Positions 1-64,000 of a DNA stretch of 64,000 nt are shown in pieces. Positions within the stretch are counted from its first letter, which is position 1, and each line of letters starts with the position of its first letter. The stretch comes from Sulfuritalea sp. (lineage in GTDB: Bacteria > Pseudomonadota > Gammaproteobacteria > Burkholderiales > Rhodocyclaceae). The DNA is taken from contig NZ_JAFLDR010000022.1 in NCBI RefSeq assembly GCF_017302275.1, positions 1 to 64,000 on the forward strand, read 5' to 3'. The translations under genes were made by a program, and so were the position numbers. The notes beneath the pieces were generated by a model. The model saw nothing but the letters and a program-made list of their open reading frames with translations, was not told the DNA's origin and did no database searches.

Positions 1-132
1 TCCGCCAGACGCGCCGTTGGGGGCCGAAACCGGCTGCGGGCTACGCCCTCCGCCGCTTCCCGCCCCCAACAGAAAAAGCGGACAATTCATGTGCTACAGA
101 ACCGGACAAGTCTAAAAACCCGCGACAGACTG

Positions 133-190
133 CGGCCACGTGGCCGTTGGTTTGCGGCCAAGTTGGCCGACATCCGGCCGGGCCGGCCAG
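133..190. repeat. Cluster of palindromes upstream of frdA
   Basis: There is a perfect 14-bp palindrome CGGCCACGTGGCCG at 133-146 and a related interrupted one CGGCCAAGTTGGCCG at 155-169, starting 22 bp apart. A GC-only palindromic stretch follows at 176-190. The two-helical-turn spacing would suit a dimeric regulator bound twice, but no regulator is identified. Confidence 0.4.
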
Positions 191-196
191 CCGCGT

Positions 197-237
197 TTGA
201 CACAAGTCAATAGCATCACCCGCAAAGCGCCGATACT
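197..237 (+). promoter_or_regulatory. FNR-type box and -10 for frdABCD
   Basis: TTGACACAAGTCAA at 197-210 is a perfect dyad matching the FNR/ANR consensus TTGAT-N4-ATCAA except for a symmetrical C/G change in each half. GATACT at 232-237 is a plausible -10 hexamer. That places the box centre about 41 bp before the expected transcription start, the class II position used by FNR activators. Anaerobic induction of the fumarate reductase operon is the inference. Confidence 0.7.
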
Positions 238-276
238 TTCGACCCAACAACCACGAATACCTCCAGGGTGGGCTCA

Positions 277-2034
277 ATGAAAACCATATCGACCGACGTC
301 GCCATCATAGGTGCCGGAGGTGCCGGTTTGCGCGCCGCGATCGCGCTGGCGGAAAGCGATCCAAAACTTCGAGTTGCGCTGATCTCGAAGGTCTACCCGA
401 TGCGCAGCCATACCTGCGCCGCCGAAGGCGGCGCCGCCGGGGTGATCAAACCCGATGACAGTTTCGACCTGCATTTCGACGATACGGTGGGCGGCGGCGA
501 CTGGCTTTCCGATCAGGATTGCGTCGAATACTTCATCCACGAGGCACCCAAGGAACTGCTGCAACTGGAGCACTGGGGCTGCCCCTGGAACCGCGATGCG
601 GACGGCTCGGTGGCGGTGCGGCCCTTCGGCGGAATGAAAAAGAAACGCACCTGGTTCGCCGCCGACAAGTCGGGATTCCACATCCTGCACACCCTGTTCC
701 AGACCTCGCTGCAGTTCCCCTCGATCACCCGCCACGACGAGTTCTACGCGCTCGACCTGCTGGTCGATGACGGCCGTTGCCAGGGCGTCACCGCGCTCGA
801 AATGCGTAGCGCCGAATTGTGGCAAATCCACGCCAGGGCGGTGATCATCGCCGGCGGTGGCGCCGGCCGCATGTTCCCCTTCTCCACCAATGGCGCGATC
901 AAGACCGGCGATGGCATGGCCATGGCCTACCGCGCCGGCGCGCCGCTGAAAGACATGGAGTTCGTCCAGTACCATCCGACCGGGCTACCCAACACCGGCA
1001 GCCTGCTGACCGAAGCCTGTCGCGGCGAAGGCGGCATCCTGGTGAACAAGCATGGCCGCCGCTACCTGCAGGATTACGGCATGGGCCCTGAAACCCCGGT
1101 CGGTCAGCCGCAGCTGAAGACCATGGAACTGGGGCCGCGCGACCGCGTCAGCCAGGCCTACTGGCACGAGCTGCAGAAGGGCAACACGGTGACGACCCAA
1201 TGGGGCGAATGCGTGCTGCTCGACATGCGCCACCTCGGCGAGAAGAAGATCAACGAGCGCCTGCCGCTGGTGCGCGAACTGGCCGAAAGCTACCTCGGCG
1301 TCGATATCGTCAAGGATGCGGTGCCGATCCGCCCCGTGGTGCACTACATGATGGGCGGCATCTCGACCGACACGAAAGCCGCCACGCCGCTGCCCGGTCT
1401 CTTCGCCGCCGGCGAGTGCGCCTGCGTCAGCCTCAACGGCGCCAATCGCCTCGGGTCGAACTCGCTGGTGGAACTGCTGGTGTTCGGCCGCCGTGCCGCG
1501 CTTTCCGCGATCGAGCACGTTCAGGGTGTGGCGGCACCGAATGCAGCCGCGCTGAATGCTCACGCACAACAGACGCAGTCGCGCATCGACGAACTCATGA
1601 CCCGCACCGACGGCAGCGAATCGATGTCCGGTCTGCGCAAGGAGATGCAGGACACCATGGAGAAGAACGTCGGCATCTACCGCAGCGAGGAAGGCCTGCA
1701 GGAAGGCGTGAGCAAGATCCATGAACTGCGTCAGCGCTACCGACGCGTCAAGCTCACGGACAAGAGCAGTGTCTTCAATACCGACCTGTTCCAGTTGCTT
1801 GAACTCGGTTCCATGCTCGACTGCGCCGAGGCCGTGACGGTCGGCGCGCTGGCGCGCAAGGAGTCACGCGGCGCCCACCAGCGCCTCGACTTCGTCGAAC
1901 GCGACGACCGGAAATTCCTCTGCCACACGATGGTCTATCACCAGGGGCTGGACCTTCCCCGTGTCGACTACCTCGACGTGGTGATCACCAAGTCGCCGCC
2001 CGGAGTGCGCGATTACTCGGGAGACCACAAATGA
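277..2034 (+). CDS. frdA: Fumarate reductase flavoprotein subunit FrdA
   Basis: This is the catalytic flavoprotein of quinol:fumarate reductase, which reduces fumarate to succinate on the cytoplasmic face of the membrane. The dinucleotide-binding motif GAGGAG is at residues 12-17. RSHT around His45 is the site of covalent FAD attachment in this family, and HPTGLP plus the TEACRGEGG segment form the dicarboxylate site. At 585 aa it has the usual length. ATG 277 is preferred over GTG 268 because AGGG lies 8 bp before it. The stop overlaps frdB by 4 bp. The two separate short membrane subunits that follow argue for FrdABCD of the E. coli kind rather than succinate dehydrogenase, though the enzyme could run both ways. 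Confidence 0.93.
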   Translation: MKTISTDVAIIGAGGAGLRAAIALAESDPKLRVALISKVYPMRSHTCAAEGGAAGVIKPDDSFDLHFDDTVGGGDWLSDQDCVEYFIHEAPKELLQLEHWGCPWNRDADGSVAVRPFGGMKKKRTWFAADKSGFHILHTLFQTSLQFPSITRHDEFYALDLLVDDGRCQGVTALEMRSAELWQIHARAVIIAGGGAGRMFPFSTNGAIKTGDGMAMAYRAGAPLKDMEFVQYHPTGLPNTGSLLTEACRGEGGILVNKHGRRYLQDYGMGPETPVGQPQLKTMELGPRDRVSQAYWHELQKGNTVTTQWGECVLLDMRHLGEKKINERLPLVRELAESYLGVDIVKDAVPIRPVVHYMMGGISTDTKAATPLPGLFAAGECACVSLNGANRLGSNSLVELLVFGRRAALSAIEHVQGVAAPNAAALNAHAQQTQSRIDELMTRTDGSESMSGLRKEMQDTMEKNVGIYRSEEGLQEGVSKIHELRQRYRRVKLTDKSSVFNTDLFQLLELGSMLDCAEAVTVGALARKESRGAHQRLDFVERDDRKFLCHTMVYHQGLDLPRVDYLDVVITKSPPGVRDYSGDHK

Positions 2035-2783
2035 CGCCGCTGAAAGAGCGCCTGGTTCAGCTGGAAGTCCTGCGCTACAACCCCGACACCGACACCGAAG
2101 CCCACTTCCAGCATTACGAAGTGGTGTGCCAGGAAGAATGGGTGGTGCTCGACGCCTTGAACAAGGTCAAGGCCGACATCGACCCGACGCTCAACTACCG
2201 CTGGTCCTGCCACATGGCCGTCTGCGGCAGTTGCGGCATGATGATCAACGGCGAACCGAAGCTGTCCTGCCACGCCTTCCTGCGCGACTACCAAGGCGTG
2301 ATCCGGGTCGAGCCGCTGGCGCACTTCCCGGTCGAACGCGACCTGGTGACCGCGCCCGACGACTTCATGGACAAGCTCAAGCGTGTCAAGCCATACGTCA
2401 TCCCGAAGGAAATGAAGCCGATCAGCGAGGGAGAGTACAGGCAGACCCCGGCGCAACTCATGAAATTCCGCCAGTATTCGATGTGCATCAACTGCATGCT
2501 GTGCTATGCGGCCTGCCCCCAATATGGCCTGACGCCAAGCTTCATCGGTCCGGCGGCGCTGACCCTGGCCCACCGCTACAACCAGGATTCGCGCGACGGC
2601 GGTCGCAAGGAACGACAGGAAGTCGTCGCCACCCATGAGGGCGTCTGGGAATGCACTTTCGTCGGCGCCTGTTCCGAAGTCTGCCCGGCCCACGTCGATC
2701 CGGCCAGTGCGCTGCAACAGATGAAGATCACCAGCTCGATCGACTGGATCGTCGAACACCTGATTCCGGGAGGCAAGCCATGA
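2031..2783 (+). CDS. frdB: Fumarate reductase iron-sulfur subunit FrdB
   Basis: The electron-transfer subunit links FrdA to the membrane quinol site. The N-terminal ferredoxin-like domain carries the [2Fe-2S] cysteines in SCHMAVCGSCG plus a fourth in KLSCH. The C-terminal half has CINCMLCYAACP and GACSEVCP for the [4Fe-4S] and [3Fe-4S] clusters. At 250 aa it is of normal size. Translation is probably coupled, since it shares an ATGA overlap with frdA upstream and with frdC downstream. Confidence 0.95.
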   Translation: MTPLKERLVQLEVLRYNPDTDTEAHFQHYEVVCQEEWVVLDALNKVKADIDPTLNYRWSCHMAVCGSCGMMINGEPKLSCHAFLRDYQGVIRVEPLAHFPVERDLVTAPDDFMDKLKRVKPYVIPKEMKPISEGEYRQTPAQLMKFRQYSMCINCMLCYAACPQYGLTPSFIGPAALTLAHRYNQDSRDGGRKERQEVVATHEGVWECTFVGACSEVCPAHVDPASALQQMKITSSIDWIVEHLIPGGKP

Positions 2784-3172
2784 GCCGCAATCCATTGGTC
2801 AGAGCAGTTCCGCCAACTTCCTGGTTCTTCCGCCAGCCACGCTACCTGCGCTACATGTCGCGCGAGATCACCAGCATCTTCATTGGCGCCTACTGCGTGC
2901 TGCTGGTGGTCGGTCTGCAGCGCCTCTCTGCCGGCCAGACGGCATGGGAAGGCTTCCTGCTGGCACTGCGCAGTCCGGCTTCGATCGTGTTCCAGTTCCT
3001 GTGCCTGGTCGCGGCCGTCTATCACGCCGCGACCTGGTTCAATGCCACGCAGAAGGCCATGCCCTTGCAGATCGGCGAGAATTTCGTGCCTGGCAACGTG
3101 ATTTCCGGCGCGCATTACGTGGTCTGGATTCTGCTATCGCTGGTCGTGCTTTACTTTGCCGGAGTGTTCTGA
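2780..3172 (+). CDS. frdC: Fumarate reductase membrane subunit FrdC
   Basis: This 130-residue membrane anchor has three hydrophobic segments (about residues 30-48, 62-82 and 108-129), as expected for FrdC. The tryptophan-rich N-terminus and the central HAATWF stretch, with a histidine near the membrane face, resemble the quinone-binding region of the E. coli protein. With FrdD it anchors FrdAB and holds the quinol site. The ATG overlaps the frdB stop codon. Confidence 0.88.
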   Translation: MSRNPLVRAVPPTSWFFRQPRYLRYMSREITSIFIGAYCVLLVVGLQRLSAGQTAWEGFLLALRSPASIVFQFLCLVAAVYHAATWFNATQKAMPLQIGENFVPGNVISGAHYVVWILLSLVVLYFAGVF

Positions 3173-3174
3173 CC

Positions 3175-3516
3175 ATGACCAAATCGCACAAGCCTGTCGT
3201 CTGGTTTCCCTTCGCCGCCGGCGGCACGGTCATCGCGTTCTGCATCCCGGTGATCGTGGTGCTCACCTTCCTTGCCGCGCTCGGCCATATGCCGGCCGGC
3301 CTGAGCTACGAAAGGCTGCATGCCTTCGCCGCCAACGGCGTTGGCAAACTGGTCCTGTTCGGCGTGATTTCCCTGTCGCTCTGGAGTTCGGCGCACCGGC
3401 TGCGCTGTACCTGCTATGACTTCGGCCTGCGTGCGGACACACTGGTCGCGACGGTGCTTTATGTCGCCGCAATCCTTGGCGGTATTGCGGCCGCATTGTT
3501 CCTGCTGCGAATCTGA
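3175..3516 (+). CDS. frdD: Fumarate reductase membrane subunit FrdD
   Basis: A 113-residue integral membrane protein with three helices (about residues 14-37, 58-74 and 89-112), starting 2 bp after frdC. The AHRLRCTCYDFG stretch between helices 2 and 3 matches the FrdD family, where AHR..HD... is usual; here the aspartate sits in CYDFG. It completes the anchor with FrdC. Length and gene order are standard for the four-subunit enzyme. Confidence 0.88.
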   Translation: MTKSHKPVVWFPFAAGGTVIAFCIPVIVVLTFLAALGHMPAGLSYERLHAFAANGVGKLVLFGVISLSLWSSAHRLRCTCYDFGLRADTLVATVLYVAAILGGIAAALFLLRI

Positions 3517-3549
3517 CCCACCACATTCCCGAAGAAGACCAAGAATCCG

Positions 3550-4314
3550 ATGGCACCTCCCCCACTGGCCGCGCGCGAAGCGGTACGCGAAAAAAGGCTC
3601 GGCGACGTCTGGAGCAACGAACTGAACGACGTCTTTGCCGACGTCGCCCCTTACTACGACCGCGCCAACAACATCGCCGCGCTCGGCCAGTTCGGCAATT
3701 TCCTGCGCCGCTTCATGCAACTGGTCGTGCTCAAGCCGCAGCAGAAGGTTCTCGACGTATGCGCCGGAACCAACGCCATCGGCATAGCCCTGCTCAAGCG
3801 CGAACCGACGCTCGACGTGCACGCCATGGACCGCAGCGTCGCCATGCAGACCGTCGGCCAGCAGCGGGCGGCCGCCCAGGGTTTCCAGATCAAGAGCACC
3901 ATCGGCGACGTGCATGTGTTGCCCTTCCCCGACAACCACTTCGACGTGGTCACGCTGCAATTCGCCTCGCGCCACCTGCGCGTGCGCGAGGTATTCACCG
4001 AGGTCTTGCGCGTACTCAAGCCCGGCGGGCACTTCCACCATTCGGACATGCTGCGTCCGCGCAATCCGATCGTGAAGAACCTCTACTACACCTACCTGCG
4101 CAGTTGCCTCGGCATCACCGGCCTGATCGTTGGCAGCGGCCCGGCCGCGGTGAAGGCCAAGCAGTATTTCCTCGATGCCCTGGAGCTTTTCTATACCGCC
4201 GAGGAGCTCTCGATCCTGTTGCGCGAACTGGGCTACGTCGAAGTGGCGGTCGATACGGTGTTCCATGGCATGCTGGGTTTCCACCGCGCGGTCAAACCCA
4301 CTGCCGGTCCCTGA
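3550..4314 (+). CDS. UbiE/MenG-like SAM-dependent quinone methyltransferase
   Basis: A class I SAM methyltransferase of the UbiE/MenG family (254 aa), which C-methylates the ring of demethylmenaquinone or of a ubiquinone precursor. The SAM-binding loop is VLDVCAGTNAIG rather than the canonical LDxATGTGD. The family signature GLRN is replaced by ASRH (about residue 140). VLRVLKPGGHF is conserved. It lies 33 bp after frdD, probably in the same transcript. Fumarate reductase needs a low-potential quinone, so an operon-linked methyltransferase that tunes the quinone pool is a reasonable inference. The altered motifs suggest a paralogue rather than the housekeeping UbiE, so no symbol is given. Confidence 0.75.
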   Translation: MAPPPLAAREAVREKRLGDVWSNELNDVFADVAPYYDRANNIAALGQFGNFLRRFMQLVVLKPQQKVLDVCAGTNAIGIALLKREPTLDVHAMDRSVAMQTVGQQRAAAQGFQIKSTIGDVHVLPFPDNHFDVVTLQFASRHLRVREVFTEVLRVLKPGGHFHHSDMLRPRNPIVKNLYYTYLRSCLGITGLIVGSGPAAVKAKQYFLDALELFYTAEELSILLRELGYVEVAVDTVFHGMLGFHRAVKPTAGP

Positions 4315-4338
4315 ACCGCCCACGGGAATACGCGCGAA

Positions 4339-5001
4339 GTGAAGCGGGCGAAGGCGCTCGCCCGGCTTAACGGCCGGATGCTCCATACCTACAGCCGGCG
4401 CACCACCGCCGCGTTGCGCGCGGCATTGCCATTGCGGCTCGCCCTGCCCCATCTCGAACCCGTGCTGGCGCTCAACGTCGGCAAGGAGGTCGAAAAGGAC
4501 ACGCTGGTCATACTGCGCGCGGGTGAAACCGGCAACATCGACGCGTCGGATCAGGAGGCGATCCTGACGCACTTGATGCTGGCCACCAAGGAAATCGACC
4601 GTCAGTTCCTCGCCCGAGTTGGCGACTTCCCGGTCGAGATCGTGGTTCGCTACGACGAGATCGTGCCGATCCGCGCCCGGCGCATCAAGCTGCTGCACGA
4701 CGCCGCGCTCAAAGTCTTTGCGGCTGGCGCGGGCCGCCTGCGCTTGCGTGGCGCTCTGCAGGCCTGCTACTCGCGCGACGAATTTGCGCAACTGCTCTAC
4801 GAATTGTTCCGCCTGTACGCCGAAGAAACGCGATCGTTGAGCCGCTCGGTGCGCCTGCCGCGACCACTGGTTCCGCTGCGCGAAATCATCGCACAGGAGT
4901 TGCTCAACGTAATGCTGCGCGTTGCCTGGTCGCTGGCGAAGGAAATCGCCGCCGCATCCTGCCCTGCGCAGGCCCCACCCCGAAACCCGGGACCCGATTG
5001 A
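4339..5001 (+). CDS. Conserved hypothetical protein
   Basis: I do not recognise this 220-aa protein. It starts with GTG 4339, or possibly ATG 4378 (MLHTYS...). It is arginine- and leucine-rich, has no signal peptide or clear membrane helix, and looks mainly alpha-helical with an EIVVRYDEIVPIRARRIKLL segment in the middle. The C-terminus is alanine/proline rich. It lies 24 bp after the UbiE-like gene, so it may end the frd transcript. Coding is supported by uninterrupted codon use like the neighbours, but the function is open. Confidence 0.6.
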   Translation: MKRAKALARLNGRMLHTYSRRTTAALRAALPLRLALPHLEPVLALNVGKEVEKDTLVILRAGETGNIDASDQEAILTHLMLATKEIDRQFLARVGDFPVEIVVRYDEIVPIRARRIKLLHDAALKVFAAGAGRLRLRGALQACYSRDEFAQLLYELFRLYAEETRSLSRSVRLPRPLVPLREIIAQELLNVMLRVAWSLAKEIAAASCPAQAPPRNPGPD

Positions 5002-5083
5002 CGGCGTGCGGCGTGGCGATGGATACTTGCGCTGGGTTACGTTGGACCTCAATTACTTGGATCGACACCCGCAGGAGGGACGC

Positions 5084-5968
5084 ATGAAATCTCCCCGACA
5101 CGTTCCGACAGCAGGGGCCGCCCGACGGCCGCTGGCGACCCTGCTCGCTGCCCTTGCCGGCCTGTCCGGCGCACTGGCGATGTTGCCAGCCGCATCGGCA
5201 GCGGAACCGAAGCTTCCGATATTCGACGCCCACGTGCATTACAGCCACGATGCCTGGGACCGCACGCCGCCGAAGGAAGCCATCGCCATATTGCGCAAGG
5301 CCGGACTCAAGCGCGCCATGGTCTCCAGTTCCAGCGACGATGGCACGCAAAAACTCTATGCCGAAGCGCCGGACCTGGTGGTGCCCTCGCTGCGGCCCTA
5401 CCGCAAGCGCGGCGAGATTTCGACCTGGGTGCGCGACGAGACCGTCATCCCCCACCTCGAAGACCGCCTGCGCAAGTTCCGCTACGCGGCGATCGGCGAA
5501 TTCCATGTCTATGGCTCGGACGCCGACCTGCCGGTGGTGCGGCGCATGGTCCAGTTGGCGAAACAGTACAAGCTGTGGCTGCACCTGCATGGCGACAGCG
5601 ACGCCATCGAGCGCGTGCTGGTCCAGGATCCCGAAGCGCGCATCCTCTGGGCGCACTCCGGCTTCGACCGTCCGGAAGCGGTGCGCGCGATGCTGAGGAA
5701 GCACCGCAAGCTGCATGCCGACCTGGCCTTCCGCAACGACCACGCCACCGGCGGCAAGATCGATCCCGCCTGGCGCGAGGCCTTCATCGAATTTCCCGAC
5801 CGTTTCCTGGTCGGCACCGACACTTTCACACCGGAGCGCTGGTACTACATCGCCGAGCACGCCGACTGGTCGCGCGCATGGTTGGCCGACCTGCCCAAGG
5901 ACGTCGCAGAACGCATCGGCTGGCGCAATGGCGAAAATCTGTTCGCCTCGATGATGGCGACGAAATGA
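5084..5968 (+). CDS. Exported amidohydrolase-family (TIM-barrel) protein
   Basis: A 294-aa protein with an N-terminal export signal (RR followed by a hydrophobic stretch ending ...ASA-AE near residue 40). It has the metal-ligand pattern of the amidohydrolase-2 family: DAHVH at the barrel start, LHLHGD, WAHSGF, and the late aspartate in VGTDTF. The substrate is unknown. The start is set by GCAGGAGGG 5-10 bp before ATG 5084; an open frame extends upstream without an RBS. It overlaps the next gene by 4 bp (ATGA), so the three genes 5084-7633 are one translational unit, probably active in the periplasm. Confidence 0.78.
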   Translation: MKSPRHVPTAGAARRPLATLLAALAGLSGALAMLPAASAAEPKLPIFDAHVHYSHDAWDRTPPKEAIAILRKAGLKRAMVSSSSDDGTQKLYAEAPDLVVPSLRPYRKRGEISTWVRDETVIPHLEDRLRKFRYAAIGEFHVYGSDADLPVVRRMVQLAKQYKLWLHLHGDSDAIERVLVQDPEARILWAHSGFDRPEAVRAMLRKHRKLHADLAFRNDHATGGKIDPAWREAFIEFPDRFLVGTDTFTPERWYYIAEHADWSRAWLADLPKDVAERIGWRNGENLFASMMATK

Positions 5969-6441
5969 ACCCGGTTTCGGCACAGATTGAAAGTCGGCGC
6001 CGGCGCTACGGCAATTTCCTGCGCCGCGCCTTGTTCGCGGCGGCACTGGGAGCAAGCACCACCTCGGCGAATGCGGCCTGCCCGCCCGCTGCAGCCGACG
6101 GCACGACGATCACCCGGGGCGATGTGGTCCTCGCCTGGCGGGTTCTGCTTCCGGACGGTGCCCTGAAAAGCGGCCGGATCCCCATGGCCAGGCATTTCTC
6201 GCTGGATGTCCAGTTGTGCGACAGGGGCGGTGTCTCGGGCGCGCAACTGGCAAAGGCGGATGCCGACATGCCCGCGCACAAGCACGGCATGAACTATCGA
6301 CCGACGATCAAGCCGCTGGGCAACGGGCGCTTTCGCGTCGATGGCATGATGTTCCACATGGCGGGCGAGTGGCAACTCGCCTTCGAAGTGCAGGCCGGCA
6401 AAGAAATCACCCGACTCACCCATGGCGTTCAGGCGGACTGA
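5965..6441 (+). CDS. Secreted YtkA/FixH-like domain protein
   Basis: A 158-aa protein with a signal peptide (arginine-rich start, hydrophobic core, cleavage likely after ANA about residue 34). The C-terminal half has the YtkA-like pattern MPAHKHGMNYRP followed by GMMFHMAGEW, a small beta-sandwich rich in His and Met that could bind copper. It overlaps the peroxidase gene downstream by 20 bp. A dispersed 23-bp repeat (5990-6012) lies inside its first codons. Metal delivery or haem-protein maturation for the neighbouring peroxidase is inference. Confidence 0.62.
   Translation: MNPVSAQIESRRRRYGNFLRRALFAAALGASTTSANAACPPAAADGTTITRGDVVLAWRVLLPDGALKSGRIPMARHFSLDVQLCDRGGVSGAQLAKADADMPAHKHGMNYRPTIKPLGNGRFRVDGMMFHMAGEWQLAFEVQAGKEITRLTHGVQAD
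5990..6012 (+). repeat. Dispersed 23-bp repeat inside the YtkA-like gene
   Basis: AAAGTCGGCG followed by CCGGCGCTACGGC; read as codons for S/R-rich residues in the N-terminal region of the signal peptide. Confidence 0.5.
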
Positions 6442-7633
6442 GCACCACCGCGGCCGGCGCGTTCTCGCGACGCTGCTGTTCCTGCTGGCGCCTGCCGCCG
6501 CCGCAGAGCCCGACCGATTCAGCGCCAGCGAACTCGAGCGCATTGCTTCACACGGCCCGTGGCCGACAGCATGGATGCGCGACCCGGGCAACCGGGTTTC
6601 CGCCAACCCGGCGGCGGTCCATCTTGGCTACCGCTTGTTCTTCGAGCCGCGCCTGTCGGCGAACGGTCGCGTCGCCTGCGCCACCTGCCATGACCCGGCT
6701 CGCGGCTTCCAGGACGGACGCGCCACGGCGCGCGGATTGACCGATGGCGTGCGCAACACGCCCGGCCTGTTCGACGTGCGCCAACAGCGCTGGTTCGGCT
6801 GGGACGGTGGCCACGACAACTTGTGGTCGGCCAGCCTGCGTCCCATCCTCGACCAGGGCGAAATGGGCGGCAGCGCCGGACGTACCGCACATGTGTTGCG
6901 CGGCTCGGCCGCACTGGCCTGCCACTACCGGCAAGCCTTTGGCAAGGCGCCGACCGCCGGCGATTCCGACCTGCTGGTCAATGTCGCCAAGGCCATTGCC
7001 AGTTGGCAGGAAACCCTGCTTTCGCCACCCGCACCCTTCGATCACTTTCGCGATGCGCTCGAACGCAAGGATGTCGCGGCTGCGGCGGCTTACCCTGCGG
7101 CGGCGCGTCGCGGCCTGAAAATCTTCCTCGGCCGTGGCCAATGCGCGACCTGCCACGCCGGCCCGAACTTCACCAACGGCGAGTTCGGTGACATCGGCGT
7201 GCCCTTCTTCATCAAGCCCGCGGGAGTCGATCCCGGTCGCCAGGGCGGCATCAAGCGCCTGCTGGCCAACCCCTGGAACCTGCTCGGCGCCTATAACGAC
7301 GACGCCACAGGTGGCAACACGACGGGAACTAAGTTCGTGAGGCCGGAACATCGCAACTTCGGCGAATTCAAGGTGCCGACCTTGCGCAATCTCACGCTCA
7401 CCGCGCCCTACATGCACAACGGCAGCCTCGCCACCTTGCGCGACGTGGTGCGGCACTATTCCGACCTAGATGAAGACCGCCTTCACGCCGACGGCGAACG
7501 CATCCTCAGGCCGCTCAATCTCAGCGAAGCGGAAAATGCTGACCTGGTGGCCTTTCTCGAATCGCTGTCACCCGCGACACCGTTGCCGCCGCCAGTGGTG
7601 CCGGCGCCTGTTCCGGCCTGTCGTGCGCCGTAG
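6422..7633 (+). CDS. Dihaem cytochrome c peroxidase / MauG-family protein
   Basis: A periplasmic dihaem protein (403 aa) with a signal peptide and two CATCH haem c sites at residues 86-90 and 241-245. Between them are DNLWSASLRPILDQGEMG, typical of the CcpA/MauG superfamily, and later APYMHNGSLATLRDVVRHY, which holds the distal axial-ligand region. Family members reduce hydrogen peroxide or oxidise a partner protein. Which applies here cannot be decided from sequence. The C-terminus ends in a proline-rich tail. It is translated from within the YtkA-like gene. Confidence 0.85.
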   Translation: MAFRRTEHHRGRRVLATLLFLLAPAAAAEPDRFSASELERIASHGPWPTAWMRDPGNRVSANPAAVHLGYRLFFEPRLSANGRVACATCHDPARGFQDGRATARGLTDGVRNTPGLFDVRQQRWFGWDGGHDNLWSASLRPILDQGEMGGSAGRTAHVLRGSAALACHYRQAFGKAPTAGDSDLLVNVAKAIASWQETLLSPPAPFDHFRDALERKDVAAAAAYPAAARRGLKIFLGRGQCATCHAGPNFTNGEFGDIGVPFFIKPAGVDPGRQGGIKRLLANPWNLLGAYNDDATGGNTTGTKFVRPEHRNFGEFKVPTLRNLTLTAPYMHNGSLATLRDVVRHYSDLDEDRLHADGERILRPLNLSEAENADLVAFLESLSPATPLPPPVVPAPVPACRAP

Positions 7634-7650
7634 TACCGGCGCCGACTCTT
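7627..7650 (-). repeat. Dispersed repeat between the peroxidase and pstB genes
   Basis: The minus strand reads AGAGTCGGCGCCGGT then ACTACGGC, one base longer than the 23-bp form. It lies across the peroxidase stop codon and the convergent gap. Confidence 0.45.
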
Positions 7651-7657
7651 GATCGGA

Positions 7658-8461
<804 letters not shown>

Positions 8462-8466
8462 ATCGT

Positions 8467-9393
8467 TCACCACTTGATGTTTTTGCGCAGTTGATAGCGC
8501 AGGTAGATGGCCAGGCCGTTCATGGCCAGGGTCATGAAAACCAGGACGAAGCCCGCTGCCGCGGCGTTGACGGTGAAGGCCGCCTCGGGACGCGAAGTCC
8601 AATTGAACATCTGGATCGGCATCACGGTAAAGGGCGCCAGGATCCAGTCGAACAGGCCGGCCGGCGGATCGCCGGCAAAGGGCGCGGTGGGCAGGAAGGC
8701 GATGAAGGTCAGGGCACCGATGGTGATGATGGGCGCCGTCTCGCCGATGGCGCGTGCCATGCCGATGATCACCCCGGTGAGGATGCCGGCGCTCGAATAC
8801 GGCAGGATGTGGTCGCTGACCGTCTGCCAGGTGGTCGCGCCGCAGGCGTAGGAGCCTTCGTGGATCGACTGCGGGATGGCGCGGATGGATTCGCGCGTGG
8901 CGACGATAATCACCGGCAGGATCAGCAGCGCCAGCGTCAGGCCGGCGGAAAGGATGCTCTGGCCGAAACCGAAGTAATAAACGAACAAGCCCAGCGCCAG
9001 CAGGCCATAGACGATTGACGGAATGCCGGCCAGGTTGCTGATGTTGATCTCGATGATGTCGGTGACCCAGTTCTTCGGCGCGTATTCCTCGAGGTAGACA
9101 CCGGCGGCGACTCCCAGCGGCACGGCGGACAAGGCCGTCACCAGCATCACCAGGATGGTGCCGACCCAGGCCGAGAGGATGCCGGCATTTTCCGCGCGGC
9201 GCGAGGGAAACGAGGTGAAGAACTCGTAGCTCAGACGCGGCACGCCCTGTATCGCCATGTCGACGAAGAGCACGGTGAAGGTCAGCACCCCCACCATCAG
9301 CGAGAGGATGCCGAGCATGGAGAAGAACAGGTCCCAGCGCTTGGCGCGGGTGATGATGGCGCGAATGGCGTCGAGGTCGGCGGCTTTCAGCAT
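8467..9393 (-). CDS. pstA: Phosphate ABC transporter permease PstA
   Basis: An inner-membrane permease (308 aa) with about six hydrophobic segments and the EAA-type loop REGS-like [15 protein letters not shown] that docks PstB. The later [12 protein letters not shown] segment is typical of PstA/PstC. It pairs with PstC to form the phosphate channel. It starts 1 bp before the pstC stop region and is followed directly by pstB. Confidence 0.94.
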
Positions 9394-9394
9394 T

Positions 9395-10348
9395 TCAATA
9401 GACCTCGCGGAAGCGCTTGCGCAGCCAGTAGCCGAGCAGGTTGAAGAACAGGGTCATCAGCAGCAGCGTGAGGCCGGCCGCAAAGATGGTCTGGTAGCCG
9501 ATCGAGCCGTGCGGCAGGTCGCCCAGTGCCACCTGCACGATATAGGACGTGATGGTGGCGCCCGGCTCGGTCGGGTTGAAAGTCAGGTTGGGCTGCATGC
9601 CGGCCGCCACGGCGAGGATCATGGTCTCGCCCACCGCGCGCGAGATGCCGAGGATGTAGGCCGAGGCGATACCCGAGGTCGCCGCCGGGGTCACCACCCA
9701 CAGCGCCGTCTGCAGGCGCGTCGCACCCATCGCGTAGGACCCTTCGCGCAGCGACATGGGCACCGCGCGCATGGCGTCTTCCGAGAGCGAGGCGACGTAG
9801 GGAATGATCATGATGCCCATCACCAGGCCCGCCGACAGCAGGTTGAAGCCCGGCAGGTCGGGATAGATTGTCTGCAGGATCGGCGTCAGGAAGGTCAGCG
9901 CGAAGTAGCCGTAGACGATGGTCGGCACGCCACCCAGCAGCTCAAGGAAAGGCTTGGCGATCTCGCGCACCTTGAAGCCGGCGAACTCCGAGAGGTAGAT
10001 CGCGATGATGGTGCCTAGCGGTATCGCCACCAGCAGGGCCACCGCGGAGCTGGTCAAGGTGCCCGACAGCAGCACCATGATGCCGTAGTGGGCGTCGTCG
10101 AACAGCGGTGTCCATTGCGTATCGAACAGGAAATCGGACAGCGGAACGGTCTCGAAGAACACCCAGGATTCCTTGACCAGCACGTAGACGATGGCGATCG
10201 TGACGAAGACCGAGAATGCCGCCGCACTGAACAGCAAGCCCTCGATGATGCGTTCCTTGACGTGGCGCGACGCCTTCTTGCTCAGCCGGTCGCTGATACC
10301 ACTGCCAAGCGGCAGCGGTTGGGACGGATGGGATGCGCTGGCGGTCAT
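9395..10348 (-). CDS. pstC: Phosphate ABC transporter permease PstC
   Basis: A 317-aa inner-membrane permease with a cytoplasmic N-terminal extension and about six helices. The coupling loop is REGSYAMGATRLQT and the ISRAVGETMI stretch is diagnostic for PstC. It is separated from pstS by 111 bp holding a hairpin (10414-10440), which could lower expression of the membrane genes relative to the binding protein. Confidence 0.94.
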   Translation of the reverse strand: MTASASHPSQPLPLGSGISDRLSKKASRHVKERIIEGLLFSAAAFSVFVTIAIVYVLVKESWVFFETVPLSDFLFDTQWTPLFDDAHYGIMVLLSGTLTSSAVALLVAIPLGTIIAIYLSEFAGFKVREIAKPFLELLGGVPTIVYGYFALTFLTPILQTIYPDLPGFNLLSAGLVMGIMIIPYVASLSEDAMRAVPMSLREGSYAMGATRLQTALWVVTPAATSGIASAYILGISRAVGETMILAVAAGMQPNLTFNPTEPGATITSYIVQVALGDLPHGSIGYQTIFAAGLTLLLMTLFFNLLGYWLRKRFREVY

Positions 10349-10413
10349 TGCAGGATTCCGGAACTATTGGATTCGGAGCATTGCGGCATTGTAGAAACGC
10401 GATACGACCAGAA

Positions 10414-10440
10414 CGGACGCGGGGAAAAAACCGGCGTCCG
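10414..10440 (-). promoter_or_regulatory. Intercistronic hairpin between pstS and pstC
   Basis: CGGACGC at 10414-10420 and GCGTCCG at 10434-10440 form a 7-bp stem with a 13-nt loop in the pstS-pstC gap. It could act as a partial terminator or as a stabiliser of the abundant pstS message. There is no following T run. Confidence 0.45.
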
Positions 10441-10459
10441 ATCTGACGATCACGGACTC

Positions 10460-11446
10460 TTACTCTTTCGGATCACGCTTCAGCAGGTCGGCGACCTTTA
10501 CGCCGACTTCGGCCTCACCACCGAAAGCCGTGCCGGTCTTCTTCTTGCGGAAATTATCCTGCGCATGCTTGTAATCGGCGGCTCCCAGCGGCACGTACTT
10601 GACTTCCTTGGCCAGCTTGCCGCCTTCCTTGAGGTAGTACTCGACGAAGTCCTTGACCTCCGGCTTGTCCATCGACTTGGCACTGACATAAATGAAGATC
10701 GGGCGCGCCAGCGGCTCGTACTCGCCCGCCATCACGGCATCGATCGACGGCGTCACGGCCTTGCCCTTGGGGTTGACGATCTGCACCGCCTTCAGCTTGC
10801 CCTTGTTCTCGTCGTAGTAGGCGAAGCCGAAGAAGCCCAGCGCGTTGTTGTCGCGCGAGACGCCCTGCACCAGCACGTTGTCGTCTTCCGAGGCGGTGAA
10901 ATCGCCGCGGCTGGACTTGGATTTTCCATTGACGGCCTCGGTGAAGTAGTCGAAGGTGCCCGAATCGGCCCCCGGTCCGAACAGCTTGAGCGGCGCATCG
11001 GGCCAGGCCGGATTGACATCCTTCCACTTCATGACCTTGCCTTGGGCGGCGGGTTCCCACATCTTCTTCAGCTCGGCCACGGTCAACTGATTGATGAAGG
11101 TGTTCTTCGGATTCACCACCACGGTCAGGGCGTCGAAGGCCACCGGCAGTTCGACATACTTGATGCCGGCCTTGGCGCACTCCTCCATTTCCTTCTTCAG
11201 GATCGGACGGGAGGCGTTCGAGATGTCGGTCTCGCCGCGGCAGAACTTCTTGAAGCCGCCGCCCGTGCCCGAGATGCCTACGGTCACGCGAACGGAACCC
11301 TTCTTGGCTTTCTGGAAGTCCTCGGCAACCGCCTCGGTTACGGGAAACACGGTCGAGGAGCCGTCGATCTTGACCAGCGCCTGTGCATGAACAGCCGTGG
11401 CGGCGAACACACCGGCGACGACGGCGGCAATTTTCAGGGATTTCAT
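10460..11446 (-). CDS. pstS: Periplasmic phosphate-binding protein PstS
   Basis: The substrate-binding protein of the Pst importer (328 aa). The signal peptide ends in VHA-QA (about residue 22). Phosphate-binding segments are visible: IDGSSTVFP, then [24 protein letters not shown], with the GTGGG loop and the Asp that accepts the phosphate proton. It is the first gene of pstSCAB and lies behind a strong Pho-box promoter (11486-11519). Confidence 0.95.
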
Positions 11447-11485
11447 ATACAGACTCCTTTGTGCGGTGCGATATAAGAAGCCCGA

Positions 11486-11519
11486 AGTCTAGGCAGCGAA
11501 TGTTACAGAGCCGTGAAAG
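11486..11519 (-). promoter_or_regulatory. Pho box and -10 for pstSCAB
   Basis: On the minus strand CTTTCAC-N4-CTGTAAC (11519 to 11502) fits the PhoB 7+4+7 direct repeat (CTGTCAT-N4-CTGTCAC) with three mismatches. A 10-bp spacer and the -10 hexamer TAGACT (11491-11486) follow, which is the spacing of PhoB-activated promoters lacking a -35. Confidence 0.78.
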
Positions 11520-11551
11520 CTGGCGAAATCGACCAACCCGAGCAGGGGCCA

Positions 11552-11569
11552 TGGTCATCCCCCTGTAAC
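11552..11569 (+). promoter_or_regulatory. Pho-box-like repeat upstream of olsA
   Basis: On the plus strand TGGTCAT-N4-CTGTAAC is a second 7+4+7 repeat, facing the opposite way to the pstS box and 32 bp from it. Its downstream -10 position (11580-11585, CAAGCT) is a poor match and would put the start at or next to the olsA ATG. The box is convincing; the promoter core is not. Confidence 0.6.
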
Positions 11570-11591
11570 GATGAACCGCCAAGCTTGATCC

Positions 11592-12416
11592 ATGCCGACT
11601 TTTCGATTGCCAGCCAGCCTGGGCCTGTTGCTGGTAGGGCTACATCTCCTCTATGGCGCCCTGCAAGTGGCCCTGCTCTTTCCGCTGGCCGGCGCCAGCC
11701 GCCGACAGCGGCTGCGAAGGCGCTGGTCGCAAGGCCTGCTGGGGGTGCTGGGCATCCGCATCGAAGTCGCCGCAGACATTGCCGCCGGCCTGGAGGGTGG
11801 CCTGCTGGTCGCGAACCACATTTCCTTCGTTGACATATTCCTGATCAACGCCCTGCTTCCATCCGCCTTCGTCGCAAAGGGCGATGTCGCGCGCTGGCCC
11901 CTGATCGGCTGGCTGGCCCGGCGCAACGGCACGGTGTTCATTGAACGCGGCAACCGCCAGGCCGCCCAGCAAGCCCGCGAGCACCTGCTCGCCGCCCTAG
12001 GCAAGGGCCAGCGGCTGGCGATCTTCCCCGAGGGCACCACGACGGCGGGCGATCGCGTCCTCCCGTTTCACGGCGCGCTATTCCAGGCTGCGATCGACGC
12101 CGCCGTGCCGGTATACGCCCTGGCGCTGAGTTACCACGATTCGAGTGGGGTTCGCTCCGAAGCCCCCGCCTACATCGACGATGTCACGCTGATCGATTGC
12201 CTGGGCGCCATTCTGCGCACCCGCGGCCTCGTCGCCCGGGTGCACTGCGCCGCCAGTTTCCGGCCACCGCTGCCCAACCGCCGCCATCTAGCGCACCATG
12301 CCCACCAGGCGATCGTCCGCACGCTGGCACATCTGCCCGATCCGCGAAACAGAGGGGCAAAGCCGTTTCAAGCCCCTCGGCAACCTCTCCGTAACGAAGT
12401 GGAAATCAGGCAGTAA
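11592..12416 (+). CDS. olsA: Lyso-ornithine lipid O-acyltransferase OlsA-like
   Basis: A PlsC-family membrane acyltransferase (274 aa) with the catalytic NHISFVD block (His76, Asp81) and the acceptor motif FPEGTT at residues 145-150. An N-terminal hydrophobic helix (residues 6-34) anchors it. PlsC-type enzymes also make phosphatidic acid. The OlsA call rests on the adjacent olsB-like gene and the shared phosphate-starvation context. It would add the second acyl chain to lyso-ornithine lipid. The start codon lies almost at the predicted transcription start, so the message may be nearly leaderless. Confidence 0.75.
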   Translation: MPTFRLPASLGLLLVGLHLLYGALQVALLFPLAGASRRQRLRRRWSQGLLGVLGIRIEVAADIAAGLEGGLLVANHISFVDIFLINALLPSAFVAKGDVARWPLIGWLARRNGTVFIERGNRQAAQQAREHLLAALGKGQRLAIFPEGTTTAGDRVLPFHGALFQAAIDAAVPVYALALSYHDSSGVRSEAPAYIDDVTLIDCLGAILRTRGLVARVHCAASFRPPLPNRRHLAHHAHQAIVRTLAHLPDPRNRGAKPFQAPRQPLRNEVEIRQ

Positions 12417-12433
12417 CGCAGGCTCTTGAAAAT
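12389..12433 (+). promoter_or_regulatory. Pho-box-like triple repeat before olsB
   Basis: CCGTAAC (12389), TGGAAAT (12400) and CAGTAAC (12411) are spaced exactly 11 bp apart across the olsA stop codon. Ten bp later GAAAAT (12428-12433) could be the -10. The outer two units each differ from CTGTAAC by one base. This would give olsB and the genes behind it their own PhoB-dependent start. Confidence 0.5.
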
Positions 12434-12466
12434 TCAGGCGAACCCAAGAGAGCAAAGGAGAACGCC

Positions 12467-13240
12467 ATGCAAGAACGCCTGAACGAAAACACCGCCGCCC
12501 GGGAAAAGATCGGCTACAGCCTGACGCTGGCGCGCAGCGAGGAGGAAGTCCGCGAGGCGCAGCGCCTGCGCTACAAGGTGTTCGTCGAGGAACTCGGTGC
12601 CCGCGTGCAGACCCGCATCCCGAACCACGACATCGACCTCTATGACGCCTTCTGCGAACACCTGATCGTGCGCGAAAACGACGGAGATCGAGTGGTCGGC
12701 ACCTACCGCATCCTGTCACCGGCCGCCGCGCGCCGCGTCGGCAACTACTACTCGGAAAACGAGTTCTACATCAACCGGCTGCAGAACCTGCGCGGGCGCA
12801 TGGTGGAAGTCGGCCGCTCCTGCATCCATCCCGACCATCGCAGCGGCGCCGTCATCACCCTGCTCTGGGCCGGACTCGCCGACTACATGGTGCGCAACAA
12901 CTACGACTACCTGATCGGTTGCGCATCGATCGGCATGGCCGATGGCGGACACAATGCCGCCAACCTGTTCAGCCAGCTCGCACAGGAACACATGGCGCCG
13001 GCCGAATACCGTGTATTCCCTCAGCATGGGCTGCCCTTCGAACGTCTCGCCGACGGACGCACGGCGATGGTCCCGCCCCTGATCAAGGGCTACCTGCGCG
13101 TTGGCGCCTGGGTCTGCGGTGAACCCGCCTGGGATCCGGACTTCAATACCGCCGACCTTTTGCTGCTGCTGCCCATGTCGCGCATGAATCCGCGCTACCT
13201 GCGCCACTTCGTCAAGCCGAGCGCGGCGCTCGTTCCGTGA
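12467..13240 (+). CDS. olsB: Ornithine N-acyltransferase OlsB-like (GNAT fold)
   Basis: A 257-aa member of the OlsB/acyl-homoserine-lactone-synthase-like GNAT group, which transfers a 3-hydroxyacyl chain from ACP to the alpha-amino group of ornithine. Family landmarks include RLRYKVFVEELGA near residue 35, DAFCEHLIV, VVGTYRIL, and VEVGRSCIHPDHR near residue 115. AAGGAG lies 7 bp before the ATG. Together with OlsA it makes phosphorus-free ornithine lipids. It overlaps the next gene by 4 bp (GTGA). Confidence 0.85.
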   Translation: MQERLNENTAAREKIGYSLTLARSEEEVREAQRLRYKVFVEELGARVQTRIPNHDIDLYDAFCEHLIVRENDGDRVVGTYRILSPAAARRVGNYYSENEFYINRLQNLRGRMVEVGRSCIHPDHRSGAVITLLWAGLADYMVRNNYDYLIGCASIGMADGGHNAANLFSQLAQEHMAPAEYRVFPQHGLPFERLADGRTAMVPPLIKGYLRVGAWVCGEPAWDPDFNTADLLLLLPMSRMNPRYLRHFVKPSAALVP

Positions 13241-14565
13241 GCCGGGCATTGGTCGCGCAGAGCGATGCCAGTCGCCTAGCCGCCAACGACCTGACCCCGT
13301 TCCAGGGACACCGGCTGCATGTACTGATGCTGACCGATGTCTTCCATCCGCGCATCAATGGCGTTTCGACTTCCATCGAAACCTTCTGCTCGGCGCTCTC
13401 GGCACAGGGCGTCCGCGTCACCCTGGTCGCCCCGGAGTATCCCGACAGCGCGACCGCCGCAGACGCCTCCACCAATGCGTTGCCCGCCGACATCATGCGC
13501 CTGCCCTCGCGCGCCGTTCCGCTCGATCCGGAAGATCGGCTGATGCGCTGGAAGCCCCTGGCCGAGCTCGATCGCCGGCTCGCCAGCGACCGAAGAAAGT
13601 CCCCGTGGGACTCCGACTTTCGCGACATCGACCTGGTGCATGTGCAGACGCCGTTCGCAGCCCACTATGCGGGGCTGCGGCTGGCCCGCAGGCTGGGCAT
13701 TCCCTGCCTTGCGACTTACCACACGCATTTCGAGGAATACCTGTTCCATTACATCCGCTTCCTGCCGAAGGCTGCCTTGCGCTTCGCCGCGCGCGCCCTG
13801 GCCCGCCAGCAATGCAATGCGCTCGACGCCGTCGTCGTGCCCTCGCCGGCGATGGCCGAGACGCTGCGCGGCTACGGCATCCGCAGCCCGCTGCACGTGA
13901 TCCCCACCGGCATGCCCGAAAGCCAGTTCGTGCGCGGCAATGGCGAACGCTTTCGCCGGCAGTGGGGGATCGCCACCACCCGCAAACTGGCCCTGTTCGT
14001 CGGCCGCGCCGCCTTCGAGAAGAACATCGGCTTCCTGCTTCGGGTGACGGCGCTGGCGTGCAAACTGCAACCGCGGTTGATGCTGGTCATTGCCGGCGAA
14101 GGGCCGGCCCTCCCTGCCTTGCGTCGCCAGGCTGCGGAATTGCGCATCGAAGACCACGTCCGCTTTGTCGGCTACCTGCCGCGTGCCAGCGGTTTGCGAG
14201 ACTGTTATGCCGCGGCCGACGTGTTCACTTTTGCCTCGCATACGGAAACGCAAGGGCTGGTGCTGCTCGAAGCCATGGCGGTCGGGCTGCCGGTACTGGC
14301 GATCCCGGCGCTGGGTGTGGCCGGCATCGTCGCGCCACGGCGTGGCGCGATCGCCGCGGCGGATACCGTGGCAGCGTTTGCAGGGCAGTTGCTAAGCCTG
14401 TTCGAGCGCCCGGACAGGCTTGCCGCAATGTCCCGCGACGCCATCGCCTTTGCCCGCGAATGGGATGCCGATGCTCAGGGAGCGCGTCTGGCGGCGCTGT
14501 ATCGGTCGCTGCTGCGCGCGCCACCGCCCATCTACGCCGCCAGGCAGCAGGCAGTCGCGCAATGA
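13237..14565 (+). CDS. GT4 glycosyltransferase, probably diacylglycerol-directed
   Basis: A 442-aa GT-B glycosyltransferase of family 4. The N-terminal domain opens LTDVFHPRINGVSTSI, the pattern of processive or single-step diacylglycerol glucosyltransferases and alpha-mannosyltransferases. The C-terminal domain has VGRAAFEKN and the EX7E-type motif HTETQGLVLLEAMAVG. GTG 13237 overlaps the olsB stop. Its place in the Pho-controlled operon with plcP and dgkA suggests diacylglycerol as acceptor, making a glycolipid to replace phospholipid. The sugar donor cannot be told. Confidence 0.75.
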   Translation: MSRALVAQSDASRLAANDLTPFQGHRLHVLMLTDVFHPRINGVSTSIETFCSALSAQGVRVTLVAPEYPDSATAADASTNALPADIMRLPSRAVPLDPEDRLMRWKPLAELDRRLASDRRKSPWDSDFRDIDLVHVQTPFAAHYAGLRLARRLGIPCLATYHTHFEEYLFHYIRFLPKAALRFAARALARQQCNALDAVVVPSPAMAETLRGYGIRSPLHVIPTGMPESQFVRGNGERFRRQWGIATTRKLALFVGRAAFEKNIGFLLRVTALACKLQPRLMLVIAGEGPALPALRRQAAELRIEDHVRFVGYLPRASGLRDCYAAADVFTFASHTETQGLVLLEAMAVGLPVLAIPALGVAGIVAPRRGAIAAADTVAAFAGQLLSLFERPDRLAAMSRDAIAFAREWDADAQGARLAALYRSLLRAPPPIYAARQQAVAQ

Positions 14566-14951
14566 ACAGCGAGCCCCTGGCAAAGGAAAGCCCGTTCAAG
14601 GGTCAAACCGGCTTGCGCCGAATCTGGAATGCCTTCAATTACTCCCTCGCCGGCCTGCGTGCCGCTTTCAAGAACGAGGACGCCTTCCGCCAGGAATGCC
14701 TGCTCGCCGCTGTCCTGATTCCCATCGCCCTGCTGCTGCCCCTGCCCAGCGTGGCGCGGGCCCTGATGGTTGCCAGCGTGATGCTGGTGCTGATCGTCGA
14801 ACTGCTGAATTCGGCGATCGAAGCGGCCATCGACCGCATTTCCCTGGATCGGCATCGGTTGTCCGAGCGCGCCAAGGACATCGGCAGCGCGGCAGTACTG
14901 ATAGCGCTGATCAATGTGCTGGTGACCTGGTCGCTGGTATTGCTGGGCTGA
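14562..14951 (+). CDS. dgkA: Diacylglycerol kinase DgkA
   Basis: A small integral membrane kinase (129 aa) that converts diacylglycerol to phosphatidic acid. It has the prokaryotic DgkA layout: an amphipathic start (RRIWNAFNYSLAGLRAAFKNEDAFRQE), three membrane helices, and the conserved ELLNSAIEAAIDR catalytic segment before the second loop. The ATG overlaps the upstream stop by 4 bp. In this operon it would salvage diacylglycerol released by PlcP. Confidence 0.93.
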   Translation: MNSEPLAKESPFKGQTGLRRIWNAFNYSLAGLRAAFKNEDAFRQECLLAAVLIPIALLLPLPSVARALMVASVMLVLIVELLNSAIEAAIDRISLDRHRLSERAKDIGSAAVLIALINVLVTWSLVLLG

Positions 14952-14953
14952 GC

Positions 14954-16147
14954 ATGAATACTCCACTGCATGTCGCGGTCGTCACGGAAACCTTCCCGCC
15001 GGAAATCAACGGCGTCGCCATGACCATCGGGCGCATGGTGCGCGGATTGCTGGCACGCGGACATCGCGTCAGCCTGACAAGACCCCGCCAGGCCGGCGAA
15101 CAAACGCCGGCAACCAGCGCCCGGCCGCCGACCACGCTGGTCCGCGGCTTGCCGATTCCCGGCTATGCCGGGCTGCGCTTCGGTTTGCCGGCACGGAGAT
15201 TGTTGCTGCGCCAATGGAGCGCGGAACGGCCCGATGTGGTCCAGGTCGTGACCGAAGGCCCGCTCGGCGCGTCGGCGGTGAGTGCCGCGCGCGAACTGGG
15301 CATCCCCGTGGTGTCGGAGTTCCACACCAATTTCCACAGCTACAGCAGGCACTATGGCTTCGCCTGGCTGGAAGGCCTGGTCGCCTTCCATTTGCGCCGC
15401 CTCCACAACCGCAGCCGATTCACCCTGGTGCCTTCACGCCAGCTCGGTGGGGAACTGGAGCAGAAGGGTTACCGCAATCTGCGCGTGGTCGCCCGCGGCG
15501 TCGATACCAACTTGTTCAATCCTTCCCGGCGCAATCCGGGCCTGCGCGCCGTCTGGAACGTCACCGAAAACGACCTGGTCGTGGCTTATGTCGGTCGCCT
15601 GGCTCCGGAAAAGAACCTGTCACTGGTGCTCAGCACCTTCGCGGCGATCCGCCGCCACGCCCCTGGCGCACGCCTGTTGTTCGTCGGCGACGGACCGGCG
15701 CGGGCACGGCTGCAGGCGGAGCATCCACAGCACATCTTTGCCGGCATGCGCCACGGTGAGGACCTCGCCCGCCACTATGCCTCGGCCGACCTGTTCCTCT
15801 TTCCCAGCATGACGGACACCTACGGCAACGTCACGCTCGAAGCCCTGGCCAGCGGCCTGCCGGTGGTCGCCTACCGCATGGCCGCCGCCGCCGAACTGGT
15901 CCGTCACGGCAGCAACGGCATGCTGGCCGAACCCGGCGCCGGCGACCAGTTCGAGCGCGCCGCCCTCGATCTGGTGACCCGCCCCGGCGCCCGGCGCCGC
16001 GCCGCCAGCGCCGCCCCCTACAGCGTCGCCATGCTCGACTGGGACAGCATCCACGACCAGCTCGAAGCCGCCTTGCGCGAGGCGATCGCCGGCGCGGCGC
16101 AGCCGGTGGATGGCGACTCCGCGCTACAAGTGTTCGCCGGCCGATGA
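14954..16147 (+). CDS. GT4 glycosyltransferase, Agt-like
   Basis: A second family 4 GT-B enzyme (397 aa) opening VTETFPPEINGVAMTIGRMVRG, the form found in alpha-mannosyltransferases and in Agt glycosyltransferases paired with PlcP in phosphate-starved bacteria. It has FHTNFHSYSRHYG, the phosphate-binding VGRLAPEKNLSLV and the EX7E region DTYGNVTLEALASG. It starts 2 bp after dgkA and overlaps plcP by 4 bp. Such tight coupling to plcP supports diacylglycerol glycosylation. It could act after, or instead of, the first GT4 enzyme. Confidence 0.77.
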   Translation: MNTPLHVAVVTETFPPEINGVAMTIGRMVRGLLARGHRVSLTRPRQAGEQTPATSARPPTTLVRGLPIPGYAGLRFGLPARRLLLRQWSAERPDVVQVVTEGPLGASAVSAARELGIPVVSEFHTNFHSYSRHYGFAWLEGLVAFHLRRLHNRSRFTLVPSRQLGGELEQKGYRNLRVVARGVDTNLFNPSRRNPGLRAVWNVTENDLVVAYVGRLAPEKNLSLVLSTFAAIRRHAPGARLLFVGDGPARARLQAEHPQHIFAGMRHGEDLARHYASADLFLFPSMTDTYGNVTLEALASGLPVVAYRMAAAAELVRHGSNGMLAEPGAGDQFERAALDLVTRPGARRRAASAAPYSVAMLDWDSIHDQLEAALREAIAGAAQPVDGDSALQVFAGR

Positions 16148-16956
16148 AGGTCCGTTCCATATTCATTTCCGATGTCCACCTCGGCACCCGCGGCTGCCAG
16201 GCCGACCGCCTGCTTGATTTCCTGCGCGACTACGAAAGCGAGAACCTGTTCCTGGTCGGCGACATCATCGATTTCTGGTCCATGAATCGATCCATACACT
16301 GGACCCAGGCGCAGAACACCGTGGTGCAGAAGATCCTGCGCCGAGCGCGCCACGGCGAGCAGGTCATGCTGATTCCCGGCAACCACGACGAAGCCATGCG
16401 CGAATACGACGGGCTTTCCTTCGGCGACATCGTCGTCAAACGCGAACATGTCCATATCGCCGCCGACGGCCGCCGCTACCTGCTGCTGCATGGCGACGAG
16501 TACGACCAGGTGACGCGCTACCACCGCTGGCTGGCGGTCGTCGGCGACATCGGCTACAACCTGCTGGTACGGCTCAATGCCACGCTCTCCCGCCTGCGCC
16601 GCCTGCTGCGCCGCCCGGGCTACTGGTCGCTGGCGGGCTATGCCAAGAACCGGGTCAAGCGTGCGGTGTCCTTCGTTTTCGATTTCGAGGACTCGCTGAT
16701 CCGGGCCGTGCGCGAACGCGGACTGGACGGCGTGATCTGCGGCCACATCCACAGCGCGGCGATACGCGCCGTGGATGGCGTGGTGTATGTCAATTGCGGC
16801 GACTGGGTAGACAGCTGCACTGCCATCGTCGAACATCACGATGGACGGCTGGAACTGGTGCGCGCCTGGCAGCCGATCGCCGTTCCGTCAGCGCCGACTA
16901 TTGATCCATTGCCCGACATGGCCCTCGGCTGTAAAGAACTTGCAACGAAATCGTAA
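16144..16956 (+). CDS. plcP: PlcP-type phospholipase C (calcineurin-like phosphoesterase)
   Basis: A 270-aa metallophosphoesterase with all five dimetal motifs: SDVHLG (Asp10, His12), GDIIDFW (Asp40), GNHDE (80-83), HGDEYD (His116) and GHIH. The start ISDVHLGTRGCQADRLLDFL is the hallmark of PlcP, which cleaves phosphatidylcholine or phosphatidylethanolamine to diacylglycerol under phosphate limitation. The same fold is often labelled LpxH, but LpxH works in lipid A synthesis and is not expected behind two GT4 genes and Pho boxes. The last codons contain a copy of the dispersed 23-bp repeat. Confidence 0.8.
   Translation: MKVRSIFISDVHLGTRGCQADRLLDFLRDYESENLFLVGDIIDFWSMNRSIHWTQAQNTVVQKILRRARHGEQVMLIPGNHDEAMREYDGLSFGDIVVKREHVHIAADGRRYLLLHGDEYDQVTRYHRWLAVVGDIGYNLLVRLNATLSRLRRLLRRPGYWSLAGYAKNRVKRAVSFVFDFEDSLIRAVRERGLDGVICGHIHSAAIRAVDGVVYVNCGDWVDSCTAIVEHHDGRLELVRAWQPIAVPSAPTIDPLPDMALGCKELATKS
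16879..16901 (-). repeat. Dispersed repeat within the 3' end of plcP
   Basis: The minus strand reads ATAGTCGGCGCTGACGGAACGGC, a diverged copy inside the poorly conserved C-terminal codons. Confidence 0.4.
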
Positions 16957-16957
16957 T
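16929..16957 (+). promoter_or_regulatory. Weak Pho-box-like repeat before the CYTH/CHAD gene
   Basis: CTGTAAA, TTGCAAC and TCGTAAT begin 11 bp apart across the plcP stop codon, the periodicity of PhoB sites. No good -10 lies at the required 10-11 bp, so this is a tentative call. Confidence 0.3.
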
Positions 16958-17012
16958 ACTGCCGCCGATCCCAGTAGCTACACTTGGGACCCACTCTGTC
17001 GATACCCACCCG

Positions 17013-18530
17013 ATGAACCAGCAAGTCGTCCTCAAACTGGCGGTCGCCGAGGAACGCCATGCCGGGCTGCTCAGGCAACCTTGCCTCGCCTCCGCTACGA
17101 CCCGCACGCAGCAGTCGCTCGTCAGCATCTATTACGACACCGGCCGCCTGGCGCTGCGCCGTGCCGGCGTCCTGCTGCGCCTGCGCAAGCAGGGAACATC
17201 CTGGCAACAGATGGTGAGGCGCCAGGACCAGTCCGCAGGAGGGCTGACGATGCGGCCGGAGTGGCAGGCGCCCTATCTCAATCATTTCGATTTTGCGCAC
17301 ATCAACGATGTCGATCTGCGCGAATGGCTGCAACGCGACAAGATCGGCGGCCGCCTCGGTGCCGTGTTCGAGACCAACCTGCGCCGAACCGTCTGGGAAC
17401 TGGACCCGACACCGAACACCCGCATTCAGGTCAAGCTCGACCGCGGCTGGATCGCCTCCAACGGCCGTCGTGAAACGATCTCCGAAGTGGAACTGCAACT
17501 GGTCACCGGCAGCATCGACAGCCTCTACCAGATCGCCCTGCAGCTGGCGCAACGCGAAGCCCTGCCGCCGCTGCTGCTATCGAAGGCAGAGCGCGGCTAC
17601 CGCCTGTTTCGCGGCACCCTGCCCGCACCGGTGAAAGCAGGCGATGTCGCGATCGATGCCGCCGATACGCCGCTGGCCGCCTTTCGCCTGATCGGGCTGG
17701 ATTGCCTGACCCACCTCCAGCTGAACCACGACGGCGCGGCGCACCTCGACGATCCCGAGTACGTGCACCAGATGCGTGTCGCCATGCGCCGCTTGCGCGC
17801 GGCGCTGCGCATGTTCCGCCCGGTGCTGCCGGAGGGCTTTGCCGAGCAGCTGGTGCTGCCGATGCGGGAACTGATGTCGGCACTGGGGCAGGCTCGCGAC
17901 CTCGACGTGCTGATGGGTGAGATCGTCGCGCCGGTCGCCGTCGCCCTGCCCGACGAGCCGCGCCTGGCCGACCTCGCCGGCGCGATCACCAACCGCCTGT
18001 ATGCCGCCCGCGCCGAGATCCGCCGGGTGCTGCGCCGACCGGCCTATGGGCAGTTCCTGCTTACGGCATCCAGGCTGCTGCAGCAGGCGCCCTTCATCGA
18101 GCCGCCCGGCGGGGAAGCCGACGGACCCTCGCTGCTCCAGTTTGCCGACCGCCGCCTGCGCCGCCTGCTCGGCGCGATCCATCGGCTTGCCGCGGCCGCG
18201 CGCGCGGAAAGCCCGCCGTCACTGCACGCGCTGCGGATCGCCATCAAGCGCCTGCGCTATGCCATCGAGTTTTTCGACACCATGATCCCGGGCAAGTCCG
18301 GCGCCACGGCGATCAAGCGCCTTGCCGCGTTGCAGGACGAACTGGGCCAACTCAACGACCTGGCCAGCGCCGGCACGCTGCTGATGGTTTGCGCCGGCCG
18401 CGACACGCAATTGCGTGAGGCGGTGACGCTGGTCGGCGGCTGGCACGGGCAACGGCACGCGGCGCTGCTTGACGACATTCCAGAGAAACTCAAGAGGGTC
18501 CGCGACCTGACGCTGCCGCGCCTGGTCTGA
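17013..18530 (+). CDS. CYTH and CHAD domain protein
   Basis: A 505-aa two-domain protein. The N-terminal CYTH domain (about residues 1-200) is a tunnel fold that in active members hydrolyses triphosphate. The C-terminal CHAD domain (about 225-500) is a helical bundle that binds polyphosphate, with repeated basic blocks HQMRVAMRRLR and LHALRIAIKRLRYAIEFF. The CYTH signature ExExK at the N-terminus reads QVVLK here, so both catalytic glutamates are lost, while the later SEVELQL strand is kept. It may therefore bind rather than cleave phosphate chains. Its position after the plcP operon fits a polyphosphate or phosphate role. Confidence 0.85.
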   Translation: MNQQVVLKLAVAEERHAGLLRQPCLASATTRTQQSLVSIYYDTGRLALRRAGVLLRLRKQGTSWQQMVRRQDQSAGGLTMRPEWQAPYLNHFDFAHINDVDLREWLQRDKIGGRLGAVFETNLRRTVWELDPTPNTRIQVKLDRGWIASNGRRETISEVELQLVTGSIDSLYQIALQLAQREALPPLLLSKAERGYRLFRGTLPAPVKAGDVAIDAADTPLAAFRLIGLDCLTHLQLNHDGAAHLDDPEYVHQMRVAMRRLRAALRMFRPVLPEGFAEQLVLPMRELMSALGQARDLDVLMGEIVAPVAVALPDEPRLADLAGAITNRLYAARAEIRRVLRRPAYGQFLLTASRLLQQAPFIEPPGGEADGPSLLQFADRRLRRLLGAIHRLAAAARAESPPSLHALRIAIKRLRYAIEFFDTMIPGKSGATAIKRLAALQDELGQLNDLASAGTLLMVCAGRDTQLREAVTLVGGWHGQRHAALLDDIPEKLKRVRDLTLPRLV

Positions 18531-18554
18531 TCGCCGGGGTCGGCGGCGCTCCTG

Positions 18555-18601
18555 AAAGTCGGCGCCTCGCGGGGACTTCCTTCGGTGGCCGGCGAGACGG
18601 C
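18555..18601 (+). repeat. Dispersed repeat, long form (47 bp)
   Basis: Starts AAAGTCGGCG, carries GGGGACTTCCTTCGG in the middle and ends CCGGCGAGACGGC. It lies between the CYTH/CHAD gene and the porin Pho box. Confidence 0.6.
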
Positions 18602-18632
18602 AAATCCGGCCCGGTGCCCTCGCGGAGGGGCA

Positions 18633-18677
18633 ACGTCACACAAACGCAACAGGCTCGTCACATTGGCTCCCTAGACT
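18633..18677 (+). promoter_or_regulatory. Pho box and -10 for the porin gene
   Basis: Three units ACGTCAC (18633), ACGCAAC (18644) and TCGTCAC (18655) repeat every 11 bp. A 10-bp spacer and TAGACT (18672-18677) follow. The 21 bp ending in TAGACT match the pstS promoter at 18 positions, spacer included, which supports a common regulator. Confidence 0.65.
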
Positions 18678-18779
18678 TTCGATCACTTCCCGCATGCGGG
18701 CGGTGCCGCGTGCAGTGACCGACCACGTGGAGTCATTGCGGCGATTCAAACCAGTCCATTTTTTTGGAGCAATAAACAA

Positions 18780-19859
18780 ATGCAAAAAAAACTACTCGCA
18801 CTGGCGATTGCCGGCGTGATCTCCGGTGGGGCATACGCCCAGTCGAACGTCACGATTTCCGGCCAGGTCCGGATGAGCGTCAACCAATACAAACTCAGCA
18901 ATGTCGGCGCGGCCTTTGCGGCTTCCGCCGAAAACCATGTCACCGACGAATCCTCCCGCTTGTTCATCCGAGGCAAGGAAGACCTCGGCGGCGGTGGCTA
19001 CGCTTCGTTCCAGATCGAGAACCGCTTCTCGCCGGATCTCGGCGCCTTCAGCGCCGGAGGCAATACCAACCTCACGCTGGGCGGCAATTGGGGCTCGCTG
19101 GCCGTAGGCCGCCAGGATCTGCACTACGGCACGGCGTTGGAGTCCTACCTGGCCTTCACCAACCAGAACTTCCTCGGCAATGGCCCGCTATCCCAGGTCA
19201 ATGGCACCGTCATCGCCCTCGCCAGCCGCACGGCAAACAGCGTCTGGTATGACAGCCCGAACATGTCTGGGTTAACGCTGCGGGTTGCCGGCTCGACCGC
19301 ATTCGCCGGCGCCGAGGGATCCGGCGTGCGTGCGGCCGGCGCAGCCGATCCGGGCAAGGGTGGCGCTACCAACCTTGCACTGAACTATGCCAATGGCCCG
19401 ATCAAGGCTGGCTACAGCTATTGGAACGCCACGGTCGAAGGCGGCAAGACCGCGGCGGTGGGCGACCAGCGTGGCGATACGCTGCAATTCGGCTACAGTT
19501 TTCCGATGGGCCTCAAGGTGGGAATCGCCTGGAACAAATCCAAGCTGGGTCTCACCACCGGCGACCGCTCGCGCACGGCCTGGCTGTTGCCGATCTCCTA
19601 CGATTTCGGTGCCAACCGGGTCAACTTTACCTACCTCAGCGCAGGCGATACCACCGGTGTCGCCAGTTCGGATGCGAAGGCCTTCACGCTGGCATTCGGC
19701 CACGCACTGTCGAAGCGCACCAACGTCGGCATCAACTACAGCAAGCTGACCAACGAAGCAGGTGCAACCTACAACCTGTTCGGTGGCGGCACGAGCACTG
19801 CGGCCACCCCGGGTGCGGACGTCTCCCAGATTGCGCTGACCGTCTATCACTCGTTCTAA
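18780..19859 (+). CDS. Outer-membrane trimeric porin
   Basis: A general Gram-negative porin of the betaproteobacterial type (359 aa): signal peptide MQKKLLALAIAGVISGGAYA, then NVTISGQVRMSV, the usual first strand, SRLFIRGKEDLGGG, and a C-terminal strand ending in ISL-like ...IALTVYHSF with the terminal phenylalanine needed for BAM-mediated insertion. The Pho-box promoter about 100 bp upstream suggests induction in low phosphate, perhaps for anion uptake, but pore selectivity cannot be read from sequence. A strong terminator follows. Confidence 0.9.
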   Translation: MQKKLLALAIAGVISGGAYAQSNVTISGQVRMSVNQYKLSNVGAAFAASAENHVTDESSRLFIRGKEDLGGGGYASFQIENRFSPDLGAFSAGGNTNLTLGGNWGSLAVGRQDLHYGTALESYLAFTNQNFLGNGPLSQVNGTVIALASRTANSVWYDSPNMSGLTLRVAGSTAFAGAEGSGVRAAGAADPGKGGATNLALNYANGPIKAGYSYWNATVEGGKTAAVGDQRGDTLQFGYSFPMGLKVGIAWNKSKLGLTTGDRSRTAWLLPISYDFGANRVNFTYLSAGDTTGVASSDAKAFTLAFGHALSKRTNVGINYSKLTNEAGATYNLFGGGTSTAATPGADVSQIALTVYHSF

Positions 19860-19900
19860 AGACGAGTACCGAACCAGAAAGAGGGCATTGCCTCCCTTGC

Positions 19901-19924
19901 AGCCGCCTTCGGGCGGCTTTTTTC
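19901..19924 (+). terminator. Rho-independent terminator after the porin gene
   Basis: AGCCGCC-TTCG-GGCGGCT followed by six T residues: a 7-bp GC-rich stem with a UUCG tetraloop, 42 bp after the porin stop codon. Confidence 0.93.
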
Positions 19925-19948
19925 CATTTGGCCGGCGCCTGATCCGAA

Positions 19949-20716
19949 TCAGGATCGGGCGCCCTCTAACCAGCGCCGCAGATGCGCCAGCACCCAGGCC
20001 GCATCGTCAAGTACGAGATCGTGTCCGGCTCTCGGATGCACTGCGACCGGTGCGCCCCATTGCCGCGCAAGTCGCAGCGTACAACTTGCATGAACCAGCG
20101 CATCGCGCTCGCTGGTTAGCAACAACAGGCGCTCCAGCGGAGGCGCCGATGGGGCGCGGTAGCGTACCGCTGCCATCAATTGGCGCAGGGCATTCTGCCG
20201 CGATACCGGATTTTCGCGTCGCCATTGCAGCCATTGCGCGATCACGACATCAGGATCGGCGACAAGGCGCGTGGTCATGCGCAGAATCTCCGCCTCCACC
20301 TCGCGCGCGCTGACGGGCAGGGCGAACAGACGCAAAAGGCGTGCGTAATTGGCCGGACGCAGCCGCTGGAAAAACGGGCTGAACGGCTGCAGGCTGGTAT
20401 TGATCAGCACTGCCGCCGTCAGGTCTTGCGGGTGGCGTTGCGCCCAGGAAACGGCGACCATCGCGCCCAGCGACATCGCCAGCACCCGGCAGGGTCCTGC
20501 AATCCGCTGCCGCGCAACTTCGGCATGGCAGAAGTCCGCCATGTCTTCGACGCTGGCGGGACTCGGCCGCGCATTGAGCTTGCCGTTGCCCGGCAGATCC
20601 AGAGAGATCACCGGAGCGCCGGCGAAGGCTTCGCCCAGGCGGCGCGGAAAGTCGCCCCAGTGTCGCGCTTCGCGGGTCAGGCCGCGAAGCAGAATCCAGG
20701 GCTGCCCGGGCTTCAC
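19949..20716 (-). CDS. Alpha/beta hydrolase
   Basis: A 255-aa serine hydrolase fold. The nucleophile elbow is AMSLGAM, with the first glycine of GxSxG replaced by alanine. The acid is likely in SERDALV and the histidine in RAGHDL near the C-terminus. It opens PWILLRGLTREARHWGDF, so the oxyanion strand HG is LRG. It resembles BioH/esterase-like enzymes, but the substrate is unknown. It overlaps the upstream M14 peptidase gene by 4 bp, so the two are cotranscribed. Confidence 0.75.
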   Translation of the reverse strand: MKPGQPWILLRGLTREARHWGDFPRRLGEAFAGAPVISLDLPGNGKLNARPSPASVEDMADFCHAEVARQRIAGPCRVLAMSLGAMVAVSWAQRHPQDLTAAVLINTSLQPFSPFFQRLRPANYARLLRLFALPVSAREVEAEILRMTTRLVADPDVVIAQWLQWRRENPVSRQNALRQLMAAVRYRAPSAPPLERLLLLTSERDALVHASCTLRLARQWGAPVAVHPRAGHDLVLDDAAWVLAHLRRWLEGARS

Positions 20717-21744
20717 GCCGCCCGCCCGCCATACCAGCGCTGCATGGCGGCCGCGCGATGCCTTTCACGCGCCTCGCCAGCGGGCAGCCAGAGTGCGCTG
20801 CCGCTGGCAGCGCGGGTCATGAATTCCAGCCACGCCAGATGCCGCCGCAGCACGCGCTGGCGACGGTGTTCGATTTGCGGATTGAACATGCCGAGCCGGG
20901 AAAACAGTTGCCGCGGATTTTTCTTGACCCACAGCCAGGATCCCATTTCCAGTGTCAATGGCAGGAACAGCCTTTCGGCGTTCTCCAGCGAACGCAAGTA
21001 AAGGTAGTCCCACAGGTCACCGTGCGCAAGGTACTGCCGACTCTGTGGCTCGAACACGTAACGATGGTGACTGTGGCTCTGATCCAGAATCTCCAGCAAG
21101 GCATGCATTTCCGCCAGATGCGGTATCGGCTGCACCGTGTGCGCATAGGGAAACCAGATTCGATCGCTGAGGCCGAAGCCGGAATGGCAATCGACGGCCA
21201 TGCTGAACCGGTGGCTGAGCAGTTCGTCGTCGACCACGCGGCACAGGGCGTCGGCTTCGTCCTCCAGGGCGGCCCCGCCGGGCCCCCGGTACCAGGGCAG
21301 GCGCGGCCCCAGGCGATGCCCGCCGATCAACAACGGCGTCTTTTCCTTCGCCTCCAGCGGCGCGTTGCGCATCAGGTCCACACCCTTCGGATTGGCCCGC
21401 GTGCGCCGCAACATGCCGCCGGGATTGAGCGCGGGAACGAACACCAGCCGCAGCCGATCGAGCTGGTGAAGCAGCGTGGTATCCCAGCGCAGCCTTCCGA
21501 CGATGCTTTGCAGGTAGGCCAGCACCACCTGGACACCGATCCGCTCCAGGCCATGCACGCCGCCGAATATGCCGATCGCCGGTACGGCTGGATCACGATT
21601 TCCAATGGATATGGCATGGATCGGCAGTCGCCGCGAACCGCAATCGACTTCGCGCAAGGTACGTACCTCGATTCCCGGGGCGCCACCAGCAACGATTTGT
21701 TCCAGTTCGTCGAGCTCGTCAATATCGTTCCACGTCATCGCCAC
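20713..21744 (-). CDS. M14-family zinc carboxypeptidase-like protein
   Basis: A 343-aa protein with the M14 zinc ligands: HxxE in GGVHGLERIG, the third ligand in VDCHSGFG, and a catalytic glutamate in LTLEMGSW. NPGG and the DLMRN segment between them are also typical of the group that includes succinylglutamate desuccinylase and carboxypeptidase relatives. There is no signal peptide, so it is probably cytoplasmic. It is transcribed with the hydrolase that follows. Confidence 0.75.
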   Translation of the reverse strand: MAMTWNDIDELDELEQIVAGGAPGIEVRTLREVDCGSRRLPIHAISIGNRDPAVPAIGIFGGVHGLERIGVQVVLAYLQSIVGRLRWDTTLLHQLDRLRLVFVPALNPGGMLRRTRANPKGVDLMRNAPLEAKEKTPLLIGGHRLGPRLPWYRGPGGAALEDEADALCRVVDDELLSHRFSMAVDCHSGFGLSDRIWFPYAHTVQPIPHLAEMHALLEILDQSHSHHRYVFEPQSRQYLAHGDLWDYLYLRSLENAERLFLPLTLEMGSWLWVKKNPRQLFSRLGMFNPQIEHRRQRVLRRHLAWLEFMTRAASGSALWLPAGEARERHRAAAMQRWYGGRAA

Positions 21745-21917
21745 AGCCCTGATTCAAACCGGATGTATTTCACCGACAGCATAACGCAGGAGTATGTCGG
21801 AGGTGCCTCCCGAGCGCGGTTGCGAATGCCATGGTGCAATTTGTCATTTCCGCGCAATCGGGTTGAAACATCGACTGCGTAGGCTGTTCCGACATCGCTC
21901 CAACCAAGGTGACCGCC
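21745..21917. other. Gap upstream of the M14 peptidase gene
   Basis: This is the start of a 595-bp stretch without a conventional gene. I see no RNA gene or strong hairpin here. It should hold the promoter for the minus-strand peptidase/hydrolase pair, but no confident hexamers are visible. Confidence 0.3.
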
Positions 21918-22007
21918 ATGAGATTCCTGATCGACCGGTTGTTCGGAGAACTTGACCGCCTGTTCGACGAACCCTGGGTGCTGGTCTGGCAACTCGACGA
22001 GTTTTGA
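21918..22007 (+). CDS. Possible small protein, 29 aa
   Basis: ATG 21918 follows AAGGTG at 8 bp and encodes a 29-residue amphipathic peptide (MRFLIDRLFGELDRLFDEP...), rich in Leu, Phe and acidic residues, with a tryptophan-containing tail. No family is recognised. The RBS and regular heptad-like pattern favour real coding, but the length does not allow certainty. Confidence 0.35.
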   Translation: MRFLIDRLFGELDRLFDEPWVLVWQLDEF

Positions 22008-22062
22008 GCCCTGGCCACGCCCCTTATCCACGCGAAATGACCTTACCCGCAAGGAGAACACC

Positions 22063-22185
22063 ATGCGCGGCCCGATCGCCCAGCGCTCCCTGGTGCTGGC
22101 CAGCGCACTGCTCTGGGGAATGATCGAAGTCCTGGCATTGCTCCGCTCCCGGAGGGCGGACTCTCGCCATTCGCTCCGCAACTAG
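22063..22185 (+). CDS. Possible small membrane protein, 40 aa
   Basis: AAGGAG lies 6 bp before ATG 22063. The 40-aa product has one hydrophobic helix (LVLASALLWGMIEVLALL) followed by an arginine-rich tail, so it would be a single-pass small membrane protein with the tail inside. It follows the 29-aa ORF by 55 bp and may share its transcript. Function unknown. Confidence 0.45.
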   Translation: MRGPIAQRSLVLASALLWGMIEVLALLRSRRADSRHSLRN

Positions 22186-22213
22186 CGCGGCGAACGACCT
22201 ATCGGTCGGCCGC

Positions 22214-22236
22214 GCCGTGCCGCCAGCGCCGACTCC
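22214..22236 (-). repeat. Dispersed 23-bp repeat upstream of the sixA-like gene
   Basis: The minus strand reads GGAGTCGGCGCTGGCGGCACGGC. Intergenic copy, about 100 bp before the phosphatase start. Confidence 0.5.
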
Positions 22237-22339
22237 TGACCAAACGAAGCGGTCGCGCGGCGCTGTCGCCACCACACCTGTCATCCGCCTGTCACGAAGG
22301 ACGCATACCCTGCCGGCCTCGACAACAGGGGAGGACCCG

Positions 22340-22792
22340 GTGGACTTGATACTGTGGCGTCATGCCGATGCGAAAGATGGCGACGGCCCGGTGCCGGACG
22401 CGGAGCGGGAGTTGACGGCGCGGGGAAGCAAGCACGCCCGGGAAATGGCGGATTGGCTGCGGGAACAGAAGCTGGCCAAGGTAACCGTATTGTCCGGCCC
22501 CGCCAGGCGATGCATTCAAACGGCGGAAATGCTTGGCCTGCCGGTCAACGTCAAGAAGCAGCTTGGCGTTGGTGCCAGCACCGCCGACCTGCTGGGCGCC
22601 GCCGAATGGCCGGATCAGTCCGGCGCGATCATCCTGGTCAGCCATCAACCCGCGCTGGGCCGCCTGGCCGCCGTGCTGCTGGCAGGCAGCGAGGCCGACT
22701 GGACCATCAAGAAAGGCGGCGTATGGTGGTTTACCAACCGGGTGCGGGACGACGAAACGCAAACCGTGCTGCGCGCGGTGCGCAATCCCTGA
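22340..22792 (+). CDS. SixA-like histidine phosphatase
   Basis: A 150-aa protein of the RHG histidine phosphatase superfamily. The phosphorylated histidine is in ILWRHADAKDGD, the SixA form of the motif. SGPARRCIQTAEML and ILVSHQPALGRLA supply the basic residues and second histidine. SixA removes phosphate from phosphohistidine proteins such as HPt domains or the nitrogen PTS. GTG 22340 is taken as start because GGGGAGG precedes it by 4-5 bp; an open frame extends further without an RBS. Confidence 0.78.
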   Translation: MDLILWRHADAKDGDGPVPDAERELTARGSKHAREMADWLREQKLAKVTVLSGPARRCIQTAEMLGLPVNVKKQLGVGASTADLLGAAEWPDQSGAIILVSHQPALGRLAAVLLAGSEADWTIKKGGVWWFTNRVRDDETQTVLRAVRNP

Positions 22793-22828
22793 CGCCGGCC
22801 GCGCCGCGCGACGCGGCGAGGGATTCGA

Positions 22829-24184
22829 TCAGGCGCCGAACGCCCGCCTTACCGAACCCGCGATGGCCTCCGCCTGGCCCAGAACCAGCGCGGCATCGCG
22901 CCCCTCGACCATCACGCGCAGCAAGGGTTCGGTACCGGAGGGGCGCAGCAATACGCGACCGCTGCCGTCGAGCGTGGCCTCGGCGGCGCTCACCGCCGAC
23001 TTGATGCCGCTGTCGGCGGCCCAGTCGAATCCGACCGGCATTTTCACGTTGATCAGCTTCTGCGGATACAGGGTCAGGTCGGCACAGGCATCGGCCAACG
23101 TCTCGCCCGTCGCGCGCAGCGCGGCGAGGACCTGCAGGGCGGCGATGATGCCGTCGCCGGTGGTGTGCCGATCGAGGCAGATGATGTGGCCCGAGTTCTC
23201 TCCACCGAGAATCCAGCCTTTGTCCTGCATCATTTCGAGGACATAGCGGTCTCCGACCTTGGCCCGGCCCAGGACGATACCAAGGCGACCCAGTGCGTGC
23301 TCGAAGCCAAGGTTGCTCATCAGGGTACCGGCCACGCCGGGCACGGCCTGGCTGCGCGCACGATGGCGGGCGATCACGTAGAGCAACTGGTCGCCGTCGT
23401 AGAGGGTTCCGGCCGCATCGACCATCACCAGCCGGTCGCCGTCGCCGTCGAGCCCGATTCCGCAGTCGGCCCTGTGCTCCAGCACCGCCTGGCGCAACGC
23501 CGCAGGCGCGGTGGCACCGACCTGGTGGTTGATGTTGAGCCCGTTGGGCGCGTCGCCAACGCCGACTATTTCGGCGCCGAGTTCATGGAAAACGTTCGGC
23601 GCGACGTGATAGGCCGCACCATGCGCGCTATCGACCACGATCTTGAGGCCGCGCAGGTCGAGGTCGTTGGGAAAGGTGCTCTTGCAGAACTCGATGTAGC
23701 GCCCGGCGGCATCGTCGACCCGGCGCGCCTTGCCCAGTTGAGCCGAATCCATGCATGCCATCGGTTGCTCGAGTCGCGCCTCGATGTCGAGTTCCACCGC
23801 ATCGGGCAGCTTGGCGCCCTGGGCCGAGAAAAACTTGATGCCATTGTCGTCAAACGGATTGTGCGAGGCGGAGATCACCACGCCCGCCTGCAGGCGCAGC
23901 GCGCGGGTGAGGTAGGCCACGGCCGGCGTCGGCATCGGGCCGCACAGCATCACGTCCACCCCGGCCGCGGCGAATCCCGATTCAAGTGCGGCTTCAAGCA
24001 TGTAGCCGGAAATGCGTGTGTCCTTGCCAATCAGTACCGCGGGGCGATCCTGCGGCCGCAGGCTGTCGCGCGCGACCAGTGCGGCCCCGGCGGCATATCC
24101 CAGGCGCATGACGAAATCCGGGGTGATCGGCGCCTGGCCGACACGACCGCGCACGCCATCGGTGCCGAAATATTTGCGTCCCAT
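22829..24184 (-). CDS. glmM: Phosphoglucosamine mutase GlmM
   Basis: Converts glucosamine-6-phosphate to glucosamine-1-phosphate for peptidoglycan and lipopolysaccharide synthesis. The 451-aa protein opens [10 protein letters not shown] and has the phosphoserine loop [14 protein letters not shown], the metal loop GLDGDGDR and the C-terminal phosphate loop [14 protein letters not shown]. It overlaps folP by 1 bp in the common ftsH-folP-glmM order. Confidence 0.96.
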
Positions 24185-25014
24185 CAGTAATCCTCCACAG
24201 CTTGCAATACGGCGACAGCGTCGCGCGTCGCGGCGACATCATGCACCCGAAGAATCCTTGCGCCGCGCAATACGGCAAGCACATTCGCCGCGATGCCGGC
24301 ATGGACCCGATCGGGCGCCGCGCGACCGGTGATCAGGCCCAGCATCGACTTGCGCGACATGCCGACCAGCAAGGGCAGACCCGGCACCACCAGTTCGTCG
24401 AGTCGACGCAGCAGTTCGACGTTGTGTTCCAGGGTCTTGCCGAAGCCGAAGCCCGGATCGACGGCGATGCGGTTGAGCGCAATGCCGGCCGCCTCGGCGG
24501 CGGCAACCCGCTCGGCAAGGAAAGCGGCGACCTCGCCGACGACGTCCGCATAGTGTGGATGCTCCTGCATCGTTCGCGGCTCGCCCTGCATGTGCATCAG
24601 GCCGACCGCGGCGCGGCTGGCGGCGATCAGTTCCATGGCGCCAGGCGCCCGCAAGGCGTTGATGTCGTTGATCATGTCGGCGCCGGCGGCAAGAACCGCG
24701 CGCATTACCTCGGGCTTGACGGTATCGACGGACAGCGGCACACCGCAGCCCTGCAGCCCCTCGATCACCGGCAGCAGGCGGCCGATCTCCATCTGCGTCG
24801 GCACCGGCATCGCGCCGGGGCGCGAGGACTCGGCACCCAGGTCGAGGATGTGCGCCCCCTCCTCGACCAGCCGCCAGCCTTGCCCGATCGCGGCAGCGGC
24901 ATTGCCGCACAGTCCGTCACCGGAAAAGGAATCGTCGGACAGGTTGACGATGCCCATGATGAGCGGACGCTCAGCGTTCAGGACATGGCGGCCGCAGTGA
25001 AAGTGCTGGGTCAT
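24184..25014 (-). CDS. folP: Dihydropteroate synthase FolP
   Basis: Condenses p-aminobenzoate with dihydropterin pyrophosphate in folate synthesis. The 276-aa TIM barrel has [45 protein letters not shown] and GMSRKS. The flexible loop 1, usually TPDSFSDGG, reads SDDSFSGDG, and GGESTRPG reads GAESSRPG, which touches the p-aminobenzoate/sulfonamide pocket. It sits 58 bp after ftsH. Confidence 0.93.
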
Positions 25015-25072
25015 GAAATGAGAAAGCCGCCGAACTACGAACTATTCGGCGGCAGGTAGCGTGGCGAAGCTA

Positions 25073-26953
<1,881 letters not shown>

Positions 26954-27042
26954 GTGGAGCCTCTCTTTCCCGCAACCGGGATTACGAATCGAATCATTGT
27001 AGTGCCGAATGCACCGCCCTGCAAACCACGAGCCTCAGGCGT

Positions 27043-27684
27043 TCAAGCACGTTTCCCCCGCGCCAGCAGGTAAATCTCCGCACTGCGATTGCGCGACGCC
27101 GCGGGCTTCCTCATCTGCAGGTTGGCGAACTGCTCCTGCAGCGCCTTGCGCAATTCCATGAAACCGTCGCCCTGGAACACCTTGACCAGCATGTCGCCGC
27201 CGGGTTTCAGGTGTTGGGCACAAAATTCCAGCGTCAGTTCCGCCAGGAGCATCACGCGCGCCTGATCCACCACCGCGATCCCGGACATATTGGGGGCCAT
27301 GTCCGACAATACAAGATCGACCTGGCGGCCGCCCAAGGCAGCCGCCAGCGCCCGCAGGACCGAATCCTCGCGAAAGTCGCCCTGGATGAACTCGATCCCG
27401 TGCATGGCATCCATGGGCAGGATGTCGAGTGCGATCAGGCGGCCGCCGGGCGCCACGCGCCGCGCCGCGACCTGCGACCAGCTGCCCGGCGCGGAACCGA
27501 GGTCTACCACCGTCATGCCGGGCTTGAGCAGTTTGTCCTTGTCGTCGATCTCGGTAAGCTTGAACGCCGCACGCGAGCGCCAGCCTTCGGCACGGGCACG
27601 CTGCACGTAGGCGTCATTGACGTGCTCGTGGATCCAGGCCTTGTTGGTCTTGTTCTTCTTGTTGCTTTCCACCTTGCTGCCCAA
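27043..27684 (-). CDS. rlmE: 23S rRNA 2'-O-methyltransferase RlmE
   Basis: Methylates the ribose of U2552 in 23S rRNA. The 213-aa protein has the RrmJ pattern: [17 protein letters not shown], the SAM motif [27 protein letters not shown], and K-D-K-E catalytic residues including the lysine in VKVFQGDG. The first codon is TTG, with GGCGGG about 9 bp before it. Its start and the yhbY start are only 14 bp apart and diverge, so each promoter must lie in the other gene. Confidence 0.92.
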
Positions 27685-27698
27685 GTTACAATCCCGCC

Positions 27699-28076
27699 AT
27701 GATCGATATCTCCTCCACCCAGCGCCGCGCCTTGCGGGCCGCCGCGCACCATCTGAAACCTGTCGTCTCCATCAGCCAGAAGGGCCTGACGCCTTCGGTG
27801 CTGGCCGAGATCGACCGCTGCCTCAAGGCCCACGAACTGATCAAGCTCCGACTCTACGGCATTGACCGGGAAGTACGCGAGGCCCTGTTCCTCGAAATCC
27901 GCACGGCGCTCGACTGTGCCGAGGTTCAGCACATCGGCAACCTGCTGGTGCTGTGGCGCGAGAATCCCAAAGAGACCCGCATTGAAAAGTCGGCGCCGGC
28001 GGTACGGCGAAAAGCGGAACCGGCGACCAAGAAGCAGGCTGCCGCACGCAGCGAAGCCCGCAGCCAGAAACGTTAA
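27699..28076 (+). CDS. yhbY: YhbY/CRS1-type RNA-binding protein
   Basis: A small ribosome-assembly factor (125 aa). The CRM fold covers residues 1-95: [15 protein letters not shown], then [16 protein letters not shown] and LIKLRLYG. The usual GKNG-like loop reads SQKG. The C-terminus adds a basic tail of about 30 residues, and the dispersed 23-bp repeat (27986-28008) is part of that tail. Its stop overlaps the end of the convergent DUF4149 gene. Confidence 0.88.
27986..28008 (+). repeat. Dispersed 23-bp repeat inside yhbY
   Basis: AAAGTCGGCG followed by CCGGCGGTACGGC, encoding part of the basic tail beyond the CRM fold. Confidence 0.5.
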
Positions 28077-28537
28077 CGTCCCCTGCCCCGCTCCTGCAGC
28101 ACCACCAGTGCAATACCCAGCAGCGACTGCACCAGGTAGAGCACGCTGGAAACCCCGTGCCAGGTCGCAAAACGGCTCCGTAGCGCGCTTTCCATGACCT
28201 GGCGTGGCAGAGTATCGGCCTTCAACTGGGCCAGCAATGGCTGCACGCCGAAATGGCCGGCGGCCGCCAGCGCCAACATCAGCACCACGATCCAGAACAC
28301 TCCCGACTGGATCGCCCGCCATCCTTTGGCGCCCAACAGGTAGAGGAGCAGATAGGCGCCGCAGCCCATTCCGATCCAGGCCGTGTAGGTAAACATCGCG
28401 CCCGCGAGGTTGCCGGCCAGGCCGCGATCGGACAACTGGGCAAACAGCACCGGCGCGGCGAGATATCCGATCGCCAGCAGGCTTCCGACCCAGACGGTCA
28501 CCGCGACGCTGTACAGCGCGGAGAAAAAGCTCCTCAT
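28073..28537 (-). CDS. DUF4149-like membrane protein
   Basis: A 154-aa inner-membrane protein with four hydrophobic helices (about residues 8-28, 48-70, 78-98 and 128-148). The start SALYSVAVTVWVGSLLAIGYLAAPVLF and the WHGVSSVLYLVQSLLG tail match DUF4149. Proteins of this family commonly sit near yhbY and greA in betaproteobacteria; no function is established. Confidence 0.7.
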   Translation of the reverse strand: MRSFFSALYSVAVTVWVGSLLAIGYLAAPVLFAQLSDRGLAGNLAGAMFTYTAWIGMGCGAYLLLYLLGAKGWRAIQSGVFWIVVLMLALAAAGHFGVQPLLAQLKADTLPRQVMESALRSRFATWHGVSSVLYLVQSLLGIALVVLQERGRGR

Positions 28538-28777
28538 TCAGAGCTTACGAAGAAATCGTCCCCCAAGGGGACTTCCTACGGGGCGTAGCCGCTGGGCCGC
28601 AGCGGAGTGCGGCCGGAGCGCAGCTACCCCAATGTACGTTTCTGTACATGAGGGCGAGGCGGGGTTTCGCAAAGCATGCTTTGCGCCGCCGCAGCCGGCC
28701 CGCTGTGCAAAGCGGGCCGTGGAAAAGCACCGCCCAAGCCCGGATCCGGCACGCGCAGTAGATTTATTCAAAAGCGC
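28538..28777. other. Hairpin-rich intergenic region after greA
   Basis: These 240 bp hold three separate dyads: ATGTAC-N6-GTACAT (28632-28649), a perfect 18-bp palindrome CGCAAAGCATGCTTTGCG (28668-28685), and GGCCCGCT-N6-AGCGGGCC (28697-28718). None has a T run. A segment near 28568-28590 resembles the GGGACTTCCT core of the long dispersed repeat. No ORF or RNA family is recognised. Confidence 0.5.
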
Positions 28778-29253
28778 TCAGACGTATTTGACGTCGAGGA
28801 TTTCATATTCCCGGCGTCCGCCCGGAGTTTGCACCTCGGCCACGTCGCCGGCGAACTTGCCGATCAGCGCCCGCGCCACCGGTGAATTCAGCGAAAGCAT
28901 GCCGGATTTGATGTCGGCCTCGTCGTCGCCGACAATCTGGTAGGTGACGACATCGCCGCTGTCCGTGTCTTCCAGCTCGACCGTGGCGCCAAACACGACG
29001 CGGCCATCGGCATCGAGCGATGCCGGATCGATGATCTGCGCGTTGCCGAGCTTGCCTTCGACCTCCTTGATGCGGCCTTCGATGAAGCCCTGGCGTTCCT
29101 TGGCCGCATCGTATTCCGCATTTTCGGAAAGGTCGCCGTGTGAGCGCGCCTCGGCGATTGCCGCAATGACAGCCGGGCGATCGACCGATTTCAGGCGCTG
29201 CAATTCCTTGCGCAACAGTTCCGCGCCGCGCAGGGTAATGGGAAATTTTCCGC

Positions 29254-29257
<4 letters not shown>
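28778..29257 (-). CDS. greA: Transcription elongation factor GreA
   Basis: Rescues backtracked RNA polymerase by stimulating transcript cleavage. The 159-aa protein has the N-terminal coiled coil with the tip residues in [16 protein letters not shown] and a C-terminal FKBP-like domain with [14 protein letters not shown]. Its ATG overlaps the carB stop by 4 bp, extending the carAB operon. Confidence 0.96.
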
Positions 29258-32499
<3,242 letters not shown>

Positions 32500-32500
32500 G

Positions 32501-33631
32501 TTATTTACGCTCCATCGACTGGATGAAGCGGTCGAACAGATAGGCCACGTCGTGCGGCCCCGGGCTGGCTTCGGGATGACCCTGGAAGCAGAACGCCGGA
32601 CGGTCGGTCCAGGCCATGCCCTGCAGGCTGCCGTCGAACAGCGAGACGTGGGTGACTTTGACGTTCGCCGGGAGAGTCGCCGGATCGGCGGCGAAGCCGT
32701 GATTCTGGCTGGTGATCAAGACCTGGCCGGTTTCGAGGTCCTTCACCGGATGGTTGGCGCCGTGATGGCCGAACTTCATCTTCATGGTCTTGCCACCGGA
32801 AGCGAGCGCCATCAACTGGTGGCCAAGGCAGATGCCGAAGGTCGGCAGTTTCATGTCAAGGAAGACGCGAATCGCGGCTACCGCGTAATCGCAGGGCTCC
32901 GGGTCGCCGGGACCGTTGGAAAGGAATATGCCGTCGGGCCGCAGCGCCAGCACCTCTTCGGCGGAGGTTCGCGCCGGCACCACCGTAAGGCGGCAACCGC
33001 GCGAGGCCAGCATGCGCAGGATGTTGCGCTTGACGCCGAAATCATAGGCCACGACATGGAAGCGGGGATTCTCCTGGGCACTGAAACCGGCACCGAGCTT
33101 CCATTCACCCTCGTTCCAGGCATAGGGCTTCGCCACGCTGACGACCTGGGCCAGATCCATGCCGGCCAGACCTGGAAAAGCGCGCGCCTGGGCCACTGCG
33201 GCATCGGCATCGAGCGTTTCACCTGCCATCAGGCAACCGGCCTGGGCGCCCTTTTCGCGCAGGATTCGGGTCAGCTTGCGCGTGTCGATATCGGCCAGGC
33301 CGAGCACATTCTCTGCCCGCAGGTAGGCGTCCAGGGTCTGTTCGCTGCGGAAGTTCGAAGCCAGCAACGGCAGGTCGCGAATCACCAGACCGGCGGCGTG
33401 GATGCGCGATGCTTCGCAATCCTCGCGATTGACGCCGTAGTTGCCGATATGGGGATAGGTGAGGGTGACGATCTGCCGCGAATACGAAGGATCCGTGAGG
33501 ATTTCCTGGTAGCCGGTCAGCGCGGTATTGAACACCACTTCGCCGACGCTGCTGCCACTGGCGCCGATACCCTTGCCTTGAAACACCGTTCCGTCGGCCA
33601 AGGCTAGAAGGGCAGGCGGAAAGTGAGGCAC
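32501..33631 (-). CDS. carA: Carbamoyl-phosphate synthase small subunit CarA
   Basis: The glutaminase subunit (376 aa), which releases ammonia and channels it to CarB. The class I amidotransferase triad is in FGICLGHQ (Cys and the family histidine) and [14 protein letters not shown] 33631 is chosen because GGGAG precedes it by 7 bp and the product then aligns with the normal CarA N-terminus; upstream ATG codons would add 17-24 residues unlike the family. Confidence 0.93.
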
Positions 33632-33769
33632 GATGAAGCTCCCGGAGCAAGGCGATGCGGCGATAGGAACCGGACACCGCATGTTTCTCATGGCGTCCGG
33701 CAAACCTTCGAATTATAGCCTTTTGCGCCGTCAACCGCAACGCGAAGCGGCCTCCGGCATCACTCTGGT

Positions 33770-34576
33770 TTACTTCAGGCCCAGCACGTCCTGCATGTCG
33801 AACAGGCCGTGTTCGCGCCCGCTCATGTACCGCCCGGCGCGCAGCGCGCCTTGTGCGTATGGCATGCGACCGGCCGACTTGTGGGTGATCTCGATGCGCT
33901 CGCCGACACCGGCGAAGAGGACCGTATGGTCGCCGATGATGTCGCCGCCGCGTATGGTCGAAAAGCCTATCTGCGCCGCCGGGCGCTCCCCGGTGTGCCC
34001 CTCGCGGCCGAACACGGCACACTGGCTCAGATCGCGACCGAGCGCCGCGGCCACCACTTCACCCATGCGCAGGGCCGTGCCGGACGGCGCATCGACCTTG
34101 TGCCGATGGTGCGCCTCGATGACTTCCACGTCATAGCCCTCGCTGAGTATGCGCGCCGCGACGTCGAGCAGGCGGAACACCGCATTGACGCCCACCGCCA
34201 TGTTCGGTGCGAAGACAACGGGAATGGTACGCGCCGCCTCGGCGATCGCCGCCTTGCCTTCCGCCGAAAACCCGGTGGTGCCGATCACCAGGCTGACCTT
34301 GTGGCGCTTGCAGGCCTCCAGGTGCAGCATCGTGCCCTCCGGGCGGGTGAAATCGATCAGGCAATCGGACACCGCCAGCGCCGCATCGAGATCGGCGGTG
34401 ATCCTGATGCCGCAGGGCGTGCCAACCAGTTCGCCGGCATCCTTGCCGATGAAGGGGCTGCTGGCGTGTTCCAGTGCGGCAGCAAGCGCGGCACCGGCAT
34501 CCTGCTGGATGGCCTCGATCAGGGTGCGGCCCATGCGCCCGGAACTCCCGGCAATGGCATAGCGGATCTTTTCCAT
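33770..34576 (-). CDS. dapB: 4-hydroxy-tetrahydrodipicolinate reductase DapB
   Basis: NAD(P)H-dependent reductase in lysine and meso-diaminopimelate synthesis (268 aa). The Rossmann motif is [11 protein letters not shown] (a serine where GAxGRMG is usual). The catalytic [15 protein letters not shown] segment is intact. It is 3 bp after bamE and 138 bp before carA. Confidence 0.95.
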
Positions 34577-34579
34577 GGC

Positions 34580-35002
34580 TTACTTCTTCTCCGGCGCCGC
34601 GGCACCAGTGGCCGCCGGCGCGGGGATGTCGATGACCTGAGCCGCCGGCTTGGGCACGGCAGCCTGCGCACCGTCCTCGGCGACCACGTCGCCGGCAACG
34701 CGAGTCAGCTTGTTGTTCTCGAAAAATACGGTCAGAACGCGCTGCTGAACCTCTCCCTGCCCCGGCCGCAGGCGGTACACGTAATCCCAGCGATTGACAT
34801 GGAACATGTCGGCCAGCGGCGGCGAACCGAGGATGAAGCGAACCTGCTCACGGGTCAGGCCCGGCTTCAGTTGCGCCACCATCTCCTGGGTGACCAGGTT
34901 GCCCTGCCGCACGTCGATGCGATAGGGAGACAGCACGTTGGTGATCTGCGGCGTACTGGAACAGGCCGCAAGAAATGGCAACAGCAGGAAAGTTCGCTTC
35001 AT
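34580..35002 (-). CDS. bamE: Outer-membrane assembly lipoprotein BamE
   Basis: A 140-aa lipoprotein of the BAM complex. ATG 35002 gives [16 protein letters not shown] with lipobox LAAC; a longer frame would bury the signal. The BamE core shows [19 protein letters not shown], the motif that contacts BamD and phosphatidylglycerol, and [20 protein letters not shown]. An Ala/Pro-rich tail follows. It is divergent from fur, a standard pairing. Confidence 0.92.
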
Positions 35003-35143
35003 CGGGAGAATCCGGAAAAACCGCGGGTCGTTAGTGGCCATCGTTGCCGGCTGGCCGCAATGTCGGCCGGAAGGATTGTCGCCATCGGCCCGCGAAAACT
35101 ATATCATAGCGGGCCACTCGGCCCAGCGCTGCGCGTCCCGCCA

Positions 35144-35593
35144 ATGACCCATCCCGACGACCTCAAGAGCATCGGCCTCAAGGCAACCTACCCGCGCCTG
35201 AAGATACTCGACCTCTTCCACAAATTGCAGGATGAAGGTTCGCCGCGACACGTCACCGCCGAGGACGTCTACCGGCACCTGCTGGCCGACGGACTCGACA
35301 TCGGCCTTGCCACGGTCTATCGCGTCCTGACCCAGTTCGAGCAGGCGGGCCTGTTGCAGCGCCATCATTTCGAGTCGGGCAAGTCGATCTTCGAACTCAA
35401 CGAAGGCAAGCACCACGACCATCTGGTCTGCCTGCAGTGCGGCCGGGTGGAGGAATTCTTCGACGCGGCAATCGAGAAGCGCCAGCACAAGATCGCCGAG
35501 GAGCGCGGTTTCATCATGCGCGAACACGCCCTCTATCTTTACGTCGAGTGCAACAAGGCCGACTGCCCCAACCGCAGGAAGCAGGACGCCTGA
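35144..35593 (+). CDS. fur: Ferric uptake regulator Fur
   Basis: An iron-responsive repressor (149 aa). The winged helix covers residues 1-85 ([31 protein letters not shown]). The metal sites are in [16 protein letters not shown] and the C-terminal CNKADC. The promoter must lie in the 141 bp shared with bamE; no clear Fur box was picked out. Confidence 0.95.
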
Positions 35594-35599
35594 ACGCCA

Positions 35600-35619
35600 A
35601 CCGGTGGTGCCAGCCACCG
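35600..35619. repeat. Hairpin between fur and the GDT1 gene
   Basis: CCGGTGG-N6-CCACCGG forms a 7-bp perfect stem just after the fur stop. Without a T run it is at best a weak terminator or mRNA end-stabiliser. Confidence 0.4.
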
Positions 35620-35690
35620 GAAGCCGGCACGACAAGCGTGGTGGCGACCCGGTACGCGCATCGCGTTCCTCCTTTTCGACTCACGTCCCC

Positions 35691-36257
35691 ATGGAAGCCC
35701 TCCTCACCTCCACCATGCTGGTGGCCGTCGCCGAAATCGGCGACAAGACACAATTGTTGTCCTTTGTCCTCGCCGCACGGCTGCGCAAGCCATGGGCCAT
35801 CATTGCCGGAATTTTCGTCGCGACCGTGCTCAACCATGCACTGGCGGGCTCTGTCGGCGTCTGGCTGGCGCAGTTGATCGCGCCACAATGGCTGCCCTGG
35901 ATCACGGGCGCCGTGTTCATCGCCTTCGGCCTCTGGGCGCTGCATCCGGATTCGCTCGACGAAGACCCGAAAATTCACCCGGCCGGCGCCTTCGTCACCA
36001 CCACGATCGCCTTCTTCATCGCCGAGATGGGCGACAAGACGCAGTTCGCGACAGTGGCTTTGGGCGCGCAGTTCCAGGGCGCGCTGGTCGCCGTGGTGCT
36101 GGGTACCACGCTGGGCATGATGCTGGCCAACGTGCCGGCCGTGATCGTCGGCGAAAAACTGGCGAAGCGCCTGCCGCTCGACCAGATCCGCTGGATCGCG
36201 GCGGGTGTTTTCATCGCCACCGGCGTGGCGACCATGCTCGGCGCGCCGGCCGTATAA
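35691..36257 (+). CDS. TMEM165/GDT1-family (UPF0016) cation transporter
   Basis: A 188-aa membrane protein with six predicted helices and two internal copies of the family motif: AEIGDKTQLL near residue 15 and AEMGDKTQFA near 111. Family members move manganese or calcium out of the cytoplasm, and in bacteria several are manganese exporters. Its place beside fur fits metal homeostasis. ATG 35691 starts the first motif-bearing helix; an upstream in-frame ATG would add 29 unlike residues. Confidence 0.85.
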   Translation: MEALLTSTMLVAVAEIGDKTQLLSFVLAARLRKPWAIIAGIFVATVLNHALAGSVGVWLAQLIAPQWLPWITGAVFIAFGLWALHPDSLDEDPKIHPAGAFVTTTIAFFIAEMGDKTQFATVALGAQFQGALVAVVLGTTLGMMLANVPAVIVGEKLAKRLPLDQIRWIAAGVFIATGVATMLGAPAV

Positions 36258-36259
36258 GC

Positions 36260-36661
36260 CTATTTGAGTGGCAGAACTTCCTGCGGCTGCTTGAGCGCGG
36301 CGAACTCCGGATCCTTGTGCACCAGCGTTGCGCCCGCAAGGCGCGCCGTCGCCGCGATCCACGCGTCGGCCAGGGACAAGGCATTCTTCGCCTTGATTGC
36401 CGCCGCCTCCTCCAGCAACTCGGCGGATTCATGGATCCACTCCATCGGCAGGGAACGACACTGCTCATAGGCGAGACGCCCGGCCGCCTCACCCTCGTCC
36501 TTCCAGACGCGGTAATACACCTCCATCAAGGACATGAAGCAGCCGCAGCAAGCGGCGCGCCCCGCCTGAGCCTGCCGCAGCAGCGCCGCGACCCGCTCCG
36601 CGCCGGCCTCGTCGTCGCGCAGGGCCAGCAGGGCCGACGTGTCCAGCAGCCAGCGCTTCAT
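36260..36661 (-). CDS. vapC: VapC-like PIN-domain toxin
   Basis: A 133-aa PIN-domain ribonuclease. The acidic metal ligands are visible: the first Asp in LLDTSALLAL, a Glu in SLMEVYYR, and LADAWIAATA with the second Asp. VapC toxins cut tRNA or rRNA. It overlaps the antitoxin gene by 4 bp. It is the first gene of the accessory island that separates fur/GDT1 from recN. Confidence 0.85.
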   Translation of the reverse strand: MKRWLLDTSALLALRDDEAGAERVAALLRQAQAGRAACCGCFMSLMEVYYRVWKDEGEAAGRLAYEQCRSLPMEWIHESAELLEEAAAIKAKNALSLADAWIAATARLAGATLVHKDPEFAALKQPQEVLPLK

Positions 36662-36882
36662 TCGCGCGCCCGGTCCGCCTTGCGCTCGGCGAGCAGTCGT
36701 TTGACCGTACCGCCCTTGCCCTGGCCACGAAACGCCGCCACCGGATCGCGCCGCACCGGCACCACGCGGATTGTCGTGCCTTCCACCAGCCACTCCAGGC
36801 CGTCGGATGGCGTCAGACCGAACTGGTGTCGAATTTCAGCCGGCACCACGGTCTGCCCGCGTGAAGTCAGTGTGCTTTTCAT
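36658..36882 (-). CDS. vapB: AbrB/MazE-type antitoxin (VapB)
   Basis: A 74-aa antitoxin with a swapped-hairpin AbrB fold at the N-terminus (MKSTLTSRGQTVVPAEIRHQFGL, the classic SRGQxxxPxxIR pattern). The C-terminal half, rich in Arg and Lys, would neutralise VapC. A 9-bp inverted repeat upstream (36899-36931) is the likely autoregulatory operator. Confidence 0.87.
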   Translation of the reverse strand: MKSTLTSRGQTVVPAEIRHQFGLTPSDGLEWLVEGTTIRVVPVRRDPVAAFRGQGKGGTVKRLLAERKADRARE

Positions 36883-36898
36883 GGAATTCTCCGTTGCA

Positions 36899-36931
36899 TT
36901 GAATTACCTATCGACTAGTAATGTAATTCAA
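36899..36931 (-). promoter_or_regulatory. Operator-like inverted repeat for vapBC
   Basis: TTGAATTAC (36899-36907) and GTAATTCAA (36923-36931) are perfect 9-bp arms separated by 15 bp, starting 17 bp before the antitoxin start codon. Its AT-rich composition contrasts with the surroundings. Confidence 0.65.
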
Positions 36932-37019
36932 AGCGAACCAAGGATCAAGACTGACGACGGGACGGCGCCCGGCGGGAACGAGAAAGCTGTTTCAACTCGG
37001 ACTTGGCCAACCACCCGGA

Positions 37020-37544
37020 TCAAAGCATCACTTGCCGCGCGGATTCCCGAACCCGCGGGTCGGGATCACCTTGCGCGATGCGGCGCAGTACCGGCTTGGG
37101 GACAAAAGGATTGTCAGCCAGGCTCTCGCGTACCTTCGTGTCCGGATGCTTTTCCAGAAAATCGATGACCGCATCGTCATCCAGCACAAAATCTTCATAG
37201 CGGCACGCTACCATGCCGGCCAATTCCGGATCGCGCCGACAAAGCGCGAGAACCTCGTCGTTGCTCAAACGCGCGCAAGCCTCGTTAATCGTCAGCAGCG
37301 CCCTCGCCACCGACATCGCGGAATCCGCCGCCAGGCGATGGACGGCGGCAACCGGCAAATTGGACTTGTCGGCAATTGCCTCCCGCACCAGGCAATCGCC
37401 GTGGCGGGAAAGCAGATCGAAAGTCTGGGCATTGTCCTGATGGTCAGACAAAGCCTCAGCCAATGCCACCACCACCTTGGAATCAAGCAATATGGAAACG
37501 CTTTGCTCGCCGTCGTCGAGCGTCAGTTGTGCCTTGATGGTCAT
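37020..37544 (-). CDS. LRV (leucine-rich repeat variant) protein
   Basis: A 174-aa helical-repeat protein. The C-terminal half repeats the LRV pattern: HPDTKVRESLADNPFVPKPVL then GDPDPRVRESARQVML. Weaker copies lie earlier (ADKSNLPVAAVHRLAADSAMSVARALL). LRV proteins are alpha/alpha solenoids for protein contacts. The four-cysteine Fe-S cluster found in some is absent. It stands alone, 137 bp from vapB. Confidence 0.6.
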   Translation of the reverse strand: MTIKAQLTLDDGEQSVSILLDSKVVVALAEALSDHQDNAQTFDLLSRHGDCLVREAIADKSNLPVAAVHRLAADSAMSVARALLTINEACARLSNDEVLALCRRDPELAGMVACRYEDFVLDDDAVIDFLEKHPDTKVRESLADNPFVPKPVLRRIAQGDPDPRVRESARQVML

Positions 37545-37650
37545 GTCGTTCTCCTGTTATGAAAGGCCGACGCACTCGGTGCGTCCGGCTATAAATACAG
37601 GTTACGAGAACGTGCGACAGTTTGTGTCGCTTCAAGCGGGCCAAGCCGTA

Positions 37651-37673
37651 AAAGTCGGCGCTGGCGGGACGGC
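37651..37673 (+). repeat. Dispersed 23-bp repeat, short form
   Basis: AAAGTCGGCG followed by CTGGCGGGACGGC. This intergenic copy equals the 56532 long form with its central 24 nt removed, base for base. Confidence 0.6.
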
Positions 37674-37678
37674 AGCAA

Positions 37679-38317
37679 TTACGGGCAAGTCGGCCATACC
37701 TGGGCAGGTTCGTCCTTACTGGTTATCGCATGCAAAGATCGAAACTTGCCGCTTTCTGCCAATTCGCGCAACCCTCCGTCTTCGATCACATTCATGACGA
37801 ATTTTGCATCCTCCGAAGCCTGAGTATCCTTGCTTTTTGCTGCATATACCCCGGCCCAGACATAGAGCGTAGTAGGAGTGCTCTTGTACAAATTTTCCCT
37901 TGGTCGTGGGCCATGGTGACGTTCATGTTCAAAGCAAATGCTGCTATTGACATTGGCCAGAGCCAGAAGAGTTTTGATATCCTTTGCAAGCGCCTTTTTG
38001 ATTGCCGCCCCCGTAACTCGAGGTTTGTATTTCAGTTCAATCGCACATATCAGTGTCAATGATCTGATATTGCAAATCAAAATATCCGGGAAGACCACAG
38101 CCTTTGCTTCTCGCCCCAGCCTGATTTTTGGTTCGACGAAAATTGTTAAGTTTGGACTAATGTCCGCAATCTCTGGTTTAAGGCGTGCATATAGCGCGGC
38201 CTGCAGACTGTGTTCCGAATTTAGCTCATGGGAGCGGTTATAGTTTTCGCGAATGGTATCGCTCCATACTTTCTTAACAGCTTTCCATATCTTTGGTCGA
38301 CACACGTTTTGCGCCAT
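37679..38317 (-). CDS. Putative PD-(D/E)XK nuclease-like protein
   Basis: A 212-aa protein of noticeably lower GC than its neighbours, suggesting recent gain. FPDILIC followed 16 residues later by AIELKYKP fits the PD...(D/E)xK core of restriction-like nucleases. The N-terminal NSEHSLQAALYARLK resembles the helix before such cores. GGAGGAAGGAG is a strong RBS just before the ATG. No partner modification gene is adjacent. Nuclease activity is inference from the motif alone. Confidence 0.55.
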   Translation of the reverse strand: MAQNVCRPKIWKAVKKVWSDTIRENYNRSHELNSEHSLQAALYARLKPEIADISPNLTIFVEPKIRLGREAKAVVFPDILICNIRSLTLICAIELKYKPRVTGAAIKKALAKDIKTLLALANVNSSICFEHERHHGPRPRENLYKSTPTTLYVWAGVYAAKSKDTQASEDAKFVMNVIEDGGLRELAESGKFRSLHAITSKDEPAQVWPTCP

Positions 38318-38409
38318 AACTCCTTCCTCCTTAAGTTTCCCGCGTTCTCGATTCAGAGAACAAGCCAGTTGAGCACAAGTACAATTCTCATTTATTTGGC
38401 CTCCGAGCT

Positions 38410-39366
38410 CTAGTCTGCATCTCGCCGAATATCGCTCACCCGGTCACCAAACCCCCGCAACCACCATTCCAGTTGCGCCGTATCCACCACGGTTGCACTG
38501 ATTTCCAACTGTTCACCAAGTTCCTTCACCATCTGATCGGCAGACAAGGGCGATTCGAGAAGATGCAGGTCGGCTTTCTTGTCAATTCGAAACGTGAGAC
38601 GAATTCGCTTGCCGTCGCCGAAACCGAACCGCCCGTCATCGTCGTACTTCTGCAAGTCGAAATCCCTGGGACGATCGAAGGTCAGCGTCGAGGCCTTGGC
38701 GGAGACGATCCTGTGGATTGCCAGGCTGCGTTCATTGTCGAAATCGCGATAGCGACAAACCAGATACAGGCGTGGTCCCTGCTGGGCGAGACCCAGGGGC
38801 ATCACTTCCGACTCCGACCGCTTGCCCGCCGCATTCCTGTAATCCACGGTCAGCCACCGGTTGGCATACAGCGCATTGCTCACTTCCTCGAACACGCCAG
38901 GCCTGATCTTCGGCGGCAGGAGTGGTTGCGTGGTGCTGACCACCCGGACCTTGGACAGCCATTCGCGCTCGCGTTTTGAATTGCCCGATGGACCGAGATT
39001 GGTGCGCGCCTGGACAAAAAATCCATCCATGGATTTCATCAGGCTGGCAGGCAACAGGTTCCGCAAATGCTTCTCCGCCAAGGTCAGCAGCAGCGATTCC
39101 TGCTCGCTCAGCATCGGCAAGGCAAGCCCTTTGGCACGCTCCTTCCAGCGATAACCAAAGGGTTTGCTGCGATCATCGCGCTCGATGTCGAAGTGTTCGC
39201 TGAGCATTTCCAGTTGGCGCTGGATGGTTCGCAGATCGCGATCGAGCCCAAGCCCGGACAGTTGATCCCGTAGTTCGGATGCTGAAATCTTCCGATTACG
39301 CGGTATCCGGCGCAGCAGTTCAAGGGCCAGCAGAACCGTGGTGAGGGTATCGGAACGCTTGGCCAT
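38410..39366 (-). CDS. WYL-domain transcriptional regulator
   Basis: A 318-aa regulator with an N-terminal winged helix (ISASELRDQLSGLGLDRDLRTIQRQLEML) and a C-terminal WYL ligand-sensing domain (LTVDYRNAAGK...RLYLVCRYRDFDNERSLAIHRI). Regulators of this build (BrxR/CapW and relatives) often control phage-defence operons and bind nucleotides or nucleic acid. It starts 5 bp after the DUF2779 gene, so the two form an operon. Confidence 0.85.
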   Translation of the reverse strand: MAKRSDTLTTVLLALELLRRIPRNRKISASELRDQLSGLGLDRDLRTIQRQLEMLSEHFDIERDDRSKPFGYRWKERAKGLALPMLSEQESLLLTLAEKHLRNLLPASLMKSMDGFFVQARTNLGPSGNSKREREWLSKVRVVSTTQPLLPPKIRPGVFEEVSNALYANRWLTVDYRNAAGKRSESEVMPLGLAQQGPRLYLVCRYRDFDNERSLAIHRIVSAKASTLTFDRPRDFDLQKYDDDGRFGFGDGKRIRLTFRIDKKADLHLLESPLSADQMVKELGEQLEISATVVDTAQLEWWLRGFGDRVSDIRRDAD

Positions 39367-39371
39367 GGGAA

Positions 39372-40874
39372 TCAGATCGTCAGGTCGCCACGGCCCGCGA
39401 AAACCTGCCAGAGTCTGACCATTGCGTAGGTATCGAGCTTGCAGTAATCGAGCAGCTCCTGCTCGATGCGGGCCATTCTGGCCGGCGTCGTATCCGGCGA
39501 TACGGCTTCCACGTAGGCATTCATGGCCATTCCGCCATCCTGCACGCCTGGCAGCGCATCGTAACGAAGCTCCGGCACGATCGCCGGCAATACCTTCTTG
39601 AGGCTCCAGCTTCCCTGCTGTTTCGGATGGTAGTAGCGTTGCTCGGCAATCGGACGAAGATCAACCACACGGTCGGTGATGGCGAGCAGCGCTTTTTTCA
39701 TGCGCGGAAAGCGATCGGCGAGTTCCCGGATGCGCGTCGCTTCGAAAGATGCGTTGTAGACGAACACCGGCCCTGTCTCACCGCATGCATTGATCAGGGA
39801 TTCGGCGAATGCCCTTGACGGATCCTTGCCGGACAAATCGAGAAAGGCTTGATGGTCTAGTTTTCCGGTTCGCGCAAGGCGATGAACGCTGAACTGGAAG
39901 GGGATGTTCTGATTCGGTCGCGTCGCCTTCCAGACGGGTACGACGAACTGGATGGTTTCAAAATCGATGAAGTACGCGGGAAGCTTGCAGGCCGCCAGAT
40001 CGGCCAAGGCGTTCCGGGAATCGAAGTAGGTTTTGCCCGTCAGCGTATGCGACTTGACGCGCAACTGGCGCTCGTTGAGAAGTTCGTCGGGAACCTTGCG
40101 CATGTCGGTCACGCCCTCGACCTCGATCAGCGCCCTCAGGGCTTTCGTCTGAATTTTCGGCAGCCAGTTGACGGGAAACTTGGCTTCGGTTTCCAGACTC
40201 TCGCAGTACCCAAGAAAGCCGCAGGCATAGGGCTGCACGCAGCGCCGGCCCGTGGCGATTTTTGGTTCCCTGCGCCTGCGAACGATGGATTGTGCCTCTG
40301 CAATCCATGTCTTGACTTCGGCTTCCCGGCCGAAGGCTTCATCGGTCAGATCGGTCTCGACCAGCAACCCCTGGTAATCCTCCCCGCCGGGATAGACCCA
40401 GTGGCTATCGATATGCGCCAGCCCAACGGACAGCAGCGGTACGCCCGCGCTCCTGGCAACGAAGGCCTGAACGGCAACGTCGTCCCGATGGTAGTCCTTG
40501 ACGCTGGTCGATGACTTCACCTCGACCATCTTCCAAACCTTCTTGCCTGCCCTTTTCGCCGGCAACATCACGTCGGCAAAGGCCTGCGCGCCGCACGAGG
40601 AAAATCCCGCCTCAAAAATCGGCCGCGATGAATCGAGCAGATTCCGGCTAAGGACAAACGCCGCCTCGAAACCCTCCGCCTGCACGTCGATCAGTTGTCC
40701 CTTGCCTTGCGGGTCATACAAACGCCGCGCAATAACTCCCACCTGGTTCCCGACGGCGAAACTTGCCTGCGTTGACGCCGAGTCCTGCCGTAGTTCAGGG
40801 CGATGGATTTCCAGCCAGAGCCGCTTGAGACACTGGCGGAAGGCGAGCAACTTGGATTTCGAGAGAATGCGCAT
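39372..40874 (-). CDS. DUF2779 protein: Cas4-like nuclease fused to DEDD exonuclease
   Basis: A 500-aa fusion. The N-terminal half is a Cas4/AddB-like PD-(D/E)XK nuclease: LSKSKLLAFRQC with a cysteine, FEAGF, FADVMLP, MVEVKSS as the ExK, and RRCVQPYACGFLGYC giving three more cysteines, enough for a [4Fe-4S] cluster. The C-terminal half has DEDD exonuclease motifs: YFIDFET, VYNASFEATRIREL and YCKLDTYAMVRL. ATG 40874 gives the usual MRxLSKSKLLAF start. With the WYL gene behind it, a regulated DNA-processing or defence role is inferred. Confidence 0.75.
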   Translation of the reverse strand: MRILSKSKLLAFRQCLKRLWLEIHRPELRQDSASTQASFAVGNQVGVIARRLYDPQGKGQLIDVQAEGFEAAFVLSRNLLDSSRPIFEAGFSSCGAQAFADVMLPAKRAGKKVWKMVEVKSSTSVKDYHRDDVAVQAFVARSAGVPLLSVGLAHIDSHWVYPGGEDYQGLLVETDLTDEAFGREAEVKTWIAEAQSIVRRRREPKIATGRRCVQPYACGFLGYCESLETEAKFPVNWLPKIQTKALRALIEVEGVTDMRKVPDELLNERQLRVKSHTLTGKTYFDSRNALADLAACKLPAYFIDFETIQFVVPVWKATRPNQNIPFQFSVHRLARTGKLDHQAFLDLSGKDPSRAFAESLINACGETGPVFVYNASFEATRIRELADRFPRMKKALLAITDRVVDLRPIAEQRYYHPKQQGSWSLKKVLPAIVPELRYDALPGVQDGGMAMNAYVEAVSPDTTPARMARIEQELLDYCKLDTYAMVRLWQVFAGRGDLTI

Positions 40875-41168
40875 GCGTTGATCCGCCGAGACAGATTGTC
40901 TGTTTTTACCATCCAAATCGAGCTTGAGGGCTTATGCCAGAGATATTTTTTGCGACCCCATCCGAACGATTCCAGACATGTACATCGTAATTCGGTGATG
41001 CGACAAAATGCGCCGCACGCGTCAGGTTTTGGGCAATGGCAACCAATATGACCGGCGTGCCTTCACCGACAGGGTGCGACACAAGTTGCCGCACGCACGC
41101 GATAGATTGATGGCTGGTCCGATCGGGCCCACGAACTCTGTCGAGCATTCATTCAATATGGAATAGCC

Positions 41169-42617
41169 ATGGAACGGCAAATCGAATGCGGCGAGATCGA
41201 TCCGGTAACGATATGGATGGATCATCCCGACCCCACTGTAAAGCGCAACCGCCAACAGGCGGCGGAAGCCTTTCCGGGCATCATGAAGCTCGTCGCCCAA
41301 CAGTCGATCACTCCGAATTCCGCCGCAATCGAAACGGCCATCGACGCCGGAAAACCTCTGATCGAACTTGTTGCGTCCCAATTCGGCATAAAGAAGAGCA
41401 CGGTCCGGTGCCTGCGAAACAAGGTTTCCACACTTGCCAAATTCGTTTGGTGGAATCGCTTCGGCGAAATGTGCCTGATGCTCGACATGCTGCCGCCCGA
41501 GCATCTTCCGGTGCGGAGTACGGATTGGCGCATCTTCGAGGAAATGTGGTTTGGCTCCACACACATTGGCGACTGGAGCACCCATCGGAACCCCGATCTG
41601 CGTTACCAGCCTGATCCACTGTATCGACGCATCCTGGCAGGGCTTTGCTCGGCGGGCTACGAAGCCAGCGACAAGTTCCTGCAACGGGAACTTGGGCGAG
41701 ACAAGTCTCGTCGCTGGCTGGCTGTCAGGGCCTACATTCGTGCTGTCCGCCAATGGTGTGGCTCCGGTGGAAATTACGGGGAACCGAATCTCTTTCTGAA
41801 AGACATCGCGGAAACTTGCCTGGCACCGGAGTTCCTGGAGCGCTATTCGGCATCGGAACTGATAAGGCAGGCCGCACGATGGAAGAAGGAGGTGCGGCGG
41901 GCGATACGCCTGGAAATTGCAAATACGGCGCCAGAAGACTTACGCGATTGGCCCGCCTTACCCGGAATGCCCTATAGCCTTGGAAATCTGACTGCCGTAT
42001 CCCTGACGAATCCGGGCGAACTGGAAATCGAAACCCAACGCTTAAACCACTGCGTCAGCAGCTATGTCAAGAATTGCATGTTGGGCGCCAGTCATATTCT
42101 GTCAATCCGAACCGGCGAGGGCCAAAGCTTGTCGACCGCCGAAATCTCGCTGCGAAAGAATACCAAGGCGCATGCCATTCTTGGAGTTGTACAGCACCGT
42201 GGATACGGGAATCAACCTCCGCTCGCGGGGTGCAGGGAGATCATCGACTTTGTCATCGAAAAAATGCGGGGATCGGAGCAGAATCAACTTCTCCGTATTC
42301 TGAATTTTCACGCAGCGCGCCATGAGCGTATCAAGCTAATTTTTGCAGTGGACGACGACGAATACCCGAGCGAATTGCTGAACAGGGTAATGCAGCGCGT
42401 ACTGCGCGATTCGCAATGCGCCTTCGCCTGGCTTGATCGACGACTTCAGGAAGAGGAAGCCTGGTACTGGCACTGCAATGAAAAAGCCGCCGTTGAATTC
42501 CGCGAGTTCGGCTTTGATGACGAACTGACCGACGACCGTGCCATGGAGCACTACCGAGCCACCGGCAACGAGCGATGCTTCGACCTGAGCCTCAGATACT
42601 GGAAAAACTACTACTGA
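41169..42617 (+). CDS. PcfJ-like protein
   Basis: A 482-aa protein whose C-terminal part carries the PcfJ-domain pattern known from plasmids and phages: LNHCVSSYVKNCMLGASHILSIR, then STAEISL and VVQHRGYGNQPP. The N-terminal 200 residues are tryptophan- and arginine-rich and unrecognised. PcfJ proteins have no settled activity. It stands alone at the end of the island, with its own upstream gap and codon use close to the host. Confidence 0.65.
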   Translation: MERQIECGEIDPVTIWMDHPDPTVKRNRQQAAEAFPGIMKLVAQQSITPNSAAIETAIDAGKPLIELVASQFGIKKSTVRCLRNKVSTLAKFVWWNRFGEMCLMLDMLPPEHLPVRSTDWRIFEEMWFGSTHIGDWSTHRNPDLRYQPDPLYRRILAGLCSAGYEASDKFLQRELGRDKSRRWLAVRAYIRAVRQWCGSGGNYGEPNLFLKDIAETCLAPEFLERYSASELIRQAARWKKEVRRAIRLEIANTAPEDLRDWPALPGMPYSLGNLTAVSLTNPGELEIETQRLNHCVSSYVKNCMLGASHILSIRTGEGQSLSTAEISLRKNTKAHAILGVVQHRGYGNQPPLAGCREIIDFVIEKMRGSEQNQLLRILNFHAARHERIKLIFAVDDDEYPSELLNRVMQRVLRDSQCAFAWLDRRLQEEEAWYWHCNEKAAVEFREFGFDDELTDDRAMEHYRATGNERCFDLSLRYWKNYY

Positions 42618-42671
42618 CGGCGTAGGTGCCTTTATCAAGCACTACTTCGAGTTCGTCAGCCGATGTCCAAT

Positions 42672-44336
42672 TCATTCCAGCCCCAGCATTTCCGCCGCGT
42701 GGCGGCGCGTGGTGTCCGTAATTTTTTCGCCGCCGAGCATGCGCGCGATCTCGCCGACGCGGGCCTCCGCGTCGAGTACATGCACCGTAGAGGTCGTCGC
42801 GCCATCGCGCGTCTGCTTGGCGATCGACCATTGCCAGTTGGCTTGCGCCGCCACCTGAGGCAAATGCGTCACACACAGCACCTGCCGACTCCGTCCCAAC
42901 TCGCGCAGCATGCGGCCGACGATCTCGGCGACGCGGCCGCCGATGCCGACATCGACTTCGTCGAAGATCAGCGTGCCGGCGGCGAGTTTTTCTGACTTCG
43001 CCTGGCTGGCGATCACCTGCAGCGCGAGGCCGATGCGCGACAACTCGCCACCGGAAGCGACCTTGGCCAGGGCACGCAAGGGCTGCCCAGCGTTGGCGGA
43101 GACCCGGAATTCAACGCTTTCAAGCCCGCTGGCGGCGCCCTCCGGCAGGGCTTCGAGGGCAATCTCGAAACGCCCGCCTGCCATCGCCAGTTCCTGCATG
43201 CCGGCGGTGACCGCCTTGGCCAGTGCCTTGGCGGTTTTCGCTCGCAGCGCCGAGAGTTGTTTCGCCACGCTGCGGAATGCCGCCTCCGTCCGGCGTTCCC
43301 GCTCGGCCAGCGCCTCAGGATCGGCGCGCAGGGTCAGTTCGGCGAGGCGGGATTGCAGGCGCTGCAATAACTCGGGCAGTTCCTCGGGAGTGACGCGGTG
43401 CTTGCGCGCCATCTGCGTCACCGCGTCGATGCGGTTGTCCAGTTCACCCAGACGCGCCGGATCGAGTTCCAGGCGATCCTGGTAACGCCGTAGCGCCAGC
43501 GCCGACTCTTCGAGCTGGATCAGCGCGCCTTCGAACAATTGTGCCGCCTCGCCCAGTGCCGGGTCGAAAGCGGTCAGCTGCGCCAGGCGGGCGCCGGCAT
43601 GCTGCAGCGAGGGCAGGTTCGCCGCCTCGCCATCCTCCAGCCCCGCCAATGCGGCACCGACGCCGTCGAGCAACTCCTTGGCATTGCCCAACCGACGCTG
43701 CTCCTGTTCCGTTTCCAGCCAGCCGTCCGCATCGAAGCCCAGCGCAAGCAGTTCCTTTACCTGCCAGTCGAGCAGTTCGCGTTCGCGCTGCGTCGCCTCG
43801 ACATCCTTCTCGGCGGCCTGTCGCGCCTCGCGCGCCACGCGCCACGCGGACCAGGCGACGGCGACATCCTTCGCCAGCGTTTGGGCCCCGGCGTGGGTGT
43901 CGAGCAGGCTGCGCTGGGCGTCGGCGCGCATCAGGGAATGGTGGGCATTCTGGCCATGGATGTCGGCCAGGAAATCCGCCAGCTCTCGCAACTGTCCGAG
44001 AGTCGCCGCGGCGCCGTTGATGTAGGCACGCGAGCGCCCGGCGCTGTCGATCACGCGGCGCAGCAGGCAGGCATCGCTGTCGTAGTCGTTGCTCTGCAGC
44101 CAGCCCCGCAGCGCGCCGTCCGGCGCGACGTCGAACTCCGCGGAAATCTCGGCGCGCTCAGCACCGCTACGCACCACGGTAGCATCGGCGCGCTCGCCCA
44201 GGGCCAGCGACAGCGCATCGACCAGGATCGACTTGCCGGCGCCGGTCTCGCCGGTGAGGGCGCCGAAACCCGCGCTGAACTCGAGTTCGAGCCGGTCGAC
44301 AATGACGAAATCGCGAATGATCAGGCGCAGCAGCAT
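42672..44336 (-). CDS. recN: DNA repair ATPase RecN
   Basis: An SMC-like repair protein (554 aa) for double-strand break repair. Walker A is GETGAGKSILVDALSLALGERA, a long coiled coil spans the middle (about 160-360), and the C-terminal ATPase half has ASGGELSRIGLAL as signature and IFDEVDVGIGG as Walker B. It is 3 bp downstream of nadK and probably cotranscribed. Confidence 0.96.
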   Translation of the reverse strand: MLLRLIIRDFVIVDRLELEFSAGFGALTGETGAGKSILVDALSLALGERADATVVRSGAERAEISAEFDVAPDGALRGWLQSNDYDSDACLLRRVIDSAGRSRAYINGAAATLGQLRELADFLADIHGQNAHHSLMRADAQRSLLDTHAGAQTLAKDVAVAWSAWRVAREARQAAEKDVEATQRERELLDWQVKELLALGFDADGWLETEQEQRRLGNAKELLDGVGAALAGLEDGEAANLPSLQHAGARLAQLTAFDPALGEAAQLFEGALIQLEESALALRRYQDRLELDPARLGELDNRIDAVTQMARKHRVTPEELPELLQRLQSRLAELTLRADPEALAERERRTEAAFRSVAKQLSALRAKTAKALAKAVTAGMQELAMAGGRFEIALEALPEGAASGLESVEFRVSANAGQPLRALAKVASGGELSRIGLALQVIASQAKSEKLAAGTLIFDEVDVGIGGRVAEIVGRMLRELGRSRQVLCVTHLPQVAAQANWQWSIAKQTRDGATTSTVHVLDAEARVGEIARMLGGEKITDTTRRHAAEMLGLE

Positions 44337-44339
44337 GGA

Positions 44340-45218
44340 TCAGTGACGGGGAGTGGCACTCCAGTGCAGCTTTTCGCGCAGCATCGCGAAATAGCTGTAG
44401 CCGGGCGGATGCAGCAGGGTTACGCCGTGGCTGGAGCGGCGCATGCGCACCACGTCGCCGGCGCGGGCGTCGAAACTCGTCTGGCCGTCGAAGTGTACCC
44501 GTGCGTCGTGCGGCGGGAGCAGGGCGATGTCGATCTTGCTGCTGTCGCTGACCGTGATCGGCCGGTTCGACAGGGCATGCGGACACAGCGGCACGATGGC
44601 GATGCCCTGCACCGAGGGATGCAGGATCGGACCATTGGCGGAAAGCGCATAGGCGGTCGAACCGGTCGGGGTCGAAACGATGAGGCCGTCGGCGCGCAGG
44701 ACGTGGATCAATTCGGCATCGACCTTGACCTCGAGTTCGATCATGCGCCCCAGATCGCCCTTGTTGACCACGACGTCGTTCAGCGCCAGGGTCCGGTAGG
44801 CCACCTCGCCATCGCGCAGGACTTCGCTGTCGAGCAGAAATCGGTGTTCGCGCGAAAACTTGCCATCGAGCAGGGCGGTGATGCTCCCTATCATTTCGTC
44901 CAGCGCGATGTCGGTCATGAAGCCGAGGCGGCCCTGGTTGATGCCGACCAGCGGCACGTCGAAGCGAGCCAATTGCCGCGCCGCGTTGAGCATGGTGCCG
45001 TCGCCACCGAGGATGACCGCGAGTTCGGCGCGCTCGCCGATCTTCTCGTAGCCGGCGACCAGGTAGCCGTTGGCGCCGACGGCGCCCGCCGTCGCCTCCT
45101 CCAGCAACACCTCGACACCGCGCTGGCTGAGGAATCTGGCCAGTTCGAGCAGGGAAGCGGCGATCTCCCGGCTCCGATATTTGCCGATCAGGGCGACGCT
45201 GCGAAATGCGTTGTTCAT
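44340..45218 (-). CDS. nadK: NAD kinase NadK
   Basis: Phosphorylates NAD to NADP (292 aa). The catalytic GGDGTML and [12 protein letters not shown] motifs are present, followed by the second-domain [15 protein letters not shown]. It is divergent from hrcA across 108 bp and feeds into recN. Confidence 0.96.
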
Positions 45219-45326
45219 GCCGGCGATTAAACCATATCAGCGCACCGAAGGCAGGCGAAGGCCGGCAGATTTTCCACCGGCGAGGCCAGAGCGATGCTGG
45301 TGCCCGAAACGGCTAGAATCGGCGCC

Positions 45327-46346
45327 ATGCTCGACTATCGCGCACAAACTCTGCTGAAGACCCTCATCGAACGCTACATAGCGGAAGGTCAGCCGGTCGG
45401 ATCGCGCACCTTGTCCAGGTATTCCGGTCTCGAACTTTCGCCGGCAACGATCCGCAACGTGATGTCCGACCTTGAAGAAATGGGGTTCATCGCCAGCCCG
45501 CACACCTCGGCCGGACGCGTGCCGACCCCGCTGGGCTACCGGTTGTTCGTCGATTCCCTGCTGACGGTGAAACCGCTGCAGGGCAGCGAACTGTCGGAAA
45601 TCAAGGAAGCGATCCAGCCCGACCAGCCGCAATTGGTCATCAGCCATGCCTCGCAACTACTGTCGCAGCTTACTGCCTTCGCCGGCGTGGTGGTGGCGCC
45701 GCGCCGCCAGCAGCCACGCATCCGCCAGATCGAATTCCTCAGCCTGTCCGACAAGCGCGTGCTGCTGATCATCGTCACCGCCGACGGCGACGTGCAGAAC
45801 CGCATCCTGTTCACCCAGCGCAACTACGGCTCTTCCGAACTGGTCGAGGCCGCCAACTACCTCAACCAGAACTGCCTCGGCCTCGACTTCGACCAGGTGC
45901 GCGCGCGCGTCGTCGAAGAACTGCGCCAGTTGCGCGCCGACATGTCGGAACTGATGACGGCCGCACTCGATGCCGGCAACCAGGCCATTTCCGATACCTC
46001 GACGCAGTATGTGATCAGCGGCGAGAAGAACCTGCTCGGCGTCGAGGACCTGTCGTCCAACATGGCCCGCCTGAGGCGCCTGTTCGATTTGTTCGAGCAG
46101 CGCACCGGGTTGGCCCAGCTGCTGGAGCTATCCAGTCGCGCCGAGGGCGTGCAGGTCTTCATCGGCGGCGAATCGGGCATCGCCCCGCTCGACGAATGCT
46201 CGGTGGTCGCCGCGCCCTACGAAGTCGACGGCCAGATCGTCGGCACCATCGGCGTCATCGGTCCAACGCGCATGGCCTACGAGCGCGTGATCCCGATTGT
46301 CGACATCACCGCCAAACTGCTTACGTCCGCCCTCTCCGCCCCCTGA
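45327..46346 (+). CDS. hrcA: Heat-inducible transcription repressor HrcA
   Basis: A repressor of chaperone genes (339 aa) that binds CIRCE elements. The winged helix at the start ([41 protein letters not shown]) and the C-terminal GAF-like segment are typical. ATG 45327 is the family start; an in-frame ATG 33 bp earlier adds unlike residues. No CIRCE inverted repeat was seen before grpE, dnaK or dnaJ, so its targets are probably elsewhere. Confidence 0.93.
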
Positions 46347-46373
46347 GCGCGTCCCGAGCGCACCCCGCTATCC

Positions 46374-47459
46374 ATGCCCCGCTACGCCCCCGAACCCGCT
46401 CCCAAGCACGGCGCCACCCGCCGCACGGCCGTGCTCCTGGTGAACCTCGGCACCCCCGAGGCGCCAACCAGGTCCGCCCTGCGTGCCTATCTGGGCCAGT
46501 TCCTCTGGGACCCGCGCATCGTCGAAATCCCGCGCCCGGTCTGGTGGCTGATCCTGAATCTCTTCGTGCTCAATCTCCGCCCAGCCAAATCGGCCGCCAA
46601 GTACGCCAAGATCTGGCTGCCGGAAGGCTCGCCGCTTAAGGTGCACACCGAGCGCCAGGCCAAGCTGCTCAATGGATGGATGGGTGAATCCGGCAACCCC
46701 GAGGTAGCGGTGGCTTGGGCGATGCGCTACGGCCGGCCCGCGATCGCCGGGGAGCTCGACAGGCTCAAGGAAGACGGCGTCGAGCGTGTGCTGGTAGTGC
46801 CGGCCTACCCGCAGTACGCCGCCAGTTCTTCGGGCAGCGTGATGGACGATGTCGCCGACTGGATCAAGCGCACGCGCAACCCGATGGAAATCCGCTTCGT
46901 CAAACATTTCCACGACGACCCAGGCTACATCGCCAGCGTCGTCGCCACCGTCAAGGAATATTGGGCCACCACGGGTCGCCCGGACAAGCTGCTGATGAGC
47001 TTTCACGGCCTGCCACGGCGCTCGCTCGACCTGGGCGACCCCTATTATTGCGAATGCCAGAAGACCGGTCGGCTGATCGCAGAGGCCCTGGGCCTGACCA
47101 CGGCGCAGTATCTGATCACCTTCCAGTCACGCTTCGGCAAGGCGGAATGGCTCAAACCCTACACCCAGGCCACGCTGGAAGAACTCGGCCATGCCGGGAC
47201 CCGGCGCGTCGATGTGATCTGCCCGGGCTTCGTCGCCGACTGCCTGGAAACCCTGGAAGAAATCGCCATGGACTGCAAGGACGATTTCCTGTCGTCCGGC
47301 GGCGGCGAGTACCACTACATCCCCGCGGTGAACGAACGTCCGGACTGGATCGCGGCGCTGGGCGGGCTGGTAAGCCGGCATCTTTCCGGCTGGGCCTTGG
47401 CGTCGAGCCACGATCCGGATGCCCTCGCGCGCGCAAAGGCCCACGGCGCGCCGTCTTGA
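46374..47459 (+). CDS. hemH: Ferrochelatase HemH
   Basis: Inserts iron into protoporphyrin IX, the last step of haem synthesis (361 aa). The N-terminus has [13 protein letters not shown], the catalytic histidine is in [13 protein letters not shown], and the glutamate-containing late segment [23 protein letters not shown] is conserved. It follows hrcA by 27 bp. Confidence 0.95.
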
Positions 47460-47510
47460 ATCGACCGGGTGCGGCCCTATATCGACATGAACTGATATAC
47501 GGAGCCCATC

Positions 47511-47945
47511 ATGGCAGAACCCCGGATCGTCGTTTGCCCAAACTGTCACGCTCGCAATCGCGTGCCGGCCGACCGCCTGGCTGACGGCGGCGCCTGCGGC
47601 AAATGCAAGTCGCCGCTGTTTCGTGGCGAGCCATTGGAGCTCGATGCCGCCAGCTTCGAGGCGCAGGTGGGCCGTTCTGAAATCCCGGTGCTGGTGGACT
47701 TCTGGGCGCCCTGGTGCGGCCCCTGTCGGGCAATGGCCCCGGCTTTTGCCGCTGCCGCCCGCGAACTTGAGCCCGAGTTCCGCCTCGCCAAACTGAATAC
47801 CGAGGAAGAACAGCAGCTTGCCGCCCACTACGGGATTCGCTCCATTCCCACCCTGATCCTGTTTCACCATGGCCGCGAAGTCGCACGGCAGTCTGGAGCG
47901 ATGAACGCAGCGGAACTGACGCGCTGGGCCCGGCAAAGACGCTAA
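47511..47945 (+). CDS. trxC: Thioredoxin 2 (TrxC)
   Basis: A 144-aa zinc-bearing thioredoxin. The N-terminal zinc finger has CPNCHARNRVP and CGKCKSPLF. The thioredoxin fold follows with the active site WAPWCGPCRAMAP and the cis-proline in SIPTL. TrxC reduces disulfides in the cytoplasm, often under oxidative stress. It has its own upstream gap of 51 bp. Confidence 0.93.
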   Translation: MAEPRIVVCPNCHARNRVPADRLADGGACGKCKSPLFRGEPLELDAASFEAQVGRSEIPVLVDFWAPWCGPCRAMAPAFAAAARELEPEFRLAKLNTEEEQQLAAHYGIRSIPTLILFHHGREVARQSGAMNAAELTRWARQRR

Positions 47946-48068
47946 ATATTCCCGGCAAGCGGCCGTAAACGTCATATACCCCCCGCGATCGCGCTTTCTC
48001 CGATAGCGGGGCGGTCCAGATTGTTCTGCGTTATAGCGCAAGCATGCAGACGCATTGAAGGACATGCC

Positions 48069-49691
48069 ATGGCCCGAGTTTCCGACCTGAAGATCTGGAT
48101 ACGGCTGACAGCCGCCATCTGGCTGATGTTGCTGGTGGCATGGGTGGGAATGGTGTTCTGGGAAAGCCACGTCAATCGCGAAACCGCCATCGAGCAGGCT
48201 GGCGAATTCTCGAACTCCATGCACGAAGCGACGATGGCGGGCCTGACGGGGATGATGATCACCGGCACTGTCGCCCAGCGCGAAGTATTTCTCGACCAGA
48301 TCAAGCAGTTGTCGATCATCCGGGACCTGCGGGTGATCCGCGGCGAGAACGTCAGCACGGTATTCGGCCCGGGAACGGCCAGGGACGCTACGCCGAGTGA
48401 CGGTGCCGAACAGGAAACACTCAAGACCGGCGTTGAGTCCATCAAGGTTCAGTCCGACGAAAAGGGTGAGTACCTGTACGTCGTGCGCCCGGCCCTCGCG
48501 CTGAAAAACTACCTGGGCAAGGACTGCGTGGCCTGCCATCAGGTCCCGGAAGGGACCGTGCTCGGCGCGGTCAGCATGAAGATTTCCCTTGACCACGTAA
48601 ACCGGAAAGTCAGCGACCAGCGCATGAGGTCGCTCCTGGCGGTGCTTCTGGTCAGCCTGCCTTTGCTCGCCTTCATCTACCTGTTCATTCGCAACGTCGT
48701 CACCGAACCGCTGGAAAAGCTGGTTGGCAGCCTCTCGGAGATCGCCTCCGGGGAAGGCGACCTCACCCGCCGTCTGCCGGTTCGCGGCGCGGACGAGATC
48801 GGCGCCGCCGCCCATGCGTTCAACCAGATGATGGACAAATTCCGCAACCTGGTGGCCCAGGTCGGCGAATCCGCCTCCCAGGTATCGCTTGCCGCGCACA
48901 AGCTGGCGACAAACTCATCCTCGGTCGCCGCCAGTTCGGCCCGGCAGGACGAAAAATCCGCTGCCGCGACTTTGGCCGTCGAACATCTTCACGCCAGCAT
49001 CCAGGCCATAGCCCAGGGCATGGATCAGGTGCATCAGCAGTCGCGCGAAAGCAAGCGCCGCTCCGAACAGGGCAATGAAAGCCTTTCGCATCTGATTGGC
49101 GCAATCGGACAAGTCGAGGGCACGGTCAGCGAAATTGCCAGTGTCGTGAGCCAGTTCATGCACAGCACGGAGGCGATCGCCAGCATGACAGCCCAGATCA
49201 AGGACATTGCCGACCAGACCAACCTGCTCGCGCTCAACGCGGCCATCGAGGCGGCGCGAGCCGGCGAGCAGGGACGCGGCTTCGCCGTGGTTGCCGACGA
49301 AGTGCGCAAACTGGCGGAAAAATCAGGCGCGGCAGCCAGCGAAATCAACCACGTCACCGAAACCCTGGCCGAGCAGGCCCAGGACGTGCGCCAGTCTATC
49401 GGGCGCGGACAGGCTCATATCGCCTCCAGCCAAGGTTCGCTGGATGCCGTCGCTGAAGTTCTCGCAACCGCCAGCTCCGCAGTCACGGAGGTAGGGCACG
49501 GACTCGACACCATTGCGGCAGCCACCGAGGACCAGCGCCGGGTCAGCGGCGACGTCGCCGGAAATATCGAGTCGATCGCCGCGATGTCGCGGGATAACGC
49601 CCTGGCCGTGGATCAAACCGCCGCGGCAGCACGGCAGATGGAAGGATTGGCGAGCAATCTGCAGGCAACGGTCGGCCGCTTTCGGACCTGA
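48069..49691 (+). CDS. Methyl-accepting chemotaxis protein with a c-type haem site
   Basis: A 540-aa chemoreceptor: membrane helix (about 10-30), periplasmic sensor (31-185), second helix (about 188-210), HAMP linker and cytoplasmic coiled coil with the hairpin tip [41 protein letters not shown]. The sensor contains CVACH at residues 153-157, a covalent haem c attachment site, placed at the end of the domain just before the HAMP-side helix. Haem would let it sense redox state, oxygen or nitric oxide. No che genes are nearby. Confidence 0.87.
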
Positions 49692-49711
49692 AAATAATTT
49701 GTCGCTCGGGG

Positions 49712-49739
49712 CTTGAACCCGTCTTGATCGCCCTCATAT
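49712..49739 (+). promoter_or_regulatory. Sigma-32 (RpoH) promoter for grpE
   Basis: CTTGAA at 49712-49717, a 14-bp spacer and CCTCATAT at 49732-49739 match the RpoH consensus CTTGAA/CCCCATnT. The grpE start is 29 bp beyond. Confidence 0.75.
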
Positions 49740-49767
49740 GGGCCGGGTTTCTTGAGGAGCCCGACCC

Positions 49768-50361
49768 ATGCAGGACCGCACTGACAAGATGAATCCCGAG
49801 ACATTGCCCGAATCGACGGGCGGCACACATAACGCCGTACCGCCAGCGCCGACTCTTGATGAATCCGCCGTCGAGGTGATGCCCAGCCTCGAAGAACTGC
49901 TCAAGGCTGCCGAACTCAAGGCTGCCGAGCACCACGACGCCTGGCTGCGCGCCAAGGCCGAAGGCGAGAACATCCGCCGCCGCGCCCAGGACGACATCGC
50001 CAAGGCCGGCAAGTATGCCGTCGAGAAGTTCTCCGGCGAATTGCTGGCGGTCAAGGACAGCCTTGAAGCGGCCCTGGCCAGCGACAACCAGAGCGCCGAA
50101 CACCTCAAGGAAGGTGTCGAACTGACGCTGCGCCAGCTGGGTGCCGCCTTCGAGAAATCGAACCTTGCCGAGATCAACCCGGTGGGCCAGAAATTCGATC
50201 CGCACCAGCATCAAGCCATCAGCCAGATAGAGGCCCCGGATGATGCCACCGAGGCCAACACGGTGCTCAGCGTCCTGCAGAAGGGCTATTCCCTGCACGG
50301 CCGCGTGATCCGCCCGGCACTGGTCGTCGTTTCCAGGGCAAAGGCAGCACCGGCGGCTTGA
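49768..50361 (+). CDS. grpE: Nucleotide exchange factor GrpE
   Basis: Exchanges ADP on DnaK (197 aa). A variable acidic N-terminus precedes the long dimer helix and the C-terminal beta domain with [16 protein letters not shown] and [23 protein letters not shown] precedes the ATG. The dispersed 23-bp repeat (49834-49856) lies in-frame in the variable N-terminal region. Confidence 0.95.
49834..49856 (-). repeat. Dispersed 23-bp repeat inside grpE
   Basis: The minus strand reads AGAGTCGGCGCTGGCGGTACGGC, in the variable N-terminal codons. The flanking ATCA also matches the copy near 7650. Confidence 0.5.
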
Positions 50362-50384
50362 AGCCACCCGCAATACCCCCATAT
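50357..50384 (+). promoter_or_regulatory. Sigma-32 (RpoH) promoter for dnaK
   Basis: CTTGAA at 50357-50362, a 14-bp spacer and a perfect CCCCATAT at 50377-50384. The -35 overlaps the last codons of grpE. Spacing is identical to the grpE promoter. Confidence 0.88.
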
Positions 50385-50443
50385 CAGGCATAGAGATTCG
50401 CTGCGGGACCTTCCCGGCGAGCAACATTCTTAAAGGAAAAATC

Positions 50444-52384
<1,941 letters not shown>

Positions 52385-52410
52385 ACACGGCGCGCAGCGC
52401 CGGTTTAGCT

Positions 52411-52454
52411 GGCCGGATTCGAGGGGCGCAAACGACGCGCCCCTCAATCCGGCC
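52411..52454 (+). promoter_or_regulatory. Large hairpin between dnaK and dnaJ
   Basis: GGCCGGATT plus GAGGGGCGC pair with GCGCCCCTC plus AATCCGGCC: 18 bp of stem with one bulged C and a 7-nt loop. There is no T run, so it looks like an mRNA-processing or partial-attenuation element that would set the DnaK:DnaJ ratio. Confidence 0.6.
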
Positions 52455-52485
52455 GATGCACGTAATGGCTCTGGAATGATCTGAC

Positions 52486-53613
52486 ATGGCAAAGAAGCGC
52501 GACTACTACGAAGTTCTCGGCGTCAATCGCGACGCCTCGGACGAGGACATCAAGAAGGCCTACCGCAAGCTGGCCATGAAGCACCATCCGGACCGCAATC
52601 CGGACAACCCCAAGGCCGAAGAGCAGTTCAAGGAAGCCAAGGAAGCCTACGAAGTCCTCTCCGACGCGCAGAAGCGCCCTGCCTACGATCAGTACGGCCA
52701 CGCCGGCGTCGACCCGCAGGCCGGCATGGGCGCGGGCGGTGCGGGCGGCTTTGCCGATGCCTTCTCCGACATCTTCGGTGACATTTTCGGTGGCGGCGGT
52801 CAACGCGGCGGCGGCCGCGCCAACGTCTATCGTGGCGCCGACCTGCGTTACAACCTCGAAGTCAGCCTGGAAGACGCGGCACGCGGCACAGAAACCCGCA
52901 TCCGCATTCCGACCATGGCCGAGTGCGAAACCTGCGACGGCAGCGGCGCAAGGAAGGGCAGCGAGCCCAAGACCTGCCCCACCTGCGGCGGCCACGGCCA
53001 GGTGCGCATGCAGCAGGGCTTCTTCTCGATCCAGCAGACCTGTCCCAAGTGCCACGGCACCGGCCGCTACATCGCCGATCCCTGCGGCACCTGCCACGGC
53101 GCGGGGCGTGTCAAGCAGCACAAGACGCTGTCGGTCAAGATCCCGGCAGGGATCGACGAAGGCGACCGGATTCGGCTCACCGGCGAGGGCGAGCACGGCG
53201 TGAACGGCGGTCCGCCAGGCGATCTTTACGTGCAGATCCACCTCAAGGCCCACGCCGTATTCCAGCGCGACCACGACGACCTGCATTGCGAAATGCCGGT
53301 GAGCTTTTCCACGGCGGCGCTCGGCGGCGAGATCGAAATCCCGACCCTGGACGGCGTCGCCAAGCTCAAGGTGCCGGCCGAAACCCAGACCGGCAAGGTC
53401 TTCCGCCTGCGCGGCAAGGGCATCAAGGGCGTGCGCTCATCCAGCCACGGCGACCTGCTCTGTCACGTCGTGCTGGAAACCCCGGTCAGCCTCACCGAGC
53501 GGCAGAAGGAACTCCTGCGCGAGTTCGAGGAAATCAGCCAGGGCAACGCCCAGCGCCACAGTCCTCGCGCGCAGAGTTGGCTGGACAAGGTCAGGGATTT
53601 CTTCGGCAGTTGA
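52486..53613 (+). CDS. dnaJ: Hsp40 co-chaperone DnaJ
   Basis: A type I J-protein (375 aa): J domain with HPD in KHHPDRNP, a Gly-rich region ([11 protein letters not shown]), four zinc motifs ([32 protein letters not shown]) and a C-terminal beta domain ending [12 protein letters not shown]. It stimulates DnaK ATPase. A degenerate copy of its 3' end lies 2.9 kb downstream (56439-56507). Confidence 0.97.
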
Positions 53614-53723
53614 AGCCTCGGCTGTGCCGGGGAAGCCGGTGCTGGAACAGCGCCGTTCCAGGAATGATCGCAACAAGCGGACTTCCTTGCCATGGCCGGA
53701 TCAACGCCGCGGATCAATGCCGC

Positions 53724-55061
53724 TCAAACGTCGGCCAGCAACATCGAAAAGGCGCTGCGCGCCTCGTTGGTGAACACGCCCTGGATGTTCGACAGTCGCC
53801 AGATCTGTCCGAGGGTCAGCCATACATGCGATTGCGTGAGGCCGGGGAATTCGCAGTCCGGGGGCAATTCGACGATCCGGTAACGGCAGACCGAACGGAA
53901 GAACCGGCCGCCCTCGTCGGATTGCATTGTCGCCATGCGCTCCTGCCCCCGCCTGATCAACTCGGCTATCACAAGCGCCGGCGGTTCGCCGCTGGCCAGA
54001 TCATCCGACTGCCAGCTGGGGCCGACTTGAACCCGCTCGCGAAATCCGGCCTCGATGCTGGCGCGCATCAGAAAGCGCAGCACCCCGTCACGCTGCTGGC
54101 ACAACTGGACGACCTCTTCTTCCCGGTCGCCAAGATAAAACGGCTGGTCCCAGAAGCCGACCTCGCGCGAGTTGGCCTCCACCGCGTAAGCACCTATCCG
54201 TGACCGGCCGTCGGCGCGACGAACAATCCCGTCCCCGGTTATTTCCCAGCTGGGCAGCGACTCCAGCTCGACGGTTTGGACATCCAGAACGATGCCCCGA
54301 CGCTCCCCGTCCAGCCATTCCAGCACATCGGTTTCATCGTCTTCGGCAGCCGCTTCGAAAGAACCGGGCAGGCCCGCGCGCCAGTCGCATCCACCACGCC
54401 AGCGAGCAAAGGGTGCCCCTTCGGCAAGCAGCTTCCAGTCGGAGCAGAACAATACCGACCGGGCATCGGTATTCACCGCGAAATCCATGGCAAGCATGGC
54501 GCGCAACTCCGCCGCAGCCACCCAGCGCCAATCAGCCGAACAGGGTGTCGGGCCGCCGTCGCCGGACAGCACGGTGACATTGCTGTTGTACTTGCCGAGA
54601 AAGCGATTGCCATGCTCCGACTGCAGGCTGTCACGGACGACAGTATCGCTCCGACCCGGCGCGATGAACCGGTCGATATACGGGGTTGCCGCACCGCCAT
54701 GCACCCGCGTGTAGTTGCTCAACGTGGCCTGCACGCTTGGCGCCAGTTGCACTTCACCGACGTTGCCCGGTTCTGCCTTGGCCTGCACCAGCCATTCCCA
54801 GCCGGCAGCGGTTGGGCGCACGATGAAACCCAGGATCCCGACCTCGGGCTGGTCGATGATCGGCTGGCAGATGTCATGAAAAACGCTAGCGCCAGCGGTG
54901 GTCCGAATGCCGACAACCGAGAAAAACCCCCCGGACACGTGCTCAAGACGACCGCAGCGGAACCTCCAGGATGTACTTTCACCCCAGGGAATCGGGCGCA
55001 GGGAAAGCCGGCAGGCAGCACGCCGGCCGGCCAGCCATTCAGCCAGATCGCCAACCATCAC
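53724..55061 (-). CDS. NDP-hexose 2,3-dehydratase family protein
   Basis: A 445-aa protein of the EvaA/TylX3/SpnO family, which removes water from dTDP-4-keto-6-deoxyglucose at C2-C3 on the way to 2,6-dideoxysugars. It shows the duplicated family pattern: LSLRPIPWGESTSW, GGFFSVVGIRT, QPIIDQPEVGILGFIVRP, and QAKAEPGNVGEVQLAPSVQATLSNYTRVHGG, with an equivalent but shorter second half. Usual partners (dTDP-glucose synthase and dehydratase, 3-ketoreductase) are missing here. It overlaps the upstream glycosyltransferase by 4 bp, suggesting that a deoxysugar is made and transferred. Confidence 0.8.
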   Translation of the reverse strand: MMVGDLAEWLAGRRAACRLSLRPIPWGESTSWRFRCGRLEHVSGGFFSVVGIRTTAGASVFHDICQPIIDQPEVGILGFIVRPTAAGWEWLVQAKAEPGNVGEVQLAPSVQATLSNYTRVHGGAATPYIDRFIAPGRSDTVVRDSLQSEHGNRFLGKYNSNVTVLSGDGGPTPCSADWRWVAAAELRAMLAMDFAVNTDARSVLFCSDWKLLAEGAPFARWRGGCDWRAGLPGSFEAAAEDDETDVLEWLDGERRGIVLDVQTVELESLPSWEITGDGIVRRADGRSRIGAYAVEANSREVGFWDQPFYLGDREEEVVQLCQQRDGVLRFLMRASIEAGFRERVQVGPSWQSDDLASGEPPALVIAELIRRGQERMATMQSDEGGRFFRSVCRYRIVELPPDCEFPGLTQSHVWLTLGQIWRLSNIQGVFTNEARSAFSMLLADV

Positions 55062-56131
55062 GGCGATTGAAGACTCTGGCGCGCAAACTGCAGCAGGCCC
55101 GCAAAATCGGGAGGCGGCGGCAGTTCCTCGCCCGTACGCAAACGCAGCGCGATGCGCATGGCACGTCCTTTCTCGAGGCCGGATTCGATGCAGAACTGCT
55201 CGAAGGAATCACGGCCATCCTTCAGGTATTCACGGGCGGCGGTTGCCGACAGCAGTTCTTCAGCCCGTCGCTCCTGGGCCTTGGTCAGATCGCCCATCGC
55301 GCTGAGCAACAGCCGTGAAAAGCCAAGACGCGGAAGCCGGGCAGCCAGATCCGATCCGATCTGCCGCAGGAGCGCGGCGCGAATCTCGCCCGCACCGACA
55401 TCGTGGATCAAACCATCGAGCAGTTGGTCCTCACCCCGATCCCAAGCGTAGGAACCGTGCGGACCGATCTTCTGGTTGTGCGTCAGAATGTGGAGCACGG
55501 TAATGTCCCCGGATTCGACCAAGCGCTCGCCTGCCCGCCATGCCCGCAACAACCAGTCTTCCATCGGCGTCCGGTGGATTGTGGCCGCGGCACGCCACGG
55601 CCCCACGCGACGCGCCAGATCGCGGGAGAACACCCAGGCGCTGCATGGCTCGAACATCTCGCAACCGCGGCTGAACACATCGCCGAGGCTGCGCCCGGGC
55701 GGCGTCATTTCGGAAAATACCGGCACCAGGCGTCCGTCGTTCAGTTGTCCGCTGAAGCGCGCAAAAGCGGCCCGACCGGCGAAGAACTCGCCACCACCCG
55801 CATCCAGAGACGCCATGGCCTGCTCCAGGTGGTCAGCCAGCAGCACGTCGTCGTGATTGAGAAGGGCAATCCAGGGACTCGCGGCCAGCGCCATGCCGAT
55901 CGAATTGGGAATCGACTGTTCGCCGCAGCGCGCCGGCAGGTTCACGTAGTCGATGCGACTGTCCCCGATGGCGGCGACGACCTCGGCGGTGCGCGCATCA
56001 CAGGCATCGCCGATGACCAGAAGGCGCCAGTCGGCGAGCGTCTGCCGCAACACCGAACGAATCGCCAACCGCAGGCTTGCAGGCCGGTTGTAGGTCGCCA
56101 GTACGATGGTGATCAGGGGCACATGGGTCAT
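55058..56131 (-). CDS. Family 2 glycosyltransferase
   Basis: A GT-A fold transferase (357 aa from ATG 56131; ATG 56149 would add 6 residues). ITIVLATYNRPASLRLAIRSVLRQT starts the nucleotide-binding domain, with the DxD-like metal site in ALLNHDDVLLADHL and the acceptor-side PMEDWLLRAWRAGE. The C-terminal 110 residues are helical and unassigned. It is translationally coupled to the 2,3-dehydratase gene, so it may transfer that sugar to a surface polymer or lipid; the acceptor is unknown. Confidence 0.8.
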   Translation of the reverse strand: MTHVPLITIVLATYNRPASLRLAIRSVLRQTLADWRLLVIGDACDARTAEVVAAIGDSRIDYVNLPARCGEQSIPNSIGMALAASPWIALLNHDDVLLADHLEQAMASLDAGGGEFFAGRAAFARFSGQLNDGRLVPVFSEMTPPGRSLGDVFSRGCEMFEPCSAWVFSRDLARRVGPWRAAATIHRTPMEDWLLRAWRAGERLVESGDITVLHILTHNQKIGPHGSYAWDRGEDQLLDGLIHDVGAGEIRAALLRQIGSDLAARLPRLGFSRLLLSAMGDLTKAQERRAEELLSATAAREYLKDGRDSFEQFCIESGLEKGRAMRIALRLRTGEELPPPPDFAGLLQFARQSLQSP

Positions 56132-56149
56132 CGGTATCAGGCCCTCCAT

Positions 56150-56438
56150 TCAGGGCGCCAACGGCTTCGCTGCCGCCGGAAACCTCCAGCCGCGATGGGT
56201 CATTCTACGTCGCAGGATCGATCCGGGATGACAAGCAATCGACGCGGGTGGCCGGAGCCAGTCGCAATGGTCGGGATCACGATGATGGTGACGGCAGGCA
56301 AGGGCAACGTCGACGCCATCCCCTGATCCAACCAGCGAGGACATTGATCGCCGGATACACGACTGATCGGCGCTGGTGTCGCCCGCTGCCGCGGTAACCA
56401 CGGTCTCGCTGACCCGGGAATCGACGGTCAGCGCCTGC
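56150..56438. other. Gene-free stretch before the dnaJ remnant
   Basis: I recognise no gene, RNA or strong hairpin here. A short in-frame piece near 56397-56414 (T-T-V-S-L-T) resembles the TPVSLT segment of DnaJ and may be a further trace of the decayed dnaJ copy. The promoter for the minus-strand glycosyltransferase should lie near 56150-56220 but is not clear. Confidence 0.35.
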
Positions 56439-56507
56439 CAGGCGGGCCGCCGCAGCCCATGAGCACGGAGCTGGCTGGCCAGGATCAGGGATTTCTTTGG
56501 CAGTTGA
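56439..56507 (+). pseudogene. Remnant of a second dnaJ 3' end
   Basis: The 40 bp at 56468-56507 match the last 40 bp of dnaJ (53574-53613) at 35 positions and translate to SWLARIRDFFGS-stop against [12 protein letters not shown]-stop. Upstream, codons R-S-P-(stop)-A-R align with H-S-P-R-A-Q, with an in-frame TGA breaking the frame. The rest of the gene is gone. Confidence 0.72.
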
Positions 56508-56531
56508 GGCGGCCCGGGTCAATACGTACCA

Positions 56532-56578
56532 AAAGTCGGCGTCCCACAGGGACTTCCTTCGGTCGCTGGCGGGACGGC
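56532..56578 (+). repeat. Dispersed repeat, long form (47 bp)
   Basis: Starts AAAGTCGGCG, contains GGGACTTCCTTCGG, and ends CTGGCGGGACGGC. It matches the 18555-18601 copy at 40 of 47 positions. The likely -35 of the toxin-antitoxin operon falls in its 3' half. Confidence 0.6.
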
Positions 56579-56588
56579 GGCTTTGCGC

Positions 56589-56613
56589 TATAGTGTTGCT
56601 ACTTTTGTAGCAA
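56589..56613 (+). promoter_or_regulatory. Promoter -10 and operator for the parDE-like pair
   Basis: TATAGT (56589-56594) is a good -10. It abuts a perfect palindrome TTGCTAC-TTTT-GTAGCAA (56596-56613), as expected for repression by the antitoxin. The start codon is 20 bp further. Confidence 0.72.
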
Positions 56614-56632
56614 ACCGATTCGAGGTGAAGCC

Positions 56633-56860
56633 ATGGGCATGCCCGTCCGCATTGACGACACACTGTACGAACAGGCCCGTGCCCAGGCGCAGGCCGAACG
56701 CCGCACCATCGCCGGCCAGATCGAGTTCTGGGCCATGGTGGGCAAGGCGGCGCTGGACAATCCCGACCTGCCCATCGATTTCGTCCGCGATCTGCTGATC
56801 GCCCGCGCCGAAGGCCCGGCACTGGCGACGCCATTCGTCGCCGAAGGCAAGCGCGACTGA
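56633..56860 (+). CDS. ParD-like antitoxin
   Basis: A 75-aa protein opening MGMPVRIDDTLYEQARAQAQAERRTIAGQIEFWAMVG, a ribbon-helix-helix domain of the ParD-like antitoxin family. The C-terminal third should bind the toxin. GAGGTGAAG precedes the ATG. It is 2 bp from the toxin gene and behind a palindromic operator. Confidence 0.82.
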   Translation: MGMPVRIDDTLYEQARAQAQAERRTIAGQIEFWAMVGKAALDNPDLPIDFVRDLLIARAEGPALATPFVAEGKRD

Positions 56861-56862
56861 TC

Positions 56863-57141
56863 GTGCCCACCGTTCAGGTACTACAGTCCGCCGCATTTCG
56901 CCGCGCCTACAAGCGCCTGCACGCAAACCAGAAGGCGGACGTGGACGCCGCCGTGCGGACCATCGTCGACGATCCGACCGTGGGCGAAGCCAAGAAAGGC
57001 GACCTAGCCGGCGTCTTCGTCTACAAGTTCAAGTGCGTAGGCCAGCTCGCCCTGCTGGCCTACGAATACGATCCCGCCACCCGACTCCTGTTGCTGCTCG
57101 GCTCGCACGAGAACTTCTATCGCGAGTTGAAGCGGTTCTAA
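56863..57141 (+). CDS. RelE/ParE-family toxin
   Basis: A 92-aa toxin with GTG start. VLQSAAFRRAYKRLHANQKADVDAAVRTI is the helical hairpin, and AKKGDLAGVFVYKFKCVGQLALLAYEYD and LLLLGSHENFYRELKR form the beta sheet and C-terminal strand. The ending GSHENFYRELKR is usual in this branch. It could be a ribosome-dependent nuclease or a gyrase poison; sequence does not decide. It ends 70 bp before the tracrRNA terminator. Confidence 0.83.
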   Translation: MPTVQVLQSAAFRRAYKRLHANQKADVDAAVRTIVDDPTVGEAKKGDLAGVFVYKFKCVGQLALLAYEYDPATRLLLLLGSHENFYRELKRF

Positions 57142-57211
57142 GCCTCACGCACAGGCGCCGGCATGCCGAAAGCAAAACCGGCTTGCGGCACGTAAATCCG
57201 AGTCGCATAAT

Positions 57212-57310
57212 GGAAAGGCCCGACGAAGCCTTTCGGTTCCGCCGGGCCTGGATACAGAATCTTTCGATTCTTTATTGTAGCAACGGCTCTCACCCCGGAT
57301 AGCCACAACG
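57212..57310 (-). ncRNA. tracrRNA of the type II-C locus
   Basis: The minus strand at 57309-57274 is an anti-repeat: 16 bp (57288-57303) are perfectly complementary to the CRISPR repeat, and the outer arms pair with a G-U wobble each, leaving a 6-nt internal loop. It continues with GCTACAATAAAG, a GAATC-GAAA-GATTC hairpin (57257-57270), and a GC-rich terminator stem (57217-57248) with TTTCC. Layout and the GAG.GCCGTTGCTACAATAA stretch resemble the Neisseria meningitidis tracrRNA. Predicted length is about 99 nt. It diverges from cas9. Confidence 0.88.
57217..57248 (-). terminator. Terminator of the tracrRNA
   Basis: On the minus strand GGCCCGGCG pairs with CGTCGGGCC (one G-U pair), followed by TTTCC. 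It also forms the last structural hairpin of the RNA. Confidence 0.75.
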
Positions 57311-57316
57311 GAGCCG

Positions 57317-57345
57317 ATTATGCGGGAGGAAACCATGACAGGCAA
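57317..57345 (-). promoter_or_regulatory. Promoter of the tracrRNA, inside the cas9 start region
   Basis: On the minus strand TTGCCT (57345-57340), a 17-bp spacer and CATAAT (57322-57317) make a sigma-70 promoter. The start would fall about 57310, one base before the anti-repeat. It overlaps the cas9 RBS and start codon. Confidence 0.7.
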
Positions 57346-60300
57346 TACCCTTGGTCCGTTGACCTTCGGCTTCGACATAGGCATTGCCTCGGTCGGTTGG
57401 TGCGTGCTTGGCGAAAACCGCATTGTCGATATGGGCGCACGGTGTTTTGATTCCGGCGAAGACAGCGATGGAAAGCCGCACAACCAGACGCGGCGGGGCG
57501 CGCGAGTAGCCCGCAATCGACTGCACATGCGCAGATGGCGCTTGCGCCAGCTACTCCGCCTGTTCTGCGATACCGGGATCATTGATCGTCCCGATCCGAA
57601 GCTGCTCATGACACCGCCCGGCGAGGATGACCCATGGCAGTTGCGTGCCAAGGGACTGAAAGGCCCTCTCGAACCCATCGAATGGGCCTGCGTGCTGTAC
57701 CACTTGGTCAAACACCGGGGCTTCGAGTTCTTCCGCAAAAGCGAACTGATGTCATCGCAAACACCCGATGCACCGCTGCCAGACACGAGCGAAGAAAAAC
57801 AGGGCAAAGTAGAAACTCCCAACGAAGAAGCCGCCGCAGCCAAAGAAAAAGAGAAGCTCAACAACGCACTTAAGAAAACCAGCGATCTCCTCGAAAAATA
57901 CCGCAAGCTTCTTGAAGAGTATCACCAAGTACCATTGACTGTAGGCAGTTTGCTCGTTTGGCTGGTGAAAGAGGACTACGCACGCGGTGAACCGCAACCT
58001 GACACAAGCGACCGCATAACGTCCATTCGCAACAAGAGCGGCAGCTACCGGCACGCATTTTTCCGTGCTGTACTGCGTCGCGAATTGCATGAACTGTTTG
58101 CCGCACAAACCTTACACGGCAATCCCTACACCACCTTGGACTTACCTGCCGACGGCGAATACGCACGGCACATGCTCGCCCAAGACAACTCAAAACTAAC
58201 GCCAGAGAAAGCCATTCCAATTGGAAGTGAATCGCGCCCGGTAGGGCAAACGTTCCAGCAAGCGGTTTTTGACCTGTTCGATCTTCAGCATCCTCCGCTC
58301 TACGGAGAACAAATTCGCGAGATGGTCGGCAAATGCGAGTTGATAGAAGGGCAACCGCGCGCATCCAAGAACGCTTTCTCATCGGAACGCGCCACATGGC
58401 TTGAAACGCTCAACAAGCTCCGTGTTCGCCGCGACGGAAAAGAAACTCCGCTTTCAACCGAAGAACGCGCCGCGCTCATCAACCTGCCCTACGAGCCCCA
58501 CAAAGTAACGCTCAAACTCGTGCGCGAAACCTTGATGGCCCGGACGGGCTTCCCCGCCTCGTGGCAGGAAGCCAGCTTCAATGTCGCGTCTTACCAAGCC
58601 AAACCGGCGAATGATGGTGCGTGGATATTCATTGCCTCCCGCGACCAGGAATTCCTTAGCCTTGCCAAGTGGGCGAGCACCAAGGAGCGGAAAGACAAGC
58701 TGAAGGAGGCCAAGAAAATGCTGATGGGCGGCATCATCACGTTCAGAGAACTGCGCAAGCAACTTGGACTCGCGGATTCCGACCGCTTTGTCAGCCGGAT
58801 CAAGGACACCACCATCATCCCGCACGACAAAGAGGCATACGAACACCTCCAATTCCCATCCGATGGCAACGGACTATTTGCGCCCGGTCACTTCTTCCGC
58901 TGCATTTCCAACAATGGCAAACCCAAAGTTTTTCCGAAGATCGCATTGAAACTCGCTGCCGACCTTCGTTCACAGTCCGCCGCAACACTGGCCGACTGGC
59001 GCAAGGCCATTGCGACCATGCCAAGCATATCTGGCACATGGCAATTCGAGCATTCCATTTCAACAGAAATGGCCATCGAGCCAAAGGATGAGGCGCATAC
59101 CCAAGTCCCCCTGAAGTTCGAGGATGCGCAAGCCGTGGAAGCCGACCACAAACTCGTTGAACTGAAAGGCTGGCACGCCTTGCGGCTGGCTTTGGCCGAG
59201 CGTTGTCCCGATAAATGGGCGCAGCTGCAGGTTGCCTACCAACGCCCGACCAGCGACGAAGGGCAACGCGCCGCGCATGAAATCGACGACATCGCCACCA
59301 TACTGACCGAGGCTCAGACCGACCACGAAATCGAAATGAAACTGCGAGAGCGCGGCTGCACGGACGCAGAAGAAATCGATGCCCTTAAATCTGTTGGCTT
59401 CAGTAAATTTCGCAATCTGAGCCTTGCCGCGCTTCACAGGATTCTTCCCCATCTTGAGGACGGGCATGTCTACAGCAAAGCCTGCGAACTGGCTGATCTA
59501 TCGCACTCCGAGAAAAAGGCGCAGGTTCGCGGCAGCAGACTGCCTCCGTTGAAGACCTGCGTCTACCAGCGCTACCGGCATGGAATGCTCACAGGACACA
59601 AGGAAAATCGCTACAAGGAACTGCTCAACCCTGTTGTCGCACGCTCCTTCAATCAGGCGCGTCTTGTCTTCAATGATCTCGTCACCAAGCACGGCTCCCC
59701 CACTTACGTCCATGTCGAAACTGCCCGCGATCTGGCGCGTTCCAAAAAGATGCGCGACAAGATCAGCAGGGAACAGGACACAAACCGCAAACGCATCGAG
59801 AGCATCCGCAACGACTTGAAGAACAAGCTGGGGCGCGAGCCAAGCGGCGAACAGCTACTCAAGAGGCGTCTCTATCTTGAGCAGAACGGACAATGCCTCT
59901 ACACAGGAAGATCGCTTGAGCCATACATCGACGCGATGCTCACAAGCGACGAGAACGTCGTTGAAATCGACCATATCTGGCCGCGCTCGAAAACCTTCGA
60001 CAACAGCCTCGACAATCGCGTGCTGGTGATTGCCGGCGCCAACCAGAACAAGCGAAACCAAATTCCCTACGAGTTCTTTAACGGCGCTGGCGGCGACCCG
60101 CGCTGGCGGGAATTCGAAATACGGGTTCTAGCCTGCAAAGGCATCAGCGCCGAGAAGCAGCGCCGCCTGCTGTCCAAGAGCCTGGAAGATGCCGACGAAT
60201 TCCTCGCCAGAAACCTTGTCGACACCCGCTACGCCACGCGCCTGTTCTCCGCCATGTTGCGCGAACGAGTCATGTTCGCGGGAGGCGCGACACCTGAAGA

Positions 60301-61798
60301 ACTGGAAGCCATCTCGCCGGACGACGATGGCAAAACCCGCTGGAATCGCTATCAGCGCGCCCGCGTTCGCAGTCCTCAAGGTCGGCTGGTGGACTTCCTG
60401 CGCGGCAAATGGGGATTTGCGCATCTCAAGGACAGGGAGAAGAGCGACCTGCACCATGCGCTGGACGCCTGCATCATCGCAGCTTGCTCGCCGAAGACCA
60501 TCCAGCAGGTCAACAACTATTTTGCGGAAGAAGAGCAGGAGCCGGGAAAACACAGCTTCAAACGCAATTCCGACGGTACTTACACGCATCGCGCCACGAG
60601 AAAAACTCTCAGCAAGGAAGAAGCCGTAGAACGCGGCCTCTATCTGCCCGCGCCGTGGAAGCCCCGTGAGGTGATGGATGCGCTAAACAAGGTTTTCGTC
60701 TCCCGCCGCCCCAAGCGCAAATCGGCGACCGAAATTCACGATGCTAACCCGAAAGGCATGCGCTATCTGCCCGTCCCGCTTGTTCATCTGACCGAGGAGA
60801 TGTTGTCTGCCGAGAAACTGCGCGAAATCACCGGGTGCCGCCGCGAGAACTACGAAACGCTGCTCACGGCATTGCAGGAGGCAAACGGCGACGCTCAAGT
60901 CGCGTTTGCCGACGGTTACGACGTCGAAGGAAAACACGGCAAGCTCAAACGCATCTACAGCATCGCCATGCCGCTATGGAGCCTGCCCGACGCTTATCGC
61001 AAGCAACGAGACAAGGAACTGACGAAAGAGAACGCCAGAAGACGCAAGGACGCGGAAAGCCGCAAGGAAGAAGCTGCGAAGCTGTACCAAAGCCTGTCGA
61101 AGACCGCGCGCAAGACCGTCCCCCTGACCAATCTCACGCAAAAAATGCTTACGGAAGCAGAACTGGGCAGCACTTTTTACCAGCGCAACAGGGAACTGAT
61201 CGATGTGCTGAAAGCCCATCTGGGCGACAAGAAAGCCAAGGATGCCTTCGCCCAACCTTTCCAGCCACCGTCTGGCAAGAAAGGCAAGAAGCGGCCCGTC
61301 ATTCGCTCCATCCGCCTTCCCGATACACATGGCAGCGGGATGCTGGTCCGCGGCGGCATTACCGGGCTGGGGGAAAGCATCTCCACTGAAGTTTGGATGA
61401 CGGAAAGCGGCTTTTTCTTCCGGCCTCGATACCTGGTCGCCGAGGAAACCACTTTCGGATTGGAAGAGCCGCCTATAGGTGCAAGGCACCTGTTCAATTT
61501 GCGGATTGACGAGCCGATTGAGGTCGTTCTGACGGATGGCGAGATCATCCCCGGTAACGGATTCCCCGGATATTTCGTGATGTACGAGGGCGATAAGCGC
61601 ATCAAGATACGAACGCATGACCGCCCGGGTAAGGGCAAGAGGAAAAAGTCAGAAGAGGAAACAGGGAACGAGGACGAGACGGACAATTCGCTCTGGCGGA
61701 TTAGCATCAGCGGCGTCAAGGAACTGAAGAAATATCGCGTAGACGCACTCGGCAACTTCAAATTGGTCGCGAACGCAAATTGGTCTGGCGTAGCGTAA
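57335..61798 (+). CDS. cas9: Cas9 endonuclease, type II-C, unusually large
   Basis: RNA-guided double-strand DNase (1487 aa). RuvC-I is FGFDIGIASVGW (Asp14), the arginine-rich bridge helix spans 53-76, RuvC-II is YVHVETARDL (Glu795), HNH is VEIDHIWPRSKTFDNSLDNR (His880), and RuvC-III is LHHALDACIIA (His1040, Asp1044). All catalytic residues are present. Well-known type II-C enzymes have about 950-1100 aa. The extra length lies in the recognition lobe, including a charged coiled-coil-like insert at about 150-197, and in a C-terminal part of about 430 residues. ATG 57335 follows GGAGG by 5 bp; ATG 57320 would add 5 residues. GC content is below that of flanking host genes. Confidence 0.96.
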   Translation: MTGNTLGPLTFGFDIGIASVGWCVLGENRIVDMGARCFDSGEDSDGKPHNQTRRGARVARNRLHMRRWRLRQLLRLFCDTGIIDRPDPKLLMTPPGEDDPWQLRAKGLKGPLEPIEWACVLYHLVKHRGFEFFRKSELMSSQTPDAPLPDTSEEKQGKVETPNEEAAAAKEKEKLNNALKKTSDLLEKYRKLLEEYHQVPLTVGSLLVWLVKEDYARGEPQPDTSDRITSIRNKSGSYRHAFFRAVLRRELHELFAAQTLHGNPYTTLDLPADGEYARHMLAQDNSKLTPEKAIPIGSESRPVGQTFQQAVFDLFDLQHPPLYGEQIREMVGKCELIEGQPRASKNAFSSERATWLETLNKLRVRRDGKETPLSTEERAALINLPYEPHKVTLKLVRETLMARTGFPASWQEASFNVASYQAKPANDGAWIFIASRDQEFLSLAKWASTKERKDKLKEAKKMLMGGIITFRELRKQLGLADSDRFVSRIKDTTIIPHDKEAYEHLQFPSDGNGLFAPGHFFRCISNNGKPKVFPKIALKLAADLRSQSAATLADWRKAIATMPSISGTWQFEHSISTEMAIEPKDEAHTQVPLKFEDAQAVEADHKLVELKGWHALRLALAERCPDKWAQLQVAYQRPTSDEGQRAAHEIDDIATILTEAQTDHEIEMKLRERGCTDAEEIDALKSVGFSKFRNLSLAALHRILPHLEDGHVYSKACELADLSHSEKKAQVRGSRLPPLKTCVYQRYRHGMLTGHKENRYKELLNPVVARSFNQARLVFNDLVTKHGSPTYVHVETARDLARSKKMRDKISREQDTNRKRIESIRNDLKNKLGREPSGEQLLKRRLYLEQNGQCLYTGRSLEPYIDAMLTSDENVVEIDHIWPRSKTFDNSLDNRVLVIAGANQNKRNQIPYEFFNGAGGDPRWREFEIRVLACKGISAEKQRRLLSKSLEDADEFLARNLVDTRYATRLFSAMLRERVMFAGGATPEELEAISPDDDGKTRWNRYQRARVRSPQGRLVDFLRGKWGFAHLKDREKSDLHHALDACIIAACSPKTIQQVNNYFAEEEQEPGKHSFKRNSDGTYTHRATRKTLSKEEAVERGLYLPAPWKPREVMDALNKVFVSRRPKRKSATEIHDANPKGMRYLPVPLVHLTEEMLSAEKLREITGCRRENYETLLTALQEANGDAQVAFADGYDVEGKHGKLKRIYSIAMPLWSLPDAYRKQRDKELTKENARRRKDAESRKEEAAKLYQSLSKTARKTVPLTNLTQKMLTEAELGSTFYQRNRELIDVLKAHLGDKKAKDAFAQPFQPPSGKKGKKRPVIRSIRLPDTHGSGMLVRGGITGLGESISTEVWMTESGFFFRPRYLVAEETTFGLEEPPIGARHLFNLRIDEPIEVVLTDGEIIPGNGFPGYFVMYEGDKRIKIRTHDRPGKGKRKKSEEETGNEDETDNSLWRISISGVKELKKYRVDALGNFKLVANANWSGVA

Positions 61799-62682
61799 TG
61801 ATCTCGAGCCCCGCCAAACTGCGGCGGGAGCATTTCTCACTGGCCATCGAACAGGAGCAGACAGCGTTCGTGCCCTTCGAGGACATCGCCGTAATCATCC
61901 TCAACCACCGTGAGATTACCCTCACCCATCCGGTGCTTTCAGCCTGCGCCGAGTATGGTATCGGCCTCTATGCCACCGGCAGCAACCATCAGCCGGCCGG
62001 CGTGTTCCTGCCCTTCCTGCCGCACTCGCGCACCACGCGCATGATGCGTCTGCAACTCAAGATCGCCAAACCAGCCGCCAAGCAGGTTTGGGCCGGCATC
62101 GTCCGCCGCAAGATCGAAAATCAGGCCGCGTGCCTCAGGCTGGACGGCAAGAAGGGCACGGATCGGCTCGCTTCCTACGCGCGCCGGGTTCGCTCCGGTG
62201 ATCCCGATAACCTGGAAGCCCAGGCCGCCGCCTTCTATTTCGCGCAACTTTTCGGCCAGGATTTTCACCGCGCCGAAGATCGCTGGACCAATGCCGCCCT
62301 GGATTACGGCTATGCGGTGCTGCGCGGCGCGATCGCACGCGGCCTTGTGGCGCATGGCCTGCATCCCACGGTAGGCCTGTTCCATGACAGCGAACAGAAT
62401 GCCTTCAATCTTGCGGACGATTTGATCGAGCCCTTTCGCCCTCTGGTTGATCTGCATGTCACCAAGCATGCGGCCTTGACGGAAGGCGATCTGATCCCGG
62501 CCGACAAGCAGGCGCTGGTGGCGCTGCTCAATGTCGATGTCGCGATGCCGCAGGGGTGCATGTCGGTATTGTCCGCGATCGAGTATGCGGTGGAAAGCCT
62601 GGTGCGCGCGTACGAAGGTGACACGAAGGAACTCGACCTGCCCGGCCTGATCGGCTTGCAGCCGCACCGGCTGGAGCATTGA
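61798..62682 (+). CDS. cas1: CRISPR integrase Cas1
   Basis: The spacer integrase (294 aa), type II form. A beta-rich N-terminal domain is followed by the helical catalytic domain with the metal ligands in NLEAQAAAFYF (Glu), GLFHDSEQNAFNLADDLIE (His and acidic residues). The ATG shares a TAATG overlap with the cas9 stop. With Cas2 it forms the integration complex. Confidence 0.95.
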   Translation: MISSPAKLRREHFSLAIEQEQTAFVPFEDIAVIILNHREITLTHPVLSACAEYGIGLYATGSNHQPAGVFLPFLPHSRTTRMMRLQLKIAKPAAKQVWAGIVRRKIENQAACLRLDGKKGTDRLASYARRVRSGDPDNLEAQAAAFYFAQLFGQDFHRAEDRWTNAALDYGYAVLRGAIARGLVAHGLHPTVGLFHDSEQNAFNLADDLIEPFRPLVDLHVTKHAALTEGDLIPADKQALVALLNVDVAMPQGCMSVLSAIEYAVESLVRAYEGDTKELDLPGLIGLQPHRLEH

Positions 62683-62683
62683 T

Positions 62684-63016
62684 GTGGGCATCGAGACGAG
62701 GCGATACATGCGCTTGCTCGTCTTCTTCGACCTGCCGATGGTGACCAAGGCCGAGAAACGCGCCTATGTCCAATTCCGCCGCTTCCTTCTCAACGACGGC
62801 TACGACATGATCCAGTGGTCGGTCTATGGCCGCATCCTGAACGGGCGTGATGCTGAGACAAAGCACCTTGCGCGGCTTGTGGAAAGCCTTCCGCCGGAGG
62901 GCTCCATCCGCTGCATGACCGTGACCGAGAAGCAATATGCCGGCATGCGCCTGCTGGTCGGCCTGCCGCTATTTCAGGAAAAAAAGGTCGCGGCGTCCCA
63001 AATGCTGCTCTTCTGA
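62684..63016 (+). CDS. cas2: CRISPR adaptation protein Cas2
   Basis: A 110-aa ferredoxin-like dimeric subunit of the Cas1-Cas2 integrase. RRYMRLLVFFDLPMVTKAEKRAY is the first strand and loop, typical of type II Cas2. GTG 62684, with GGAG 7 bp before it, keeps the RRYMR lead usual in relatives; ATG 62708, also with GAGG before it, would give 102 aa. It is the last cas gene; no csn2 or cas4 follows. Confidence 0.92.
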   Translation: MGIETRRYMRLLVFFDLPMVTKAEKRAYVQFRRFLLNDGYDMIQWSVYGRILNGRDAETKHLARLVESLPPEGSIRCMTVTEKQYAGMRLLVGLPLFQEKKVAASQMLLF

Positions 63017-63025
63017 ATCCAAAAC

Positions 63026-63066
63026 GAAAAAGAAAAATCCCTACCCGGCATAGGCCGGATGGGGAT
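63026..63066 (-). terminator. Terminator closing the CRISPR array transcript
   Basis: On the minus strand a two-part stem (ATCCC/GGGAT and CCGGC/GCCGG with a 4-nt loop) is followed by TTTTTCTTTTT. It is oriented to stop transcription coming out of the array towards cas2. Confidence 0.82.
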
Positions 63067-63079
63067 CAAGGTTCAGCCA

Positions 63080-64000
63080 GATTGTAGCTATCCGGGGTGA
63101 GAGAGGGAGCTACAACAAGCTTGGCGACTACAAACTGACCATTGCCGATTGTAGCTATCCGGGGTGAGAGAGGGAGCTACAACTGTGGTAACGCACGGAA
63201 TGCAAGGCGGATGGATTGTAGCTATCCGGGGTGAGAGAGGGAGCTACAACGAACTCTCCATTCGAGCGGGACTGCCTGCCGATTGTAGCTATCCGGGGTG
63301 AGAGAGGGAGCTACAACGGGTGTCGATGCGCTCCGGCACGTTGCAGTGATTGTAGCTATCCGGGGTGAGAGAGGGAGCTACAACTGTAATGCCGCTTTGT
63401 GCTGGAGGTGATGAGATTGTAGCTATCCGGGGTGAGAGAGGGAGCTACAACAGAACTTCACCCCACCGCCTTTAACTTTGGGATTGTAGCTATCCGGGGT
63501 GAGAGAGGGAGCTACAACCGTCACGCTGACCGAAAGCACCGGCGCCGAGATTGTAGCTATCCGGGGTGAGAGAGGGAGCTACAACGGTGCAGCGGAAGCC
63601 GACGTCGCCGTAGCGGATTGTAGCTATCCGGGGTGAGAGAGGGAGCTACAACCGCCGTCGACGCGCGCCTCGATGTCGCGGTGATTGTAGCTATCCGGGG
63701 TGAGAGAGGGAGCTACAACAGTGTGCCGTGGGTGGTGTGGCCATCGTCTGATTGTAGCTATCCGGGGTGAGAGAGGGAGCTACAACAAAAGCATGACCAC
63801 CACCATCACCCACCTGGATTGTAGCTATCCGGGGTGAGAGAGGGAGCTACAACTCTTGGTGTGCTCGGCTCGCTGCGGCGCGTGATTGTAGCTATCCGGG
63901 GTGAGAGAGGGAGCTACAACGCAACGGTCGGCAGGAGATCATCAATTGGCGATTGTAGCTATCCGGGGTGAGAGAGGGAGCTACAACCGATCTAGTGCAA
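63080..64000 (-). CRISPR. Type II-C CRISPR array, 14 repeats, truncated by window end
   Basis: Fourteen identical 37-nt repeats start at 63080 and recur every 67 bp (last at 63951), leaving 30-nt spacers: 13 complete and one cut off at the window end. The crRNA strand is minus: there the repeat begins GTTGTAGCTCCC and ends GCTACAATC, closely like the 36-nt Neisseria meningitidis repeat. The extra terminal C (plus-strand G) is present in all 14 copies. Even the cas2-proximal repeat is intact. The leader should lie beyond the right edge. Confidence 0.97.

What the first reader, a model, noticed from the sequence alone, without database searches (positions are those of the whole stretch)
57335..61798. 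Type II-C Cas9 of 1487 residues
Gene content (cas9-cas1-cas2 only), repeat and tracrRNA are Neisseria-like II-C, yet the protein is about 400 residues longer than familiar II-C Cas9s and longer than SpCas9. The HNH-to-RuvC-III spacing is ordinary, so the extra mass is in the REC lobe (Glu795 against 504 in NmeCas9) and after RuvC-III (about 440 against 312). A charged insert near residues 150-197 and an enlarged C-terminal domain may give a different PAM or target-binding behaviour.
Basis: partly seen in the sequence, partly recalled or inferred. Interest (0 to 1): 0.72.

Follow-up and report, generated by a model that had tools for sequence, protein, structure and literature searches.

The report
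Enlarged Cas9 swapped into CRISPR locus
This is a real, unusually long relative of the Neisseria-type Cas9 gene cutter; part of its extra length looks like a copy of its own parts, and it appears to have replaced a shorter Cas9 in an otherwise unchanged bacterial CRISPR locus.

Summary
The ORF is real: 57335-61798, 1487 aa, nuclease motifs intact, between a Neisseria-like tracrRNA and cas1-cas2-array. It is type II-C by operon, Cas1 and Cas9 signature. Three full-length relatives (65-73% identical, 1488-1498 aa) exist. Against ordinary relatives the extra residues are about +48, +30 and +173 in REC and +109 after RuvC-III. The last reflects a partial tandem duplication of the WED-like segment, seen in 4 of 4 long forms and none of the other 84 entries scanned; a repeated motif in REC is less certain. 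Main new point: seven congeners keep the same locus (G990: Cas1 95.6%, Cas2 99%) but carry ordinary Cas9s (G990 24-34% by piece); DNA similarity stops at 57429-57504 and resumes at 61780-61781 in all seven. Cas1 and Cas9 trees conflict (p-AU 0.001). So cas9 alone was exchanged in situ, bringing another PAM-interacting loop. In-situ cas9 shuffling is already described for Flavobacteriales II-C (PMC12669027, passages). PAM undetermined; weak hint of N4C. New variant of a known kind.

The parts
57335..61798 (+). cas9, 1487 aa, enlarged type II-C effector
57212..57310 (-). tracrRNA (anti-repeat with a CCGU bulge, short stem, terminator-like hairpin), read on the minus strand
   Evidence: pairs with the repeat; the anti-repeat core was found in 10 of 11 relatives inspected; no Rfam match
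57431..61780 (+). exchanged segment: no DNA match over 60 bits to the same locus in seven congeners beyond 57429-57504, whereas both sides are about 77-92% identical
   Evidence: the exact 5' border may lie anywhere from the tracrRNA to about codon 57
57749..57919 (+). charged, poorly conserved insert in REC (about residues 139-195)
58505..59134 (+). REC expansion, residues 391-600 (+173 between LPY and the GWHALR motif); repeated ordinary REC motif at 380-422 and 466-488, possibly a third copy at 550-570
   Evidence: profile-profile and predicted secondary structure; plain HMMER did not support it for the window; block shared with L081
59894..60070 (+). HNH nuclease core (residues 854-912)
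60680..60943 (+). WED-like segment, copy 1 (residues 1116-1203)
61103..61318 (+). WED-like segment, copy 2 (residues 1257-1328)
61349..61795 (+). PAM-interacting region with GYFVMYEGD loop
61798..62682 (+). cas1 (type II)
62684..63016 (+). cas2
63080..64000 (-). CRISPR array (crRNA sense on minus strand); continues to 64389 of the contig, 20 repeats, 19 spacers

Best explanation
A working type II-C Cas9 of an enlarged lineage has replaced, in situ, the ordinary Cas9 (about 1116-1194 aa in congeners) of this locus. Shown: DNA similarity to the same locus in seven congeners breaks off early in cas9 (by codon 57 at the latest) and returns at its last codons; tracrRNA, repeats, cas1 and cas2 stayed those of the host lineage; the extra length sits in REC and between RuvC-III and the PAM-interacting domain; the latter arose by partial tandem duplication of the WED-like segment. 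Inferred: the enzyme uses the resident tracrRNA:crRNA, as the Cas9 it replaced did; it cuts double-stranded DNA with HNH and RuvC; the duplicated WED-like segment and the larger REC add contacts to the guide or the PAM-proximal duplex; and the exchange changed PAM specificity, and perhaps anti-CRISPR sensitivity, while the guides were kept.
For: Congener G990: Cas1 95.6%, Cas2 99.1%, but Cas9 31%, 34% and 24% in its three aligned pieces. DNA similarity ends at 57429-57504 and resumes at 61780 or 61781 in 7 of 7 congeners with the cas1-cas2 module; dnaJ lies upstream in four of them. tracrRNA side (57201-57334): 120/126 to G990 and 110-119 of 120-128 to five other congeners, against 103/129 to the long-form L119; next 120 nt inside cas9: 66-75 of 113-119 against 87/120 and 92/120 to L119 and L080. 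Cas9 tree: long forms one clade (SH-aLRT 100), L081 their sister (99); Cas1 tree: window sister to G990 (100/98), long forms as one clade rejected (p-AU 0.001). Duplication: copy 1 v copy 2 P=1.1e-5 over 105 columns, 28% identity, HHalign probability 61%; ordinary-segment HMM hits twice in 4 of 4 long forms, best of 1500 shuffles 5.4 bits. Nuclease residues present. dN/dS 0.07-0.32 in the 6 of 24 comparisons that could be computed. PI loops differ.
Against: No expression or activity data. The structure models are weak (pTM 0.32 and 0.31), so positions of the duplicated parts in the complex are not known. REC: the three units match one another only at P 0.01-0.024; a plain HMMER search with the ordinary REC profile gave the window 3.3 and 1.0 bits at the two places, below the best shuffle (8.0), although L081 gave 14.6 and 8.4; only profile-profile scores clear their controls, and the third copy has no independent support. 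The 5' border is not sharp: over codons 1-32 only G990 (84/96) is clearly closer to the window than the long forms are (69/92 to 75/96); the other five congeners measured give 69/96 to 75/96. Only one of the eight genomes of the genus with the module carries the long form, so the exchange rests on one assembly; misassembly is unlikely, not excluded. No donor was found. Both trees carry long-branch warnings.
Confidence: 0.75

Rival explanations
1. An ordinary long II-C Cas9 inherited vertically with its locus; no exchange.
For: Operon, repeat and tracrRNA are normal II-C; long Cas9s are known in nature (PMC7606464, passages).
Against: Flanks, Cas1 and Cas2 are those of the genus, the cas9 body is not; Cas1 and Cas9 trees conflict.
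Confidence: 0.1
2. Assembly chimera: a long cas9 from another organism stitched into this contig at conserved cas9 ends.
For: Single genome with the long form at this place; draft of 88 contigs.
Against: The genome holds one Cas9 over the family cut-off; the junction sequences are only about 72-89% alike between window and congeners, poor ground for stitching; long-form loci of the same layout exist elsewhere (L119, L080). No reads were available.
Confidence: 0.06
3. The added C-terminal segment is an inserted foreign domain, not a copy of the neighbouring Cas9 segment.
For: Copy 1 scores only 14.6-19.6 bits with the ordinary-segment HMM; HHalign probability of copy against copy is 61%.
Against: Same order of motifs, collinear over 105 columns at P=1.1e-5, profile-profile score 52.9 against about 12 for stretches that touch neither copy, roughly similar predicted secondary structure.
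Confidence: 0.1
4. The enlarged Cas9 is decaying or has lost cleavage and acts otherwise, for example as a binder only.
For: Long, poorly conserved charged stretches.
Against: Open frame; catalytic residues present; HNH/RuvC part 78-83% identical to the other three long forms; 20 identical repeats.
Confidence: 0.05

Closest known systems
Nme1Cas9 (type II-C; PDB 6jdv, 8ja0)
   Same: Best sequence and Foldseek match; same domain order; nuclease motifs align. The tracrRNA bulge resembles the recalled Nme tracrRNA.
   Different: About 400 residues longer. The REC block 391-600, the second WED-like copy and the GYFVMYEGD loop have no counterpart in the aligned Nme1Cas9 stretches; its H1024, T1027, N1029 loop (named in PMC9433092; its letters recalled) is not found here.
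Ordinary II-C Cas9s of the same genus (1116-1194 aa in six congeners) and relatives such as Dechloromonas agitata (L083)
   Same: The congeners share the locus, tracrRNA, repeat type, cas1 and cas2; the PI loop of the window resembles that of L082-L087, L089 and L091.
   Different: Congener Cas9s are about 24-35% identical over most aligned pieces (up to 50% in a first-137-residue piece); no REC expansion; single WED-like segment.
Enlarged Cas9s L079 (Burkholderiales MAG), L080 (Betaproteobacteria MAG), L119 (G1104, same family as the window's genome)
   Same: 65-73% identical, 1488-1498 aa, same expansions and duplication: one family.
   Different: Other cas1 backgrounds (73-81% to the window's); no characterisation found.
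In-situ cas9 shuffling in subtype II-C of Flavobacteriales (PMC12669027; passages, method note and Extended Data Fig. 9 legend seen)
   Same: Closely related cas1 beside distantly related cas9; this case meets that paper's criterion (Cas1 in a 90% cluster, Cas9 in different 50% clusters).
   Different: Other order of bacteria; here the borders are mapped and the incoming Cas9 is a structurally enlarged variant.

Membership tests
CRISPR-Cas type II-C | Operon of three cas genes only (definition seen in PMC3936727) | tested here: met
   cas9, cas1, cas2, then array; ParDE-like pair upstream
CRISPR-Cas type II-C | Cas1 of type II, grouping with II-C relatives | tested here: met
   TIGR03639 266 bits over cut-off 120; Cas1 tree
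CRISPR-Cas type II-C | Cas9 groups with II-C Cas9s, apart from II-A and II-B | tested here: met
   Separated from one II-A row (L107) and one II-B-like row (L121, below the II-B family cut-off) with SH-aLRT 97; order among II-C clusters unresolved; quick method with long-branch warnings
CRISPR-Cas type II-C | tracrRNA with anti-repeat to the CRISPR repeat | tested here: met
Active Cas9 | RuvC and HNH catalytic residues | tested here: met
   D14, E795, H880, N903, H1040/H1041, D1044 present; which of them are catalytic is recalled from Nme1Cas9
Active Cas9 | RNA-guided DNA cleavage | not testable with these tools
   needs protein and guide
Type II-D (Cas9d) | Cas9d signature and cas4 in the locus | tested here: not met
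   NF049971 136 bits against cut-off 375; no cas4 among the genes scanned
In-situ cas9 shuffling (PMC12669027) | Cas1 at least 90% identical with Cas9 under 50% | tested here: met
   G990: Cas1 95.6%, Cas9 24-34% by piece
In-situ cas9 shuffling (PMC12669027) | Same chromosomal place | tested here: met
   dnaJ, ParDE region, tracrRNA, cas1, cas2 in the same order and spacing in G990, G1071, G1133; in G1132 dnaJ lies about 4 kb further upstream without the ParDE match; not seen in the other three of seven, where contigs or fetched stretches do not show it

The most novel reading that the evidence does not exclude
Whole-body cas9 exchange lets a bacterium keep its guide RNAs, adaptation genes and stored spacers while switching the effector to one with a different PAM and different surfaces. 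The enlarged Cas9, built by copying its own REC and WED-like segments, would be a mobile effector adapted to work with the resident Neisseria-type guide RNA in several cas1 backgrounds.
Probability: 0.35. Interest if true: 0.7.

Novelty: new variant of a known kind. Interest (0 to 1): 0.5.

Why it matters
Cas9 and its guide RNAs were found exchangeable only among closely related systems (PMC3936727, abstract and passages). Here a Cas9 that is mostly 24-34% identical to the one in its nearest congener sits beside the same kind of tracrRNA, repeats, cas1 and cas2. The locus and its congeners form a ready-made pair for testing how far a Cas9 can diverge and still use one guide RNA, and whether such swaps change PAM or escape anti-CRISPRs. 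The duplicated WED-like segment is also a lead to how Cas9s grow.

Tried and rejected
PAM by spacer matching. The array L003:7081-8391 was compared with 50,697 phage and 72,556 plasmid records; PAM-proximal 20-28 nt of six of the 19 window spacers were sought in viral contigs (hits for two of six); the arrays of L080 and L119 were compared with phages (nothing useful). Spacer 19 resembles ssb genes of phages and plasmids (best E-values 0.1 and 0.008), and spacer 8 a coding stretch repeated in viral contigs; spacer 16 matched only over its 20 PAM-proximal bases (6-7 mismatches in the other ten) and was not used. Closest sites are followed by AAACCCAT (1 mismatch, L149), AAATCAAG (2, L094) and AAGTCGTG (3, L095), all with C at position 5; but other sites with 2-4 mismatches have A or G there (L142, L144, L146, L150, L092, L093), and these are conserved coding sequences, so flanks are not free to vary. 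In a set of Nme1Cas9 orthologues, D at the H1024 position went with C at PAM position 5 (PMC9433092, passages); the window has E near there. N4C is a hint only.

Spacers shared with eleven related loci: none found; one of these loci (L136) yielded no spacers and L138 one. Rfam: no match for the tracrRNA region. Foldseek on both half models gives Nme1Cas9 first but TM-scores of about 0.2, so nothing follows about the added parts. The PI region alone finds no convincing solved structure. A pattern scan of viral contigs found no relative of this Cas9. Papers: the listings of nine searches showed no title on this Cas9 lineage or on a duplicated WED segment; the lists were capped, many entries off topic, and subscription papers are not held. 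A look for Nme1Cas9 domain borders in PMC9953297 gave none. One search failed (file path) and was repeated. One search stopped with an error before the column-permuted control of the C-terminal segment; its sliding-window control and the REC permutations had finished. The plain HMMER test of the REC repeat did not clear shuffles for the window.

The names WED, REC and PI for segments of the window protein are transferred from recalled Nme1Cas9 anatomy; the alignment of 1234-1357 to Nme1Cas9 833-956 is (8.5 bits for that piece).

Full report
What is there. The window carries a complete type II-C locus: tracrRNA on the minus strand (57310-57212), cas9 (57335-61798), cas1 (61798-62682), cas2 (62684-63016) and an array that continues past the window to contig position 64389, with 20 identical 37-nt repeats and 19 spacers of 30 nt. 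Cas9 has 1487 residues, matches TIGR01865 with 575 bits and Nme1Cas9 best among solved structures, and keeps the nuclease residues. The genome holds one Cas9 over the family cut-off.

Where the extra length lies. Distances between conserved motifs were compared with 15 ordinary relatives (n per segment 6 to 15, as motifs were not found in every row). Differences to the median: +48 (KHRGF to RN[KQ]), +30 (to MxGxC), +173 (LPY to the GWHALR motif, n=7), +8 (n=6), -2, +23 (DTRY to HHA), -20 (HHA to FVSR), +109 (FVSR to VRGG, n=14), +6 and +16 (n=8 each); the remaining segments do not differ.

Relatives. A scan of genome contigs with a two-row alignment gave 13 loci from 80 pattern matches; two encode full-length homologues (L079, 66%, 1488 aa; L080, 65%, 1498 aa), one (L081, cut by the contig end, 36%) shares the REC block but has a single WED-like segment, and ten are ordinary or partial. 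Among 199 genomes of the window's family, 37 matched and two, the window's own and G1104 (71-73%; 1495 aa in L119), show the long form over its full length; partial matches on short contigs could hide more. Among 369 genomes of the class, 200 of the order and 398 of the phylum (overlapping draws) only the window's own genome had a full-length match.

Internal duplication. An HMM of the ordinary segment after RuvC-III (108 positions, built from up to 27 relatives) hits twice in the window (1116-1203, 16.6 bits; 1257-1328, 25.3 bits) and in L079 and L080, once above zero in L081; the best of 1500 shuffled sequences scored 5.4. Two hits over 10 bits occur in 4 of 4 long forms and in none of 84 other entries; the 90 entries scanned include two further copies of the window protein and some duplicates and fragments. 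The two copies align to each other over 105 columns with P=1.1e-5, 28% identity and HHalign probability 61%. Sliding windows over the whole protein score 81 and 53 at the two places and about 12 where neither is touched. Copy 1 keeps the beginning of the ordinary segment (FVSRxPKRK..H), copy 2 its end, as expected of a partial tandem duplication. In REC, profile-profile comparison puts the ordinary motif at 380-422 (35.5) and 466-488 (34.8) as well as its end at about 605-622; unrelated windows reach 17 and 300 column permutations 19.2. Against this, the units match one another only at P 0.01-0.024, and plain HMMER gave the window 3.3 and 1.0 bits there, below the best shuffle of 8.0, though L081 gave 14.6 and 8.4. 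A duplication in REC is thus likely but not secure; a third copy is only suggested by the predicted secondary structure. Since L081 has the REC block but one WED-like segment, the REC growth probably came first (inference).

Exchange of cas9. Of 31 genomes of the genus, 8 including the window's have the cas1-cas2 module as a long match; three more have matches of 28-38 nt only. The other seven (L122, L123, L134-L138) carry ordinary Cas9s; in one (L138) cas9 and cas1 are each split between two frames. In all seven, DNA similarity to the window (matches over 60 bits) ends between 57429 and 57504 and returns at 61780 or 61781. In G990, G1071 and G1133 dnaJ, the ParDE region and the tracrRNA follow in the same order; in G1132 the end of dnaJ lies about 4 kb upstream of the tracrRNA; the other three do not show dnaJ in the stretch held. 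To G990 the tracrRNA side is 120/126 identical, codons 1-32 are 84/96 and the next 120 nt 71/119; to the long-form L119 the values are 103/129, 74/96 and 87/120. The other five congeners measured are close on the tracrRNA side (110-119 of 120-128) but over codons 1-32 (69/96 to 75/96) no closer than the long forms, so the 5' border is not sharp (L138 was not measured). Cas1 is 95.6% and Cas2 99.1% identical to G990, Cas9 31%, 34% and 24% in three pieces. In the Cas9 tree the four long forms are one clade (SH-aLRT 100) with L081 as sister (99); the six congeners' Cas9s lie in another group (quick method, long-branch warning for L081; L138 left out because it is split). In the Cas1 tree the window is sister to G990 (100/98), L119 and L080 are each other's sisters (100/100), and one clade of long forms is rejected (p-AU 0.001; L079's Cas1 is partial, 234 residues, on a long branch). 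Within the genus, seven ordinary against one long makes the long form the newcomer (inference); the donor is unknown.

What changes with it. The congeners' Cas9s have loops reading CHSGT, CHRGTGN or CDRST, which I take as Nme-type; the window and its long relatives have a one-residue-shorter loop (MYEGD or GYEGD), like L082-L087, L089 and L091, which were themselves retrieved partly through the pattern GYFVMYE. In Nme1Cas9 orthologues the residue at position 1024 went with the PAM letter at position 5 (PMC9433092, passages). A PAM change is therefore likely, but the PAM is not known; spacer matches give only a hint of C at position 5, with contrary cases.

Known or new. Natural Cas9s range from about 1000 to 1600 residues (PMC7606464, passages), so length alone is not remarkable. 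In-situ shuffling of cas9 beside conserved cas1 is described for II-C of Flavobacteriales, with a numeric criterion that this case meets (PMC12669027, passages and legend). Cas9 and guide RNAs were found exchangeable only between close relatives (PMC3936727, passages), which makes this natural exchange worth testing. I file it as a new variant of a known kind: type II-C Cas9, enlarged in part by internal duplication, placed here by in-situ exchange.

Limits. Structure models have mean pLDDT 60.1 and 63.5 and pTM 0.32 and 0.31. dN/dS could be computed for 6 of 24 comparisons only (0.07-0.32). No activity, expression or read data exist here.

Noticed in passing
window 53614-56558: About 2.9 kb with two minus-strand ORFs (445 and 363 aa, the latter glycosyltransferase-like by eye) lies between dnaJ and the ParDE-like pair; in G990, G1071 and G1133 only about 16-24 nt separate these.
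   Followed up: partly
window 56633-57141: ParD-like/ParE-like toxin-antitoxin pair directly upstream of the tracrRNA; the region is conserved at this place in G990, G1071 and G1133.
   Followed up: no
L003 array, spacer 19: Spacer resembles conserved ssb coding sequence of Pseudomonas phages and of plasmids of Allochromatium and Azonexus.
   Followed up: partly
L003 array, spacer 8: Spacer resembles a coding stretch (reading DVGFRCTK-like) that recurs three or four times in single viral contigs (L144, L148, L149, L151), perhaps a repeated or diversified protein end.
   Followed up: partly
L138 (G1133): Congener whose ordinary cas9 and cas1 are each split between two frames.
   Followed up: no
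L096 (Acidovorax temperans plasmid pEP1): Plasmid-borne type II locus with a similar repeat, a short cas1 and transposase genes between cas1 and cas9.
   Followed up: no
G947:C1:510545-510682: Only about the first 47 codons of a cas9 match, at 76%, in a one-contig genome of the family: a possible remnant.
   Followed up: no
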